Of a stretch of 53,003 nt of DNA, positions 1-53,003 are shown piece after piece. Every line of letters begins with the position of its first letter. The stretch's first letter is position 1. The DNA lies in IMG/VR virus record IMGVR_UViG_3300030101_003060, positions 1-53,003 of that record; one strand, given 5' to 3'. Both the position numbers and the translations under genes were made by a program. The DNA comes from a virus. The notes beneath the pieces are model-generated. The model did not search any database. It was not told the DNA's origin and was given only the letters and a program-made list of their open reading frames with translations.

Positions 1-530
1 ATCTCTTCTGTCTCTTCAACCTTTGAAGGAACAGGATACATTGCAGACATTGAACCACACTTCTCAGGCTTGATGCCTGAGATAATGAACTCACGCTCTT
101 CCTTGTCCAACAAAGGAAAAGCCTCTTGAACAAGAGAGCCTTCAATGTACCGCTGCAATTCTTTCTCTGTCACATGGATAACCACATACACTTGCTGTTC
201 ATCAGCAGTCATGGGTACAGTCTTACCCAGAATGACAACAGACTCTCTCGGAAACCGCAGGATGTGCATGTTGCCACCCGTAAGTCCCCACAGTGCAGTA
301 CCAATACAGTAATGATTCTCTGAAAGATACCGATCAATCTCGCAATGAATTGCCGCGTCCTCCTCACAAAAGAACGCATCTCTTCCGAGAACTTCACCCG
401 TTATCTTGGACACACCATACTCATCTTCAGGAGCGAGAAACCAATATACTCCATCGTCACATTTCACTCTGCGTGAGTATCCACCACTAGAGTAGATCAA
501 CTTAATACTTACATTTTTACCTGATTTCAT
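1..530 (-). CDS. Hypothetical protein, cut by the left window edge
   Basis: The reading frame is open from an ATG at 530 to the window edge, 176 codons with no stop. A strong SD (AGAAAGGAAAG) lies just upstream and fixes the start. The protein begins MKSGKNVSIKLIYSSGGYSR. It is mixed alpha/beta, with no membrane segment and no motif I recognise. It is the last minus-strand gene before the edge and follows a GC-rich hairpin (553-598). If the window ends are joined after collapsing their shared ATCT, the frame ends after only a few more codons (about 178 residues in all). Function unknown. Confidence 0.75.
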   Translation of the reverse strand, partial: MKSGKNVSIKLIYSSGGYSRRVKCDDGVYWFLAPEDEYGVSKITGEVLGRDAFFCEEDAAIHCEIDRYLSENHYCIGTALWGLTGGNMHILRFPRESVVILGKTVPMTADEQQVYVVIHVTEKELQRYIEGSLVQEAFPLLDKEEREFIISGIKPEKCGSMSAMYPVPSKVEETEE

Positions 531-552
531 TGCTTTCCTTTCTAAGCAAAGT

Positions 553-598
553 CCACCCCCGCCGCCGGGGGCCGTCTGCCCCGGCGGCGTAGGGGTGG
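553..598 (-). other. GC-rich intergenic hairpin without U-tail
   Basis: An 11-bp stem (CGCCGCCGGGG with its complement) is extended by 7 bp (CCACCCC/GGGGTGG) across a 2-nt bulge, with an 8-nt loop. It lies between the stop of the 609-914 gene and the SD of the 1-530 gene. No T-run follows on the minus strand, so it may be an mRNA stabiliser, processing site or weak attenuator rather than a classical terminator. Confidence 0.7.
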
Positions 599-608
599 TA
601 ATCATCGC

Positions 609-914
609 TCATTCTCCTTTGCACTTGACATCAGCAGGCAAGTACAAGTCCTGCCCACACTTACACACAGTACTGTTCTCATAGGTGTGATCATTCACCT
701 TATCACACCGACCACATGTAATGATCAAGTCATCCATTGCCACATAGAACAGGCGCTCCGCCCATTCTTCAAGGTCACGTTCCGCGTGGGGATCACTGTA
801 TGTAATCGTGTGGAGATAATCATAAATCTCCTGAGCAAGACTACTCTCAAGCTCACCAATACACTGAGTCTGAATCGTGCAACCGTTGAACATGACTTCA
901 TAAGTGTTATTCAT
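609..914 (-). CDS. Small zinc-ribbon-like protein
   Basis: A 101-residue protein beginning MNNTYEVMFNG. The start at 914 is chosen because AGAAAGGAAG precedes it at good spacing; the upstream part of the frame only translates a hairpin. The middle is acidic and helical. The C-terminal third carries CGRC and CKC (CxxC...CxC), which suggests one structural zinc site. Proteins of this sort are common among early phage genes as small regulators or adaptors, but nothing here shows a specific role. It is flanked by GC-rich hairpins on both sides. Confidence 0.75.
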   Translation of the reverse strand: MNNTYEVMFNGCTIQTQCIGELESSLAQEIYDYLHTITYSDPHAERDLEEWAERLFYVAMDDLIITCGRCDKVNDHTYENSTVCKCGQDLYLPADVKCKGE

Positions 915-935
915 TTGCTTCCTTTCTAAATGCAA

Positions 936-986
936 ATGCCCGGCTCGGCGGCCGGAGGCTTTGCGTGGCCGCCGAAGACGGGGCAT
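936..986 (-). other. GC-rich intergenic hairpin without U-tail
   Basis: Inverted repeat TCGGCGGCC / GGCCGCCGA (945-953 with 967-975), with outer pairing ATGCCC/GGGCAT. It lies just 5' of the SD of the 609-914 gene on the minus strand. Same arrangement as the hairpin at 553-598. Confidence 0.65.
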
Positions 987-1047
987 ATAACCTATGTGTC
1001 TTATGTCGGTTCATTACCAGATCCACCTAGAGACACAACAGTACCTA

Positions 1048-1078
1048 GAAAAAAGGGGAGTACCCGAAGGTACCCCCC
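1048..1078 (-). terminator. Rho-independent terminator, minus strand
   Basis: Stem GGGGAGTACC / GGTACCCCCC (one mismatch) with a CGAA loop, written on the plus strand. Read on the minus strand, the stem is followed directly by six T residues (1054-1049). It sits just after the stop of the 84-residue gene at 1084-1338 and so would end the transcript from the helicase side. Confidence 0.85.
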
Positions 1079-1083
1079 ACACA

Positions 1084-1338
1084 TCAGATGAGACCTTCAA
1101 TAGGGGTCTCAACAGACTTAGGCTTGGAAGGGGACTTGGGCTTGTCCCCAGTCCACTTGCACAGCGTGAACACACCCTTGGGATACTCGGACATCTCCCA
1201 GTCCGAGGGAGAACCATCCTCATTGAGGAGCATGATAATGGGACGATTCGTGACCGTCCTACCATCAGCAAACTTACGGGTGGGCTTAGCCGGGGCAACA
1301 ACCAGAACCATCTTCTCGCAAAAGTCATCCATGTTCAT
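1084..1338 (-). CDS. Hypothetical protein, 84 residues
   Basis: Starts MNMDDFCEKMVLVVAPAKPT at 1338. GGAG six bases upstream supports this start over a longer in-frame one at 1371. Predicted to be a small beta-rich domain with a charged, Pro/Lys-rich tail. No recognised family. It has a perfect 11-bp hairpin upstream (1378-1408) and a U-tailed terminator downstream, so it can be expressed as a short unit. It is the first gene after the origin-like repeat region when read on the minus strand. Confidence 0.65.
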   Translation of the reverse strand: MNMDDFCEKMVLVVAPAKPTRKFADGRTVTNRPIIMLLNEDGSPSDWEMSEYPKGVFTLCKWTGDKPKSPSKPKSVETPIEGLI

Positions 1339-1377
1339 GACGAACTCCAATAAGAGATAAACCACACCCACTCACCG

Positions 1378-1408
1378 TGAGCGGCTGCGGCCGATAGGCA
1401 GCCGCTCA
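1378..1408 (-). other. Perfect 11-bp hairpin upstream of the 84-residue gene
   Basis: TGAGCGGCTGC pairs perfectly with GCAGCCGCTCA around a 9-nt loop. No T-run follows on the minus strand. It lies between the TGGTAC repeat region and the gene at 1084-1338, in the position of a leader or attenuator structure. Confidence 0.7.
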
Positions 1409-1541
1409 GACGGAGAGAACCAATTAGACTAATACACCTACAGAGATAGACATACCCGTGGATAGATAGGGGGTAGGGTGGCCCCTAGGTGGCTGATCTG
1501 GTAGTAGGAGAAAGACCCCTGCCCTATCAAAATTCCTTGGC

Positions 1542-1785
1542 TGGTACGTTTGGTACAGGTCTGGTACGCCGCAAATCGGCCTTCTTGCCCCCTATACCGG
1601 CGTTTTGTACCGCACGTACCACATGTGCCATACCGCACGCAATTACTACCTACCCTTTATACCCCACTAGATCTCTCTAAGTATGGTACATATGGTACAA
1701 AGTGGTGTAAAGTGTTGTGTGTAAAGAGGTTAGGGGTGTACCACACCCACCCACTGGCATGGTACACCCCTGGTACGTCTGGTAC
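1542..1785. repeat. TGGTAC iteron-like array, candidate replication origin
   Basis: The hexamer TGGTAC occurs at 1542, 1551, 1562, 1684, 1693, 1760, 1771 and 1780 on the plus strand and at 1616 and 1738 in the opposite orientation: ten exact copies in 244 bp, where about 0.1 is expected by chance. Within clusters the spacing is 9 or 11 bp, about one helical turn, giving triplets with steps 9+11 and 11+9. The surrounding 1409-1789 stretch has no convincing gene. It directly follows the stop of the D5-family helicase gene. Iterons beside an initiator/helicase gene are typical of origins; the origin role here is inference. Confidence 0.7.
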
Positions 1786-1789
1786 GCAC

Positions 1790-3178
1790 CTAGCCCTTAA
1801 GGCTCAAACCCCGCAACCCGCGTTTGCCTCCCCCGCCAATCCGGGTCCTCCGCAGGTCCCAAGTCGTTTCTTGCACCAACTTGTAGACCAACTGGTTCTG
1901 GCTAAGTGGGGGGACACGGAGGCCCTTGCTCCATTCTTTCCAATGATAGAACAAGACCTCGGAACTGACGAATCCAGCGTCCTTAACTTCAAACCGAGAA
2001 GCCAGAAACTCGTCAATCGGGTTGTTGACGGTGTGGTATTCCTCGATCAAGACGTTGGAGTTTTCTGGCATCGGGAACTTCTTCTTTGGGTCCTTCTCTT
2101 CTTCAAGAGTCTTGGCCCCCTGCCAAGCCCAATACGCAATACCGGGCAACTCTTCCAACAACTGCTCTGCAAGTCGATAGTTCTCTCGACCCACAAAGCT
2201 CACCGTAAAGGGTAGAAGTACCATCTTCCCTGACAGCCCAAGCCCCTTGTTGGGAAGCCGGGGGATTTCATTGGACTGCATGACTGGGACGGCTTCCACG
2301 ACCACGTTCCTAAGTGGCTGCTCGAACTTCCGGTTGATGGAGATGGGGTCTTTCCCCACAATCGACTTGATGACTCGACATGCGGCTTCTCCCTCACGAT
2401 TTGAAATTTCCGATACTTCATTAATTGCCATCACCTTTGCCTGCTCAATGCCCCAAAGCCCGAACTGACCAGCGATATCCTCCAGACAAGTACCCATATA
2501 GCCCTCACCAAGGAGAGCCTTCAACACGGACATGATAGTGCCCTTGCCGCCACGAATCTTACCGTACATCAAAAACCACTTTGCGTAGTCCCGATGAGGC
2601 AATAGGCAATACCCAAACATTCGCTGGAGTAGTTTGACCCAATCAGAATCTCCCCCGCTCCACTCCTTCAAACAACGATGCCAGATTGGGCATGTCGCTG
2701 AAGGGTCAAAGCTCACGGGAAGAACATGAGGATCGAAGAAGGTTTCATCTCGCTTGTACTTCATTCCCGTATTGGCATCCATCACCAGATCTTGGAATGA
2801 AATAAGGCTTCGGCATTCCTTGGTCTGGGGAGCCGTCAGCCACACGGGACTCTTTTCATGGGGCAATGTCTGCAAAGCCTGTAAGGCTCTCAGGACCCCT
2901 CTCACCTTCTCGATGGTGGGACCATACCTGACAGACCTCTGGCCGTTCTGGGTCGCTTGCTGGAACGATACGTTCTCCAAAGCAACCCACAAAGCACTTT
3001 CAACCCACTCAATATCGCGGGTTTGCCACTTTTCTCCATACCACTCGTAAAAATTTCCTCTCCAATACCATAATCCGTTTCGATTATTAGGAGTGGAAAA
3101 CCTTGTGTTCAGCAGGTATCGTGCAACCTGCATAGGTTCGGGGGACACCAAGGTGGGTGTTTGTGTCCGGTTAGTCAT
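1790..3178 (-). CDS. D5/P4-family replicative helicase (helicase part of phage primase-helicase)
   Basis: A 462-residue SF3-type ATPase. Walker A GKIRGGKGT is at about 206-214, Walker B KVMAINEVSE at about 248-257, and a sensor-like SNE near 302-304. The C-terminal third looks like the winged-helix tail of the phage/plasmid P4-type primase C-terminal family. The N-terminal 150 residues resemble a D5_N region; I see no zinc finger and no archaeo-eukaryotic primase active site, so this looks like helicase without primase. Expected role: origin melting and fork unwinding as a hexamer. GGAG ten bases upstream supports the start. It is divergent from the virion block by 52 bp and ends 4 bp from the TGGTAC array, which it may bind. 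Confidence 0.85.
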   Translation of the reverse strand: MTNRTQTPTLVSPEPMQVARYLLNTRFSTPNNRNGLWYWRGNFYEWYGEKWQTRDIEWVESALWVALENVSFQQATQNGQRSVRYGPTIEKVRGVLRALQALQTLPHEKSPVWLTAPQTKECRSLISFQDLVMDANTGMKYKRDETFFDPHVLPVSFDPSATCPIWHRCLKEWSGGDSDWVKLLQRMFGYCLLPHRDYAKWFLMYGKIRGGKGTIMSVLKALLGEGYMGTCLEDIAGQFGLWGIEQAKVMAINEVSEISNREGEAACRVIKSIVGKDPISINRKFEQPLRNVVVEAVPVMQSNEIPRLPNKGLGLSGKMVLLPFTVSFVGRENYRLAEQLLEELPGIAYWAWQGAKTLEEEKDPKKKFPMPENSNVLIEEYHTVNNPIDEFLASRFEVKDAGFVSSEVLFYHWKEWSKGLRVPPLSQNQLVYKLVQETTWDLRRTRIGGGGKRGLRGLSLKG

Positions 3179-3230
3179 ACCTTAAATCTCCAAAGTAAAC
3201 AGGGTAAATACCAAACAGGGAATCCTTTCA
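3179..3230. promoter_or_regulatory. Divergent control region with AAACAGGG direct repeat
   Basis: These 52 bp separate the minus-strand helicase gene from the plus-strand virion block. AAACAGGG occurs twice (3197-3204 and 3213-3220), 16 bp apart, on the same helix face to within about half a turn. I see no good TTGACA/TATAAT pair. It may hold an operator or activator site for a phage regulator. The helicase SD lies in the left part. Confidence 0.4.
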
Positions 3231-4541
3231 ATGGCAAAGAAACGCCAAGAAGAAAATGAACGGAAGACGGAAGAAGAAAACGCCGCAGGACCTCCAAAGC
3301 AGGAAGCGATTACCCCTGAAGGTACCAGCCCCAATACCAGAAATCCCTTGGCGGATTATGCCGCCTTTATGCGGATGATGGGGCAACAAAACGCCAACAC
3401 CCGTCGATATGAGAGTGTACTCGAAGCGACTCGACGCGCCAACCAAATGATCAATCTTCCACGAGATCCGGTCAAAACAAAAAGAATTGATGATCGTCGT
3501 CGTGCCATGAATGTTTCAGAACATCATGGCAGAAGCCAGTTTATGAAAGATCGGGATGAACGAGTCCGTGAACAAATTTTCATGGACAATCTCGACAAAA
3601 TGGTTGAGAGGAATTGGAGGCGAAGCCAAAGAGATTCCGATGAATCTCTGGACGATCTGAGCCATGAAGAAGTTACGGCAATGATGGAGAGAGCAAAAGC
3701 AAGAGATGCTCAGATGACAGAGGAAGGTCGGGTAATTCGAGGAACACTCCCCGAACACTCTCCCGAGGAAACCGGACCTGAGATGACTCATCCGCCTCAT
3801 TACTCTCCTCCTCCAGTAATGGATCATCCTCCTTACTACGCTCCTCCGACAAACGAAATTCCTCCCGGCATGGAGGCAAACCCTCTTGAACAACTTCATG
3901 GACCCCCAGAAGAAGCACCGCCTTTTACTCTTTACCCTTACCCATCATTTGAAGATTCAACTGTCTTTGACGACACGGACTCTCCTCCCGTGGGCACAGA
4001 GTATGACACCACCCCTGAACCAATGTATGGGTATATGAATCCAAATGTCCATCAACCCCCTCTTGATGCGTCATTTGCTCCTCCTCCGTTCAACCCCATG
4101 GCGGACTTTTATGGTATGAGCAATACCATTGGAGGAATGGCTCAACAAGGACTTGCTGAAGCAGAACAGTTTGCCGGAAGACTTGCAGGACAACAAACAC
4201 ATGGGCAGGGATATCCGCAGATGGCGGCTGATTGGATGGCCCAAAACAACCCCATGCACAACCTCAAGCTCCAAAGTGACATACTGAAACTAAGAGCAAA
4301 GAACCTTAAGGAAATTCACGACGAGGCGGCGCACACAGGTCCAAATGTCATGTACCGGCATTGGCGGGACAATGTTTACGATCCCCGAACCGGAACTCCT
4401 CAAAGAGGTTTTGCTCGTCCGATGACTCATCCGCCTGCTCCTCCGGTACCTACATACGCCCCTCCCACGAATGAAATTCCTCCGGGAATGACTGCACCAG
4501 AAGTTTATCGAAGGCTTCACCCACCAATCCACACTCGATAA
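3231..4541 (+). CDS. Pro-rich, largely disordered protein with internal repeat
   Basis: 436 residues. The N-terminal third is highly charged and helical (Lys/Arg/Glu). The middle and C-terminus are rich in Pro, Met and Tyr. The 12-residue element YAPPTNEIPPGM occurs twice (203-214 and 409-420), each time preceded by a MTHPP-type element, so the two segments probably arose by duplication. It is the first gene of the late block. Disordered Pro-rich proteins at this place could be capsid-associated, scaffolding or ejected proteins; none is recognised. Only a weak SD (CAGGGA) is seen. Confidence 0.65.
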   Translation: MAKKRQEENERKTEEENAAGPPKQEAITPEGTSPNTRNPLADYAAFMRMMGQQNANTRRYESVLEATRRANQMINLPRDPVKTKRIDDRRRAMNVSEHHGRSQFMKDRDERVREQIFMDNLDKMVERNWRRSQRDSDESLDDLSHEEVTAMMERAKARDAQMTEEGRVIRGTLPEHSPEETGPEMTHPPHYSPPPVMDHPPYYAPPTNEIPPGMEANPLEQLHGPPEEAPPFTLYPYPSFEDSTVFDDTDSPPVGTEYDTTPEPMYGYMNPNVHQPPLDASFAPPPFNPMADFYGMSNTIGGMAQQGLAEAEQFAGRLAGQQTHGQGYPQMAADWMAQNNPMHNLKLQSDILKLRAKNLKEIHDEAAHTGPNVMYRHWRDNVYDPRTGTPQRGFARPMTHPPAPPVPTYAPPTNEIPPGMTAPEVYRRLHPPIHTR

Positions 4542-4554
4542 GTAGGAGGTTGCA

Positions 4555-6279
4555 ATGGCAAAAAGTCCCCGTCGAAAATTGCAGATAGGCCCCATTAAAA
4601 GAGCTTCTACTTCCGGTCTTTTCGGAGGGGACATGGAGCGTCTTGGTCTGGGGATGCCCGAGCTTGATCCTTTGGAAAGACTTAAGGCTGTCTTGGCGAA
4701 AACAAGCCCTAAAGGCCAAGTCACGGGTTTTGCGTCAGGCATTGAAGTTGAAGAAGCCATTGAGCATTGGCTTAAGGGTCAACCCCGTGACGTTCAAACT
4801 CAAGTAAGACGTTTTCTTCGACAGCAAGAAATTGCCAATCGACAACAAACAGAACTCACCAAGGCTTTTTCTGAAAGCGTAAAGCGTAAGGGGGGGACTA
4901 AAACCCAAGCAGGGCTTCTTGACGTTGATTCTGGGTTTGATTCAAGAGAGGCTGAAATTCGTCGTGCCATGCAGGAGTTTAATCTCCGAGAAGACGACGT
5001 TGCAAAAATGACGCAAGATCATGTTGATGATCTTATGAAGACTCGTCGTAGCCCAGCAGTTGCAAGGGCTATGGCAGATGAGATTTCAGAGCAGTACAAA
5101 GAACAAAGGAAGAGGGATGCAAAAGGTCTAGGAGGTCCAAGCCCTACCGAAGGTAGCGTACAAACCCCAGACGACCTTATGTTTGATGTCCGTAGGCCAG
5201 AATCTAAAGCCGCAAGAGAAGCCGCTTTAGGTAGGGGTCTTACTGATAGAGAACTTGCTCAAAAGTTAAGGGCCAACAACGCTTTTGTGATTAAGAGCCA
5301 CGGCCAAGAATTTCAGTTTAGCCCCACTAAAGCAGGCAAGTGGCGAATTACCCGCAACCGACTCGTCAATGTAGGCAAGGGAAAGTTTAGTCTTGAGCCT
5401 TCAAGTTGGACACAGGGAAGTGTTGAGCAATTTATTAAGGCTCTCCCATGGGGTAAGGCGGATAAAGACAAAGTAGAAGCGGTCAAGAACCATATTAGGT
5501 CAAAACTTCTTTCTCCTAACCCTAAAGGCCGACCTGCTACTGGACCCCAATTTGGTTTTGAAATCAAGAACTCCACTTTGTTGGGGGGTAAAGACCCACT
5601 TAAAAAGAATTTGGGTTTTGCTACTCTTGACGAAAAAACGAAAGCCAAGAAAAAAGCGGGGGTGGATAAGAAGATTCCGGGACGGCCTGTTCGCAGAGCA
5701 ATGACAAACAAGGTCATTAAAACTTTCCACGAAGCGCCTCACACAGATGGGACTATGAGGACATTCCTTCATCACCCCGCAGTAAATGACCTTAAGGGGA
5801 ATAGAACATATTTCCGAACAGACGGAAGCCTTACTCCAGCAGGCATGAAGAAGTACAAGGATCTTTTCTTCGTTTCTGTTATGGATCCCGCAAGACTGGC
5901 TCAATCCAAAGCCTTCCACAAGAAACAAAAGGCTAAAGCCATTGCAGATGTAGACAAGGTTGAAGTTGTTACGATGCAGGACGAGCCTAAGACTCGAAAA
6001 GCAAGCATGAGGGAAATCAATAAGGCTGCGGAACTTGCCAAAACCCCTCCGTCCCCACTTCCAATAGAACACCCTCTTAGGCGTACAGGTCCGGAAAAAG
6101 AAGTTCGACGTGCAAGGCACATGCTTAAGACTGAGCCTCGGAAAGTTTTGAATCGCCCAGAAGTTCGTAGCTTTATTCAGAAGGCTCTTCGCAGGGGAGG
6201 ACCGATGGCCCTTATCGCTCTTGCTTTGCTTACGGGCGGAGGTATGATGTTTGCAGGATCACAAAATGAAGCAGCCTGA
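4555..6279 (+). CDS. Hypothetical basic protein with C-terminal membrane segment
   Basis: 574 residues, strongly basic, with a strong SD (AGGAGG) before ATG 4555. The body is charged, partly helical, with Lys/Arg-rich linkers. The last 25 residues hold a hydrophobic stretch (PMALIALALLTGGGMMFAG) that could span a membrane. A basic soluble part with one C-terminal hydrophobic segment also occurs in the proteins at 16157 and 30693 of this window. The order suggests an internal or ejected virion protein, but I recognise no family. The 3' end overlaps the next gene by 14 nt. Confidence 0.6.
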   Translation: MAKSPRRKLQIGPIKRASTSGLFGGDMERLGLGMPELDPLERLKAVLAKTSPKGQVTGFASGIEVEEAIEHWLKGQPRDVQTQVRRFLRQQEIANRQQTELTKAFSESVKRKGGTKTQAGLLDVDSGFDSREAEIRRAMQEFNLREDDVAKMTQDHVDDLMKTRRSPAVARAMADEISEQYKEQRKRDAKGLGGPSPTEGSVQTPDDLMFDVRRPESKAAREAALGRGLTDRELAQKLRANNAFVIKSHGQEFQFSPTKAGKWRITRNRLVNVGKGKFSLEPSSWTQGSVEQFIKALPWGKADKDKVEAVKNHIRSKLLSPNPKGRPATGPQFGFEIKNSTLLGGKDPLKKNLGFATLDEKTKAKKKAGVDKKIPGRPVRRAMTNKVIKTFHEAPHTDGTMRTFLHHPAVNDLKGNRTYFRTDGSLTPAGMKKYKDLFFVSVMDPARLAQSKAFHKKQKAKAIADVDKVEVVTMQDEPKTRKASMREINKAAELAKTPPSPLPIEHPLRRTGPEKEVRRARHMLKTEPRKVLNRPEVRSFIQKALRRGGPMALIALALLTGGGMMFAGSQNEAA

Positions 6280-6739
6280 GTGGGAACACCAAGGGGACGC
6301 AGGTAAGGTCCTTTCATTCTTTGATGCCGATGCAGCAGCAAAAGCACTGGAACTCAACTCCTTCAGTATTGAGGAGGAAGTTTCTACTCTCATTCAGCAC
6401 ATGCGTGATCCAGATGCTAAGATTGCATTGCGTGCCCACAACCAACTCCGTCGAGTCCTTAATGAAGTTGCAAAGGCCAATGGGTTGATTACAACCCAGG
6501 AGTTTACACAGACAAATGAACAAGGAAACCAGAGTGTCAGAATCACCCGCAACCAAAAGCTACTCTCGAACCTCAAAGCCACGACCCACCGATCAAACCT
6601 CCCCGAAAACCCCGACTTCGCTGCTCAGTATCTCCCCCCAGCAGGAAGAGACACTGACCTCAATGAAGAAAATGGGTCCGATGGGACTGGCGAGATCGGC
6701 GGGTCAGGTACTATTCGACTTGGCGATAATGGACATTGA
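6266..6739 (+). CDS. Candidate small terminase subunit
   Basis: 157 residues beginning MKQPEWEHQGDAGKV. The start at 6266 overlaps the end of the previous gene. The central part is helical (FSIEEEVSTLIQHM and following residues) and the C-terminus is Gly/Asp-rich and probably flexible. It is called small terminase mainly because of size, composition and position immediately upstream of the large terminase region, which is where TerS normally lies. No definite helix-turn-helix motif is visible, so it could be another DNA-packaging accessory. Confidence 0.45.
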   Translation: MKQPEWEHQGDAGKVLSFFDADAAAKALELNSFSIEEEVSTLIQHMRDPDAKIALRAHNQLRRVLNEVAKANGLITTQEFTQTNEQGNQSVRITRNQKLLSNLKATTHRSNLPENPDFAAQYLPPAGRDTDLNEENGSDGTGEIGGSGTIRLGDNGH

Positions 6740-6968
6740 TGGTTTGGTGGGATCTCGGGAACGATTTGGTTCTCTCATCTATTCTTACTACATCCAAAAG
6801 GATGAACCCACCAAGAACTTCTTCCGCAACTGGAAGCACACTTATCCGCATTCCATGGTGAAGAACAACCCCATCTCCTACGTCGCAACTCTTTCCCGTA
6901 TTGCGACTGTCGAACTACTCGCCAAGGGGGAATTGGATGCGAATACGTCGAATACCGACGAGAAGTGA
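6663..6968 (+). CDS. Hypothetical small protein upstream of TerL
   Basis: About 101 residues if it starts at ATG 6663, which has a GGAAGAG SD; ATG 6672 or 6729 are alternatives, so the start is uncertain. The stretch from GLARSAGQVLFDLAIMDIDG onward is helical and looks like real protein, while the longer upstream frame does not. It overlaps the TerS candidate in another frame by 77 nt and the TerL start by 32 nt. Function unknown; possibly a packaging accessory. Confidence 0.5.
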   Translation: MKKMGPMGLARSAGQVLFDLAIMDIDGLVGSRERFGSLIYSYYIQKDEPTKNFFRNWKHTYPHSMVKNNPISYVATLSRIATVELLAKGELDANTSNTDEK

Positions 6969-8874
6969 GGGGAATGAACTTTTCCCCCTTCCCCCTGATT
7001 ATATGGAGTTGTCGAATGACGGCCAGCGTGAAGCTCGCGTAAATGCGTGCAGACAATGGCTCGTACCTGTAACAACTCCACAAGACAAGACTGACCGATT
7101 TATTGGGTCAATGTTGTTTTTTGATCATTGGTATTTGTGTCCTGACGAAGAAGACGATTTCAACCCCATGTTCTATGACGAGGATCCTGTCCCCCTACCA
7201 GACGGACACCTTGGCATCTACAAGGAATGGGCAACCAACAGAGCATCCATTGCCATTGCACCCCGAGGATTCGCCAAGTCCAACTGCATCCGCAAGTCGA
7301 TCCTTCTCCAAATGCTGACAAGGCCCGGCTACTCCTTTATTTACGCAACTTCCACTAACGATAACGCCAAGCAGACCGGCCAGATTATTAAGACCCAGTT
7401 CCAACAGAACTCGCGTATCTTTGATGACTGGTCTCCTGAGTTTGACGATAACCGGATTGTGCCTCGTCGAGGTGAAGCATCGTTTGGTATCGAGTTGATG
7501 TACTTGAAGAATGGATCTTGGTTCCGGGCGATCTCGTCAGAGTCACGTCAGCGTGGTGGTCGCCCTCGATGCTATGTTCTTGATGACCCTGAATACGATC
7601 CCCGTGCCAGCACTTCGATGTCAGTGCTTCGATCCTACATGGACACCTTGCTGTTCAAGGTTGTCATGCCGATGATTACTCGACCCGGCACCAGCCTTAG
7701 ATGGTTGGCTACCTTTGTGAGTCGCCGCCACTATGCGTGGTACGCAATGGAAACGCAGGAGACAGAAAAGGGAACTCGTTCAAGGGATTCTCGATTTGAT
7801 CACTGGTCACGAATGATCATCAAGGCTGCATATAAGGATACCAGCGACAAGTTGATTTCCTGTTGGCCTGAGATGTGGCCGGTAGATAGAGAACAAAAAG
7901 AAAACGATCCTCGCCTCAAGGAACGTATCAGCCTTGAGGAGATCCGTGAACAAATTGGATCCGCCAACTTCGCATCAGAGTACATGGCAGATCCCGGTGC
8001 CAGCGAAGATGCGTTCTTCCCTGAACTGGACGAGTCTCATTCTTGGTGGTTGACCTCTGTTGATGCCAGTTACGGTCTGAATCCAAGAGACTCTTCCACC
8101 CTAATGAACTGGAAAGGTCTGGACGGTAACACCAAGAAGATGCCGATGTCTGACTTCTTAAAGGAGTCGTGGCTCTTTATGACGGTTGATACGTCATGGA
8201 CCTCCACGGGGGATTCCGACTTCAAGGTTTGCACCGTTATGGCGGCCACCCCCGACAACGAACTCTTCGTGATTGATACGTGGGGGGGACAGTGTGATGA
8301 AAACACCCTCATCAAACACATCTTTGAGATAGCCGACAAGTGGAAAGTTCCTTCCATCCACCCCGAAGTGGTTCGTCAGAGCATTGCCCTGTACCAAAAC
8401 TTGGACAGCCTCGTAAAGCAGAGGGCTACTGAGATGTTCGACGTGGCCCATATGCCCAAGATTGTCCCTCTCAAGGTTGGGATGGTGGCAAAATCCACCC
8501 GCATTGCCGCTCTCCAGTTCCGGTTTGAGAACGGACTCATCAAGCTGCCTTTGGAACGAAGAATGGACCGCCATTGGTCGATGTTGTTTGACCAGATTGA
8601 GCAGTTCAACCCTGAAGTAGCAGACGGTGGACTAGCCAAGGACGACCATATCGACACTGTCTCCATGTCAGGCAACATCCTGAAGGGGCGTATTTCACGC
8701 CCAACCTACGATGTGGAAGACGATAGGACCCCCGAAGAACATATTATAGAGGGGGATTTTACGGATGAAGCCGGGATCCCTTGGGCATACAGGCTTCAAA
8801 AGCTGGACCCCTCCCTCTTGGATGCTATTGGAGAAGAACGTGGAAACGAACCTGATAAACCCTCAAGAGTCTGA
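6937..8874 (+). CDS. terL: Terminase large subunit (TerL)
   Basis: DNA-packaging motor, 645 residues. The N-terminal ATPase has Walker A APRGFAKS at 108-115 and Walker B CYVLDD at about 212-217. The C-terminal nuclease has the first acidic motif MTVDTS (Asp418) and a late DDHIDTVS. ATG 6937 is chosen because GGGGGAA precedes it and because the FPLPPDYMEL segment, which looks native, lies upstream of the next Met (7003). It would cut and translocate DNA into the capsid through the portal, whose gene lies just downstream. The overall type resembles T7-like or marine podovirus terminases. Confidence 0.9.
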   Translation: MRIRRIPTRSEGNELFPLPPDYMELSNDGQREARVNACRQWLVPVTTPQDKTDRFIGSMLFFDHWYLCPDEEDDFNPMFYDEDPVPLPDGHLGIYKEWATNRASIAIAPRGFAKSNCIRKSILLQMLTRPGYSFIYATSTNDNAKQTGQIIKTQFQQNSRIFDDWSPEFDDNRIVPRRGEASFGIELMYLKNGSWFRAISSESRQRGGRPRCYVLDDPEYDPRASTSMSVLRSYMDTLLFKVVMPMITRPGTSLRWLATFVSRRHYAWYAMETQETEKGTRSRDSRFDHWSRMIIKAAYKDTSDKLISCWPEMWPVDREQKENDPRLKERISLEEIREQIGSANFASEYMADPGASEDAFFPELDESHSWWLTSVDASYGLNPRDSSTLMNWKGLDGNTKKMPMSDFLKESWLFMTVDTSWTSTGDSDFKVCTVMAATPDNELFVIDTWGGQCDENTLIKHIFEIADKWKVPSIHPEVVRQSIALYQNLDSLVKQRATEMFDVAHMPKIVPLKVGMVAKSTRIAALQFRFENGLIKLPLERRMDRHWSMLFDQIEQFNPEVADGGLAKDDHIDTVSMSGNILKGRISRPTYDVEDDRTPEEHIIEGDFTDEAGIPWAYRLQKLDPSLLDAIGEERGNEPDKPSRV

Positions 8875-9121
8875 ACCCAACACTCAATCCGTAACAATTC
8901 CCTACTTCCTTTATGAAGCCATGGCCCGAGCGTACTATGGGAATAGAGCAAATTCGGATTTACCTGTACCCGAACCCCCTTCTCGTAAGGAGAATCTGAA
9001 TTTAGAGGGGGTTTATTTCAATGGTTTAGATGTACCATCTAATTGGAAACCCGGCGGCGTAGCCGCGAAGGACCCTCGACATGTCACACCAGAAGTTCAA
9101 ACTTCCCAAGAAGAAGGTTGA
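8840..9121 (+). CDS. Hypothetical protein between TerL and portal
   Basis: 93 residues from a GTG start at 8840 preceded by GGAG at 6-nt spacing. It overlaps the TerL end by 35 nt and the portal start by 41 nt in different frames. The sequence contains IPYFLYEAMARAYYGN, a plausible helix, then a Pro/Asn-rich stretch. No recognised family. Its position between TerL and portal suggests a small packaging or head accessory. A start upstream of the GTG would only translate terminase sequence in the wrong frame. Confidence 0.55.
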   Translation: METNLINPQESEPNTQSVTIPYFLYEAMARAYYGNRANSDLPVPEPPSRKENLNLEGVYFNGLDVPSNWKPGGVAAKDPRHVTPEVQTSQEEG

Positions 9122-11072
9122 AATCTGTCAGGTCATTCGTGACCACGCCGAAAAGGAAATACAACGTCTTTCCTACCGGCGAATCACTTGGCTCTTGACG
9201 TATTACTATCTCAATGGGATGCGTCGTTTTGACGTGTTTGATCCCAATACCGGCAACTTGTCTCCCCACTATCTTGATGAAGATGGCAACATGGAGTTTC
9301 AGAGTCAGGAAATGCTGTCGGCTATCGACCGTGCATCTGCCCGGCTCTCCTCTATGGACCTTCGTCCCAAGGTTTTAAGGACTGGAACCAGCCTCCCAAT
9401 GATCCGCCAGCGGGCTACGGCCCAACTTCTGGCGGATTCTTTGGTGGCGGATGATCAAATTGCAGAAGTCTCCACCAAGTTTGCCCACCTGTTTACGTCT
9501 TTGGGGTCATGTGGTATTCAGGGGCATATTGTAGATCACCCCACAATCGGACTCACCGCAGACCTTGAGGTTATCCATCCCAAAGAAATCCTTCCTTTCC
9601 CCTCCCTCAACACGGACTACACCAAACAAGCCGGGCTTATTCGCCAGCGTGTTGTCCCGCTTGAAACTCTGATCGAGAAATACGGAGACAAGATCAAGCG
9701 TCACTTGGACGAGATGGAGTTTTATGAGATTGAGATTGGGGATCCACTTGAAGACGTTGACAACAACGAGTCATTGGAAAGCCAAGTCAAAAACCCATTT
9801 AACGATAAGGGGTATAAAGGCGGTGGTGCAGATGCGATGAAGGTAGTGAGGATTCGGGAGCTTTGGATTGATGGCCCCCGAGGAACATGTGATCGTTATA
9901 TCATTTGTTCTGGTGACTACCTTATTGAAGATCAAGATCTCTCTCAGACTCAAACATATTGTCCGATTGGATTCTCTCGTTTCATTGAAAACGGATCTTT
10001 CCATGGGGTCGGACTCTTTGACATGCTGTTTTCCATCAATCGTGAGATGGAGAAAATGTTGAAGTCTCTCTTCAATAATGTGAGAGATATGGATAGGTAC
10101 GGGGTTGTCGTTATGCCGCAAGGATCGTTTAATGAACGATCAGTCCTGCGGGAGGTTGGTAATGGCTTGCGAATGATTTCGTACCAGCCAGACCCCCTCA
10201 ACGAAAAGTTCAGTCCCTTTACGATTGCCCCCCACAATGCGGGAGATATTCCCGGAAAGACTGCGGCTTATGCCAAGCAGTTGATGCAGGGAATCAATCC
10301 GGTCCAAGACCTTATTCAAGAGAAGGGTCGAATCGACTCGGCAACTGGCCTCCAATTCCTAGATGAACAGATCAACCGGGCCATGACAAACCCAACAATG
10401 GGGGTTGTCCAAGCCTTTGGCAAGATGTACAGGAGTATGGTGTCTAATGCCACAAGAGAACTTGTATTGAATCCTCGGCCTATCCCCGTCAAGGCATTTG
10501 ACTTGAATTTGGCAGGGGCAGTTATTGACTTCAATTCAAGCGAGATTTCATTCCAGAACAATCCAATCCCCAATAGTTCCCATCTTACTTATACTGTTCG
10601 TCAGGTCCATCCTCGTTCTGAGGTGGTTCGTAAGCAGGAAGCCATCCAGATGCTACAGTCTGGATTGATGGATCCAGATGGATTTAAGCTCTTTGCTTTG
10701 AAGGAAGGACTTGACTTTGCTATGTGGATTGACGAAGATCAAGCCGCATACGAATTGGTTGTTCAAAATATCCTTACCCTCTTTGGCGATGGAACAGATC
10801 CCGGACAAGTAGTCATTACTCCCCACACTTCACGACCAGAACTTCAACTCCGAGTCCTTTCATCCTTTATGTCTGGACCCATGATGAATCAGGCGGATCC
10901 TGAAGTAGTTGACCAATTCAAAATTTATCGAGAATCACTCATCCAATTCATGGGCCAATCTCTTCCTGAGATGGTTCCAAACCCCGACTCCGCAGCACTA
11001 TTTGCGGAACAACAACCCCAAGCGGGACCTAAGCCCGGTCCCGGCATGATGCAAGGAATGATGAATGTCTGA
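9081..11072 (+). CDS. Portal (head-tail connector) protein
   Basis: 663 residues, the usual size for podovirus portals. It lies between TerL and the scaffold/capsid pair. The N-terminus (RRITWLLTYYYLNGMRRFDV), the wing-like alpha/beta middle and the long amphipathic helical C-terminal half ending in a Gly/Met/Pro-rich tail (PKPGPGMMQGMMN) fit the family. A portal dodecamer occupies one capsid vertex, docks terminase during packaging and then binds the adaptor. SD GAAGGA upstream. The scaffold gene starts inside its last codons. Confidence 0.85.
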   Translation: MSHQKFKLPKKKVEICQVIRDHAEKEIQRLSYRRITWLLTYYYLNGMRRFDVFDPNTGNLSPHYLDEDGNMEFQSQEMLSAIDRASARLSSMDLRPKVLRTGTSLPMIRQRATAQLLADSLVADDQIAEVSTKFAHLFTSLGSCGIQGHIVDHPTIGLTADLEVIHPKEILPFPSLNTDYTKQAGLIRQRVVPLETLIEKYGDKIKRHLDEMEFYEIEIGDPLEDVDNNESLESQVKNPFNDKGYKGGGADAMKVVRIRELWIDGPRGTCDRYIICSGDYLIEDQDLSQTQTYCPIGFSRFIENGSFHGVGLFDMLFSINREMEKMLKSLFNNVRDMDRYGVVVMPQGSFNERSVLREVGNGLRMISYQPDPLNEKFSPFTIAPHNAGDIPGKTAAYAKQLMQGINPVQDLIQEKGRIDSATGLQFLDEQINRAMTNPTMGVVQAFGKMYRSMVSNATRELVLNPRPIPVKAFDLNLAGAVIDFNSSEISFQNNPIPNSSHLTYTVRQVHPRSEVVRKQEAIQMLQSGLMDPDGFKLFALKEGLDFAMWIDEDQAAYELVVQNILTLFGDGTDPGQVVITPHTSRPELQLRVLSSFMSGPMMNQADPEVVDQFKIYRESLIQFMGQSLPEMVPNPDSAALFAEQQPQAGPKPGPGMMQGMMNV

Positions 11073-11952
11073 AGAAACGAACGAAGTCGAACCCACAAAT
11101 GAAGCCCCCCAAGAAACGCCGCAAGAAACCATCGATCTGGACCAAAAGATCAAAGTGGGGGGAGAAGAATACTCGCAACACGAATTGGCAGAAACGGTTG
11201 AGAACTTCGACACCCTTCGTGAATATGCTCAGAATCTTGAGGAATTCCAACAAGCCACAATGAGGCTGATGGATCCAAACACAGACACGGAAGTCAAGAA
11301 AAGAGATGCCCGTAATATCCTTCTTGCTTCAAATTACACCCCAGAGCAGGTAGAGGAATGGGTGAAAATCTATGACGAGAATCCTCCGATGACAGAAGAA
11401 CAACAACAACAGCCTCAGAATGACCCTATGGCCCAGCAAGCCATGGCGAATTCTCAAAGAGTGAATGATGAAGTTTTGAAGTTGCGGGCACAAATGCTGC
11501 AACAAAATATGGAAAAAGAAGTTTCGACTGCACTTTCCAACAATAATGATGGGAAAGTCCTAATGGATTGGCTTGAAACCAATCGACAAGGTGAAGAACT
11601 CAGCACCGTCAAAGAAAGTCTTTCGGAGAGAGTCAGGACTCAGGCCCTCGAAAACCTCCGACAACGACGAAACCACGCCGGTTCGTTTGACGATTCATGG
11701 GTTGGAGAAGAGGTTTCTAAGGCTGCCCAAAAGGTAGCCAAAGACATGCTCACGGTAATCGGTGACACCTCCAAGATTGGACGTGTTTCGGAAACAGAAG
11801 GGCAAACTGAAAATCTGTACCGCAAGGACCCTGTAAAACTGCCCGACACAAAGGGTAAGTCCTTCGGTGACGTTGAAGCCCAGTTGCGTGACTGGACTTC
11901 AGATCAGCTCCTTCGGTCGCTTTCCGATCCCGGTGGCGACACTAAAGCGTGA
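11065..11952 (+). CDS. Capsid scaffolding protein
   Basis: 295 residues, very acidic with a disordered N-terminus (repeated PQET), Gln-rich linkers and long predicted coiled-coil helices (NSQRVNDEVLKLRAQMLQQN). Placement between portal and major capsid protein, size and composition are those of podovirus scaffolds, which guide procapsid assembly and then leave. The start overlaps the portal stop (ATGTCTGA). No protease gene is evident nearby, so exit without cleavage is likelier. Confidence 0.85.
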   Translation: MSEETNEVEPTNEAPQETPQETIDLDQKIKVGGEEYSQHELAETVENFDTLREYAQNLEEFQQATMRLMDPNTDTEVKKRDARNILLASNYTPEQVEEWVKIYDENPPMTEEQQQQPQNDPMAQQAMANSQRVNDEVLKLRAQMLQQNMEKEVSTALSNNNDGKVLMDWLETNRQGEELSTVKESLSERVRTQALENLRQRRNHAGSFDDSWVGEEVSKAAQKVAKDMLTVIGDTSKIGRVSETEGQTENLYRKDPVKLPDTKGKSFGDVEAQLRDWTSDQLLRSLSDPGGDTKA

Positions 11953-11963
11953 GGTAATTTCAA

Positions 11964-13523
11964 ATGGCTAATGATGGCGCAACAACGGGACAGCTTTTCG
12001 ATAAGGAAAGCACCCGTATTGAGGAGGTTCTGTCGAAGCAAATCGACACGATCCTCCCGACTATGGACCCAATTTGGCGAGACACTGTTGTCTCGTCGCA
12101 GGGCGTTGGAAGTGTCAGTGAATTCTCTAAGGACTTTGAAGTCAACAAGCTCTATCGCACCGGCATGACCGGCGTGATCGAACAGGGTGATACTGTTGAC
12201 GATTTCTTCCTTTATGGTGACGCAGACGCTACCGAAATGGGTTCTCGTCTTCGTAGAAACTCTGCCACTAAGTTTTTCCCCGATCCGATGGACGGTCCTA
12301 AGCAAAAGACCTTCCGTCTGACCGTGGCTATGCGGGCTATGTACACCAACCTGTCTCTCACTCTTGGTGAGATGCAGATGGATGCAACTCCTGCTGTCGT
12401 GGACTCTGTGATCTCCCCGATCCTTCAGGGTTTCGCTCAGAACCTGTCGCACACTCTGTGCAACTACTGGTACCTGAGCCAGAACGACTCGTACCGTCTG
12501 GGTACCGTTGGCTCTATTGCCACCGGACACACGACCCTTACTGGTTCCGGCGGTCCAACCGACACCGGAGGCAGCATTAAGTCGATCCGCATCAACACTC
12601 AAGAAGGAGCCTATGATCGCTTCTTCACCGGTCAGCGTGTGGACATCTACAACGGTGGTGTTCGTCTTAACGACAACGGCAGTGGTACTTATTACCCCGC
12701 CTATGTCGCAAGCGTTGACGACCTGAAGGGCGAAGTCGTTATCGTCATTCCTTCAGGTGGTTTGTCGGCAGACATCGCTGAGAACCACATCATCTACTAC
12801 GCCAACAGTGGCGAAACGCGAGACAGCACTTCTGCGGCGGCGTTTACCGGCATTGCTGGTGTTAACTCTTGGCTCAAGAATACTGGTAATCTGCTTGGTG
12901 ACGAAGCTCACGGTACGAGTGCTATTGATGTTGATGAGCATCCCGAGTTCAAGTCGTTCTTCAAGAGTGGCGTTGGCGTTCTGACTGAGCATAAGCTCCG
13001 TCAGTATCTCCGTCGTTTCCACGCGGCTAAGGCAAAGCTCGGTCAGACCATTGACAGCCTTGTTGCTTCTGATGGTGTCTGGCTTTCTTACGAAGCCCAG
13101 AAGATCGGTCAGTACCAAATCGACCGTACCGGCAACCTTTCAAACATGAACAATCAGGGTTCCGCTGAGGGCTTTGCGTTCACGTTTGAAGGTCGCACCT
13201 ACAAGGGCAACACTTCGCAGTACGTCGAAGACGGCTCTGTCTACGGTGTGAAGACTTCCGGTAATAACTGGAAGCGGTATGTACCGCCGGATTACAGTGG
13301 TCTTCAGAAGATGGGTGAGGCTCCCAGTCACGTTCCGTTCCGGTTCGTGGTCCCGGCTCTCACCGGCGGCAGCAGTGTGAAGTTCCCGTATCTGAAGAGC
13401 AACGGTCAGCAGATGACTGAAGCTGTTCAGATGCCCGGTATGCTTCGTATGCAGTTGATCCCCGATCAGCCCGCAGGTATGAAGCTCACTGGTGTCACGA
13501 CCGACACGGTCTACGGTGACTGA
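11964..13523 (+). CDS. Major capsid protein
   Basis: 519 residues following the scaffold after 11 nt, with a GAGG SD, and followed by a strong hairpin (13531-13556), as expected for the most heavily expressed gene. Few charged runs, evenly mixed alpha/beta, no N-terminal propeptide obvious. The central Gly/Ser/Thr-rich part (about 185-310) may be an inserted surface domain. HK97-fold is expected for tailed phages but cannot be proved from sequence by eye. It also uses codons more uniformly than neighbours (CGT, GGT, CTC), consistent with high expression. Confidence 0.85.
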   Translation: MANDGATTGQLFDKESTRIEEVLSKQIDTILPTMDPIWRDTVVSSQGVGSVSEFSKDFEVNKLYRTGMTGVIEQGDTVDDFFLYGDADATEMGSRLRRNSATKFFPDPMDGPKQKTFRLTVAMRAMYTNLSLTLGEMQMDATPAVVDSVISPILQGFAQNLSHTLCNYWYLSQNDSYRLGTVGSIATGHTTLTGSGGPTDTGGSIKSIRINTQEGAYDRFFTGQRVDIYNGGVRLNDNGSGTYYPAYVASVDDLKGEVVIVIPSGGLSADIAENHIIYYANSGETRDSTSAAAFTGIAGVNSWLKNTGNLLGDEAHGTSAIDVDEHPEFKSFFKSGVGVLTEHKLRQYLRRFHAAKAKLGQTIDSLVASDGVWLSYEAQKIGQYQIDRTGNLSNMNNQGSAEGFAFTFEGRTYKGNTSQYVEDGSVYGVKTSGNNWKRYVPPDYSGLQKMGEAPSHVPFRFVVPALTGGSSVKFPYLKSNGQQMTEAVQMPGMLRMQLIPDQPAGMKLTGVTTDTVYGD

Positions 13524-13530
13524 TGTTAAT

Positions 13531-13556
13531 GGGAGGGGGGCTTAGTCCCCCCTCCC
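13531..13556 (+). terminator. Hairpin terminator after the capsid gene
   Basis: Perfect 10-bp stem GGGAGGGGGG / CCCCCCTCCC with a 6-nt loop, starting 8 nt after the capsid stop. The following bases are C- and T-rich (TCCCTTTGGGG) but not a clean T-run, so it may be a partial terminator or an mRNA 3'-end stabiliser that raises capsid expression over downstream genes. Confidence 0.75.
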
Positions 13557-13574
13557 TCCCTTTGGGGTTTTGCT

Positions 13575-14447
13575 ATGCCCGGACCCGGAATGTACAATCT
13601 CCCTAGTTACGGTCAAAACCGTAGGCAAGGGACATACGATACCTCTCAGAGGGATCAGGAAATTTCAGATGTTGCTGCTCGTCAGCAACACCAGCAGGAA
13701 ATGATTAAGGAGTTTGGAAGGAATCACCCCCTTACAAACCCGATCCTTAATGTAGATCCAAACCGTCTTCAAAATCCTGAAGCCCGTGAACAATACAGGC
13801 AGGCAGTTACCGCTGCAAATACTGCAAGAGAAGACCTTAGAAATACAATTTGGCAGATGAGAAATCCTCGTCCCGGATCAGGTCCTCAAATCGGTGCTAA
13901 CCCCGATTACCTTGAGGCTCTTGTTTTTGGAGGACAAGGACAACAAGCGGCCAGTAATTGGGCACAGCAATTATCTGATAATAGAGCAAGATATGGCTCT
14001 TCGATACCGACTATGGCGGACAGAGTAGCCGTAGGAAATAGAGCAAACGATGCCCTTCAAGGCATTCCGGGCATATCTGATGCTGCACAATTTACAATGA
14101 TGTCTATGCTTCCTGCGGCAGGACAGGCTTTGAGAACTGCTCCCGTCATTAGTCAAGTTAGAAGCGGACTAGAAAGAGTGGGTAATGTTGCTTCTAGGGT
14201 GCCTGGAGCAACTCAAGCAAATACTCTTGCAAAAAAACTTGATCCAACAGATCTTGGAAAGTTTACAGCAGACGAAGGATTTAAGACTGCACTAAGAGGC
14301 GGAAATCCTTTTGTTAAAGGTGCGGTCATTGAACAGTTAGGAACTTCTCAAGCAGGGCAAAATGTAGCATCTCTTTCCGGTTGGAGGCACGCAATGGGTG
14401 TGCCAAGTCACATGAAATGGATCCCTCTTATAGCGGGATCACAGTAA
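13575..14447 (+). CDS. Hypothetical protein downstream of capsid
   Basis: 290 residues, starting MPGPGMYNLPSYGQNRRQGT. The N-terminus is disordered and Gln/Pro/Arg-rich; the middle and C-terminus have alternating amphipathic helices and Gly/Ala segments (MTMSMLPAAGQAL-like hydrophobic patch around 175-185) that might contact membrane. No recognised family. The composition resembles internal virion proteins of this window (27529, 28605). It follows the capsid terminator hairpin, so its level is probably lower than that of the capsid gene. Confidence 0.6.
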   Translation: MPGPGMYNLPSYGQNRRQGTYDTSQRDQEISDVAARQQHQQEMIKEFGRNHPLTNPILNVDPNRLQNPEAREQYRQAVTAANTAREDLRNTIWQMRNPRPGSGPQIGANPDYLEALVFGGQGQQAASNWAQQLSDNRARYGSSIPTMADRVAVGNRANDALQGIPGISDAAQFTMMSMLPAAGQALRTAPVISQVRSGLERVGNVASRVPGATQANTLAKKLDPTDLGKFTADEGFKTALRGGNPFVKGAVIEQLGTSQAGQNVASLSGWRHAMGVPSHMKWIPLIAGSQ

Positions 14448-14475
14448 ACAAAAGGGTATTAAATTCGGGGGAAAT

Positions 14476-14724
14476 ATGGAGGGGCTTGAAAGTCATATCA
14501 TTGATATTGCCATGACGGCAATAGGGTCAGCGGTATTTGGATTGATCGGCTTTGTATGGAAAATTAGCCACAAGGTCAGCGAGTTGGACAAAAAGGTAGA
14601 AGGTTTAAGAGATCTCCAAGTTACAGATTCTCGTCAATTTAGAAAAGACATTGACTACATATTGAATAAAGTGGACAACCACGGCGACAAGATGTATTCG
14701 ATTGTCAAGAACTTAAAAGATTGA
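14476..14724 (+). CDS. Small membrane protein with coiled coil (holin/spanin-like topology)
   Basis: 82 residues. One transmembrane segment (about 10-29, IAMTAIGSAVFGLIGFVWKI) is followed by a charged heptad-rich coiled coil to the C-terminus. GGGGGAA SD supports ATG 14476. Topology N-out/C-in or the reverse cannot be told. Such TM-plus-coil proteins are often annotated as holin- or spanin-like in phages, but no endolysin lies next to it, so membrane docking of virion parts is also possible. The protein at 44826-45086 has a similar plan. Confidence 0.65.
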   Translation: MEGLESHIIDIAMTAIGSAVFGLIGFVWKISHKVSELDKKVEGLRDLQVTDSRQFRKDIDYILNKVDNHGDKMYSIVKNLKD

Positions 14725-14726
14725 TT

Positions 14727-15389
14727 ATGCCAAAAGAAGGAAGCCAAGAATTGGAGAACCGGCGGCAAGAAGAAAAAGAAGTAGGGTCTCCGAAATGGAG
14801 ATTAAAGGTAGTTGCTGAACTCAAGCAATGGAGTAAGCAAGTGCTGGAACGACCTTCAGACCACTACAACGGTCTGCCTCCTTGTCCTTTTGCCCGTAAG
14901 GCTTGGCTCGACAACAAGGTCAAGATTGACTTTGGTAGCAAGAAAGAAATCATTAAAAACTGCATCAACTGGAATGACGACATTGAACTGTTGATTGTCG
15001 TTGTAGAGGACCCCAAGTGGGGAGATATTGATGATTGGTGCGAAGTCGAAAACGATCAACTGTCAAATGATAATTTGACGCTTATGGCTTTCTGCCATGA
15101 GGGCGATGCGGTTCCTCCGGGTCAGCCAGAAGAAGAATTGGAAGATTGGGATCATCTGATTGATGAGCCTTATTCCATGGTATTTATTCAAAGGCTTTCA
15201 ACCGTAAACGCTGCCAGCGAAAAGTTGGAGCGCCAAGGTTACTACAAGAACTGCACGGCGGAGTTCTTGGAGTATGTTACTGACCGTCGTGAAAGGCAAC
15301 ACAATGGCAGGTATGCGAAACGGAATGGGCAAGGGCAAGAAAAAGGTCATGGGCAAGAAGAAGGCTGCAAAGAAGCCCGCATTTCTTAA
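14727..15389 (+). CDS. Hypothetical acidic protein
   Basis: 220 residues from ATG 14727; no strong SD, and TTG 14721 is an alternative. A compact alpha/beta domain (residues about 25-190) contains PPCPFARKAW, then a strongly acidic segment. The PCPFARKAW element reminds me of a recurrent uncharacterised phage protein, but I cannot name the family. The last ~28 residues overlap, in another frame, the start of the Lys-rich mini-protein at 15304, which explains their odd Gln/Gly/Lys composition. Confidence 0.6.
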   Translation: MPKEGSQELENRRQEEKEVGSPKWRLKVVAELKQWSKQVLERPSDHYNGLPPCPFARKAWLDNKVKIDFGSKKEIIKNCINWNDDIELLIVVVEDPKWGDIDDWCEVENDQLSNDNLTLMAFCHEGDAVPPGQPEEELEDWDHLIDEPYSMVFIQRLSTVNAASEKLERQGYYKNCTAEFLEYVTDRRERQHNGRYAKRNGQGQEKGHGQEEGCKEARIS

Positions 15390-15411
15390 GAAGATTAAGA
15401 AGAAGAAATAA
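15304..15411 (+). CDS. Lys-rich mini-protein, 35 residues
   Basis: ATG 15304 is preceded by GAAAGG at 7-nt spacing; the frame ends TAA at 15411, two bases before the next gene. Nearly half the residues are Lys and the protein ends IKKKK. It overlaps the end of the 14727 gene in another frame. It is the first of a tandem set of tiny basic proteins (15304-16114). Such proteins would bind nucleic acid non-specifically; possible roles are DNA condensation in the head or ejection with the genome. Function is inferred from charge only. Confidence 0.6.
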   Translation: MAGMRNGMGKGKKKVMGKKKAAKKPAFLKKIKKKK

Positions 15412-15413
15412 TC

Positions 15414-15671
15414 ATGGCAAAAAAAAAGGGTGCTATGAAGGGATGCGGCATCAAGAACAAATGTAAGTCCAAAGCAGGAGGTTTGACTGCTAAGGGCCGC
15501 CGCATGATTAACAAGAAGACAGGTTCTAACCTCAAGGCCCCTCAGCCTGGAGGTGGTTCTCGCAAAAAGTCATACTGTGCCCGATCAGCGGGACAGATGA
15601 AGAAGTTCCCCAAGGCAGCCAAGGATCCGAATAGTCGGCTTCGTAAAGCTCGCCGCAGATGGAAGTGCTGA
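15414..15671 (+). CDS. Small basic Cys-containing phage protein (DUF6321-like)
   Basis: 85 residues, about one third Lys/Arg, four Cys (CGIKNKC near the N-terminus, then YC and a final C). The middle GGLTAKGRRMINKKTGSNLK and the later KSYCARSAGQMKKFPKA match, from memory, an uncharacterised domain widespread in phages and large viruses (I believe DUF6321). Cys spacing could form a zinc site. It belongs to the tandem basic cluster next to virion genes, which suggests a packaged or head-associated nucleic-acid-binding protein; this is inference. Confidence 0.7.
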   Translation: MAKKKGAMKGCGIKNKCKSKAGGLTAKGRRMINKKTGSNLKAPQPGGGSRKKSYCARSAGQMKKFPKAAKDPNSRLRKARRRWKC

Positions 15672-15672
15672 T

Positions 15673-15831
15673 ATGGCTAAGAAGAAGTCAGGCGGCAAGA
15701 AGGATGCTTGCTACCACAAGGTCAAGAGCCGCTACAAGAAGTGGCCTTCTGCTTACGCTAGTGGTGCCCTCGTCAAGTGCCGTAAGAAAGGTGCCAAGAA
15801 TTGGGGCACTGGAGGTAAGAAGAAGAAGTGA
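15673..15831 (+). CDS. Small basic Cys-containing protein, 52 residues
   Basis: Starts at ATG 15673, one base after the previous stop. The sequence has a Lys-rich head and tail around a conserved-looking core, DACYHKVKSRYKKWPSAYAS followed by GALVKCRKKG. I recall this YxxWPSAYASGALVKCR core from other phage and virus small proteins of unknown function. Two Cys and one His might coordinate metal or form a disulfide. Third member of the basic cluster. Confidence 0.7.
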   Translation: MAKKKSGGKKDACYHKVKSRYKKWPSAYASGALVKCRKKGAKNWGTGGKKKK

Positions 15832-15845
15832 TACCTGCTTCTGAA

Positions 15846-15893
15846 ATGATTTGCTCTCGCTGCGGTAAAAAATGGACGGAGTGTCGTTGCTAA
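15846..15893 (+). CDS. Possible 15-residue CxxC/CxC micropeptide
   Basis: ATG 15846 to TAA 15893 encodes MICSRCGKKWTECRC, with CSRC and CRC in a zinc-knuckle-like arrangement. The stop overlaps the next gene's ATG (TAATG), so translation here would couple to the next gene. The upstream SD is weak. It could be a real micropeptide, a leader for coupling, or the remnant of a larger gene; confidence is low. Confidence 0.3.
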   Translation: MICSRCGKKWTECRC

Positions 15894-16114
15894 TGGCTAA
15901 GAAAAAGACTGGTCTTAAAAAGTGGTTTGCTCAGAACAAGGGCAAAGGTTGGATTGATTGCAAGACTGGTAAGCCATGTGGACGTAAGTCTGCAAAAGGT
16001 GGGAGCAAGCGCCCTTACCCCGCTTGTCGTCCTACCAAATCGCAATGTACAAAGAAAGGCACTTCTGCCAAGAAAGGACCAGGTCGTGTCTCTTGGAAAA
16101 GTAAAAAAAAGTAG
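15893..16114 (+). CDS. Small basic Cys-rich protein, 73 residues
   Basis: Start at ATG 15893, with GGAG ten bases upstream. The core KGWIDCKTGKPCGRKSAKGG followed by PYPACRPTKSQC carries four Cys in a pattern that could bind zinc; both ends are Lys-rich. I recognise the PCGR...YPxCxP arrangement as recurrent in phage small proteins without known function. Last member of the tandem basic cluster. A head-internal DNA-binding role is plausible; a host-targeting nucleoid role is the main alternative. Confidence 0.7.
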   Translation: MAKKKTGLKKWFAQNKGKGWIDCKTGKPCGRKSAKGGSKRPYPACRPTKSQCTKKGTSAKKGPGRVSWKSKKK

Positions 16115-16156
16115 TGCCGTTGCTAAGGGCAAAGAAGAAGAAATAAGGGATTAGTT

Positions 16157-16693
16157 TTGCCTGTTAGAAAATCAGACGGCTCTTACTCAATAAGAACTCC
16201 TTACGCAAGGAAAGAAGAACTTCTTCAAATCATACAAGAAGTTCTTGGTCCTGATCACCCTACTCCAAATTTGCGTATTGAAACACTTCCGGGGCGTGAA
16301 GGGCAAGAGTTTACTGGGAAAAAGCCTAAGCCTCTTGGTGGTTTTCATCGTGGGACGGGAGACATTTATATTGATCCTGACATTATTGATGAAAACGATA
16401 TGCGATATGTTGCTGCTCACGAAGCAGCTCACGCAAAGCACTTAAAAAAAGCAGGCGTAGAAAGGTTCAAACGTACCCCAATACATAAAAGAGAATATAT
16501 CGCAGATGATATGGCGATGAGGTACCATAAAAGCAAAGGCGGAAAACTAGGTGCTTTGATGAAGTTCTTCACAGAACAAGAAGGCCCAAGGGCTAAGAGG
16601 TTTGCAAAGCAAGCAGGTAAGTTTGGGTTGCTTCCTTTGCTTGTTCTATCCTTGCTCCCAATGCTAATGTCCAACTCTAAGCAAGAGAAATAA
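16157..16693 (+). CDS. Zincin-like protein (HEAAH) with C-terminal membrane anchor
   Basis: 178 residues from a TTG start (16157) with AAGGGA at 7-nt spacing; no other start exists upstream of the conserved core. AAHEAAHAKH at about 88-97 is an HExxH metallopeptidase motif, and REYIADDMAMRYH about 20 residues later supplies a Glu/Asp third ligand as in several zincins. The C-terminus has a hydrophobic segment (FGLLPLLVLSLLPMLM) near residues 155-170. It may process virion proteins or act on the cell envelope during entry; substrate unknown. Confidence 0.65.
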   Translation: MPVRKSDGSYSIRTPYARKEELLQIIQEVLGPDHPTPNLRIETLPGREGQEFTGKKPKPLGGFHRGTGDIYIDPDIIDENDMRYVAAHEAAHAKHLKKAGVERFKRTPIHKREYIADDMAMRYHKSKGGKLGALMKFFTEQEGPRAKRFAKQAGKFGLLPLLVLSLLPMLMSNSKQEK

Positions 16694-16697
16694 TGTT

Positions 16698-17222
16698 TTG
16701 ACAGGTGGGGCAGATAAACCTGAAAAGAATAGGAACCCAGATGTTAATGAGCATCTGGGCTTCCTTCGTAATTGGACCATAAAAATGAAGAAGAAGGGGT
16801 ACTTCAGTTTATGGGACAAAGACGAGTTGTTTAATCAGGCTTATTTATGTGCCTACGATCTCTTGTCTCGTAACTACAATCCGAAAAAAGGAACGATCAC
16901 TACGTTTCTAAATTCCTTCCTTTGGTCCCGAGTCGCCTACGCCTATGGAAAATATCACGGCTGGAGACATCGAAAAGAGGGATGGGTTATACTGGAGACA
17001 GCTCTCAACTTAGACACCCACGATATAGGAAAGGAGCTTCACGCAAAGCCAGAACTTCCTCCTGACTTGACTGAAGCAGAACTGGATGTGGTGCTAATGA
17101 GAGTGGGGGGAATGAGCTACAAGAAGATAGCCATTGCTCATGGCTACAAATCCCCCAATACCGTCACTCACTGGATAGAGCATTACATCAAGCCAAAGTT
17201 TAGAAGGGCAGGACTTCTTTGA
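16698..17222 (+). CDS. Sigma-70-like protein (region 2 and region 4 features)
   Basis: 174 residues. The segment around ELFNQAYLCAYDLL and YNPKKGTITTFLNSFLWSRV resembles sigma region 2 (the 'YDPxKGxFxTFL' element common to ECF and phage sigma factors). The C-terminal MSYKKIAIAHGYKSPNTVTH reads as a helix-turn-helix like region 4. Likely role: direct host RNA polymerase to phage promoters, or a related DNA-binding function. Start is TTG 16698 with a weak SD, uncertain. It is placed inside the virion block rather than with early genes. Confidence 0.6.
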   Translation: MTGGADKPEKNRNPDVNEHLGFLRNWTIKMKKKGYFSLWDKDELFNQAYLCAYDLLSRNYNPKKGTITTFLNSFLWSRVAYAYGKYHGWRHRKEGWVILETALNLDTHDIGKELHAKPELPPDLTEAELDVVLMRVGGMSYKKIAIAHGYKSPNTVTHWIEHYIKPKFRRAGLL

Positions 17223-17764
17223 ATATTGAGATCATGTTTGACGCTCGTGAACACGCCGCAGGCATGGGGATCACCCTAAACGAGAACCACGAAATCCTTC
17301 CTGATTCCGACTGGATCCTATGGGCCAGACGTTTCAGTGGGATCGACGACCTCTTCGTCTATCGCCACAAGCAGGCGGAAACCTTCGTGTTGGCGAAGTG
17401 GCTCTACCACCCCAAGAAGGACGGGGTAGGAATCCTCATGGAGTTGGAGGCGTTCCCTAATCCCCCCAACTGGCACCCTCCTACTCAAGAGTGGATGAGG
17501 AATCGTCTTCGTCCTGCTCAAGAGATGGCGGAGTCGATGAGGCAGGGGATCCGGGATCGTGCCAAGGCCAAGCGTCGTATGGAACGAGATGCTATTGAGG
17601 AGAAGCATAGAGTTGCGGATTGGGTTAAAGGGCAGGGACAAGAAGAAGCCGCGATGTCTATCCGTAACAAGAAATGGTCCAACAATGACGACCCTGAATT
17701 TGGAGAATTTAAGCAGGATCTCCTCAACTCAGCTAAAGGCCGCATAATCACAGGTGGAAAATGA
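17219..17764 (+). CDS. Hypothetical protein, 181 residues
   Basis: TTG 17219 overlaps the previous stop (TTGA) and has GCAGGA upstream; ATG 17234 is the alternative. The N-terminal half is alpha/beta with many Trp residues (WILWARRF, NPPNWHPPTQEWM). The C-terminal half is a charged helix (AKAKRRMERDAIEEKHRVAD). No recognised family. Overlaps with both neighbours suggest translational coupling with the sigma-like gene and the 17761 gene. Confidence 0.6.
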   Translation: MNIEIMFDAREHAAGMGITLNENHEILPDSDWILWARRFSGIDDLFVYRHKQAETFVLAKWLYHPKKDGVGILMELEAFPNPPNWHPPTQEWMRNRLRPAQEMAESMRQGIRDRAKAKRRMERDAIEEKHRVADWVKGQGQEEAAMSIRNKKWSNNDDPEFGEFKQDLLNSAKGRIITGGK

Positions 17765-18096
17765 ACCCCCTTACTCTTCTCCAACTTCTTGGTCCCATTC
17801 TTAAGCATCTACCTCCGCAAGCGGCCAGACAACTTATGGCGGGACTTAAAATGGAGGGTCGAGGGTCCGTAAACGCATTTAAGATGTTGCAGCGAGGGGC
17901 AAATCCCGGCAAGTCTGCGATTAGAGATCCTAGCCCAATGTTTGATATGGCTCAAAAAGGAGCCAGACAACAAGACGAAATACTTTCGTTCCTTACAGAA
18001 GATCTAGGGCGGACCTACGACATGAACCAACTTGATGACGCTAGAGACATGATTCAAAACATCATCTCAAACCGTCCTATCTATAGGAGGCGTTGA
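17761..18096 (+). CDS. Hypothetical protein, 111 residues
   Basis: Starts ATG 17761 overlapping the previous stop (ATGA). The N-terminus is a hydrophobic helix-rich stretch (PLTLLQLLGPILKHLPPQAA), followed by Gly/Arg-rich and acidic parts, ending RRR. Could associate with membrane through its N-terminus. No recognised family. The end shares its TGA with the ATG of the adaptor candidate. Confidence 0.55.
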   Translation: MNPLTLLQLLGPILKHLPPQAARQLMAGLKMEGRGSVNAFKMLQRGANPGKSAIRDPSPMFDMAQKGARQQDEILSFLTEDLGRTYDMNQLDDARDMIQNIISNRPIYRRR

Positions 18097-19016
18097 TGCA
18101 CAGTTCAGGCTCATTCCTATACACCGTGCTTGAGCGAATCCGGGGCTATCTTGATGACCCTGACTTTGATGCTAAGTACGACAACGACTTTATGATCCGG
18201 CACATCATCTGTCCCACGATGGTTGACGTGATGTCTCGTATCAACATGAACCGCGACGACCCCGTCGTCCTACGTCATGAATTTACCCCCTCAAGTACCG
18301 TGGAGTATTATCAGCTTCCTCCTGCTGTCGGTGAAATTTGGAGAGTCTCCCGTCGTGATAGTGACGGGCATATCATTGACGATATGAAGCCTAGATCTGA
18401 GTTTCATCCAGAAGGCATTGGCTGGGCCATTGAAGGCAACTGCCTTCGCTTCGATCCTAAACTCTCCGACAACACTTGGACTGTTTACTATGTTCCTAGT
18501 GGCGATATCATGCCTCACTACGGAACTACTGGGGAACTCGAAAGCGACCTTTCTTCCTTTACTCTTGCTGCATCCCCTACTCTTGGTTCGATTGATCGAA
18601 GAGAGAATGCTTACGCAGGACAAATCCTCCGACTCCTCCCCGACACCGGATTGGTAGAAGAAAGAGTTATTGCGTCTTACGACACAACTCTTGAATCAAG
18701 CCAAATCACTACTCGCATTCCATTTGAGAACGCCCACAGTAATGTTGGTGCAGCTCTTAAGTACGAGATTGCACCTATTAGAATGCAGTCTCTTTACGAG
18801 GCGATTGCTGCCGGGTCTGCTTTGAAGTTGGGGTCTTACCGCAAGATCACACAAAGCCACTATCAAATGATCCTTCAGCAGTACCGTTCTTCCATCAAGA
18901 CGGCAACCGATAACCTCGCCAACCTTCAGATGCGTACCGGGAAGTCTTGGATGAAGAAGACGGTTGACAATCCCAATTACGATGACATCTTCTACGCTGG
19001 ATCTTGGAGAGCGTAA
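18096..19016 (+). CDS. Candidate head-to-tail adaptor (T7 gp11-like)
   Basis: 306 residues from ATG 18096, preceded by AGGAGG. The N-terminal helix (LERIRGYLDDPDFDAKYDND), a central beta-rich part in which residues alternate (VEYYQLPPAVGEIWRVSRRD), and a helical C-terminus (SLYEAIAAGSALKLGSYRKI) fit podovirus tail-tubular-A or adaptor proteins, which form a ring under the portal. Placement upstream of tail genes agrees. The family call is by pattern only. Confidence 0.6.
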   Translation: MHSSGSFLYTVLERIRGYLDDPDFDAKYDNDFMIRHIICPTMVDVMSRINMNRDDPVVLRHEFTPSSTVEYYQLPPAVGEIWRVSRRDSDGHIIDDMKPRSEFHPEGIGWAIEGNCLRFDPKLSDNTWTVYYVPSGDIMPHYGTTGELESDLSSFTLAASPTLGSIDRRENAYAGQILRLLPDTGLVEERVIASYDTTLESSQITTRIPFENAHSNVGAALKYEIAPIRMQSLYEAIAAGSALKLGSYRKITQSHYQMILQQYRSSIKTATDNLANLQMRTGKSWMKKTVDNPNYDDIFYAGSWRA

Positions 19017-19381
19017 TGACCGCACGATTTGACTGGACAATCAATCAGGGCGAGACATCTGAGTTCACCCTTGTACGAACACTGACAAGCAACGGCAGTG
19101 CCGTTAACTTCAACAGCGGTGCAACTTGGGCCTTGAAGGTCAAGGACAAGTATGGGGGGACTGAGAAGTTGTCGTTGACGAGTGCCGCCTCCGGCTCTCA
19201 ATCAGCAGCCCCCTTCACTCACACCAACTCCAGCAATACTGTTGTCGTTACCTTGACGGCGGACCAGACAGCAGCATTTGATGCCCCTGTCAAATATGTT
19301 TGGGATATGCAGGTGATTGAAGGGACATCTAAAACCCGCTTAGTTGAAGGCACATTGATTGTGTCTCCGGGAGTAACTTGA
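19016..19381 (+). CDS. Beta-rich virion protein, 121 residues
   Basis: Start ATG 19016 overlaps the previous stop (TAATG), with GGAGAG upstream. It begins MTARFDWTINQGETSEFTLV, a pattern common to small phage proteins of immunoglobulin-like or baseplate/fibre-attachment type. Rich in Thr, Ser and Val with alternating hydrophobics throughout. First of a chain of small beta-rich genes running to 21959 with start/stop overlaps, probably tail-spike or decoration parts. Confidence 0.55.
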   Translation: MTARFDWTINQGETSEFTLVRTLTSNGSAVNFNSGATWALKVKDKYGGTEKLSLTSAASGSQSAAPFTHTNSSNTVVVTLTADQTAAFDAPVKYVWDMQVIEGTSKTRLVEGTLIVSPGVT

Positions 19382-20109
19382 TGTCTGATACCATCACAAT
19401 TACGACTGTCTCTCACACAATTACAATTACTCATGGGACGGCCCAGACTGTCAGCATTACAAAGGCAGCCGAGCAGTCTGCCACTCTATCTACCAATCAA
19501 GGCACGCCCAGCCTTACGGGCCTCACAACTGATGCATTGTCAGAGGGTTCCAGCAATCTATATCACACAACTGGAAGGGCCGCTGCGGCAGCCCCTATTC
19601 AAAGTGTGATTGCCAACACTGGAGTTGCTGATGCGGGCTGCGAGCTAACAACTAGCGAAGCGGGTGTTGCTTCTGTCAAGGTAGTGGACCGTTGTAAAAG
19701 TATCACAATGCCTTCTGGATGGACGGTGGGAACTGTAAACTCTGCGGGCCTTATTGCAATTACAGTTGGCAATGCTGCAACAATCCGAACAGGATTGGGA
19801 GTCACCAATGTAGGTGCTTATACCGGCCAGATCGAAACCGCAGCCAACAAGACGTACACTCTTGATCCTTCTACGGCAACGGCTCGAACCATCACCGGCT
19901 TCTACATTAAGTCCGGCAGTGGCACGGTAACGGCAGAACTCAAGAACGACACCAGCAGCGTCAAGGCCAGCGTCAGCGTTTCAACGTCAAGTGGCGATCA
20001 GTCCTCTTTTTCCAACACCAGCGTTGCCATCAACAAACCAATTACTCTTGTGCTTACCAGCAACTCTTCTGCTACAGACGTTACCTTTGCAGTGGAGTAC
20101 ACAGAATGA
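19381..20109 (+). CDS. Thr/Ser-rich tail-fibre-like protein
   Basis: 242 residues from ATG 19381 (TGATG overlap). The N-terminus is a run of alternating Thr and Ile/Val (SDTITITTVSHTITITHGTA), then a GLTTDALSEGSSNLYHTTGR element of the kind seen in phage fibre/neck-appendage proteins, and a beta-rich C-terminus with repeated Thr/Ser/Val. Probably part of a fibre or spike involved in adsorption. No catalytic motif. Confidence 0.6.
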   Translation: MSDTITITTVSHTITITHGTAQTVSITKAAEQSATLSTNQGTPSLTGLTTDALSEGSSNLYHTTGRAAAAAPIQSVIANTGVADAGCELTTSEAGVASVKVVDRCKSITMPSGWTVGTVNSAGLIAITVGNAATIRTGLGVTNVGAYTGQIETAANKTYTLDPSTATARTITGFYIKSGSGTVTAELKNDTSSVKASVSVSTSSGDQSSFSNTSVAINKPITLVLTSNSSATDVTFAVEYTE

Positions 20110-20561
20110 GTAAGTGGTTGTTCTTCCCTACGCCAACGAGTAGCGAAACGGTTAAAGACACTTACACTCAAAGTGCCCAGTGGATTTGGCGTTCGGCTAA
20201 TAATTGGTGGAACAATATTGATGAAGGTACTTGGTCTAGCACAGGCACTACAACGGGTACCTATTTGAAGTTAGATTCGGGCAGCAGAATTGTAACGGAC
20301 AAGGTTGTTTTTTCCGCAGATGATCCTAATCAAGGCGGTCTTGGTGCTGATTGGGAAATTCGTGTAACCATCTCGCCTTCTACAGGAGGAGTAAAAACAA
20401 CTCTTCGTGGAACTAACGCTGGGGCAGGTGATTCCATTTGGAATTGGGTAGATGCTGGTGGAAGCACTACTACTCTTAGTTCTGCTGATATTGAAGATGG
20501 CGGTAACTTTGGGTGGGATAACAGCGACACAATCAAGATTGAACTTGTAGATCCGAGTTAA
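20106..20561 (+). CDS. Beta-rich virion protein, 151 residues
   Basis: Starts ATG 20106, overlapping the previous stop (ATGA). Trp- and Gly-rich (QWIWRSANNWWNNIDEG), all-beta in appearance with two similar strands of Ser/Thr/Gly; could be a carbohydrate-binding or fibre-tip domain. No recognised family. Part of the 19016-21959 chain. Confidence 0.5.
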   Translation: MSKWLFFPTPTSSETVKDTYTQSAQWIWRSANNWWNNIDEGTWSSTGTTTGTYLKLDSGSRIVTDKVVFSADDPNQGGLGADWEIRVTISPSTGGVKTTLRGTNAGAGDSIWNWVDAGGSTTTLSSADIEDGGNFGWDNSDTIKIELVDPS

Positions 20562-20564
20562 GCC

Positions 20565-21959
20565 ATGTCGTATCTCAACGAGAGTGATCCAAATCTTGCG
20601 TATGGGAAATTGCCGGGCGACAGCGTTCCGGTTCCTCTTGTCACTTGGCCTGATTCAATCCTCAAAGGGTTTAATCAAAACCGCCTTGTGCCAGGAGAAA
20701 TCCGATCAACCCCATACTCTTGGCCGGGCAATTCCTACACTCCCGCAGGACTAGGTGGCAACTCTCAACAAGCCTACAACTTGTTTGAAGGTAGCAACAA
20801 CAGCATCTACAACCCGATCTCTACTTCCTTCAACACCACAATCTTTGAAGGAGCAGAGCCAAACACAAGTTTCGCATCGGTAGTCGCAGGGGGCGATATT
20901 GTTACGGTTTCTTCTGACCCCGAGAATAACTCTGGCAGTAATAGCGTATTATCTAAATACACCATCGACATCGACACGTCAAACGAAGGGCCTTTAGAAA
21001 CAGCCATTAGTGCCATGGGTTTCGTTCAGAGTTCTGGTGGGGGGAGTGCCTCAAACTCTTGGTCTGTCTTCGATGTTGATAGCGGGGGCAACCTTACCGC
21101 TGGTGCTGCAAATCAAACTCTAAACGTCAGCGGAGATGGCACTTACACCCAAACTGAAAACTCCAGTGGCCTTAAGTTAAATTACATTCGTGATTGTTTT
21201 GAGAGGTTTGCAGGAGACAATGCCACCCTTTCCCCGACAGGGCAAAATGAAGTCTTAACTATTGAAGGTGGAACTGGAATTACGACCAGTGCTGCGGGAA
21301 CCACCATTACAATCAATAATGACTTTGCAGACCAAAACGTCTTTACAGTCATCAAGGGTGATAACACAGGTCAAGATGTAACCCCAGACAGCACTACAGA
21401 CACCCTCAAGTTCACCAACGTCACAACAAACGCTATAGTAAAAGCCGCTCTGACTATTGAAACAGACTCTGCCTCTGACGAAGTTCGGTTCAATGTTGTG
21501 CCTCAACCTCATGCAGGTTTTGGTTCCCAACTTGTTGTCATTGAGGGTCCGGGTAGTAGTAGTGGACCACATGAAAACAATACCGTAGACACTCTTCCAG
21601 TAGAAGAACAGATTGATATCCCAAGCGTTGGGATTTTGAAGTATTGGAAGTACACAGTCAAGGCTTTGATTTTTGACGGCCTTAGTCTTGCGGTTGACGG
21701 TGACGGCAAATCTACAAATGTCACATACGAAAGCGGACATCTTTACGACTTTGGAAGGAATAAAATAAACAAGGGAGGCACTGCTGAAGCTCTTGTCTCC
21801 CCTACCAGCACAGCCAACTTAGAAGGACCTACCATCAATGGAGGTGTGCCTAATGGTGCGTTTTGGGAAATAGGTACAGTCCTTCTTGCACAAAAGGTAA
21901 GCGCCAGTGGCGTTTGGGCCATAGGTATGCCCCCCAGACTTAAGGCGGTTTGTGAATGA
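20565..21959 (+). CDS. Tail-fibre/appendage-like protein
   Basis: 464 residues, Asn/Ser/Gly/Thr-rich. The central part contains a segment typical of phage appendage proteins (LTIEGGTGITTSAAGTTITI), where Gly/Thr-rich strands repeat, and the C-terminal third (GILKYWKYTVKALIFDGLSL) looks like a globular tip domain. Expected to form trimers at the tail, with a host-binding C-terminal end. Its stop overlaps the next gene's start. Confidence 0.6.
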   Translation: MSYLNESDPNLAYGKLPGDSVPVPLVTWPDSILKGFNQNRLVPGEIRSTPYSWPGNSYTPAGLGGNSQQAYNLFEGSNNSIYNPISTSFNTTIFEGAEPNTSFASVVAGGDIVTVSSDPENNSGSNSVLSKYTIDIDTSNEGPLETAISAMGFVQSSGGGSASNSWSVFDVDSGGNLTAGAANQTLNVSGDGTYTQTENSSGLKLNYIRDCFERFAGDNATLSPTGQNEVLTIEGGTGITTSAAGTTITINNDFADQNVFTVIKGDNTGQDVTPDSTTDTLKFTNVTTNAIVKAALTIETDSASDEVRFNVVPQPHAGFGSQLVVIEGPGSSSGPHENNTVDTLPVEEQIDIPSVGILKYWKYTVKALIFDGLSLAVDGDGKSTNVTYESGHLYDFGRNKINKGGTAEALVSPTSTANLEGPTINGGVPNGAFWEIGTVLLAQKVSASGVWAIGMPPRLKAVCE

Positions 21960-24001
21960 GTTACTGGGCTTCTTGTTGCTGCGGGTCGGAGGATATCTTC
22001 TTTGTCAAATGTGAAGATGCCCCTCCTTATGCTGTAAATTTGAAGGGGCCAGAATCAGACTTTGAAGAGGTTGCAGGTAGAGATATTTCCCTTGGTCAAG
22101 TCTGGTATCACCAAACAGAAGAGGGAGAATGCTGGTGCGGGACGTTTCAGACGACAGACCCCACAGACGCTCTTGTGTATAATAAGACAGGATCATGGGA
22201 TGGACCCCAAGACGATTGCGATGACGGCGACTGCGATGCCTGCTACATGTACTTCATCCCTTGCTTTGACCATGTCCACAGCTACGCCATGGCAACGACC
22301 ATTGCAAAATGGAACACTTTGTTGGTCGATTCTTCAGGTTCGGCCTTAAGTATTGACTCCTCAAATGCTTCTACTTATGCAGGGACTTGGTTGTTTGACC
22401 GAAAAATCGGAGACAACAATGACCCTTCAAGCACTCCTTGTTGTCCTGAAGAAGCACAGCCTTGTGTGGCGTTTTGTGGGTATCTGTCGCCCACTCCTCC
22501 CGAAGGCAAGTCGATTTGCCACGACAAGGAAGGAGTCCTACCTGAATGTCCTTGGTGTACTCCAACCAGCAACCAGATTCAAGTTATTGACGGGATTGGG
22601 TATTTAAATCTGGGCGCAAGCAACTTTGAAAACGTAGACGACAATGTCCATTGCGATGAATATGTTGATTTGACTACAACCCCCAACGCAGAACCCAAGT
22701 GCCGAGTCTGCCGCCCACAGGTTTGTGGAGGTCCTACTACTAGATACCTTGAGTATAGAGGCCAGAAAACAATCGTTCTATACTCGAAGATTACTGGAAG
22801 CCACACAAAAACAAACTCAATCCAAAACACTATCGACAGAGTCTTGTCTGCTACAGGCTCTTTCGATATCCAACTTTCTATTGATTATTCTGTTTGGCTG
22901 TCTGTTGATGTAATTCAAAACGATCTTCAATACTTCCCTGACGACCCTAGTTCTCCTGCTGGAACAACCATTCGTTGGGACGAAGAAATCATGAGTGAAC
23001 ACAGTATCACAAGAGGCTGTGTAACCATCAACAACAGTGCGGCTGACATTGTTCAAAGAGGCGAACTTCAAAACGCATGGACCTATACCCACATCGACAA
23101 TGACGATTCAAGCAAAAACTTCACAGAAGAAGTAGAACTTCTTTCTCAATCGGTCACTGTCCCTCCACAAAACGAGTCCCTCCACTCGGGCAGGTACCAA
23201 AGGAGGATAAACCTCTTTGCTGACGGCAGGCAATTTGATCCTGACCCCAACACCAGCACCACCTACGCAGAAGTGTGCAGTGGCTTGGGTAGAGCTTGCG
23301 TTATGAACTGGCTGCAAGCAGGCAATCTTAACATTCAAATAGATGCCGAAGTAAAAGAAACAAGGACTGGGGATGATCCCGGAACATATACCGAATCAAG
23401 ATCTATTCCTATGCCCCTCCAAGTCTCAACCGCAATGGTGGACAAAACGGCAACGGATATTTCCTGCTGTACGACACTACCCCAGTTTGAGGCTTTATGG
23501 TGGACGGATCTGCCAAAGTCTATTGTTACTTTGATGAGAAATGTTAGAAATGCAATTAAACCTGCCGAAATCCATGTGCAGGCAACCGCAAACGCACTTT
23601 CCCCGCAAGAATTTGAACAGCAGATTAAAAACACAGGAACAGAATCAAACCCCTTCTACTCCTACGAGCACCTTTTTAGGCCCGAGCCAGACGGATGGGG
23701 GTTTGGTATTGCCGATGTTCCTTATCTTGTGTGGGATTCTACAAGCCCCAGATATGGTGAGACTGTAGATTCTGGATTTATCTGCCCCAACCTTGACGGG
23801 TCAGCCAATTACCCTACTCAATGGAAATTCAATTTCAACAACACGGCTACAAATCAAACGGGTTATCCTCCCGGACCCGGCATTTCTTCTGTGTTCTCAA
23901 GGAACCATGTGGTCGATATTTCCATTACCGACGTACCCATAAGTTTTACATGCCACAGCAACCTTCCCAGTGCTAGTTGTGCCTCTGGAGAGATCTCATG
24001 A
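21956..24001 (+). CDS. Large Cys-rich virion or adhesin protein
   Basis: 681 residues. The N-terminus begins MSYWASCCCGSEDIFFVKCE. In the first ~270 residues Cys is very frequent (CCC at 7-9, C19, then pairs such as CWC, CDDGDCDAC, CCPEEAQPC, ECPWC, CRVCRPQVC), while the rest is nearly Cys-free and beta-rich. The Cys could form disulfides outside the cell or hold metals. Located in the tail-appendage run, so a receptor-binding or tail-tip role is plausible. No family recognised. Confidence 0.55.
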   Translation: MSYWASCCCGSEDIFFVKCEDAPPYAVNLKGPESDFEEVAGRDISLGQVWYHQTEEGECWCGTFQTTDPTDALVYNKTGSWDGPQDDCDDGDCDACYMYFIPCFDHVHSYAMATTIAKWNTLLVDSSGSALSIDSSNASTYAGTWLFDRKIGDNNDPSSTPCCPEEAQPCVAFCGYLSPTPPEGKSICHDKEGVLPECPWCTPTSNQIQVIDGIGYLNLGASNFENVDDNVHCDEYVDLTTTPNAEPKCRVCRPQVCGGPTTRYLEYRGQKTIVLYSKITGSHTKTNSIQNTIDRVLSATGSFDIQLSIDYSVWLSVDVIQNDLQYFPDDPSSPAGTTIRWDEEIMSEHSITRGCVTINNSAADIVQRGELQNAWTYTHIDNDDSSKNFTEEVELLSQSVTVPPQNESLHSGRYQRRINLFADGRQFDPDPNTSTTYAEVCSGLGRACVMNWLQAGNLNIQIDAEVKETRTGDDPGTYTESRSIPMPLQVSTAMVDKTATDISCCTTLPQFEALWWTDLPKSIVTLMRNVRNAIKPAEIHVQATANALSPQEFEQQIKNTGTESNPFYSYEHLFRPEPDGWGFGIADVPYLVWDSTSPRYGETVDSGFICPNLDGSANYPTQWKFNFNNTATNQTGYPPGPGISSVFSRNHVVDISITDVPISFTCHSNLPSASCASGEIS

Positions 24002-24249
24002 ATCAATGCGAATATTATACCGATGGCTTTTGCAGAGCAGGCCAGTATAATGGCAAGCCGACAGAAGACGACTGTGCTGTTTGCTCTCACTATCGTGGGC
24101 CAAGCAGGGGCATGGGCGACAAGATCGCTAAAGTCCTTGAGGCAACCAAGATAGATAAAGCAGTGAAGTCTGTATTGAAGGATTGCGGTTGCGGCAAAAG
24201 ACGCGCAGCCTTAAACAAGATATTCCCCAAGGGTTCTACTGATGCCTGA
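23998..24249 (+). CDS. Small Cys-rich protein before the nozzle candidate
   Basis: 83 residues from ATG 23998 (ATGA overlap; GGAGAG upstream). Six or more Cys: an N-terminal set (CEYYTDGFC, DDCAVCSHY) and a C-terminal CGCGKRRAALNKIFP element. The CGCxKRRxxLNK tail is one I recall from small phage proteins encoded beside tail genes. Possible zinc-binding chaperone or tail component. Its neighbour upstream is also Cys-rich, so the two may work together. Confidence 0.6.
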   Translation: MNQCEYYTDGFCRAGQYNGKPTEDDCAVCSHYRGPSRGMGDKIAKVLEATKIDKAVKSVLKDCGCGKRRAALNKIFPKGSTDA

Positions 24250-27200
24250 AGTCAATAGAAGGTGGGTGTACCCCACAATCACAGCCTCCGAAAACAAGGG
24301 CATTGAACGCATTGCCCTGACGGGGGAAGGTACTGCCCACGAAGTAGTAGGCGTTGACGGCAGTCGTCGTTTTGGCTGCCGACCGTCATCAGGCTTTCGT
24401 CTTGCCCACACCCTTAATGTTTATCAGAACTTCCAAGGTTCCAACGCCGCCAACCCCGATGCCTCCCGTCCCTTTTCGGACAAGGCTCCCCCCACTCAGA
24501 CCAAGGCATCTACCGTCCTCGACTGCTTCCCCGTCAACTTCCAGATTCGGGAGGGCGAGTTTGCTCATGGGTTTGTTTACCGAGTCCAAGGGGCAGGGGT
24601 AGCAACCTCCGCCATCTTCATGGACTACTGTCCTACGAATACAGTAGACAGTGCTGCCGGGTGGCGTACAGTTCTCATCAGTGACCACAAGACTCCCGGC
24701 GTTGATTCCGTCAACCACGTTTCCCCCACGGCAAAGATGGACGTTGTCTCAATGGGGAAATACGTCTTTGTGTTGGTGCAGGGACGTAAGCCCCGAGTCT
24801 TCTACATTGAATACGATTCTGTAGGAACAAAGGCTACAGCGACTTTCACGTTTGGGGCTATTGATACTACCGCAGACGCAACTTTGAAACTGATTGATTC
24901 GCAGGGGACAGAGAAGACATACATGATTAGAGCGTCTTCTGCTACTGCTTCAAGTCAGCAATTCTTGCGGGGGGCTAGTGCGACTGAATGTGCTACGAAC
25001 TTCAAGACTTTGGTAGAAAGCTCGAACGGTCATAACGGAACAATCACTGTTCTTGCTAATCAGGTTTCCGCGACTGACTCCACTACCGCCGCAGGCAAGA
25101 TCATTTTGACTCAGGCTACAAAGGGAACTGGCGGCAACACCGCCATCGCTTCTCCCAGCGGTAATTGGAACGACAACACCAGCGTCAACGTAGGCTCGGC
25201 CTTTACTGGTGGGGGGACTGGGGCAACCACCTACTCCCATAAGATTGTCAACGGCGGTCCCGGCGCAAGACCAAAGGTTCGCAACTTCGGGTCTGACTAC
25301 AATTTCCCTGAGAAACTGTACGAACTCAACAATGTTGATGGGGCCGGAGGGAATGACGATAACACCTACGGTCGATATCAACAATCCGTAGTTACTTCTG
25401 AAACAGTCCCATACGGAGAACTCATTGAGTCTGCTGCTGGATCAGATCCCGGCCACGCAAACGACGAAGTAATTTTTCATAAGTTTGCTGCGGGAGGAGA
25501 CTACAGTTTCGCCTACTATCTTTACGACAGTGAAACAGGAAGGCGTACTGCTCTTTGTGATGTCGTTTCCCGAGGGGAAAAGCAGAACAACAAGCTGTCT
25601 GCGGAGAAGTTCATCGGGTTTGCGGTAGAAGTTGACACTGAAAAGTACGATCAAATCTACATCTTCAGGTCTGTTCGCCAACAATCAGCGGGTGGTGTCT
25701 ATTCAGGGACCCTCCTTCACCTTGACACTATCTACAACATCTCAGACAGTGAACCTCTTGGTGCAGTAACCGCAGCATATAAGGGAATTACAGAACTCCA
25801 GTCTCACTTGAATCCCGACTATGGCGATGGGAACAGTACCGGCTGGAAGGTCTTCAATGTCTGGTATCAACTGGACGACATCTCTCTTGCAATGCAAGAC
25901 ATGTATCTGGACAAGACCATAATTGAAGACGAGATGCCTTATGCGGCATCGGGAGTTCCCTTTGACGGCAGCCTTATTGTCTGTGATCCGCAAGGAGAGA
26001 CAACCTTGCTGTCAGACAATCTTGACTCCAAGACAAGAAACATCGGAGAGATTCGATGGTCTTCTTTGACAGAACGAAGTCCTGAACTCTTTCCTATCAA
26101 CAACAAGTACAGTCCAGATGTATACCAGAACAGGGTAGAGCATCTCTCAAAGGCTGGCGAGTTTGCAGTTGGGTTTAGTTCAGACCGTCTTTACCACATC
26201 CGACGTAATGGCATCTACCTCAAGATTGAGGACATGCACGCAGGGTTTGGTCTTGCGTCGGAAAACGGATATGCTTCTGCTGGCCCTCTTTGCTACTTCA
26301 TAACGTCAAAGGGATTGAAGGCAATCGCCAACAACGGCCAGCTTGATGACGTTCAGGCTCTCGATAATCTCCTATTGGAAGATTGGTATTCGGATCTTTC
26401 AAGTGTTCGATTGAGTTTTGATCCGTATGCTTCCTGCCTCTTTATCTTGAATCCCGTCAAGGAGCAGACTGTCTGCATGTGGTTTGGTACAGGCCGGATC
26501 ACAGAACTCCACGACACTGACTTTACAGATATCCGTTCAGGCATCTGGCCCCAAACGTACACCCGAAATACCTACGACGACACTACCCCCACTACAACCA
26601 CAACTACGTCCATGGTTGAAAGAACCTTCTTCCTGCAAAACCATCCGCAGGCAGGAGATCTTTCCAACAACATCACTGCCAACTGGAGGCCCCGAGTCTA
26701 CATCCATGACTTGGATCGAGACAAGGTGACGGTGAACAGCACCGATCTGTCTGCGGGCCAGCCCATGCTTCGGACACTGGACTGCACTGGCGACTCGATC
26801 TTCACGGTCCACACCTCTGTAGCCGGTTCCGGTGTCACCGTCCTCACGCTTAAGAGTGGGGGGACTGGTACAAAGAACCTTTCCACTACTGGAGGCAGCG
26901 GATGGGAGTTGGCAGGGGCCAAGGTTTATGTGATTTCGTCTGATGCCTCTACAAGAGTTGGGACAAAAGCCACTATCGTCACTTGCGGTAAAGGCACAGT
27001 CACTGCTAACGGATCAGGGAGTCAGACCATTACTGTTGATGGGGACGTATCTACCCTCATACAAAAGAACGATGTCATCGCTGTTAGCCCGGTCCTCTTC
27101 CGGTATGTGGGGGGAGCATTGCCGATGGTCAGAACTGAAGACATGAAGGTTCTGACCCGATTTGACCTCTTCCAGAACAAGCAAGTATCCTCCATTGGAT

Positions 27201-27532
27201 GCCACTTCACGGACGTAAGTGGGGGGGTCGCAAACTACAAGTTCTTCAGGGGTTTGGTCTATAACTCAGAATCGGATTCTGTGGCAGTAACCGCATTTCC
27301 GACTAATTTCTCAGGCGAGATAATTGGAGATTCTGTAAAGAACGGGGAATCTGACGATTATGCCGCATTCACGACTACCGGCCTTACGACCAAGGGAAAA
27401 CACGGTATTCAAGACAGCGCCCTTAATCCGGGAATTGAAGTTTTCAGCCCTGATTTGGACTTCAAACTGATGGCGGTTATTTGCCGAGGCAGATCCACCA
27501 ATACTGATACCAGTGATAGGAACACGACATGA
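24242..27532 (+). CDS. Candidate tail nozzle (T7 gp12-like) or tail tubular protein
   Basis: 1096 residues, all-beta in appearance. The stretch RLYHIRRNGIYLKI ... GLASENGYASAGPLCYFITS ... LSFDPYASCLFILNP has the repeating blade pattern (hydrophobic strand, Gly-turn, aromatic) of a beta-propeller, as in podovirus nozzle proteins. A likely inserted domain lies near residues 200-320 (LKLIDSQGTEKTYMI ... GGNTAIASPSG); a similar domain occurs in the 31999 protein. The nozzle would close the tail tube and hold fibres. Starts ATG 24242, overlapping the previous gene by 8 nt. Confidence 0.55.
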   Translation: MPEVNRRWVYPTITASENKGIERIALTGEGTAHEVVGVDGSRRFGCRPSSGFRLAHTLNVYQNFQGSNAANPDASRPFSDKAPPTQTKASTVLDCFPVNFQIREGEFAHGFVYRVQGAGVATSAIFMDYCPTNTVDSAAGWRTVLISDHKTPGVDSVNHVSPTAKMDVVSMGKYVFVLVQGRKPRVFYIEYDSVGTKATATFTFGAIDTTADATLKLIDSQGTEKTYMIRASSATASSQQFLRGASATECATNFKTLVESSNGHNGTITVLANQVSATDSTTAAGKIILTQATKGTGGNTAIASPSGNWNDNTSVNVGSAFTGGGTGATTYSHKIVNGGPGARPKVRNFGSDYNFPEKLYELNNVDGAGGNDDNTYGRYQQSVVTSETVPYGELIESAAGSDPGHANDEVIFHKFAAGGDYSFAYYLYDSETGRRTALCDVVSRGEKQNNKLSAEKFIGFAVEVDTEKYDQIYIFRSVRQQSAGGVYSGTLLHLDTIYNISDSEPLGAVTAAYKGITELQSHLNPDYGDGNSTGWKVFNVWYQLDDISLAMQDMYLDKTIIEDEMPYAASGVPFDGSLIVCDPQGETTLLSDNLDSKTRNIGEIRWSSLTERSPELFPINNKYSPDVYQNRVEHLSKAGEFAVGFSSDRLYHIRRNGIYLKIEDMHAGFGLASENGYASAGPLCYFITSKGLKAIANNGQLDDVQALDNLLLEDWYSDLSSVRLSFDPYASCLFILNPVKEQTVCMWFGTGRITELHDTDFTDIRSGIWPQTYTRNTYDDTTPTTTTTTSMVERTFFLQNHPQAGDLSNNITANWRPRVYIHDLDRDKVTVNSTDLSAGQPMLRTLDCTGDSIFTVHTSVAGSGVTVLTLKSGGTGTKNLSTTGGSGWELAGAKVYVISSDASTRVGTKATIVTCGKGTVTANGSGSQTITVDGDVSTLIQKNDVIAVSPVLFRYVGGALPMVRTEDMKVLTRFDLFQNKQVSSIGCHFTDVSGGVANYKFFRGLVYNSESDSVAVTAFPTNFSGEIIGDSVKNGESDDYAAFTTTGLTTKGKHGIQDSALNPGIEVFSPDLDFKLMAVICRGRSTNTDTSDRNTT

Positions 27533-28596
27533 GCATGTTTGGAGCATTTGGAAGTGGCGGGGTTTCTCCTACGGGGAATCTCCCTAATTACACCAACCAG
27601 ACTCCCGGAGGCTTTGGCAACCAACCTGCCCAGCAAAGTCCGTTCGGACAGTATCAGCAGTTCATGCAAGGGGAAGCCGAAAGAGATCCAAATATCCCTG
27701 AAGGCTTTATTCGAGATCCTCAAAACCCAGACATGATGATTGATCGTGGAAGGGGTGGCTTCTACGACGTTCAAACGTATTTGCCTGCTCCACAAGAAGG
27801 TCTTAGTGGCACCGAGCAGTACCAAGGTGCTGCAATGTCGGACTACATGAATCTTGTTGGGGCTAACCAGCAGAACTATGATGCCAAGATGGGTGCCTTT
27901 GGGGACTACCGAGACTCCATCATGGGGGGTGCCGATGCCATGCGACAGTCAGGCCAAGAAGGTCAGGCTCGAATGGATGAAATGGGTCAGAACCTTACCC
28001 AACAAGGTGAGCGATTGTCTGAATTGGGTGCAAGTCTTTACGATGAAACTCTTGCCCGAGGCGACAAGGCAATCGAGTCTTTTGATGATATGAGTGCTGC
28101 CCAGATTTCTTCTTCTAATCGAGGTATGACTCGTCAGCTTCAAAATGAATTCTCCCAAATGTCTGCTGGAGCCAAGATGGGAGATCCTGCCGCAATCCAA
28201 GGATTGGAAGATCTTCGTCAACGTCAGCAGGAATCCACAAACCAGACGATGACCAATATCTTTACTCAAAACAATCAGATGAAGTCAAATCTGATGATGC
28301 AGAATGCAGGTCTTGCTGGTCAAGCGGCAGGCACTCGTCTTGGATTTGAGCAAGGTCGAATGAGTTACGATCAACTCGCCACGTCTGTTCAGCAGTCAGG
28401 GGTTCAAATGGCCCAAGCCGCTGAAGCCCAAGCCGCTAACTTTGAGGCCCAAGGTTTGAGTCGATACGCCGATATGATTGCCGCCAACCCTTTCAGTCCA
28501 GTAGCCTTCTTGCCGACATTGTCTTCCTTCTACCAATTCTGGAGTACGCCGGGATCTGGTAACTTTGAAGGAATTAGTGACGAACTTCTTTTCTGA
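27529..28596 (+). CDS. Internal virion protein candidate, Gln/Met-rich
   Basis: 355 residues, start ATG 27529 (ATGA overlap). Gly/Pro/Gln-rich N-terminus, then long helices with Gln, Met and Ala (QMSAGAKMGDPAAIQGLEDL, MAQAAEAQAANFEAQGLSRY), ending in a short hydrophobic stretch (AANPFSPVAFLPTLSSFYQF). Podovirus internal virion proteins, ejected before the DNA, have this composition and place. No catalytic motif visible. Confidence 0.55.
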   Translation: MSMFGAFGSGGVSPTGNLPNYTNQTPGGFGNQPAQQSPFGQYQQFMQGEAERDPNIPEGFIRDPQNPDMMIDRGRGGFYDVQTYLPAPQEGLSGTEQYQGAAMSDYMNLVGANQQNYDAKMGAFGDYRDSIMGGADAMRQSGQEGQARMDEMGQNLTQQGERLSELGASLYDETLARGDKAIESFDDMSAAQISSSNRGMTRQLQNEFSQMSAGAKMGDPAAIQGLEDLRQRQQESTNQTMTNIFTQNNQMKSNLMMQNAGLAGQAAGTRLGFEQGRMSYDQLATSVQQSGVQMAQAAEAQAANFEAQGLSRYADMIAANPFSPVAFLPTLSSFYQFWSTPGSGNFEGISDELLF

Positions 28597-28604
28597 GGTA
28601 ACTA

Positions 28605-30377
28605 ATGAGCCGAATGCCCAATCAACCCCAGCCTATTTCCGCTGTTCCTAATCAAGTGGGACAACAGGTTGCAAGTGCAGGTGGTATGCAGTTGCAGAAG
28701 ATGCAACTTGACCAGCAGGCTGCGGCAGCCCAGAGACAACAGGAACTTGCTCGCCAGAAGATGATGCAAGACCAACAGCAGGCGGATCAAGCCTATGCTC
28801 TTGGCGTTAATCGTCTTAATCTTGCAGCCGCCACAACCGCAGGCGACCTTCAGTCAAAGGCGGAGTATCGTGATCTCCTCAAACAAAGAGCCGATATGGA
28901 GTCTGAGGATAATCGGCTTGCGAGAGAACAAAGAAGAGAGCAGTGGCAACAGGAGTACGACCTGAAAAAGAGCGTTCAAGATCGGACTTTTGCTTTGAAT
29001 CAGGCTCAAAGAGAAATGGAGCTTAAGATTCTTATGGCAGAAGAAGAAGCAGCCGGACCGGCAGCAGAAGCACTTGAACGTGTTCGTTTGGAAAAAGCGG
29101 AACTTGCCAGGAGAACTTACAATGCGGACAGGGAACGAAGGGGCGTTGGGAGAGATGCCAATAGGGAAGTTCGTAATGTTGTCCGAAACATTGAAAGTGC
29201 CCTAGACGGAGTCGATGAGGCCACTTCAAATATGTCCCATAATCTGGCTCAGAATTTGTCAGATACTAATTTTGCCCTTAAGCTCGGTACGTACTCGGAA
29301 TACGAAGATCCTCTTTCTATGGATTATGGTCCGGGGTGGCAAGCACTCTCAGACACTATGCACCAAACTATTGGTACACTTGGCGGAATGATGGGCATGA
29401 AATTGAACGCCCAAGAAATGTCAATGCTTAATGCTCTTAAGGCAGACAGTTGGTCTACTAACCCATTTACGTTAGGGCTTGGAACAGGCGAAGCGTTTAG
29501 TGACCCTTATCGGATAAAGAAAGATTTTGATCCGAAAGCCGAGATGGTGGGAAGAATCTCAAAGACTATTGTTGAGTCAATTCCCGGCATTGAGGGAGAT
29601 CTTCAAGACGAACAAGGCAATACCCGTAGATATGGAGAGGCCACTCTGACTGGTGATTTCCGTAAAGGTATGCTTCAAGCGGCTGTTCGCAGGTTTTATG
29701 GGCAAATGGATAAAGCCCCAAATGATGCAGCCACAGACAAGGCTTGGGCTGAACTGAACAACGCTGCGAAAATTGCAGAAGTTAATCCTCTCGTTCTTCA
29801 AAGAGCGATTGGCATGGCAGCAAGAACCACCAAATCCAAATACCACGCATATTCAAACCTCGGCATCCCGCAGAGTTGGGATAATTATTCTGAAGACGAG
29901 GCTCAGAGAGAATATCAACTGGTACTTAATCCGGGAACAGACGCAGAAACCACCACGGTAATGAATGGCATTGATGCTTGGATTGCCAACAGGTTCTGGG
30001 GAGACAAGGGAAATGTCGAAGGGATCCTTAGAGCAGGTGCTTCCGCTACTGGCTTTGAAGATCTTGAGGCAGTAAGAGATGCTTTTTCTGCTCAACTGGA
30101 CGAGCTTAACGTCGATCAGTACGGTCTTTTGATGGATGAACGTGGCGACTTTTTGGATCAGGTTGGTATTGATGTTGATCCCACCAGTGCCCTCTTTGAT
30201 CGGTTGGGCGAACTCGATAGAACACAACAAGACATTGAATCAGAACAACAGTTGATTGATTTGGATGCTCCCGCAGAAATCAACAGGCTGAAGATAAGCC
30301 AAGATGCCGCAGTAAGACGAGCAACGATTGACGCTTATCGAGAATTGATTGATACCGAACGGGGTCTTGCGCCGTGA
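28605..30377 (+). CDS. Internal virion protein candidate, coiled-coil
   Basis: 590 residues. The first ~190 residues are nearly continuous Gln/Glu/Arg coiled coil (QLDQQAAAAQRQQELARQKM). The middle is a globular helical part, and the last ~60 residues again look coiled. It lies directly after the 27529 gene with GAGG SD. Order and composition fit an ejection-apparatus protein of a short-tailed phage. No lytic transglycosylase motif seen. Confidence 0.6.
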   Translation: MSRMPNQPQPISAVPNQVGQQVASAGGMQLQKMQLDQQAAAAQRQQELARQKMMQDQQQADQAYALGVNRLNLAAATTAGDLQSKAEYRDLLKQRADMESEDNRLAREQRREQWQQEYDLKKSVQDRTFALNQAQREMELKILMAEEEAAGPAAEALERVRLEKAELARRTYNADRERRGVGRDANREVRNVVRNIESALDGVDEATSNMSHNLAQNLSDTNFALKLGTYSEYEDPLSMDYGPGWQALSDTMHQTIGTLGGMMGMKLNAQEMSMLNALKADSWSTNPFTLGLGTGEAFSDPYRIKKDFDPKAEMVGRISKTIVESIPGIEGDLQDEQGNTRRYGEATLTGDFRKGMLQAAVRRFYGQMDKAPNDAATDKAWAELNNAAKIAEVNPLVLQRAIGMAARTTKSKYHAYSNLGIPQSWDNYSEDEAQREYQLVLNPGTDAETTTVMNGIDAWIANRFWGDKGNVEGILRAGASATGFEDLEAVRDAFSAQLDELNVDQYGLLMDERGDFLDQVGIDVDPTSALFDRLGELDRTQQDIESEQQLIDLDAPAEINRLKISQDAAVRRATIDAYRELIDTERGLAP

Positions 30378-30703
30378 GAAACTGGAAGCAAATAGCCCAG
30401 AACACATCTGACTACCACCCTAGTGGGGGGATTGTTCTGGACGCTCCCGAGTTGTCTGAATTGGACCTCCCCGAAGGCTCCGTCTTCTACCGCCATGAGT
30501 CCCCCCACTTTGAGGTGGAGGGGGACGCTCTCCGGCCCAAGGACATCCGCCAGTTCCTTTGGGACCACCGCAACCTCCGGTGCCTTAAAAGAGATCGGGC
30601 TTTTATTTGGTCGGAATACGATTCTAAATCCGATATTTCCCGAGTAGGCTTAGGCACACTTACTGTTGAAGAGGCAGTTGAAAGGCTCGATAATGGCTAC
30701 TAG
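30374..30703 (+). CDS. Hypothetical protein, 109 residues
   Basis: GTG 30374 overlaps the previous stop (GTGA), with GGGG upstream. Mixed alpha/beta, Trp- and Asp-rich; it includes SVFYRHESPHFEVEGDALRP. No recognised family. It carries both a plus-strand and a minus-strand copy of the dispersed GTGGGGGGA word (30423 and 30500). Confidence 0.5.
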   Translation: MRNWKQIAQNTSDYHPSGGIVLDAPELSELDLPEGSVFYRHESPHFEVEGDALRPKDIRQFLWDHRNLRCLKRDRAFIWSEYDSKSDISRVGLGTLTVEEAVERLDNGY

Positions 30704-31502
30704 AATTCCTGATCTTTCAGGGGAAGAACTTGTCCTCCTTGAAGCACTTTTGTCAGGGAATGATCCTGTAACTCCTATGGGGGCTTTCGGCAGGGGTGGG
30801 GGAATGCCTAGGGGTAGGACCTTGGAGTCCATCCGCCAACTTATAAATGCGGGTGATGAGCCTTTGCTGTTTGCTCAGGAATCACCTCTCCGTACTGGCG
30901 GAGTTAGTGACTTTGAGGCTGCTCTTGAAGAGGCTTCGGAGCCTGCCCGTCGTAGAGGATTCCGGGAAGGTGCCAGAAGGGGCCTTGAGCGAGGGAGAGA
31001 AAAGGGTATTGCCGCAGGCGAAAGGGCTGGCCGAACAGCGGGCCGTCGTGAAATGGCTAAAAGGCTTAAGGCCGGAGGCCGACTCCCTAAACTTGGGGGG
31101 ACTGGAATTGCAGGCAAGCTAGGGATTCCAAAGGGTATTGGAGGAAAACTCCTTTGGGGTGGCGGTGTCCTTGGTACGGCAATGCTGGCCTTTGATATTT
31201 TGAATATGCTCCGTAGCTCAACTACTGATACTCCCACAACTAGGGCAAGAGACTCTTACGGTCAGAATGTTATGGCGGATATGCGTAGGATGAATACGCC
31301 TACGGATCGTCAGCAACTAAGAGATTCCCGACTCTTCAGAGACCTTTCTCAGGCAACTGCCAATCAGAGAGATTCTCCTGTTCCTATGTCTCCTGAACTT
31401 CGTGATTTGATCCGCACAGATCCGAATGTTTTGTATAAGATGCGTCAGCAGATGAACCCCAGTTTGCGTGAAGCCTATGCAAGGGCGGGTCTTATTCAAT
31501 GA
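30693..31502 (+). CDS. Basic protein with hydrophobic segment, internal virion candidate
   Basis: 269 residues from ATG 30693 (GAAAGG upstream). Residues about 90-145 are extremely Arg/Gly/Lys-rich (GARRGLERGREKGIAAGERA), then a Gly-rich hydrophobic segment (GKLLWGGGVLGTAMLAFDIL) of membrane-spanning length. Basic-plus-hydrophobic proteins are frequent in ejection modules. No family recognised. Confidence 0.55.
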   Translation: MATRIPDLSGEELVLLEALLSGNDPVTPMGAFGRGGGMPRGRTLESIRQLINAGDEPLLFAQESPLRTGGVSDFEAALEEASEPARRRGFREGARRGLERGREKGIAAGERAGRTAGRREMAKRLKAGGRLPKLGGTGIAGKLGIPKGIGGKLLWGGGVLGTAMLAFDILNMLRSSTTDTPTTRARDSYGQNVMADMRRMNTPTDRQQLRDSRLFRDLSQATANQRDSPVPMSPELRDLIRTDPNVLYKMRQQMNPSLREAYARAGLIQ

Positions 31503-31987
31503 GCAGACTTCGAGGATTAAAAAGTTTCTTTAAGCACGCTGCGGGCTTCGGTCCAAAAGATAGTGCAAGAGGATTTGCACGCAATCACCCGATTGCTACT
31601 GCCGGTCTTGTTGGTACTGGAGGTCTTTTCCTAGGAGAAGACGTTGTTGCTCCTATTGCAGGAGGACTTAACGATCTTATTAATCCCTTGGAGTGGCATG
31701 AAGATGCTCTTAGGGAAACAGAAGCCTTTGATCGTTATCAAGAAACCGCATCCAATAAGATTTCTCGCAAGCTAGAAGCCGAACGACTCAGCAATATGGT
31801 TGAGCGGAACATGGCGGCTGTTGCAAGAAACGATCCTCATCTTTACAAGCAAGTTATGGCGGGGCGTGTCCTGCCTAAAGGTGCCGTTGTCTTGGGAGGT
31901 CCAAGACGGCAAGATCTCATGGAGGAATTGGCCTACGCAATGGGCACCTCCTCGTCCCCAGAGGAATTTACCTCTCTCATTTCGTAG
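31499..31987 (+). CDS. Hypothetical protein, 162 residues
   Basis: ATG 31499 overlaps the previous stop. After a basic N-terminus (RLRGLKSFFKHAAGFGPKDS) comes a Gly/Ala/Val hydrophobic stretch (ATAGLVGTGGLFLGEDVVAP), then charged helices. A membrane-interacting virion protein is possible. No recognised family. Confidence 0.5.
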   Translation: MSRLRGLKSFFKHAAGFGPKDSARGFARNHPIATAGLVGTGGLFLGEDVVAPIAGGLNDLINPLEWHEDALRETEAFDRYQETASNKISRKLEAERLSNMVERNMAAVARNDPHLYKQVMAGRVLPKGAVVLGGPRRQDLMEELAYAMGTSSSPEEFTSLIS

Positions 31988-31998
31988 GAATTTAAATA

Positions 31999-32811
31999 AT
32001 GTCCGCTATTGACAAGAATCAATATCCCGACCTGTTCGATGTAAAGCGTTTTGAAGCCTTCAACCCCGGCGCTGTGGATAACCATGACCTTGATTGGTTT
32101 CACGACAAGGACATTTACATCGACAGTGTTTGGATCAAGTACGGGACTGCTGCGGGCAGTACCTCTGTCGCAGGTCTTGGATGGTCTGCCCCCCACGCCA
32201 CTCTTGACACCAGCACCGAAGACGAGTTCATTACCATGATCGCCACGGGTCGTGATATGAACACCACCACCGACACTTGGGTGGAAGTCACGATGGAGAG
32301 TGGTGGTGCCGCTGCCTCTGGTCAGATCGAGTGTCTTGATGCTACTCCCGGCAACTACACCGGCGACACTCTTGAAATCACTGACGCTCAAGGCACCAAG
32401 AAGACTTACAAGTTTTCAACGAGTGGTGCCGCTGGCGATATCAACGCTGATCACACCATTAACGTCGTTGCTGCCACCGATGCTGCGGGAGTTGCTGCTG
32501 CAATCAAGGCTGCGGTTGAACACGCCAACGGCCACAACGGTACTCTGACAGCGACTGTCTCTACGGCAAAGGTCACTCTCCTCAACACCATTAAGAGTGC
32601 AGGTGGAAACAGCACTGTTCTTGCTCCGAAGATTGTGACTTCTGATGCTGCGGACACTCGTATCAACGAGCAGTTTGGTGGCGGTCGTGATCAGGGCCAT
32701 GAAGGATTCGTCCCTCAGGGTTCGACTCTCCTGCTCGTTGGTACCGCTAACCTTCCGGCCACTCTTGATGAAGTCGAAGTCTTCTTCCGGTACCGCGAAC
32801 GATCCTCCTGA
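31999..32811 (+). CDS. Beta-rich virion protein sharing a domain with the nozzle candidate
   Basis: 270 residues, TAGGAA SD. After an N-terminal strand-rich part, residues about 120-215 (GDTLEITDAQGTKKTYKFST ... EHANGHNGTLTATVSTAKVT) match in pattern a segment of the 24242 protein (LKLIDSQGTEKTYMI ... SNGHNGTITVLANQV). This 'D-x-x-G-T-x-x-T-Y/F' followed by 'NGHNGTxT' unit is recurrent in phage tail and decoration proteins. Probable capsid decoration or tail protein. Confidence 0.6.
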   Translation: MSAIDKNQYPDLFDVKRFEAFNPGAVDNHDLDWFHDKDIYIDSVWIKYGTAAGSTSVAGLGWSAPHATLDTSTEDEFITMIATGRDMNTTTDTWVEVTMESGGAAASGQIECLDATPGNYTGDTLEITDAQGTKKTYKFSTSGAAGDINADHTINVVAATDAAGVAAAIKAAVEHANGHNGTLTATVSTAKVTLLNTIKSAGGNSTVLAPKIVTSDAADTRINEQFGGGRDQGHEGFVPQGSTLLLVGTANLPATLDEVEVFFRYRERSS

Positions 32812-35800
32812 TGTCAGAACGCTTCGACGAGGAAGGCTTCGTCGCAGGATCGTTTGATCCCATCAAGATCTATGATGCTCCTATGGTGGCATTGTCCCAG
32901 ATCTTTGACGGAGAAGCATCTTGGCGAAGTCTTAAAGATACCTTCTTGGATCCCTCCGCGCTGTCGCCAGCAGAGAGGGACTCCTTTATTGGTCGTATCA
33001 AGCAGTCAACGGGTAACAACCCTCTGACGAATTCCGTCATTGATGTTGCCACTAACCCGTTTGTGTGGCTGTTGTTTGTTACCAGCCCTGCCGCAGCGAA
33101 TGCGTTGAAAAAGGGAGGCAAGGTATTTAGTGGCCTTGCCAAAAAGCATGGAGAGGGGGGCGAGTATTTCCGATTCGTTACGGGACAATACTCCCCCCTG
33201 AAGATGTTGGGGTTGTTGAATGCCCACCAGTTGGGTGCAGGCACTCCTCTTAATCCTCTCCTCCATTCCATCCAGAGTCGTTTCTCTGAACTGGCAAACA
33301 AGGACACGCTAAGTAGGAAGCCTTTCCTTGACGGGGTCCTTGACACCATCTCAAAGAAGTTCGGGGTTGAAGTCACCAGCCTTGATCCCGACCGGGCCGC
33401 AGCAGCCAAGGCTGTAGTGGGGGGAGAAACGGTAACTCTTAAGGACTACCTTAAGAAGGCCAACGTCTACTCTCACATGCACATGGCGGGCATGAATAAA
33501 GACATGCTCAAGTCTTCAGCGGAGTTGGCTGAGAACTTCAAGCTGAAGATGTCTTTGGGGAGCAAGAATTATTCTGCCCCAGTCCCCACCAAGACAAAGG
33601 CCCGCATTGACGATCTCCAAAACAAGATCTGGAATATCCGTAATCAGGTGATGAAGATCATCAAGGAAGAGGGCAGAGATCCTGTAGCATTGACAGCGAT
33701 CCTCAAGCATAGGATCAACCAGCGGAACCGAATAGTCAAAGCCGTCTTCAAGAAAGAAGGAATTGATGTCGGGGATATAGGGATCAGGGATTCTCCTAGA
33801 ATCCAAACCACTCCTATTCTGCCTGACAAGTTTGCCTTTGAAGAAGGAGGGCCTCTTCGAGTCCATTCCGTTCAAAAGGAAGTGCAGGCCATTGACGGTG
33901 AAAATGTCAGTGGCAAGTGGCTTGAACGTGAGGGGTTCATGCCTCTCCTTGACTTCAGTAAGTCGATGCAAAAGTCTCGATACGTTGAATTGTTTGCAGA
34001 CGAGAATGCTTGGGCTGAGACAGGCAAGATCGTCTACGACGAAAACAAAATCCTCCGTATCTTCCATAGTCTTTCTACCAACCCCAACAGCAAGTCGGCG
34101 GTAGAAATCTCAAACGTCCTTGACAAGGAACTCGCAGGACATGTAGGCCCGAACGCCTTCAATAAGATCATAGACATGATCACTCCTGACGAGAAGGGCC
34201 GGGTCAAGATGTCGATTTCTCAGTTCAAAGACCTATTGGTTTCGGTTCGTAGCACTTCCGATGACATGGACAACTACATGTCTCGCAATGTCTGGACCTA
34301 CGTTGAACCCCCCACTGAAGTTATGGGTGGCCCTCGTAAGTACCGTACCGACAGTATTCGTGTTTCCGCCAAAGACCGTAACCCAAGTGTTTCCGGTCGA
34401 GTTCAAGAGCGTATCATTGAAACCCCTTACATTGATACTGACGACCTTAGTATTCTTTGGGATGATTACGAAAAGCTGGGGCTGGCTAAAAGCGATAAGG
34501 CCAACAACCTAAAAAACCAGTTGATCAGGTCAAGAAAATTCGAGTTGAATGCAGGCAGTGCAGAAGGCGGTCGAGTTCAGGTTATGAATCTGGACTACGA
34601 AACCTCCTTTAACCGCTACCTCAACTCCACCCGTAATGACCTTGTGCTTCACATTGATGACGCTTGGCAAGATCGCCATTTGATGTCTGCCCGAGAGCAG
34701 CCCGAATGGGCACAGATGATTAAGTCTGGCCGCCCCGGCACCAGAAGAGTCAAGGCTCGAAGGGCCTTGGAAGCCGAAGGCTCAATGGGCCGTACTAGGT
34801 ATGACCACCTCAAGTTCATCACTGACAGTATGGCTACCACAGATGATATTGCTGGTAGGCGTGGAGGAGAATACACACGCGACTTTGTGATGGACACTCT
34901 CATTGAAAGAATGAGAGGGGCCAAGCCCATGAAGGACATGATAAGCGAACATGCAACCATGTCTGCGGTCAAGGCTGCTGCCACACTTGCAAACAGTAAG
35001 GCGTTCAAAAAGATCGAGAGCATGGGAGGGTACGGGGCAAGGTTCGTACAGAAACTCCGTGAGTATGGAGACATGAACCTCACAGATACCCGAGGCCAAG
35101 AGGCAGGTCGGGGTCTTACGAAGTTGTTCTATCTCTCTCACCTTGGATTCAATCTGTCTTCGGTTGCCCTCAACCTGATGCAACCTCTTCTTTATGCTGC
35201 AAACTGGACTGATCCTGGTGTTCTCATCAAAGCCTACAGCAATGCTTTCAGGCAATACTTTGGGTATATCGCTGACCGAAGGAAGCTCCCTCTAAATGCA
35301 GACAAGGCTCTTGTTGATGAGTTGAGGGGTAAGCATTTCCGCCTGTCCAATGTCTCAAGAGAAGGCGGCAAGTTTGGTGATGATCTCCTTGACATCCGTG
35401 CTACAGACTTTGAACTCTATGACTCTCAAGCCTTTGCAGGCAGTGAAACAAGAGGTCGTACTGGGTTGAGTTGGTGGGCTACTGATGCCCCCATGAAAAT
35501 GTTCACGCACTCAGAACTCTTCAACCGTATCGTTACGGGCGAAGCAATTCTTGAGCAGTCAAAGAAAGCGGGGAGGCTTTCCGGCCTCAACTACGACACC
35601 GCCTCCAAGACCTATCGTGTAGTGGGGGGAGGGAAGTTCTCTGATATCGAGTTGATGCAGAACACAAAGGACATGGTGCAGAACACCCAGTTCGGTTCTG
35701 ACCTGATGAACAGCCCCAAGCTGTTTCAGGATTCAGGATGGGGTGTCCCTTGGGTCCGTCAGTTCTTTACGTTCCCTGTCCGTACCATTACCGCATGGAC

Positions 35801-36755
35801 TGACTCTGCTCCCATGATTGATCAAGGCCGTCGTACATGGGGAGCCTTGGGCTTTACAACCCAAGGACGGTACACGGCAATGGCCCACGATCTCATGAGG
35901 ATGATGGGGACCAGTGCCATCATCTACGAGGTGGGCAAGAATGCAGCGGGCGTGGATATGTCTAGGGGCCTTGCTGGGCAGGCGATGTATGAATCGTCTA
36001 CTGTTGCCCCATTCCTTCTTGAAGAAGAGTCGAACGCCTCCTACAACCTGCCCCTTTCCCCCGCCTTTGATGTAGTCGTTGATTCATTCAGAGCAATAAC
36101 TGATGATGACAAGAGTCTTATTGGATCTCTTGCTCCAAGGTTTATTCCGGGAGGCATTTCATTCTCTCGTATGTTGAATGTTGCCCCTCGAATTGCAGAC
36201 CAAAAGGGCTACCTCGGAGGACTTCAAAGAGAGTCCGCTGATTGGGGAGCCATGAATGAGCAGGGCCAAATCCCAATCTACCGTGCTGACGGTAGCCTCT
36301 TGGAGTATAGGAGTGCAGCCAAAACCATTATGGGGGCTATGGGGTTCGGTACTTATATGTTCCAGAACGACAAGGAGTTGAATTCTTTCCTTGTCAAAAA
36401 CCGCCAAGCAGTCATTGATGAAAGACGTAAGTACCTTGATGCTGTCCTTGCCAACAACATGAGCAAGGCTGCGGGAGTCAAGGCAAACTTCGAGAAGCGA
36501 TTCAAGTTCCCCTTGACCATCACAAAGGATCAGGTGGATCGAGCAATTCAACTCCGTGAAGTTCCGCTCAAGGAACGCATGTACCAAAGGTTGCAGCCTG
36601 ACTTCCGTCCCGTCGTGAAACCATACCTGATGGAACGTATGGAAACACTCAAGGCCCGCAATGAAGAAGAGTTGGATCTGTCTACTGCGGAGAAGGCAAG
36701 GGTCTTGCCCTCTACCTTTGAAACATACGACCCGTATTCTGCGGTTACAGAGTAG
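32811..36755 (+). CDS. Large internal virion (ejection) protein candidate
   Basis: 1314 residues, the largest protein here. ATG 32811 overlaps the previous stop (TGATG). Long helical body; hydrophobic helical segments occur at about 780-815 (LGFNLSSVALNLMQPLLYAA) and near PWVRQFFTFPVRTITAW around 985-1000, followed by Gly/Met-rich helices. The late-block place and size match the large ejection proteins of podoviruses, which can form a channel across the periplasm. The C-terminal half also resembles large polyvalent phage proteins; no lysozyme or polymerase motif is seen. Confidence 0.6.
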   Translation: MSERFDEEGFVAGSFDPIKIYDAPMVALSQIFDGEASWRSLKDTFLDPSALSPAERDSFIGRIKQSTGNNPLTNSVIDVATNPFVWLLFVTSPAAANALKKGGKVFSGLAKKHGEGGEYFRFVTGQYSPLKMLGLLNAHQLGAGTPLNPLLHSIQSRFSELANKDTLSRKPFLDGVLDTISKKFGVEVTSLDPDRAAAAKAVVGGETVTLKDYLKKANVYSHMHMAGMNKDMLKSSAELAENFKLKMSLGSKNYSAPVPTKTKARIDDLQNKIWNIRNQVMKIIKEEGRDPVALTAILKHRINQRNRIVKAVFKKEGIDVGDIGIRDSPRIQTTPILPDKFAFEEGGPLRVHSVQKEVQAIDGENVSGKWLEREGFMPLLDFSKSMQKSRYVELFADENAWAETGKIVYDENKILRIFHSLSTNPNSKSAVEISNVLDKELAGHVGPNAFNKIIDMITPDEKGRVKMSISQFKDLLVSVRSTSDDMDNYMSRNVWTYVEPPTEVMGGPRKYRTDSIRVSAKDRNPSVSGRVQERIIETPYIDTDDLSILWDDYEKLGLAKSDKANNLKNQLIRSRKFELNAGSAEGGRVQVMNLDYETSFNRYLNSTRNDLVLHIDDAWQDRHLMSAREQPEWAQMIKSGRPGTRRVKARRALEAEGSMGRTRYDHLKFITDSMATTDDIAGRRGGEYTRDFVMDTLIERMRGAKPMKDMISEHATMSAVKAAATLANSKAFKKIESMGGYGARFVQKLREYGDMNLTDTRGQEAGRGLTKLFYLSHLGFNLSSVALNLMQPLLYAANWTDPGVLIKAYSNAFRQYFGYIADRRKLPLNADKALVDELRGKHFRLSNVSREGGKFGDDLLDIRATDFELYDSQAFAGSETRGRTGLSWWATDAPMKMFTHSELFNRIVTGEAILEQSKKAGRLSGLNYDTASKTYRVVGGGKFSDIELMQNTKDMVQNTQFGSDLMNSPKLFQDSGWGVPWVRQFFTFPVRTITAWTDSAPMIDQGRRTWGALGFTTQGRYTAMAHDLMRMMGTSAIIYEVGKNAAGVDMSRGLAGQAMYESSTVAPFLLEEESNASYNLPLSPAFDVVVDSFRAITDDDKSLIGSLAPRFIPGGISFSRMLNVAPRIADQKGYLGGLQRESADWGAMNEQGQIPIYRADGSLLEYRSAAKTIMGAMGFGTYMFQNDKELNSFLVKNRQAVIDERRKYLDAVLANNMSKAAGVKANFEKRFKFPLTITKDQVDRAIQLREVPLKERMYQRLQPDFRPVVKPYLMERMETLKARNEEELDLSTAEKARVLPSTFETYDPYSAVTE

Positions 36756-36763
36756 GTGCTTTC

Positions 36764-37726
36764 ATGTCTGACCGTCGAACTCTTGAAGAACTTAAGTTAC
36801 TGCTGAGGGCTTCCCATGCAGCAGAACAAGAACTTATTTCTAAGAGAAAGGATCTAATTGAAAACCTACGAAACGTAGGCACCCAATGGGCAGACCCGGA
36901 TTTTCAAGTCCCTAGTGATCTTACAAAAGAACAAAGAAGAGTTAAAATTGCTCGATTGTCTGCGTTGAATGATCGTCTAATGGGGAGAGAAGAAGCAACG
37001 ATTGTCGATGAGTTTGACGGAAAACATCAGGTTCTTAAAAAAACGCCTAAAGCATACCGTAAAGGTAAGTTTGAAAGAAGCCGTAGAAAACTTATTGCCG
37101 ACCAACTTCGGCAAGTGAGAAAAGACTTTCCTAATCCCAAACAAGCAGCAGCACATCTTTATGACATTTTAAGAGCAGATGTTGATGCAGGGAAAAAAAC
37201 AGTTTTTGGATTTTCCTCTTCAATTAAAAACCCTTTGATTGATCTTACTCGGGCTATTGACGAGGCTCCTGCTGACGCTTATGACAGTTTAGCGGAAGAA
37301 GATTTCTATCGTAGAAACTACGAAGATGGAGATTCTTCAGACTATGAATTTGATCCTGATGAACACAATAAAGAGATTGATAGGGAGGCAAAGAAAAGAG
37401 AAAAAGAAGAAGTAAACAAGGCCAGAAAAAAAGGTGCATTCTCAAAACGCAATCTTAGAAGAACCCCAACTAAAGATTTGATGAATCTTTTGGGGGTCGC
37501 CTTGTCTCGCATTGATCCTGATGCAGCCCTTTCTGTAACGGAAGAACTTAATAGGAGAGGGATTGATGAAGTTAATCGGGGGATGTCCCGACGTAAGATG
37601 ATTGGAAAAACTGTAGGCCAAGCGGTTAAACCCAACTTGCCTAAGTCAGTCCCCGGTACCGGTGGGGTGGGGGGACAGGTAGCCAAGACGTTCCTTCGTC
37701 TTATTACCCGAGGCCGAGGCATCTAA
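36764..37726 (+). CDS. Hypothetical charged helical protein, end of late block
   Basis: 320 residues. Highly charged throughout, with coiled-coil-like parts (RKDLIENLRNVGTQWADPDF, HNKEIDREAKKREKEEVNKA) and a basic, Gly-rich C-terminus. Last convincing gene of the plus-strand block; the convergent terminator hairpin follows 84 nt later. Possibly an internal virion protein. No family recognised. Confidence 0.55.
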   Translation: MSDRRTLEELKLLLRASHAAEQELISKRKDLIENLRNVGTQWADPDFQVPSDLTKEQRRVKIARLSALNDRLMGREEATIVDEFDGKHQVLKKTPKAYRKGKFERSRRKLIADQLRQVRKDFPNPKQAAAHLYDILRADVDAGKKTVFGFSSSIKNPLIDLTRAIDEAPADAYDSLAEEDFYRRNYEDGDSSDYEFDPDEHNKEIDREAKKREKEEVNKARKKGAFSKRNLRRTPTKDLMNLLGVALSRIDPDAALSVTEELNRRGIDEVNRGMSRRKMIGKTVGQAVKPNLPKSVPGTGGVGGQVAKTFLRLITRGRGI

Positions 37727-37809
37727 TGGAGCCAGAACAAACAACTGAAGAGAAGCCTGCTCCATGCCATGCTTGTGTCTCGCAAAAGAAGACACAGGTA
37801 ATAAAAAGA

Positions 37810-37844
37810 CCCCTACCCCCAGGACCGTTGAAAGGGGGTAGGGG
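37810..37844 (-). terminator. Terminator between convergent transcription units
   Basis: Perfect 11-bp stem CCCCTACCCCC / GGGGGTAGGGG with a 13-nt loop. Read on the minus strand it is followed by TCTTTTTATT, so it ends the minus-strand unit 14 nt beyond the DUF932-like gene. On the plus strand there is no T-run, but the stem would also slow transcription from the late block. Confidence 0.85.
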
Positions 37845-37857
37845 CAAGAAAGGAAAA

Positions 37858-38823
37858 TCAATCTGCGTGCTGCATCGCCAGCTTGAAGGCCGTCGAGGTC
37901 TTGTCGTTGCTGGCACCCATCAGCTTGTTGTAAGCCCGCATGTCCGAGTCCTTGGTGCGGTTACGGTTCTGGAGCCAACGACTTGAGGCATTGAAGGCGT
38001 TCCAGTAGGTGGTGCCTGCGACTTCGCGTTCACTGTCGAAGTTGTTGCAGATCTCCCAGATGGAACGACTGGCCCGCTGCTTCTTGTCGTAGTCTGCGTC
38101 GGTCTTGATCTCGGTCGGGATCGTTTCGACGCACTTATTGTACATGTCATAGAAGAAGTTCTCAACTTCTTCCCGCGTAACCTCGGTGTTTCGGAGGTGT
38201 TCGCAGACTTCTTGGAAGTCCTCCAGTCCCCCCAGATACTTGCGGAGTTGGGTGCGTGCCTCGTCTACCCGCGTCATGATGTTCTGGGTGTGGCGGAGGT
38301 TGAAGACCTGCCCCTTCTTGCCCAGTGCCCACGACAACGTGTTGTTGCAGACTACTCGGACAGAGGTGGGTCGAGCCGAGAACGACAGCGATCCATCGTG
38401 ACCGTTGGCGATCAGGACGTATGGTACGACGGGGTCATCGTTACCTACGTCGAAGGTGTCAGCCTTTAACAGGAACCAAAGCCGCTTGCCACTGAAGAGG
38501 GAGCCAGCCGATTCCACCTTAACGACGGTGTCCATCGACAGTTCCTCGCAGAACCGAGCGACGGTTTCGTTCTGAATGGGCTGGTACCCACTCGTTACAC
38601 AACCGAGAACGTCGTTGTTGTCGCTTCGGTAGTTCAACGTCCACCCGTCAGAGTGAACATTGCCATCGCCAACGCCTTCGGTCTGCTTGACTGTCCAGTC
38701 AAGACCGGCGATCTGGAGTGCTTCTTGTGGGGTCGGTGCATCTTCAACGATGGTACCGAGTCCGTGCCATGCTTCTTCCTTGTGAAGGACAAGCCCGTCA
38801 GTGCTAGTAATTTCGTGAGCCAT
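37858..38823 (-). CDS. DUF932-like (phage/plasmid-like, TIGR03299-type) protein
   Basis: 321 residues, start ATG 38823 with GGAG upstream. It begins MAHEITSTDGLVLHKEEAWH, and the HKxxAWHGLG element near residues 14-24 is the typical opening of this family; the internal SARPTSVRVVCNNTLSWAL also fits. The family is common in phages and plasmids beside replication and recombination genes; its biochemical role is unknown, with links to single-strand DNA handling suggested by context. Last gene of the minus-strand unit. Confidence 0.85.
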   Translation of the reverse strand: MAHEITSTDGLVLHKEEAWHGLGTIVEDAPTPQEALQIAGLDWTVKQTEGVGDGNVHSDGWTLNYRSDNNDVLGCVTSGYQPIQNETVARFCEELSMDTVVKVESAGSLFSGKRLWFLLKADTFDVGNDDPVVPYVLIANGHDGSLSFSARPTSVRVVCNNTLSWALGKKGQVFNLRHTQNIMTRVDEARTQLRKYLGGLEDFQEVCEHLRNTEVTREEVENFFYDMYNKCVETIPTEIKTDADYDKKQRASRSIWEICNNFDSEREVAGTTYWNAFNASSRWLQNRNRTKDSDMRAYNKLMGASNDKTSTAFKLAMQHAD

Positions 38824-38826
38824 TAG

Positions 38827-39054
38827 TCAATACTCCGCTACTTGGGTGTGAATGGTAACTTGAACGACAACCTCTGCTTCAAGGATGTCACTTCCAGCGG
38901 GAAGATTTTTAGCGATGTCTTTTTCAATAGAATCGTCGATCAGATCTCTGATCATATCTCTTACGTCAATAGAAAGATGTTCCCAATGAAAAACCCGGTT
39001 CGTTACGACCGGGTGTACTTGCGATTCATCTGGTTGAACGTCATACATTTTCAT
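38827..39054 (-). CDS. Hypothetical acidic protein, 75 residues
   Basis: ATG 39054 (MKMYDVQPDESQ) is chosen because GGAG stands six bases upstream; a longer frame from 39084 overlaps the previous gene more. Acidic, alternating alpha/beta, ending VVVQVTIHTQVAEY. No recognised family. Overlaps the 39041-39490 gene by 14 nt, suggesting coupling. Confidence 0.6.
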   Translation of the reverse strand: MKMYDVQPDESQVHPVVTNRVFHWEHLSIDVRDMIRDLIDDSIEKDIAKNLPAGSDILEAEVVVQVTIHTQVAEY

Positions 39055-39490
39055 GGGTGTCTCCAAGTGGAATCCAAACTTCATAGGTTCCAGTGTGATT
39101 GTTACGCAGGCCCACGGGTAGCCTGCCCGGTGTCAGCTTCAGGAGTTGGTGGGGGGAAAGAAACTCCGCCAACTCTGCTTTGTGTTCTTTGGTTATGTGG
39201 AAGTCTATGAATTTGAGAAAACCCCGAACCTGTCTAAACGCCATGACGACTGGTCGCCGTAGTGTCTCAACGGGTCCGGGGTTGTCTCCGACCCTAGCCA
39301 CCAGCCATTGGCCGACGACTGAGATTGTTCCCTCCTGCCTCCAGAATCCCCTTGCGGTGAGATTCAGTAGGTCCAACGGTGGCAGTGGAACTTCCTCAAG
39401 ACCTTGAGTTATACGGATCCTGACAGCCGCATCAAGGTCTTCGTTCTCGCGTACAGGAGAAAGAGTAGACCACAACGAATAGTCTGTCAA
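39041..39490 (-). CDS. Hypothetical protein, 149 residues
   Basis: TTG start at 39490, preceded by AGGAGG at 7-nt spacing, the best SD in this area. It begins with TTG-encoded MTDYSLWSTLSPVRENED. Alpha/beta; the C-terminus ends LPVGLRNNHTGTYEVWIPLG. No recognised family. It follows the 235-bp intergenic stretch with three hairpins, the last of which is a U-tailed terminator just before the SD, so expression is probably controlled there. Confidence 0.6.
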   Translation of the reverse strand: MTDYSLWSTLSPVRENEDLDAAVRIRITQGLEEVPLPPLDLLNLTARGFWRQEGTISVVGQWLVARVGDNPGPVETLRRPVVMAFRQVRGFLKFIDFHITKEHKAELAEFLSPHQLLKLTPGRLPVGLRNNHTGTYEVWIPLGDTHENV

Positions 39491-39502
39491 GCCGCACCTC
39501 CT

Positions 39503-39537
39503 AAAAAGCCCCGCTCTCCTTGCAGGGAAAACGGGGC
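39503..39537 (-). terminator. Attenuator-like terminator before the 39490 gene
   Basis: Minus-strand GGCCCCG...CGGGGC stem (6 bp, plus a partial inner stem CCCTGCAAGGAG) followed by TTTTT, then directly by the AGGAGG SD of the gene starting at 39490. The place between a terminator and the SD makes an attenuator or processed leader likely. Confidence 0.55.
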
Positions 39538-39557
39538 CGAGAGGAGAAAAGATGAAA

Positions 39558-39591
39558 GGGGTGAGGCCCGTAGCAACGGAAACCTCACCCC
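39558..39591 (-). other. Intergenic hairpin
   Basis: Perfect 9-bp stem GGGGTGAGG / CCTCACCCC with an inner CCG/CGG pairing. Lies in the 39491-39725 gap, which holds no gene that I can support. No T-run on either side. Confidence 0.6.
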
Positions 39592-39660
39592 GGAAGTGGG
39601 GGGACTAGTTCAGTACCTAGAGTATCCAATGTCCCCGTAGGACACTCCAAGGGAATTGTA

Positions 39661-39715
39661 AAAATACCCCCTCCCCGACTTCAAGTTGGACCAAGAGGTC
39701 GTAATGGGGAGGGGG
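39661..39715 (-). terminator. Terminator after the SSB-like gene
   Basis: Perfect 10-bp stem CCCCCTCCCC / GGGGAGGGGG extended by GACTT/AGGTC pairing. Read on the minus strand the stem is followed by TATTTTTAC. It lies 10 nt beyond the stop of the 39726-40238 gene. Confidence 0.75.
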
Positions 39716-39725
39716 CTGAGTTGGC

Positions 39726-40238
39726 TCAGGATTCTTGGAGGCGTTCGAGGACGGTTTCCTCACCGTAGACCTTGCCGTTCTGTCCAGTGCGAGACTTGCA
39801 GCGGACACGAACGGGGACTTCCTCAACACCAAGGAGTTCCTCGATCTGCATGAGGCCCGCACCCATGGAGGGAACGTCACCAAGGGTCACAGTGAGGGTC
39901 TGCTTCATTCGCTTGAGAGCGATGTCCACACGGATCTGACCGCCCTCAGTCTTGAGTCCAGCCTTGCCACAGTCCGGGAAGACCATGGGACCTCCCTCGA
40001 AGGAGCGGGGGTTGTCGGGCTGCTCATCGTCCGTGAGGAGCCGGTAAGTAAACTTGATGAGAGTGCCGTCGTGGGCCGTGCCGTCCTTCTCCTTGAAGGG
40101 GCAATCCACCTGCACAACGCCGGTGATGAGGGCTTCGTAGGTTCCGTCTTCCGGGAACCAGTCGTTGTAGCCTTCGGAGACTTCTGCTGCTGCGAAGTCG
40201 GTTTCGAAGTTGTCGAATACTGCACGCTTAATGCTCAT
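39726..40238 (-). CDS. Putative single-strand DNA binding protein
   Basis: 170 residues from ATG 40238, one base after the ATPase stop. It begins MSIKRAVFDNFETDFAAAEV. The segment GTYEALITGVVQVD ... TLIKFTYRLLTDDEQ ... GGQIRVDIALK ... VPVRVRCKSRTGQNG has the strand spacing of an OB-fold and resembles phage proteins encoded next to RecA-like ATPases. Expected to coat single-stranded DNA during replication or recombination. The call rests mostly on context and pattern. Followed by a strong terminator. Confidence 0.6.
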   Translation of the reverse strand: MSIKRAVFDNFETDFAAAEVSEGYNDWFPEDGTYEALITGVVQVDCPFKEKDGTAHDGTLIKFTYRLLTDDEQPDNPRSFEGGPMVFPDCGKAGLKTEGGQIRVDIALKRMKQTLTVTLGDVPSMGAGLMQIEELLGVEEVPVRVRCKSRTGQNGKVYGEETVLERLQES

Positions 40239-40239
40239 G

Positions 40240-41106
40240 TCAGGAATCCTTGTTTGCGTTATCGAACGCGGTTTCAAAAGAACCCCATGGATCAACAGGA
40301 TCCAGAGGTACGTTGGGCATACGGTTGGTAGTACGGGTACGAATGATACGAGAGAACCGAGGATCATCAAACGCCAACTTGCGGTCGAAGAGGATCTTCT
40401 CGGTGGGTACCTTCCGGTCGATTGTCTTGGTACCAGACTTCACAGTCTTGACTTCCATGACGGTGGTGGACTTGCGATCACAGCAGACGGGGGCAATCAT
40501 CTCGACTGCTGGGGTGAGGCGACGAACCATACCTGCTGAAAGGTTGAGCGTCAACTCTTCCTGCTTGGCACCGTCGTCTGAGACTTGCAGGAACTCACGG
40601 CTCAGGTGTGCGATGAACCAGACACCGTAGCCCACTTGTCGGAGATCGAAGGCGAACGATAGGATCTCGTCGAAGAGTTTGTCGTAGGCGGCTGGGCCAT
40701 GTGCCTGCTCGAAGGAAGTGCGGTCCATCTTCTTGGCGATGTAGGGTTTGAGGAGTCGAACGCATGGCGTAATGGTGTCGAGAACTACGCACTTGGGTCG
40801 AGGCTCGTCTGCCTTAGCCATGTCGATGAGTTGCTGTTTCTTTTCCAGCACCTTGTCCCATGTCAGGACGAGATGCTTGTTGTCGATGTCGATTGGTAGA
40901 CCGGCATCGTCAACACCGGGCCAGATGGTAGCCCTGCATTCGGGTGTGACCGTTGACGAGAGGTCAAGGTTGATGATGAATGCGTCAGGGTTTGACTGAA
41001 ACAGGTACGACTTACCTGTGTTCTGTTCTCCGACAACCATGCCGAAGAGTGCGTTGAGCGGATACTTCATCCGCTGTCCTGAGAAGCCGAGTTTGGTAAA
41101 GCCCAT
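40240..41106 (-). CDS. RecA-like P-loop ATPase (AAA_24 / phage nucleotide-binding type)
   Basis: 288 residues starting MGFTKLGFSGQRMKYPLNAL; ATG 41106 has AAAGGGGAACC upstream, better than the in-frame ATG further up. Walker A GEQNTGKS at 26-33, Walker B CVVLDTIT with Asp110. This is the phage P-loop family annotated as AAA_24 or 'phage nucleotide-binding protein', usually next to an SSB-like gene and a Cas4/RecB-type nuclease, as here. Probable role: single-strand annealing or strand exchange in recombination-dependent replication. Confidence 0.85.
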   Translation of the reverse strand: MGFTKLGFSGQRMKYPLNALFGMVVGEQNTGKSYLFQSNPDAFIINLDLSSTVTPECRATIWPGVDDAGLPIDIDNKHLVLTWDKVLEKKQQLIDMAKADEPRPKCVVLDTITPCVRLLKPYIAKKMDRTSFEQAHGPAAYDKLFDEILSFAFDLRQVGYGVWFIAHLSREFLQVSDDGAKQEELTLNLSAGMVRRLTPAVEMIAPVCCDRKSTTVMEVKTVKSGTKTIDRKVPTEKILFDRKLAFDDPRFSRIIRTRTTNRMPNVPLDPVDPWGSFETAFDNANKDS

Positions 41107-41135
41107 CGGTTCCCCTTTCATAAAAGTGGTGTGTG

Positions 41136-41495
41136 TCATGCAAGGCCAAACATATCGTTTCGATTAAGACCGGAACGAGGATCTATCATGCTTTCGGAAG
41201 TTGATACCTCATTGTCAAAGACAATTTCTTCTTCCGGCTCTGTCGCCCCGGCCACCGGACGGGGCGAAGAGGCGGTGAATAAACCTTTAATCGTCACGGT
41301 CTTTACGAATTCGATATCCAATGTTTTGAGGTACTCATCGAACTTTGCTGCGGAGATAGGGAATCCTTCCTGCTCCATAAACATGGCTCGAAGTTCTGCC
41401 TTGTTCTTGATGTCGGGGTTATTGCTGACACAGGTCTGTAGCTTGGGTCGGATTACGAGTTCCGCCACATCCTTGTCAAAGTTGTTGTCTGTCAT
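41136..41495 (-). CDS. Hypothetical protein in the recombination operon
   Basis: 119 residues, ATG 41495 with GAGGA upstream. The N-terminal 65 residues form helices with spacing that could be a helix-turn-helix (NKAELRAMFMEQEGFPISAA), followed by an acidic disordered tail. Encoded between the small basic protein (ATGA overlap) and the ATPase. It may be a DNA-binding helper; no family recognised. Confidence 0.55.
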   Translation of the reverse strand: MTDNNFDKDVAELVIRPKLQTCVSNNPDIKNKAELRAMFMEQEGFPISAAKFDEYLKTLDIEFVKTVTIKGLFTASSPRPVAGATEPEEEIVFDNEVSTSESMIDPRSGLNRNDMFGLA

Positions 41496-41632
41496 CGTTG
41501 TCCTCTTTTCTTGTATCCGGGGCGTGGTTGTGCCTTGGCTTTGGTTCTGTCCTTGGGGTTGTTAGCCATTCCCCTAGCGCATCGAGTCACAGCGTCTTGG
41601 GTCCACTTGCTTCTGTGTTTGTTGTGCTTCAT
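41492..41632 (-). CDS. Small basic protein, 46 residues
   Basis: ATG 41632 overlaps the nuclease stop (ATGA) and its own stop overlaps the next ATG; GAGGA precedes the start. Sequence begins MKHNKHRSKWTQDAVTRCAR and is one third Lys/Arg with no acidic run. Tight coupling on both sides supports a real gene. A nucleic-acid-binding role is likely from charge alone. Confidence 0.65.
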   Translation of the reverse strand: MKHNKHRSKWTQDAVTRCARGMANNPKDRTKAKAQPRPGYKKRGQR

Positions 41633-42954
41633 TCCTCGAACTCCGAACCGGGTTCTGTGATCACGTCGAACTCAATCTCTTCGGGGATGGGGTCATCCCT
41701 ACGTCGAAGAGTAAAGCCTTCGCTCTGTATCAGCGACGGCCAATCCCCTACAGGCGAAAGCATGAAGGGGGAGTATGTCGAAAAGCGACCCATGTGTGCC
41801 ACACGATCTGGCATGGGGAAGTTCTCGGGGTATGGTTTGCAGAGGGCGTAGTGTTGGACCAGCCGTACACGGTCACGATACCTTTTGTTGATGGTGTCGT
41901 CAAGGATCAGGGAGGCTTTTGTTATGGAAATATTGACTGGGGGGTCCTCGTCCCACTCCGCCCGCTTGTCCTCATAGTCCCCCCTTGCATGGTACCAGTC
42001 GCTACACCGGAGGAGGTAGTTGTCGAACCGGGGTTCGCCCTCGTAGACCTTGGTGTTTCGGGGCAGGCCCTTGCGGGGTCCCGACTTCAGGGGGGTCATG
42101 TCGTAGGTGTAGTCCCGGTCCTTCATACCGAAGTCAATGGTCGGCTTCCGCACTGCAAGGTGCATCATGCCACCGAGGGTAGCGTCCTTGGGAATCTTGA
42201 AGGCTTTCTGGATCTGTCCCGTCTTCATCAGTTCGTTGACGGAGAACATGTAGTGTTCGCATTGGAACTCAATGGGCACCGACGTGAGTCTTGCCTTCGG
42301 TGAGATGGCTGTGGTCTTGAGGTCCACGATCCAGACCGTGTTGTCCTCCTTGTTGTAAAGGAGGAGGTCAGGTTGACAAATGCACCGAATGGGACGAGAT
42401 CTATCGTCGGTCTTGATAGACGTGACGAGTCGATACTCGGTACCCATCCGATGCCATTTGGGGTTGAGTAGGATATCCTCGAACGACTGGCCGTCCAAGC
42501 AGGGGATGGAGCGGGCTGCTTCGTACCAAGCCAAAGAGGAACGCATGTCACGCTCCTCGCGTTCAAGGATAGCTGTTATTCCTGACCCAACCACACCGAT
42601 CTCGTCACATGATTCCCTAAGTTCATCGAACCTAGCCGATAGGCCTTCTTCTAATCGGCTACGGGCATCAAGGGGAGAACGGTGGTAGTGTTGGAACCGG
42701 AGGTGCATCCAAGTTCCACGATTCAAGGCTTTGGTCCACTTGAAAGAGGGGACTATGCCGAGCCGTCTTGCCATGAAGTAGGCGAAGGGATCGCTCAGGC
42801 AAGTGCTGTAGTCACTGCTTCTTAGTGGGGGGACTATCGCGTTCAGGCCGTGGGCCTGAAGATACTCGTAGGCTTCCCGAGACATATTCGTTGGTCGGGG
42901 AGCATTCGTCTTTACAGGCGGCGGCGTGTCGTTCCAGTCGTTCTCTAAGGTCAT
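41629..42954 (-). CDS. PD-(D/E)XK nuclease (RecB/Cas4-like)
   Basis: 441 residues. Nuclease core: GTEYR with Glu173, CQPDLLLY with Asp196, VDLKTT with Asp211 and Lys213, and QCEHYMF with Gln231 and Tyr235, the order of a RecB/Cas4-type PD-(D/E)XK active site. Few of the Cys that would form a Cas4 iron-sulfur cluster are present. The family processes DNA ends in phage recombination and replication. GAGGG precedes ATG 42954. Its first 143 nt overlap the 42812-43060 frame. Confidence 0.8.
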   Translation of the reverse strand: MTLENDWNDTPPPVKTNAPRPTNMSREAYEYLQAHGLNAIVPPLRSSDYSTCLSDPFAYFMARRLGIVPSFKWTKALNRGTWMHLRFQHYHRSPLDARSRLEEGLSARFDELRESCDEIGVVGSGITAILEREERDMRSSLAWYEAARSIPCLDGQSFEDILLNPKWHRMGTEYRLVTSIKTDDRSRPIRCICQPDLLLYNKEDNTVWIVDLKTTAISPKARLTSVPIEFQCEHYMFSVNELMKTGQIQKAFKIPKDATLGGMMHLAVRKPTIDFGMKDRDYTYDMTPLKSGPRKGLPRNTKVYEGEPRFDNYLLRCSDWYHARGDYEDKRAEWDEDPPVNISITKASLILDDTINKRYRDRVRLVQHYALCKPYPENFPMPDRVAHMGRFSTYSPFMLSPVGDWPSLIQSEGFTLRRRDDPIPEEIEFDVITEPGSEFEE

Positions 42955-43060
42955 AGAGTTCCCTCATGGTGGAGTGTGTAAAAGTTTCGATGCTGTGGAT
43001 TACTTCAGCAATGTCTCGAACTTGCCTAAGCATCAACATGAGTTCTTCCTTCTTACTCAT
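42812..43060 (-). CDS. Hypothetical helical protein, 82 residues
   Basis: ATG 43060 has GAGGA at 5-nt spacing. It starts MSKKEELMLMLRQVRDIAEV, a helical and probably coiled-coil domain (about 1-55), then a disordered tail (SPTNEYVSGSLRVSSGPRPE). Its last 143 nt overlap the start of the nuclease gene in another frame, which is unusually long for this genome; possibly only the N-terminal part matters. Confidence 0.5.
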   Translation of the reverse strand: MSKKEELMLMLRQVRDIAEVIHSIETFTHSTMRELYDLRERLERHAAACKDECSPTNEYVSGSLRVSSGPRPERDSPPTKKQ

Positions 43061-43289
43061 CGGAATCCTCATCTCCGCTTCCATCTTCTCTTCCCATTCT
43101 TTCTGGTTCTGCATTTTCATTATCCTTAATCTGCTCAATGACCATAGCAAAACATTCGTCAATCACAATAGGGTGCCAGCAAGAGTTGATCAACTCCCCT
43201 ACTTCGTAGTTGTTTCTAGCCCAGTCACGATACTCCACTTCCTCTTCGTCCGTAAGTTCCTTGAAGAACTTATATCGTTTGTTACTCAT
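43053..43289 (-). CDS. Hypothetical acidic protein, 78 residues
   Basis: ATG 43289 (MSNKRYKFFKELTDEEEVEY), with GAGGAG upstream. Helical, with a very acidic C-terminal tail (EDGSGDEDSDE). Overlaps the next gene by 8 nt. Unknown family; typical of small early phage proteins. Confidence 0.55.
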   Translation of the reverse strand: MSNKRYKFFKELTDEEEVEYRDWARNNYEVGELINSCWHPIVIDECFAMVIEQIKDNENAEPERMGREDGSGDEDSDE

Positions 43290-43512
43290 AAGCAGACTCC
43301 TCATAAATGTTCCAGTTGTTTTCCCTGGCTTCCTGTATCTTTTTAAGGATACCTTTCCACGTCCAAGGATCAACGATGTTTCGGTAATCAGAACCTTTGC
43401 CCTTACGAAGACAGCTCCATGTGTTCTTGAACATGTCTGTCTGGACAAAGTAATACTTCTCTTTGTGTTCAAAGTCCGCGTCCGGTTCGACGATAGTGAT
43501 CGTTCTGAGCAT
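43282..43512 (-). CDS. Hypothetical protein, 76 residues
   Basis: ATG 43512 (MLRTITIVEPDADFEHKEKY) with GAGGAAG upstream. Alpha/beta, Trp- and Lys-rich C-terminus (DPWTWKGILKKIQEARENNW). Overlaps both neighbours in the small-gene string 42812-43937. Unknown. Confidence 0.55.
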   Translation of the reverse strand: MLRTITIVEPDADFEHKEKYYFVQTDMFKNTWSCLRKGKGSDYRNIVDPWTWKGILKKIQEARENNWNIYEESAYE

Positions 43513-43645
43513 CGGCTTCCTCTTTCTGTATCTCAAGGGGTTCCCCTGAGAAGTCAACAGGGTATGGCTCATAGTGGACACAACTTTGGTGGGGGCAAGG
43601 GCCAGAAGGATCACCGCATCCGGGGCAAGGTTTTACTTCAGTCAT
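43469..43645 (-). CDS. Small Cys-containing protein, 58 residues
   Basis: ATG 43645 with AAGGAAG upstream. It starts MTEVKPCPGCGDPSGPCPHQ, giving CPGCG followed by CPHQSC, a probable four-Cys zinc ribbon in the first 25 residues. The C-terminus is charged and disordered. Overlaps the 43282-43512 gene by 44 nt. Role unknown; zinc-ribbon mini-proteins often act as adaptors. Confidence 0.55.
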   Translation of the reverse strand: MTEVKPCPGCGDPSGPCPHQSCVHYEPYPVDFSGEPLEIQKEEADAQNDHYRRTGRGL

Positions 43646-43937
43646 TATCTTCCTTCTTGTCTGCGTCCCAAATCTCGTTGGAAAGACGATCACGAAACGA
43701 GGACTTGTATTCCTCCCAGAAGTCACGGACGATCCGCTCTATGTCTTGGGATACATAATCTGTCATCTGTTGTGCTACCTTGTCAAGCACGTCCTCTTCC
43801 CAGTCAAGGGTCTTCATGTCATCCTTGAAGTGGTTCTGGGTAAGAGGGTTATGTTCTACGTTGATGATGAAGTCTCGTAGCCATTGAGCGGCTGCAACTT
43901 CAAGGTCGTAGCGAATAGGTTCAATGTCAATCTTCAT
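43638..43937 (-). CDS. Hypothetical acidic helical protein, 99 residues
   Basis: ATG 43937 with GGAAGGA upstream. It begins MKIDIEPIRYDLEVAAAQWL and is nearly all alpha-helix with many acidic and aromatic residues (DFWEEYKSSFRDRL). First gene of the six-gene string leading to the nuclease. A GC-rich hairpin lies just upstream (43959-43991). Unknown function. Confidence 0.6.
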   Translation of the reverse strand: MKIDIEPIRYDLEVAAAQWLRDFIINVEHNPLTQNHFKDDMKTLDWEEDVLDKVAQQMTDYVSQDIERIVRDFWEEYKSSFRDRLSNEIWDADKKEDND

Positions 43938-43958
43938 GATATTCCTTCCTGAATGAGA

Positions 43959-43991
43959 TGACCCCGGCCCGCGTAGCGGGGGCCGGGGTCA
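43959..43991 (-). other. GC-rich intergenic hairpin without U-tail
   Basis: TGACCCCGGCC pairs with GGCCGGGGTCA (11 bp), with CCGC/GCGG able to extend inward. It separates the membrane-protein group (44014-45086) from the small-gene string and stands before an AGGAAGGA SD. No T-run follows on the minus strand. Confidence 0.7.
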
Positions 43992-44013
43992 GCGTTTCTG
44001 GAATGATTAGTTT

Positions 44014-44292
44014 TTAATCAGGACTTGCGGTTAAACAGACCGGCGAGCTTACTGATTGGGAAGATTTGGCCCGCAACGTAACCGACGACGAAGGCAAGTC
44101 CTGCGAACCAGAGAGATCCGAGGAAGGATTCGAGTGATGCAAGGTGCAGCATTGTTGTGTCCTTATGTGAGCTACGAGTTTGAGAATTAATTCTGAGGCT
44201 TGAACGATCCAAAGATCTGAACCCGGCAATGGGTCCTGCATTCTAGCAAATCTAATGACGGCGTTAAGTTCTTGATCGTTTATATGCCTCAT
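44014..44292 (-). CDS. Hypothetical protein, 92 residues, with nested gene inside
   Basis: ATG 44292 with AAGGA upstream. The first ~45 residues (MRHINDQELNAVIRFARMQD) look like a real helical domain. The rest is low-complexity Ser-rich and overlaps, in another frame, the whole 44018-44152 membrane-protein gene. Overlaps the end of the preceding gene by 29 nt. The nested arrangement recalls Rz/Rz1 spanin pairs but no spanin signature is seen in this frame. Confidence 0.45.
   Translation of the reverse strand: MRHINDQELNAVIRFARMQDPLPGSDLWIVQASELILKLVAHIRTQQCCTLHHSNPSSDLSGSQDLPSSSVTLRAKSSQSVSSPVCLTASPD
44018..44152 (-). CDS. Single-span small membrane protein, 44 residues
   Basis: ATG 44152 (MLHLASLESFLGSLWFAGLA), AGGA eight bases upstream. 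One transmembrane segment from about residue 11 to 31 (LGSLWFAGLAFVVGYVAGQI), short basic C-terminus (NRKS). It lies entirely inside the 44014-44292 frame. Holin-like in size, but without context proof. The TM stretch is strong enough that I favour this frame for the overlap. Confidence 0.55.
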   Translation of the reverse strand: MLHLASLESFLGSLWFAGLAFVVGYVAGQIFPISKLAGLFNRKS

Positions 44293-44881
44293 CGAAATCC
44301 TTGTCTGTTGCACGCCGTACCGCCACATACTCCCGAACAGTAGCAGGACTGTTGTCGTCCATGACTGCTCTGGCAAGTTCGGCTTCTCGACGCTTGGCTC
44401 TGGGTACGAATCCTATCAACCTCTTTAATAGAGATCCGATCCCGGTACTCCAAAGTATCCAAGCAACAGCAATCAAGATGAGAGCCAACAATCCGTATTC
44501 AACAAGAATCATCCAGTAGGGTGCTTGATCCTCAACGGAAGGCAGTGTTTCATTAATCCGATTAACGAGTGATAGTATGTGGGCTTGGTCGGCCTGTCCC
44601 CCCACTGCTTCGCTCTCTATCAGCGGAAGGTTGGGGGTCGATGCCGTGGCTTCGGACTCAATGGTAGCGAAGCGATCCTTCGACGTGGCTGCCGTATTCG
44701 AGATGTCGGTAGCGGTCGTTGCAATTCTCTTCGTAGCCGAGCAACCAAATGCAAAAACTCCGAGAAAGAAAAGGAAGAGAATTCCATTTCCCAACCAAAG
44801 TCTTCGTTCCAGTCTTGCCCATGTCTCATTTAGACTCAAGTCTCGACAGCCTGATGCTGAGTTGCTCAAGAATCCTATCAT
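44264..44881 (-). CDS. Two-span membrane protein with Cys at end of first span
   Basis: About 205 residues from ATG 44881, or 191 from TTG 44839; neither SD is strong. After RRLWLGN comes a hydrophobic segment (GILFLFFLGVFAFGC) ending in Cys, which could be a poor lipoprotein signal or a first TM helix. A Ser/Thr/Ala linker (ATTATDISNTAATSKDRFAT) and a second span (MILVEYGLLALILIAVAWIL) follow, then a charged tail. The set suggests an envelope protein for lysis or superinfection control. Confidence 0.55.
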   Translation of the reverse strand: MIGFLSNSASGCRDLSLNETWARLERRLWLGNGILFLFFLGVFAFGCSATKRIATTATDISNTAATSKDRFATIESEATASTPNLPLIESEAVGGQADQAHILSLVNRINETLPSVEDQAPYWMILVEYGLLALILIAVAWILWSTGIGSLLKRLIGFVPRAKRREAELARAVMDDNSPATVREYVAVRRATDKDFDEAYKRSRT

Positions 44882-45086
44882 GCTCTGAGTCTTTTGCTGA
44901 AGAAAAGACTTGAGCTTTGACGAGGTCTTCTGCGATCTCTCGGAGTTCCGTGATCTCACTCGTTGCCTCCTGTAGTTGTTGATCCCTAGACCCAAAGGTA
45001 AAGAAGACGGCACCAACACCTAAAACAAGCACAGCCAACTGAAGTATGTTGGTTGCAACTGTCATTTTCTGAAGTGAATCATTCAT
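44826..45086 (-). CDS. Small membrane protein with coiled coil, 86 residues
   Basis: ATG 45086 (MNDSLQKMTVATNILQLAVL) overlaps the previous gene's stop. One TM segment at about 13-30 (ILQLAVLVLGVGAVFFTF), followed by a long Glu/Gln coiled coil to the C-terminus (RILEQLSIRLSRLESK). Topology resembles the 14476 protein and i-spanin or hemolysin-XhlA-like proteins. Lies in a group of three membrane-protein genes. Confidence 0.55.
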   Translation of the reverse strand: MNDSLQKMTVATNILQLAVLVLGVGAVFFTFGSRDQQLQEATSEITELREIAEDLVKAQVFSSAKDSEHDRILEQLSIRLSRLESK

Positions 45087-45321
45087 CGTCAAGAACTTCT
45101 TCTTCTTCATCATCAATAGTGGGGGGATCAAATGCCTCGTAGGCGTAGTCGATCAGGGCACTACAGGTATGAGCATTGCCGTAAGGGATTAGGAATGTCT
45201 CTGTTTTGCCCCGCTTCACCTTCGAGTAAATGACGACAACAGCGTCGGCACCTTCTTCTTCTATGAAGGATCCAATAATCTCTCGGGAAATCTCAAGCCG
45301 AGTCCTTTTCTTTGACATCAT
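45079..45321 (-). CDS. Hypothetical protein, 80 residues
   Basis: ATG 45321, GGAGG with ideal spacing. N-terminal basic part (SKKRTRLEISREIIGSFIEE), small alpha/beta core (ADAVVVIYSKVKRGKTETFL) and very acidic tail (DDEEEEVLDDE). Its start overlaps the metallophosphoesterase stop. No recognised family. Confidence 0.6.
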   Translation of the reverse strand: MMSKKRTRLEISREIIGSFIEEEGADAVVVIYSKVKRGKTETFLIPYGNAHTCSALIDYAYEAFDPPTIDDEEEEVLDDE

Positions 45322-45971
45322 AAAACCTCCAGATGGGGCTTACCCTCAATTACTACACCGCAGGACAGTATTGGTTTGGCCGGGTGCTTCTCTGCGTACC
45401 TCATGTAGGGATGTTTGATGTCTACTCCGCAGCCCACTGCCATTCCAAATATCTTGAGGCCAGGCTTTTGTACCCACTGGATACCGGAGACACTATGGAT
45501 GTGGCCCATGACTGTGGACTTGAGGGTTGCAAGTGCTGCGTTGTAGTGGGGATACTTACCGCTGAACCCCTCGCCATGAAAGTATCGGACGTTGTCGATC
45601 TCGACTTCGTTCACCCACTCCCATGACGGGGTATCCCATGCGTCGTTGTAGGATTTAATGAGGTTGTCTGGAATACCAACGGAGCGAGCCTGTCGTATGG
45701 CCCGCTCGTCGTGGTTCCCGATTGTCACTTTCGCATTAGGAAAGTTGTCGTGCCACCATTTTATGCGTGACAATGTCTTCTTGTATTCAGCCTGAGTGTC
45801 GGGTGCTTCGTGGTCAGGGTCCCACCTACCCCATCTATGTGAGTCGGTAATGTCACCGATGAAGACAGTGGTGGTGGTCTTGTATTTCTTCTTGACACTA
45901 AGGCAGTGCTGCCGGTACTTCGTGAGATCGGCAGGACAATGGAGGTCCCCTATGACGAGGACTCTACTCAT
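45318..45971 (-). CDS. Calcineurin-like metallophosphoesterase
   Basis: 217 residues with the full motif set: GDLHC (Asp9, His11), GDITDS (Asp40), GNHDER (Asn86, His87), FHGEG (His132) and GHIHS (His157, His159), so the two-metal site is intact. It hydrolyses phosphoester bonds; the phage members act on nucleic acids or nucleotides (SbcD/Mre11-like) or on signalling nucleotides, and the sequence cannot decide. No capping domain. Overlaps both neighbours. Confidence 0.85.
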   Translation of the reverse strand: MSRVLVIGDLHCPADLTKYRQHCLSVKKKYKTTTTVFIGDITDSHRWGRWDPDHEAPDTQAEYKKTLSRIKWWHDNFPNAKVTIGNHDERAIRQARSVGIPDNLIKSYNDAWDTPSWEWVNEVEIDNVRYFHGEGFSGKYPHYNAALATLKSTVMGHIHSVSGIQWVQKPGLKIFGMAVGCGVDIKHPYMRYAEKHPAKPILSCGVVIEGKPHLEVL

Positions 45972-46306
45972 TCATCTTCCTCTTCCAATTCTAGGATCGC
46001 ATAGACATCAAAGCTAAGATTCCTTCCTCCAATATTAGCAATTCGCATATAAGGGAAAGCAGTGCCTCTTCGTGCTATTCCTGCGGTACTAGTTATATTT
46101 CCTCCTCCACTTAGGATTTCAGCAGTAGGGAGACTATTAAAATTACTATTGTTTATTGATCCCTGTATTGCACAAACCGGGTCTGATCTACCTGTCAATC
46201 CAACGGTATGAGAAATAAATAAGGCTTGAGAACTAGGGACTTCAAAGCTATCACTTGAGCCACCTGCTGTTGCCACCAGTGCTTCTTTGATTTTTACAAA
46301 CTTCAT
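45968..46306 (-). CDS. Small beta-rich protein resembling virion decoration proteins
   Basis: 112 residues. Ser/Gly/Ile-rich with strands and turns (VGLTGRSDPVCAIQGSINNS, FPYMRIANIGGRNLSFDVYA), acidic end (LELEEEDE). The codon choice is more AT-rich than in neighbours. The upstream SD is weak; start overlaps the 46303 gene. Its pattern (IQGSxN...PxxRIxN) parallels the 46303 protein, so the two may be distant paralogues. Structural genes are unexpected in this early block. Confidence 0.5.
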   Translation of the reverse strand: MKFVKIKEALVATAGGSSDSFEVPSSQALFISHTVGLTGRSDPVCAIQGSINNSNFNSLPTAEILSGGGNITSTAGIARRGTAFPYMRIANIGGRNLSFDVYAILELEEEDE

Positions 46307-46569
46307 GATGGGTCTGCCACACGTTCAGCAATAAGAACGGTGTCCCCAGAGCCATTGGTGAAGACGATCTTCGGGAAGTTGTCCATCACCGTGGGTGTGT
46401 CTGCTGAAGGGTTGAGATCGGCAGCCTTGTTGGTGCCGTCCATTGAACCTTGAATAGTGGTTGAAGCAGAGGCCGCTTGAACAATAATCTTTGGGTATTG
46501 TCCAGCGGATTCGTAGGTGTAAGGGCTATCTGAAGACGCGAACGTCTTAGTCGTGATCTTCCATGCCAT
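46303..46569 (-). CDS. Small beta-rich protein, companion of 45968
   Basis: 88 residues from ATG 46569 (MAWKITTKTFASSDSPYTYE); weak SD. Contains TIQGSMDGTNKAADLNPSAD and NFPKIVFTNGSGDTVLIAER, a layout shared with the neighbouring 112-residue protein. Looks like a capsid decoration or tail-accessory fold rather than an enzyme. It overlaps the end of the ERCC4-type nuclease gene by 23 nt. Confidence 0.5.
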   Translation of the reverse strand: MAWKITTKTFASSDSPYTYESAGQYPKIIVQAASASTTIQGSMDGTNKAADLNPSADTPTVMDNFPKIVFTNGSGDTVLIAERVADPS

Positions 46570-47074
46570 GGGTCAATGATCCATTTACGAGAAGTCTCGC
46601 CACCCATTCTCCGACTGCTCGCCGTGCTGTGGTGGTCGATGAAGGTAGGAGGATGAGAGGCACCTGCCTCTCGAAGAGTATCCTTTGAAAAGAATCTAAA
46701 GCTAGACCCGGATTCTCCACATATTTCGTGGGTCTTTGCAGATCTATGGGGCTTCCTTCCAGTAGGAGGAAGGGCTTCTGACATTCAGATTTCAGGCGGT
46801 CGATCTGAGATATGAATCGTCGGCAGCCATCTTTTCGCAGGCAGTATCCTGCCACTTCTCGTAGGGATCCCTTACGCTCCACGAGGACGTTGTCTTCGTA
46901 GCCAAGGAGGCAGTAGTCACCTGTCTTGAGGGGATGTGTCTCCGTCCGTATACGGACCCGTGTGGGCTTCCTGTGCCACGGCGGCTTTGCGTCATCCAAG
47001 AACGACAGCGTTTCGGGGAAGATCAGAGGCTTCTTTTCCCGTGAGTCTTGGAGGATGACGAACTCTTTCTTCAG
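46547..47074 (-). CDS. ERCC4-type nuclease, apparent CTG start
   Basis: 175 residues if read from CTG 47074. The core has VILQDSREKKPL (Asp10, Glu13), TGDYCLLGYEDNVLVERKGS (Asp53, Glu66, Arg67, Lys68) and a following helix (RRFISQIDRL), the GDxn-ERKxxx(D) layout of XPF/ERCC4 nucleases, which cut branched DNA. The only ATG/GTG/TTG-type start (TTG 46999) would remove the QDSRE motif. An in-frame stop precedes the CTG. GAGG lies 7 nt before CTG, and CTG overlaps the polymerase TGA (CTGA) in the way ATGA overlaps occur elsewhere here. Confidence 0.75.
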   Translation of the reverse strand: MKKEFVILQDSREKKPLIFPETLSFLDDAKPPWHRKPTRVRIRTETHPLKTGDYCLLGYEDNVLVERKGSLREVAGYCLRKDGCRRFISQIDRLKSECQKPFLLLEGSPIDLQRPTKYVENPGLALDSFQRILFERQVPLILLPSSTTTARRAVGEWVARLLVNGSLTHGMEDHD

Positions 47075-49218
47075 TCGAGAACCTCAAGGTCGTGCTTTAG
47101 GGTGACTTCTCTGCCGTAGTGCCATTGGAGATCGGCCCAATAGCCCTCATCTATAACCTCTTTTACTGCGGTGTCTACTGCATTTCTTGCAGATTCCTCC
47201 ATATTTTCTGGACAATCTATGTAGATAGCGTCGTAGATCTGCAAGAACATCAGGCATTTGGGGTCAAGATTACGCATAAGCCTGTGCTGGATGGCAAGAG
47301 TTAGGTTGCCTGCCGTGGTTTGGACAGGGAAGTTCACGATTTCTGAGCGTGACTTACCAATATCTCCGAAGAAGGTACGAGATTGTCCGGTCAAGGGTAG
47401 AAGAATCCGGTGTTGCACCTTGGCTTTGTGGAGTAGGGACCTCTGCCATTTGGTAAGGGTGGGCCGAACTGATGCCCTCAGTGCCACAACATCCTGATAG
47501 AACTCCAGGGGTAGGTCGATATCACCTGAGCTTTGGGCATATACCTGTTCCTTCATGGTATTGGCAGAGGAGAGGAATAGGTCAGCGAAGTTCATCATCT
47601 TGCCGACCTGCCTACGTTGGTGTTGGGAGTCTGGCAGTTCGTCGTAGTCCTCCCATAGTGTGCGTGCCCTCTCTGCATGGAGGTCCCGCCCTTCGTTGTA
47701 TGCAGAGATCATGGACTTTTCGCCTGACAGTAGAGCAGCAACCCTGAGTTCTGCTTGAGACAGGTCCATTGCAAGGATGGTTCCTCTTGAAAACCTAGAC
47801 CGTATGCACTTCTTGATTGGCTTTGGGAAGGTCTGTGCTGACGGTTGCTTGCATGTGATGCGGCCTTGGATGGTGCCGCCTGCCGAGCCAGTATCGTTCT
47901 TGATATGGCTGGGAGTTACATACCATGTGGGATAGGCGATGGAGTCTGCCAGTCTTGATGATCGTAGTGATCCGAAGCGAGCGTCTGCCTGCAACTTCTT
48001 GACGACCGGATCTTCCTTCATGTCGGCAGCATCCACTCGCTCTGCTGGCGTGTGGTAAAGCGTTATCTCTTCAGGACTTGCAGACGTTGCGTATGGACCA
48101 CACAAGTTCTTGTTGGTAGGGATAATGATGGAAGACATATCCTCTGGCTTGTTACGTCGGTGGTAAAGGAGAGGATAGCAGTAGGAGGAGATTAGTTTTA
48201 GTGCTTCGGAGTGAGTGTTGGCTAGTTCGAGCGCGTGTTGGTATCCGGCTGTGTCGTCTACCTGACTCAGTTCTTCCAGCAGGGTGGTCCTGTTCTTCTT
48301 GGTGAAGGACACCTTCTTGGTCTTGGGCGTGACATCCATACGATCAAGGATGTCGGGGTTGGATGTCTGTGCAATGAGGGTGATGACTTCATCGAGGAAC
48401 TCATCCTTGGAGGTAGCAGAGCCGGGTCCTTGGAGGATGAGGTCTTGATCTTTCGCCAACTCGATTGCTTCGCCTGAAGTCTTGGAGCATTGCTCGTGCA
48501 ACGATTGCAATCGTTTCGACGACATGGGCACACCATTCTCCGACATCATAATAGTGGCCCAGATGCTATCACTGTAGAAGCGGAGACAGTAGAAGCCATA
48601 GTTGTCGTCCTTGAACTTCTCGTTTAGAAGGCGACGTGACAGTTCTGCTATTGCAAGCAGGGTGTTGTGTGTGTCCTGAGCGTTGTAATCGTGGAGTTTC
48701 TCGTCGGTCGAACGTCGGAACCGTGTCGTCGCCAGTGTCTCTGAGTAGGCATGGGTGCCGAGGACTGGACCCAAGGCTTTGAGGCTACGCTCTTCCCGTA
48801 GTTCAGAGTGAAGGTAATTGAGGACTGAGAGATCGACAAGAGTTTTAGTGGGGGGAATATCAAACCCCACATACCGTAGGTATTGAAGGTCGAACTGTAG
48901 GTTCATGCCGAGGATTGTGTCGGCATGGTCAAGCCAGTCTTGCAGTTGTTGTCGTTGCTCAGGGATATGGAGTTGAAAAACAAAGGTTTCTCCTGGCTCC
49001 ATGTATGACAGTTGTTGGAAGTCTATGTTGACGGCGTGGATGTTGGGGACAGTAATTGCCACCGTCAAAACCATGTCGTCGTCTTTCACTCTGTCAATGT
49101 AGCTTGACTTCTGTGGGTGGAAAACGGTTTGCTTGGGAAGGAAAACGCCAAGATGATTTGTCTTGGCGGCACCGTAGGTTTCGATGTCAAGGCTGATGAT
49201 GTTGCTGTCATTCGTCAT
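47071..49218 (-). CDS. polA: DNA polymerase I family (family A) with 3'-5' exonuclease
   Basis: 715 residues from ATG 49218. Exonuclease: LDIET (Asp11, Glu13), NLQFD (Asp110), YNAQD (Tyr178, Asp182), all proofreading residues present. Polymerase motif A MDLSQAELR (Asp485, Glu490); motif B RRQVGKMMNF with Arg536, Lys540 and Phe544 (equivalent of E. coli Phe762); motif C QIYDAIYID keeps Asp663 but has Tyr and Ala where family A usually has His and Glu (HDE). No 5'-3' exonuclease domain. This is the replicative polymerase. AAGGAAAG upstream; start overlaps the preceding gene by 11 nt. Confidence 0.95.
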   Translation of the reverse strand: MTNDSNIISLDIETYGAAKTNHLGVFLPKQTVFHPQKSSYIDRVKDDDMVLTVAITVPNIHAVNIDFQQLSYMEPGETFVFQLHIPEQRQQLQDWLDHADTILGMNLQFDLQYLRYVGFDIPPTKTLVDLSVLNYLHSELREERSLKALGPVLGTHAYSETLATTRFRRSTDEKLHDYNAQDTHNTLLAIAELSRRLLNEKFKDDNYGFYCLRFYSDSIWATIMMSENGVPMSSKRLQSLHEQCSKTSGEAIELAKDQDLILQGPGSATSKDEFLDEVITLIAQTSNPDILDRMDVTPKTKKVSFTKKNRTTLLEELSQVDDTAGYQHALELANTHSEALKLISSYCYPLLYHRRNKPEDMSSIIIPTNKNLCGPYATSASPEEITLYHTPAERVDAADMKEDPVVKKLQADARFGSLRSSRLADSIAYPTWYVTPSHIKNDTGSAGGTIQGRITCKQPSAQTFPKPIKKCIRSRFSRGTILAMDLSQAELRVAALLSGEKSMISAYNEGRDLHAERARTLWEDYDELPDSQHQRRQVGKMMNFADLFLSSANTMKEQVYAQSSGDIDLPLEFYQDVVALRASVRPTLTKWQRSLLHKAKVQHRILLPLTGQSRTFFGDIGKSRSEIVNFPVQTTAGNLTLAIQHRLMRNLDPKCLMFLQIYDAIYIDCPENMEESARNAVDTAVKEVIDEGYWADLQWHYGREVTLKHDLEVLD

Positions 49219-49528
49219 CTCCAAGGACTTTCCTTTCCTGATCCATGTCAACCTGATGATTGACTTCGTAGGCTTCGGCGGTGTCATGGATTTCTTCACG
49301 GATACCAGATTCATTTTCCATGATCATCTGTTCACCGTAAGTTTCAATCATGGCATTAAACTGTGAGGCGAGTTCGTCCTTCTTGACCTCTGCGCCTACA
49401 ACCTCAACATTACCATCCACGATCTGGAAATCAATACTTGCGTCCACATCTTCGTATTGAGATTCTATCTCTTCCCCGTCAACAAACATAGTGAAACCAA
49501 TTTTGATTGTCTTGGTGATGTAGTCCAT
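49208..49528 (-). CDS. Hypothetical acidic protein, 106 residues
   Basis: ATG 49528 overlaps the previous stop (TGATG), AGGA upstream. N-terminal beta-rich half (KTIKIGFTMFVDGEEIESQY ... SIDFQIVDGN), then acidic helices. Directly upstream of polymerase, overlapping by 11 nt. May be a polymerase accessory, but no family is recognised. Confidence 0.55.
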   Translation of the reverse strand: MDYITKTIKIGFTMFVDGEEIESQYEDVDASIDFQIVDGNVEVVGAEVKKDELASQFNAMIETYGEQMIMENESGIREEIHDTAEAYEVNHQVDMDQERKVLGDDE

Positions 49529-49731
49529 CACATGTATCCTTCTGCTTTAAGAGCTTCCTCGACGATCTTTTGCAGGAGGTTGTTAACGGTTCTTCGTTCA
49601 TCCTTTGCATACTTCTTCAATGCAAGAATGACTTTCTTTTCTGGGGTTCTGAATGCGTAGACGTATTGCCCGTTCAACTGGCCGGGCAAGGTCTTGGTTG
49701 CGCGAACGTAACTTTTCTTCTTAGCAGGCAT
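49528..49731 (-). CDS. Ribbon-helix-helix-like DNA-binding protein
   Basis: 67 residues, AGGAG upstream of ATG 49731. A basic N-terminus (PAKKKSYVRATKTLPG) precedes one strand and then two helices, with the pattern ILALKKYAKDERRTVNNLLQ and KIVEEALKAE, close to CopG/Arc/MetJ-type proteins (helix, R/S-V-N turn, helix). Likely a small transcription regulator of the replication genes. The start overlaps the glycosylase end by 11 nt. Confidence 0.6.
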   Translation of the reverse strand: MPAKKKSYVRATKTLPGQLNGQYVYAFRTPEKKVILALKKYAKDERRTVNNLLQKIVEEALKAEGYM

Positions 49732-50419
49732 AATTGCTCCTTGGTGAACGTGGTTGTTGCACGTTCGGTCGTGAGGGTGTGGGGAGTTTACCGTTCAAAG
49801 CATTGGACAGTAACTCCATGTGATCAGAGACAGGGTAAAGGTACCGCTTGTTGCGAAGGATTGCTGCGGGATGGAAAGTCGTATAGATCCGCAGCATGTT
49901 GGCGGGACCTTCAATGTTTGCTTGGCCTTGGTTGTTAAACCCATGTCGTAGTGGGTGTGACTTGCCAAGGTAAGCACGAGAGACTGTGTCGTATGCGTCG
50001 GCACCTAGACACAGTATGTGTGCTATGTGGGGGGAGTGTGCATCAAGTATCTTATTGATGTCGTTATCGGTGTACCCCCAGCATTCCCGGTAATGTCGTC
50101 GTTTGGGTTTCTCTTCGTTACCTAATGTTGCGCAACGTGCTGCGTTTGTTAAATAGATTGGGTGCTTTAGTATCTCGTCGTGTGAGAGATATACGTTTTC
50201 CAACAATCTACCTGAAGGTCCAACGAAACATTTGTTTTCTTTGTCTTCCATTGTGCCGGGGTTCATCCCAACAACAATAAGAGGAGAGGTTGATTGAGAT
50301 AACGACTCGTCAAAGAAACGAGTCGCTATGCCGGGGTTCTTTACGTTGGAAGAAAGCTCACATTTGAAACATGAAGGATGAGATTCAAATTGTGGAAGTG
50401 TTAGAGTTCCCACATCCAT
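49721..50419 (-). CDS. Uracil-DNA glycosylase, iron-sulfur (family 4-like)
   Basis: 232 residues. Motif 1 VGMNPGTMEDKENKCFVGPS (GMNPG at 51-55) and motif 2 TTFHPAAILRN (His183-Pro184) define the UDG superfamily. Four Cys (17, 20, 96, 113; CxxC and C-x16-C) match the [4Fe-4S]-binding Cys of thermostable family-4/5 enzymes. It removes uracil from DNA. ATG 50419 lies unusually close to AAGGAG; GTG 50413 is an alternative. The C-terminal ~25 residues are Pro/Arg-rich and probably disordered. Confidence 0.85.
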   Translation of the reverse strand: MDVGTLTLPQFESHPSCFKCELSSNVKNPGIATRFFDESLSQSTSPLIVVGMNPGTMEDKENKCFVGPSGRLLENVYLSHDEILKHPIYLTNAARCATLGNEEKPKRRHYRECWGYTDNDINKILDAHSPHIAHILCLGADAYDTVSRAYLGKSHPLRHGFNNQGQANIEGPANMLRIYTTFHPAAILRNKRYLYPVSDHMELLSNALNGKLPTPSRPNVQQPRSPRSNYAC

Positions 50420-50667
50420 TCTCCTTGTAGGTTTTCAGGAGGTTCTATTTTATTCATAAGTGGGTAAAGAGCAGGAGTTACCATAAGGCCAAATGGTATG
50501 TAGGCATTGCCTCCTGTTTCTTCTACGTCCACTAAGATGCAAAGGACTTGGAGATCCCGGCCCTTTGAATCTTTGCATGACACCAAAGAAACATCTTTGT
50601 TCTTTGCTGCACGCATGAATGTTTCAAAGTTTACTTGGCATTCCTTGCGGATCATTGTGTCTCCCAT
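50401..50667 (-). CDS. Hypothetical protein, 88 residues
   Basis: ATG 50667 with AAGAAAGGAAAG upstream. Begins MGDTMIRKECQVNFETFMRA; alpha/beta with a hydrophobic middle (AYIPFGLMVTPALYPL). Overlaps the glycosylase start by 19 nt. No recognised family. It is the first gene after the terminator at 50817-50857, so a promoter probably lies in 50668-50816. Confidence 0.6.
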   Translation of the reverse strand: MGDTMIRKECQVNFETFMRAAKNKDVSLVSCKDSKGRDLQVLCILVDVEETGGNAYIPFGLMVTPALYPLMNKIEPPENLQGEWMWEL

Positions 50668-50724
50668 AAGACTTTCCTTTCTTGTGGGAATCTAGTTCAG
50701 ACAAAAAAGAGATTGTTGGGCGGT

Positions 50725-50755
50725 TGGCACGCCGCCCGTAGGGCGTGGCGTGCCA
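50725..50755 (-). other. GC-rich hairpin in the 50668-50881 gap
   Basis: TGGCACGCC...GGCGTGCCA stem with inner GCCC/GGGC pairing, on the minus-strand leader of the 50401-50667 gene. The 214-bp gap holds this hairpin, a U-tailed terminator and an A/T-rich stretch; I see no convincing gene in it. A promoter is likely here but no clear -35/-10 pair stands out. Confidence 0.6.
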
Positions 50756-50816
50756 CCGCAAAAATCAACAGCAATAATAAGTCGGCAAAACTTCCTGGTC
50801 ATCAGTTGATCCTCAT

Positions 50817-50857
50817 AAAAAAAGGGCAGGTAATCTTGCGAACAAGACTACCCACCC
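50817..50857 (-). terminator. Rho-independent terminator, minus strand
   Basis: Read on the minus strand: a 15-bp stem beginning GGGTGGGTAGTCTTG (with G-U wobbles), TTCG tetraloop, then seven T residues. It is one of the best terminators in the window. It ends transcription from the 50882-52936 genes and separates them from the glycosylase-polymerase group. Confidence 0.9.
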
Positions 50858-50881
50858 TATATATGGAGGCATGTATAACAC

Positions 50882-51088
50882 TCAATGTTTGAGAGACATC
50901 AAGATATTTTTCATGGTATTGTAATACGACTCTGCAATACCATCAGGCAGGTTATGCAACATAACCTGTATTCTATCCTTAGTGACAAGAGGTAGCTCAG
51001 GCTCGAAAGACTTATAGTCGGGATGTTCAGACTCAATCCCAACCAAACGATTGTCCAAGTAAGTAAGCCTGAAACTAATCACTATCAA
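50882..51088 (-). CDS. Hypothetical protein, 68 residues
   Basis: TTG 51088 (GGA 5 nt upstream) or GTG 51082; start uncertain. Begins MIVISFRLTYLDNRLVGIES; mixed alpha/beta with C-terminal helix (ESYYNTMKNILMSL). Overlaps the end of the 51075 gene by 14 nt. Followed by the strong terminator. No family recognised. Confidence 0.5.
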   Translation of the reverse strand: MIVISFRLTYLDNRLVGIESEHPDYKSFEPELPLVTKDRIQVMLHNLPDGIAESYYNTMKNILMSLKH

Positions 51089-51587
51089 CCCATTCCATGA
51101 AACTAATGGACTGAGTTCCTCTAAGATCCAAGATCTGTTTCAAAGGATAAGGTACACCATCAATAACAACACACTTGGTAGTACCCAATTCAGGACACAA
51201 CTGATATTCATATTCAACATGCGGTCCGTCATGAATGATCTCGCGTTGAACAGCAAGTGCGATCTCTTCCATAGCTTCCGCAAGTATTTTATTCGCAAGA
51301 GTAATCAACCTCTCACGACTGTATCGAACAAGAGTCAAGGTTCCCTGTCTATCAACAAGGACTGTCGTAAGAAAGCGACCGTCCCTATCAGGACTCAAAC
51401 CATCAAGGACACCTTCATTAGTAGTTGAAGGTCCATAGAAATACAACTCTTCTAGTATGTCTGACTGCTCATCAGATGGTTCACCTACGTGTTGGAAACC
51501 ATAGTCTAGTTCCCAAGGCACGTTACTCATACCAGCCTGTTCATGGACATCACCTTGTCTGATGTCCGAGAGTCTTATCAATGTCAT
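51075..51587 (-). CDS. Hypothetical protein, 170 residues
   Basis: ATG 51587 with GGGA upstream (MTLIRLSDIRQGDVHEQAGM). Central beta strands (GRFLTTVLVDRQGTLTLVRY), then a helix (LITLANKILAEAMEEIALAV) and a C-terminal beta part. No recognised family or catalytic motif. Preceded by a U-tailed terminator (51605-51637), so it probably has its own promoter or relies on read-through. Confidence 0.6.
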   Translation of the reverse strand: MTLIRLSDIRQGDVHEQAGMSNVPWELDYGFQHVGEPSDEQSDILEELYFYGPSTTNEGVLDGLSPDRDGRFLTTVLVDRQGTLTLVRYSRERLITLANKILAEAMEEIALAVQREIIHDGPHVEYEYQLCPELGTTKCVVIDGVPYPLKQILDLRGTQSISFMEWVDSD

Positions 51588-51604
51588 GCTGTTTGCATCC
51601 CTGC

Positions 51605-51637
51605 AAAAAGAGCAAGGGGACCGAAGTCCCCCATGCC
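51605..51637 (-). terminator. Terminator after the 51650 gene
   Basis: Minus-strand stem GGGGAC/GTCCCC with TTCG-type loop, extended by GCA/TGC pairing with a bulge, followed by CTCTTTTT. Directly after the stop at 51650 and just before the SD region of the 51587 gene. Confidence 0.7.
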
Positions 51638-51649
51638 CTATTGGAGTTG

Positions 51650-52267
51650 TCAGATAATGGAATCGCCATCCTCTTCACCGATGGGAGTAACAGCATCCTC
51701 CCGACGAGTGGCACGCTTGCGAACACCTTCCAAGTGGATCTTGAGGTCAAGATCACTGGCCCCAAAGCATTCACGATTATCATTCAGAGACAGAGTAAAA
51801 GTCTCTTCATCTTCAAAGTCAAGGAGAGGGAACTTAAAAGCAACACGATCCACCTTGTCATTGCCCTTGACAATTCCAGTGCGAGGACAAGTAACACACA
51901 AGCCAATAAAACCTCTGCACTCATCAGCCAGAGTGTCACGATCAAACCCAAGCCACTTGGGAATATCCTCAACACCAAAGGCATCCAAGAGAGAGATCAA
52001 CTGGATCTGACCAAGAGCAAAAGCCTTACGCTTCTTCTTCCCATCACGATCAATGTATGCAGTGGGATTAAGTTTAGCACCCATAGTGTATGTCCAAAGA
52101 ATGGACTCATGGATTTCCTCACTGTTGCTAACATCATCAGGATGCTTGAAGATGAAAGTAACAGACTTGTTGTTCTTCTTACTAGCAACAACATTAGACA
52201 GACAAACAACCTCAGTGACAGGCACAATCAAGTCACTACCGCACATATCCAAGAAGTCAAGATTCAT
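51650..52267 (-). CDS. Hypothetical protein, 205 residues
   Basis: ATG 52267 (MNLDFLDMCGSDLIVPVTEV) with AGAAAGGAAAA upstream; a longer frame from 52288 lacks an SD. Alpha/beta with a helical middle (FALGQIQLISLLDAFGVEDI), several Cys (CRGFIGLCVTCPRTG) and a charged C-terminus. The ALGQIxLLxxxFG part is reminiscent of small phage DUF669/SSB-like proteins but is not convincing. Terminated by a U-tailed hairpin. Confidence 0.6.
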   Translation of the reverse strand: MNLDFLDMCGSDLIVPVTEVVCLSNVVASKKNNKSVTFIFKHPDDVSNSEEIHESILWTYTMGAKLNPTAYIDRDGKKKRKAFALGQIQLISLLDAFGVEDIPKWLGFDRDTLADECRGFIGLCVTCPRTGIVKGNDKVDRVAFKFPLLDFEDEETFTLSLNDNRECFGASDLDLKIHLEGVRKRATRREDAVTPIGEEDGDSII

Positions 52268-52330
52268 TTGCGTTTTCCTTTCTTTCAACGCAATTTAAAA
52301 AAAGAGATAAAGCGACGACCACCGTAGTGG

Positions 52331-52355
52331 CCGCTGCCTCCGGCGGGGGCAGCGG
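52331..52355 (-). other. GC-rich intergenic hairpin without U-tail
   Basis: CCGCTGCC pairs with GGCAGCGG around a 9-nt loop. Between the stop of the 52372 gene and the AGAAAGGA SD of the 52267 gene. Same hairpin-plus-SD arrangement as at 553-598 and 936-986. Confidence 0.65.
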
Positions 52356-52371
52356 TCCGGAGGTGGGCGGC

Positions 52372-52695
52372 TTATGATCCATCAAGATATTTAGCCAAAA
52401 GATATTCAACAAAGACATCACGCATTGCTTCTTCAGTAAGAGCTATAGGTGTAGCTCTATATTTATGTCGATGGTCATAGTCGTAGCCCAACGGACCATA
52501 CAACTGATGAACCGTTGTCTCGGAGGAGAATGTCCTTCGACCATTCGACACCTCAATACTTTGAATCCTGAATCTATCGCCCTTGTACTTGGCGATGATC
52601 CACTGATGTACTTCAAGACCATCATCAATCTCCTCATCCTTCATAATGGGAGAGAACTCAATGTCTTGAATGATCTTGCTTCTGATGCTACTCAT
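52372..52695 (-). CDS. Hypothetical protein, 107 residues
   Basis: ATG 52695 (MSSIRSKIIQDIEFSPIMKD) preceded by GGGAG. A longer frame upstream looks like a signal peptide (MKKSYLIVGIFALLLFAF) but it lacks an SD and overlaps the 52688 gene by over 100 nt, so I reject it. Alpha/beta, charged; C-terminal helix (EEAMRDVFVEYLLAKYLDG). Unknown function. Confidence 0.6.
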   Translation of the reverse strand: MSSIRSKIIQDIEFSPIMKDEEIDDGLEVHQWIIAKYKGDRFRIQSIEVSNGRRTFSSETTVHQLYGPLGYDYDHRHKYRATPIALTEEAMRDVFVEYLLAKYLDGS

Positions 52696-52936
52696 TGTCT
52701 GACTCCCTACTAATAGATACGCCTCCGTACTTTGCAAGGAAGTGAAAGCAAACAGCAAGAGTGCAAAGATCCCCACGATTAAGTATGACTTCTTCATCTA
52801 AGTCTTGAAGAGAATGACTGGTTTCAATGTCGTTTTCCATTTGATCCTCAAAGGGGGAAAGGATCTCCATAGATTTAGCCATCAATGCAAGCATCATTAC
52901 ACCTTCATTTGGAATGTCATCTTGTTTCATAATCAT
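52688..52936 (-). CDS. Hypothetical acidic protein, 82 residues
   Basis: ATG 52936 with GGAG at 5-nt spacing. Begins MIMKQDDIPNEGVMMLALMA; helical, Met- and acid-rich. Overlaps the next gene by 8 nt. First complete minus-strand gene at the right edge; a hairpin (52958-52983) lies upstream. Unknown function. Confidence 0.6.
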   Translation of the reverse strand: MIMKQDDIPNEGVMMLALMAKSMEILSPFEDQMENDIETSHSLQDLDEEVILNRGDLCTLAVCFHFLAKYGGVSISRESDNE

Positions 52937-52957
52937 TTTTTCTCCAATGAAAAGAAT

Positions 52958-52983
52958 GGGGTGTTGACCGAAGCCAACACCCC
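52958..52983 (-). other. Hairpin at the right window edge
   Basis: GGGGTGTTG pairs perfectly with CAACACCCC around an 8-nt loop (ACCGAAGC). It lies just upstream of the SD of the rightmost gene. If the window ends are adjacent, it follows directly after the stop of the left-edge gene, as the other intergenic hairpins do. Confidence 0.7.
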
Positions 52984-53003
52984 TTTGAATCAGAATGGGA
53001 TCT

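Follow-up and report, generated by a model that had tools for sequence, protein, structure and literature searches.

The stretch of viral DNA analysed here (the window) is a complete IMG/VR record of 53,003 bp. It carries a gene for a D5/SF3-type helicase on the minus strand, and the stop codon of this gene (1790-1792) is followed by an array of short repeats. The locus comprises the following features, in order of position.

1505-1534, minus strand: conserved element, AATTTTGATA(c/g)GGgaNGGNCTTTCT, present in 13 of 13 closer sequences, 210-282 bp past the helicase stop
1542-1567, plus strand: outer iteron triplet on the far side, TGGTAC at 1542, 1551 and 1562, 9+11 steps
1607-1630, minus strand: inner iteron triplet, the other arm of the core dyad, GTACCG at 1607, GTACCA at 1616 and GTGCCA at 1625, 9-bp steps, two sites degenerate
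1631-1683, no strand: array centre, proposed unwinding element, 43% GC
1684-1698, plus strand: inner iteron pair, arm of the core dyad, 9-bp step
1738-1743, minus strand: lone iteron in reversed orientation, an orientation conserved among relatives
1760-1785, plus strand: outer iteron triplet by the helicase stop, TGGTAC at 1760, 1771 and 1780, 11+9 steps
1790-3178, minus strand: D5/SF3-type helicase, proposed initiator, 462 aa
1793-2020, minus strand: predicted C-terminal winged-helix domain (CTD), RFX-like and similar to the P4 origin-binding domain, residues 387-462
1823-1834, minus strand: codons of wing residues 449-452 (GGGK), the sole helicase columns that separate the iteron classes

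Terminase and other late genes occupy the plus strand from 3231. No terminal repeats were found in the window. A few kb past the helicase segment, four relatives (L004, L005, L008 and L009) contain matches to window positions 50.7-47.5 kb; relatives thus join both ends of the window, and the linear record therefore resembles a permuted circle or a terminally redundant genome. The helicase would be the first gene of a long early region on the minus strand, extending through position 1 to 53003 and from there to ~37.9 kb. This region also contains the genes for a family A polymerase (47071-49314), a Sak4-like protein and a PD-(D/E)XK nuclease, as well as one of the UDG family. Two further features of the window were recorded. 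A strong hairpin resembling an intrinsic terminator lies at 1055-1078 on the minus strand (GGGGGGTACC-TTCG-GGTACTCCCC followed by TTTTTT), overlapped by a sub-threshold Rfam match to sbrA (E 0.0014), and lysine-rich coding repeats of 51 nt, 78% alike, occur in neighbouring small ORFs at 14728-14778 and 15778-15828.

The hexamer TGGTAC occurs exactly ten times within 1542-1785, with eight copies on the plus strand and two on the minus strand (1542, 1551, 1562, 1616(-), 1684, 1693, 1738(-), 1760, 1771 and 1780). The steps are 9+11 bp over 1542-1562, 11+9 bp over 1760-1780 and 9 bp between 1684 and 1693, and 4 bp separate the last copy from the helicase stop codon. Copy number, strands and steps agree exactly with a preliminary description of this DNA. 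When the 300-bp region was shuffled 1000 times with its dinucleotide content kept, ten copies were never reached (mean 0.8, maximum 5), and 2000 shuffles of the intergenic region yielded no 6-mer of any kind at ten copies. Elsewhere in the window there is no 6-mer of equal density, no TGGTAC pair in the 9/11-bp register, no second array and no second TGGTAC cluster; the register pairs are also confined to the array in the records of seven relatives, which may be incomplete. Scattered TGGTAC copies outside the array number 30, about twice the shuffle expectation of 16.7 for the whole window, and form no further clusters.

The exact sites of the preliminary description stand, but the full layout had been missed. 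Two degenerate sites in the 9-bp register, GTACCG at 1607-1612 and GTGCCA at 1625-1630, bring the total to twelve, arranged 6+6 around the centre at 1631-1683. This centre of ~55 bp has a GC content of 43% vs 50-56% in the flanks. The A/T-rich runs previously suggested as a possible unwinding element are thus modest in the window; some relatives show them more clearly. An origin peak in GC skew, proposed as a check, was not obtained: the skew shows neither a turning point nor an extreme at the array, and its cumulative extremes lie at ~13 kb and 50.5 kb.

Inverted arms of 18 nt (83%) are present at 1604-1621 and 1684-1701, with 62 nt between them. These dimensions are near those of the origin of plasmid pRN1, a 100-bp stem-loop with a 21-nt stem and a 58-nt loop downstream of the primase-helicase gene (PMC4234260), so that an extruded hairpin, the structure suggested for pRN1, is one reading of the inverted core. 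Such a structure is very unlikely here, as the folding energy only slightly beats that of shuffles (z between -0.3 and -2.3 across nine sequences, with -0.9 for the window), the outer sites contribute no stem, and the hexamer sequence is conserved although a stem alone would not need it. A reading of the region as a structured RNA was rejected, with no Rfam match above the gathering score in 1000-2200 and core folding barely better than in shuffles.

Viral contigs and genomes were scanned with profiles and with single proteins, which yielded near-duplicates as well as relatives. The latter comprise closer relatives (L003, L005, L008-L011, L024, L026-L028, L031 and L039; 64-89% identity) and a distant group (L063-L074; about 41-46% identity to L031). 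A search of related phages for the same spaced repeats beside D5 helicases had been recommended, and in 22 relatives the array indeed follows the D5-type helicase gene. Among relatives with readable downstream DNA the sole exception is L029, a still more distant sequence (37-39% identity) that has no such array and whose wing gives no clean alignment. Read on the helicase strand, the site orientations are kept as three minus, one plus, two minus, the centre, three plus and three minus. The spacing is also conserved, with a site-to-site distance across the centre of 58-63 bp in most relatives. One site is missing in L005 and L008, L024 and L039 depart from the layout, and the last triplet was not seen in the distant group. 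In one member of that group, L068, an ORF of ~190 aa (4235-4805) separates the helicase from the array, yet the array is intact, with the sites found in the sister sequences of L068. No comparable array was found in the five cultured phages with D5 helicases that were checked (L040-L044); the array is therefore not general to phage D5 helicases. In four of these phages the next gene lies within 20 bp of the helicase stop; in B8b, the fifth, the gap is 183 bp.

Three side observations concern the same set of contigs. In L069-L074 the array is preceded by about three copies of GTTATYGG, which lie within ~100 bp after the helicase stop. The contigs of L002, L003, L006, L007 and L010 end at most 0.8 kb downstream of the helicase stop; the reason may be assembly forks in a region of hypervariable small genes, or some physical feature near the origin. 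The contig of L039 (PCCS01000007.1; 80% identity, TGGTAC array) is binned as a Myxococcales MAG, which may be a host hint or a binning error.

The helicase matches PHROG DNA primase families (down to 1.4e-51) and contains the Pfam domains D5_N and DUF5906, the latter being the helicase core; no Pfam match to a fused primase domain was found in the 462-aa protein. A profile match to the SaPI5 primase-helicase 7ola has an E value of 3.7e-15. The helicase model superimposes on SaPI5 Rep (7om0_D) with Z 15.0 and an rmsd of 7.1 over 335 residues, the AAA core being poorly modelled by AlphaFold. The C-terminal 87 residues, folded alone, gave an AlphaFold pLDDT of 86.9. The best fold match of this predicted domain is RFX1 on DNA (1dp7; Z 9.6, rmsd 2.5 over 74 residues, Foldseek E 1e-4), RFX5 is also among the best matches, and the origin-binding domain of phage P4 (1ka8) follows with Z 7.4 and an rmsd of 2.8 over 75 residues. 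The RFX1 chain 1dp7 is also the top PDB hit by sequence, a weak one (E 0.16). Among family members, Pfam Pox_D5 was matched in 13 of 13 CTDs (best 4.3e-6) and RFX_DNA_binding in 9 of 13 (best 0.003).

Two close relatives, L005 and L008, at first seemed to have lost the array and kept the helicase gene, whose product is 78-80% identical to that of the window, a loss that the preliminary description had named as an argument against an origin. The region contains zero TGGTAC in either, and YGGTCR stands at the aligned places, in ten copies each (reached in 0 of 1000 shuffles). The array is thus present in another class. Across the family the array unit is either TGGTAC or T/CGGTCA/G, the latter as TGGTCA/G in the distant group; the classes are never mixed within one array, and YGGTCR is absent from the GGTAC-class arrays.

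The helicase alignment covers 13 sequences of the GGTC class and 10 of the GGTAC class. Across the whole protein the two classes are separated by four columns and no others, and these four are contiguous, 449-452. The GGTAC class has G/K/N at column 449 vs D/E/S/T in the GGTC class, G vs E/K at 450, Gly vs Arg at 451 and A/K/N/S vs I/T at 452. The probability that four random columns among ~256 variable ones would be contiguous is ~1.4e-6, a figure that ignores the relatedness of the sequences. In the structural model of the winged helix, residues 449-452 are placed in the wing, flanked by the final two strands. RFX1 uses its wing, not its helix, to read the DNA major groove (PMC4333399).

The tree of the helicase body groups L008 with L009/L010, apart from L005, and places the distant group elsewhere. 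This topology needs three class changes, at least two of them by starred branches, and a single change is found in 0% of bootstrap trees. When the four wing columns are removed, the CTD groups L005 with L008 in just 2% of bootstrap trees. The likeness of this pair possibly reflects a short recombined segment (wing and array) or convergence; since the two may share one such segment, there are at most two to three independent switches of class. Because the wing codons adjoin the array, linkage alone could carry both together, but it does not explain the concerted change of all sites. A natural specificity code, in which the wing tip and above all residue 451 (Gly/Arg) sets TGGTAC vs TGGTCA/G iterons, has in our estimation an even chance of being real.

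The best-conserved non-coding block adjoining the array is the ~30-bp element AATTTTGATAcGGgaGGGGcCTTTCT at 1505-1534, with a GGGG block ~25-30 bp on; its version in the distant group reads AATTTTGGGA(c/g)GGG...CTTTC. A promoter, a priming site and a part of the origin are candidate roles. A stem in this element, with seven pairs and zero compensatory change, is not claimed. The array could also be an operator or enhancer for the early genes beyond it, bound by the helicase or by another phage protein, with TTTTGATA as the promoter. The array does lie between two same-strand genes, and in all closer relatives it is followed by the conserved block with a -35-like TTGATA. There is, however, no conserved recognisable -10, and a promoter scan gave 3 hits vs 2.1 in shuffles, no clear excess. 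The gene beyond the array, moreover, varies from its first codons among relatives while the array stays with the helicase, and specificity follows the helicase wing, so that the binder would still be the helicase. Regulation of the early genes as the function of the array is therefore unlikely.

Arrays of short direct and inverted repeats also occur in partition, packaging and recombination sites, and several small uncharacterised proteins are encoded close by. A partition or incompatibility (parS-like), packaging or recombination site for a different small DNA-binding protein is nevertheless extremely unlikely: the covariation implicates the helicase wing, it is the helicase and not one small gene that the array accompanies, and no partition gene was found among the proteins scanned, a subset of the ORFs. 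That the adjacent D5/P4-type helicase reads the repeats, as had been proposed from the outset, is well supported by the retention of the array, the modelled CTD fold and the covariation of wing and repeat, and recognition of the iterons by this protein can be strongly inferred.

Several known systems resemble the locus. The phage P4 alpha protein (ori1/crr) is likewise an SF3 helicase, and its origin-binding domain is a C-terminal winged helix of this fold. P4 has a different repeat sequence and a primase domain in alpha, and requires a second cis site, crr; the window shows no second array with the same repeats as a crr counterpart, and its helicase has no fused primase. The RFX1 DNA-binding domain (1dp7) is closest to the CTD in fold and its best, though weak, sequence match, but RFX1 is a eukaryotic transcription factor whereas the window helicase is a proposed initiator. 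SaPI Rep, of the Staphylococcus aureus pathogenicity islands, and SCCmec Cch2 each use the CTD to bind iterons that directly follow the gene encoding them (PMC7581432, which cites Ubeda 2007 for the SaPI origin); the SaPI5 structures are 7ola and 7om0. SaPI Rep is a D5/SF3 initiator with clear homology between its SaPI5 form and the window helicase. Its CTD recognises iterons directly 3' of the gene, and two hexamers are thought to bind; both properties would apply here. SaPI5 Rep has a primase domain that the window helicase lacks, the SaPI iteron sequence is another, and the present sequences are tailed-phage contigs. Cch2 is, like the window protein, a D5_N-kind helicase without a fused primase, and its isolated CTD binds short direct repeats that closely follow the gene; its putative origin has three AAGTG repeats vs the twelve two-sided hexamers found here (PMC7581432). 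The pRN1 origin also lies directly 3' of a gene for an SF3 helicase plus winged-helix protein and contains a ~100-bp inverted element, but pRN1 is an archaeal plasmid with a primase-helicase fusion and no recognised iteron array (PMC4234260). Speculatively, the pRN1 element might be another pair of inverted binding sites.

The array is probably the replication origin of the phage, or the initiator-binding part of it, bound by the adjacent D5/SF3 helicase via the RFX-like CTD. Its origin activity is a candidate function by analogy to SaPI Rep and SCCmec Cch2, and an initiator-helicase origin of that kind, with new iterons, is the best explanation of the locus. Each TGGTAC would be bound by a C-terminal winged-helix domain. 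The final two bases of the hexamer, which vary, would be read by the wing tip (449-452), and GGT by invariant residues. The six sites on each side may engage the six wings of one helicase hexamer, so that two hexamers would be gathered. As the innermost sites of the two sides are opposed, the hexamers could melt the AT-richer centre and depart as opposed helicases, after which the family A polymerase would presumably extend from primers.

No account of D5-helicase iteron origins in tailed phages was found among the freely available papers searched. For most uncultured phages the origins are unknown, and the approach can be used to look for them next to D5-type helicases in further metagenomic phages. 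The present locus offers an origin candidate with a likely reader, two natural classes and a four-residue difference that should account for them, which makes initiator-origin specificity testable. If the specificity code is true, initiator and origin would switch class jointly, and would thereby define incompatibility groups among related phages of the same host.
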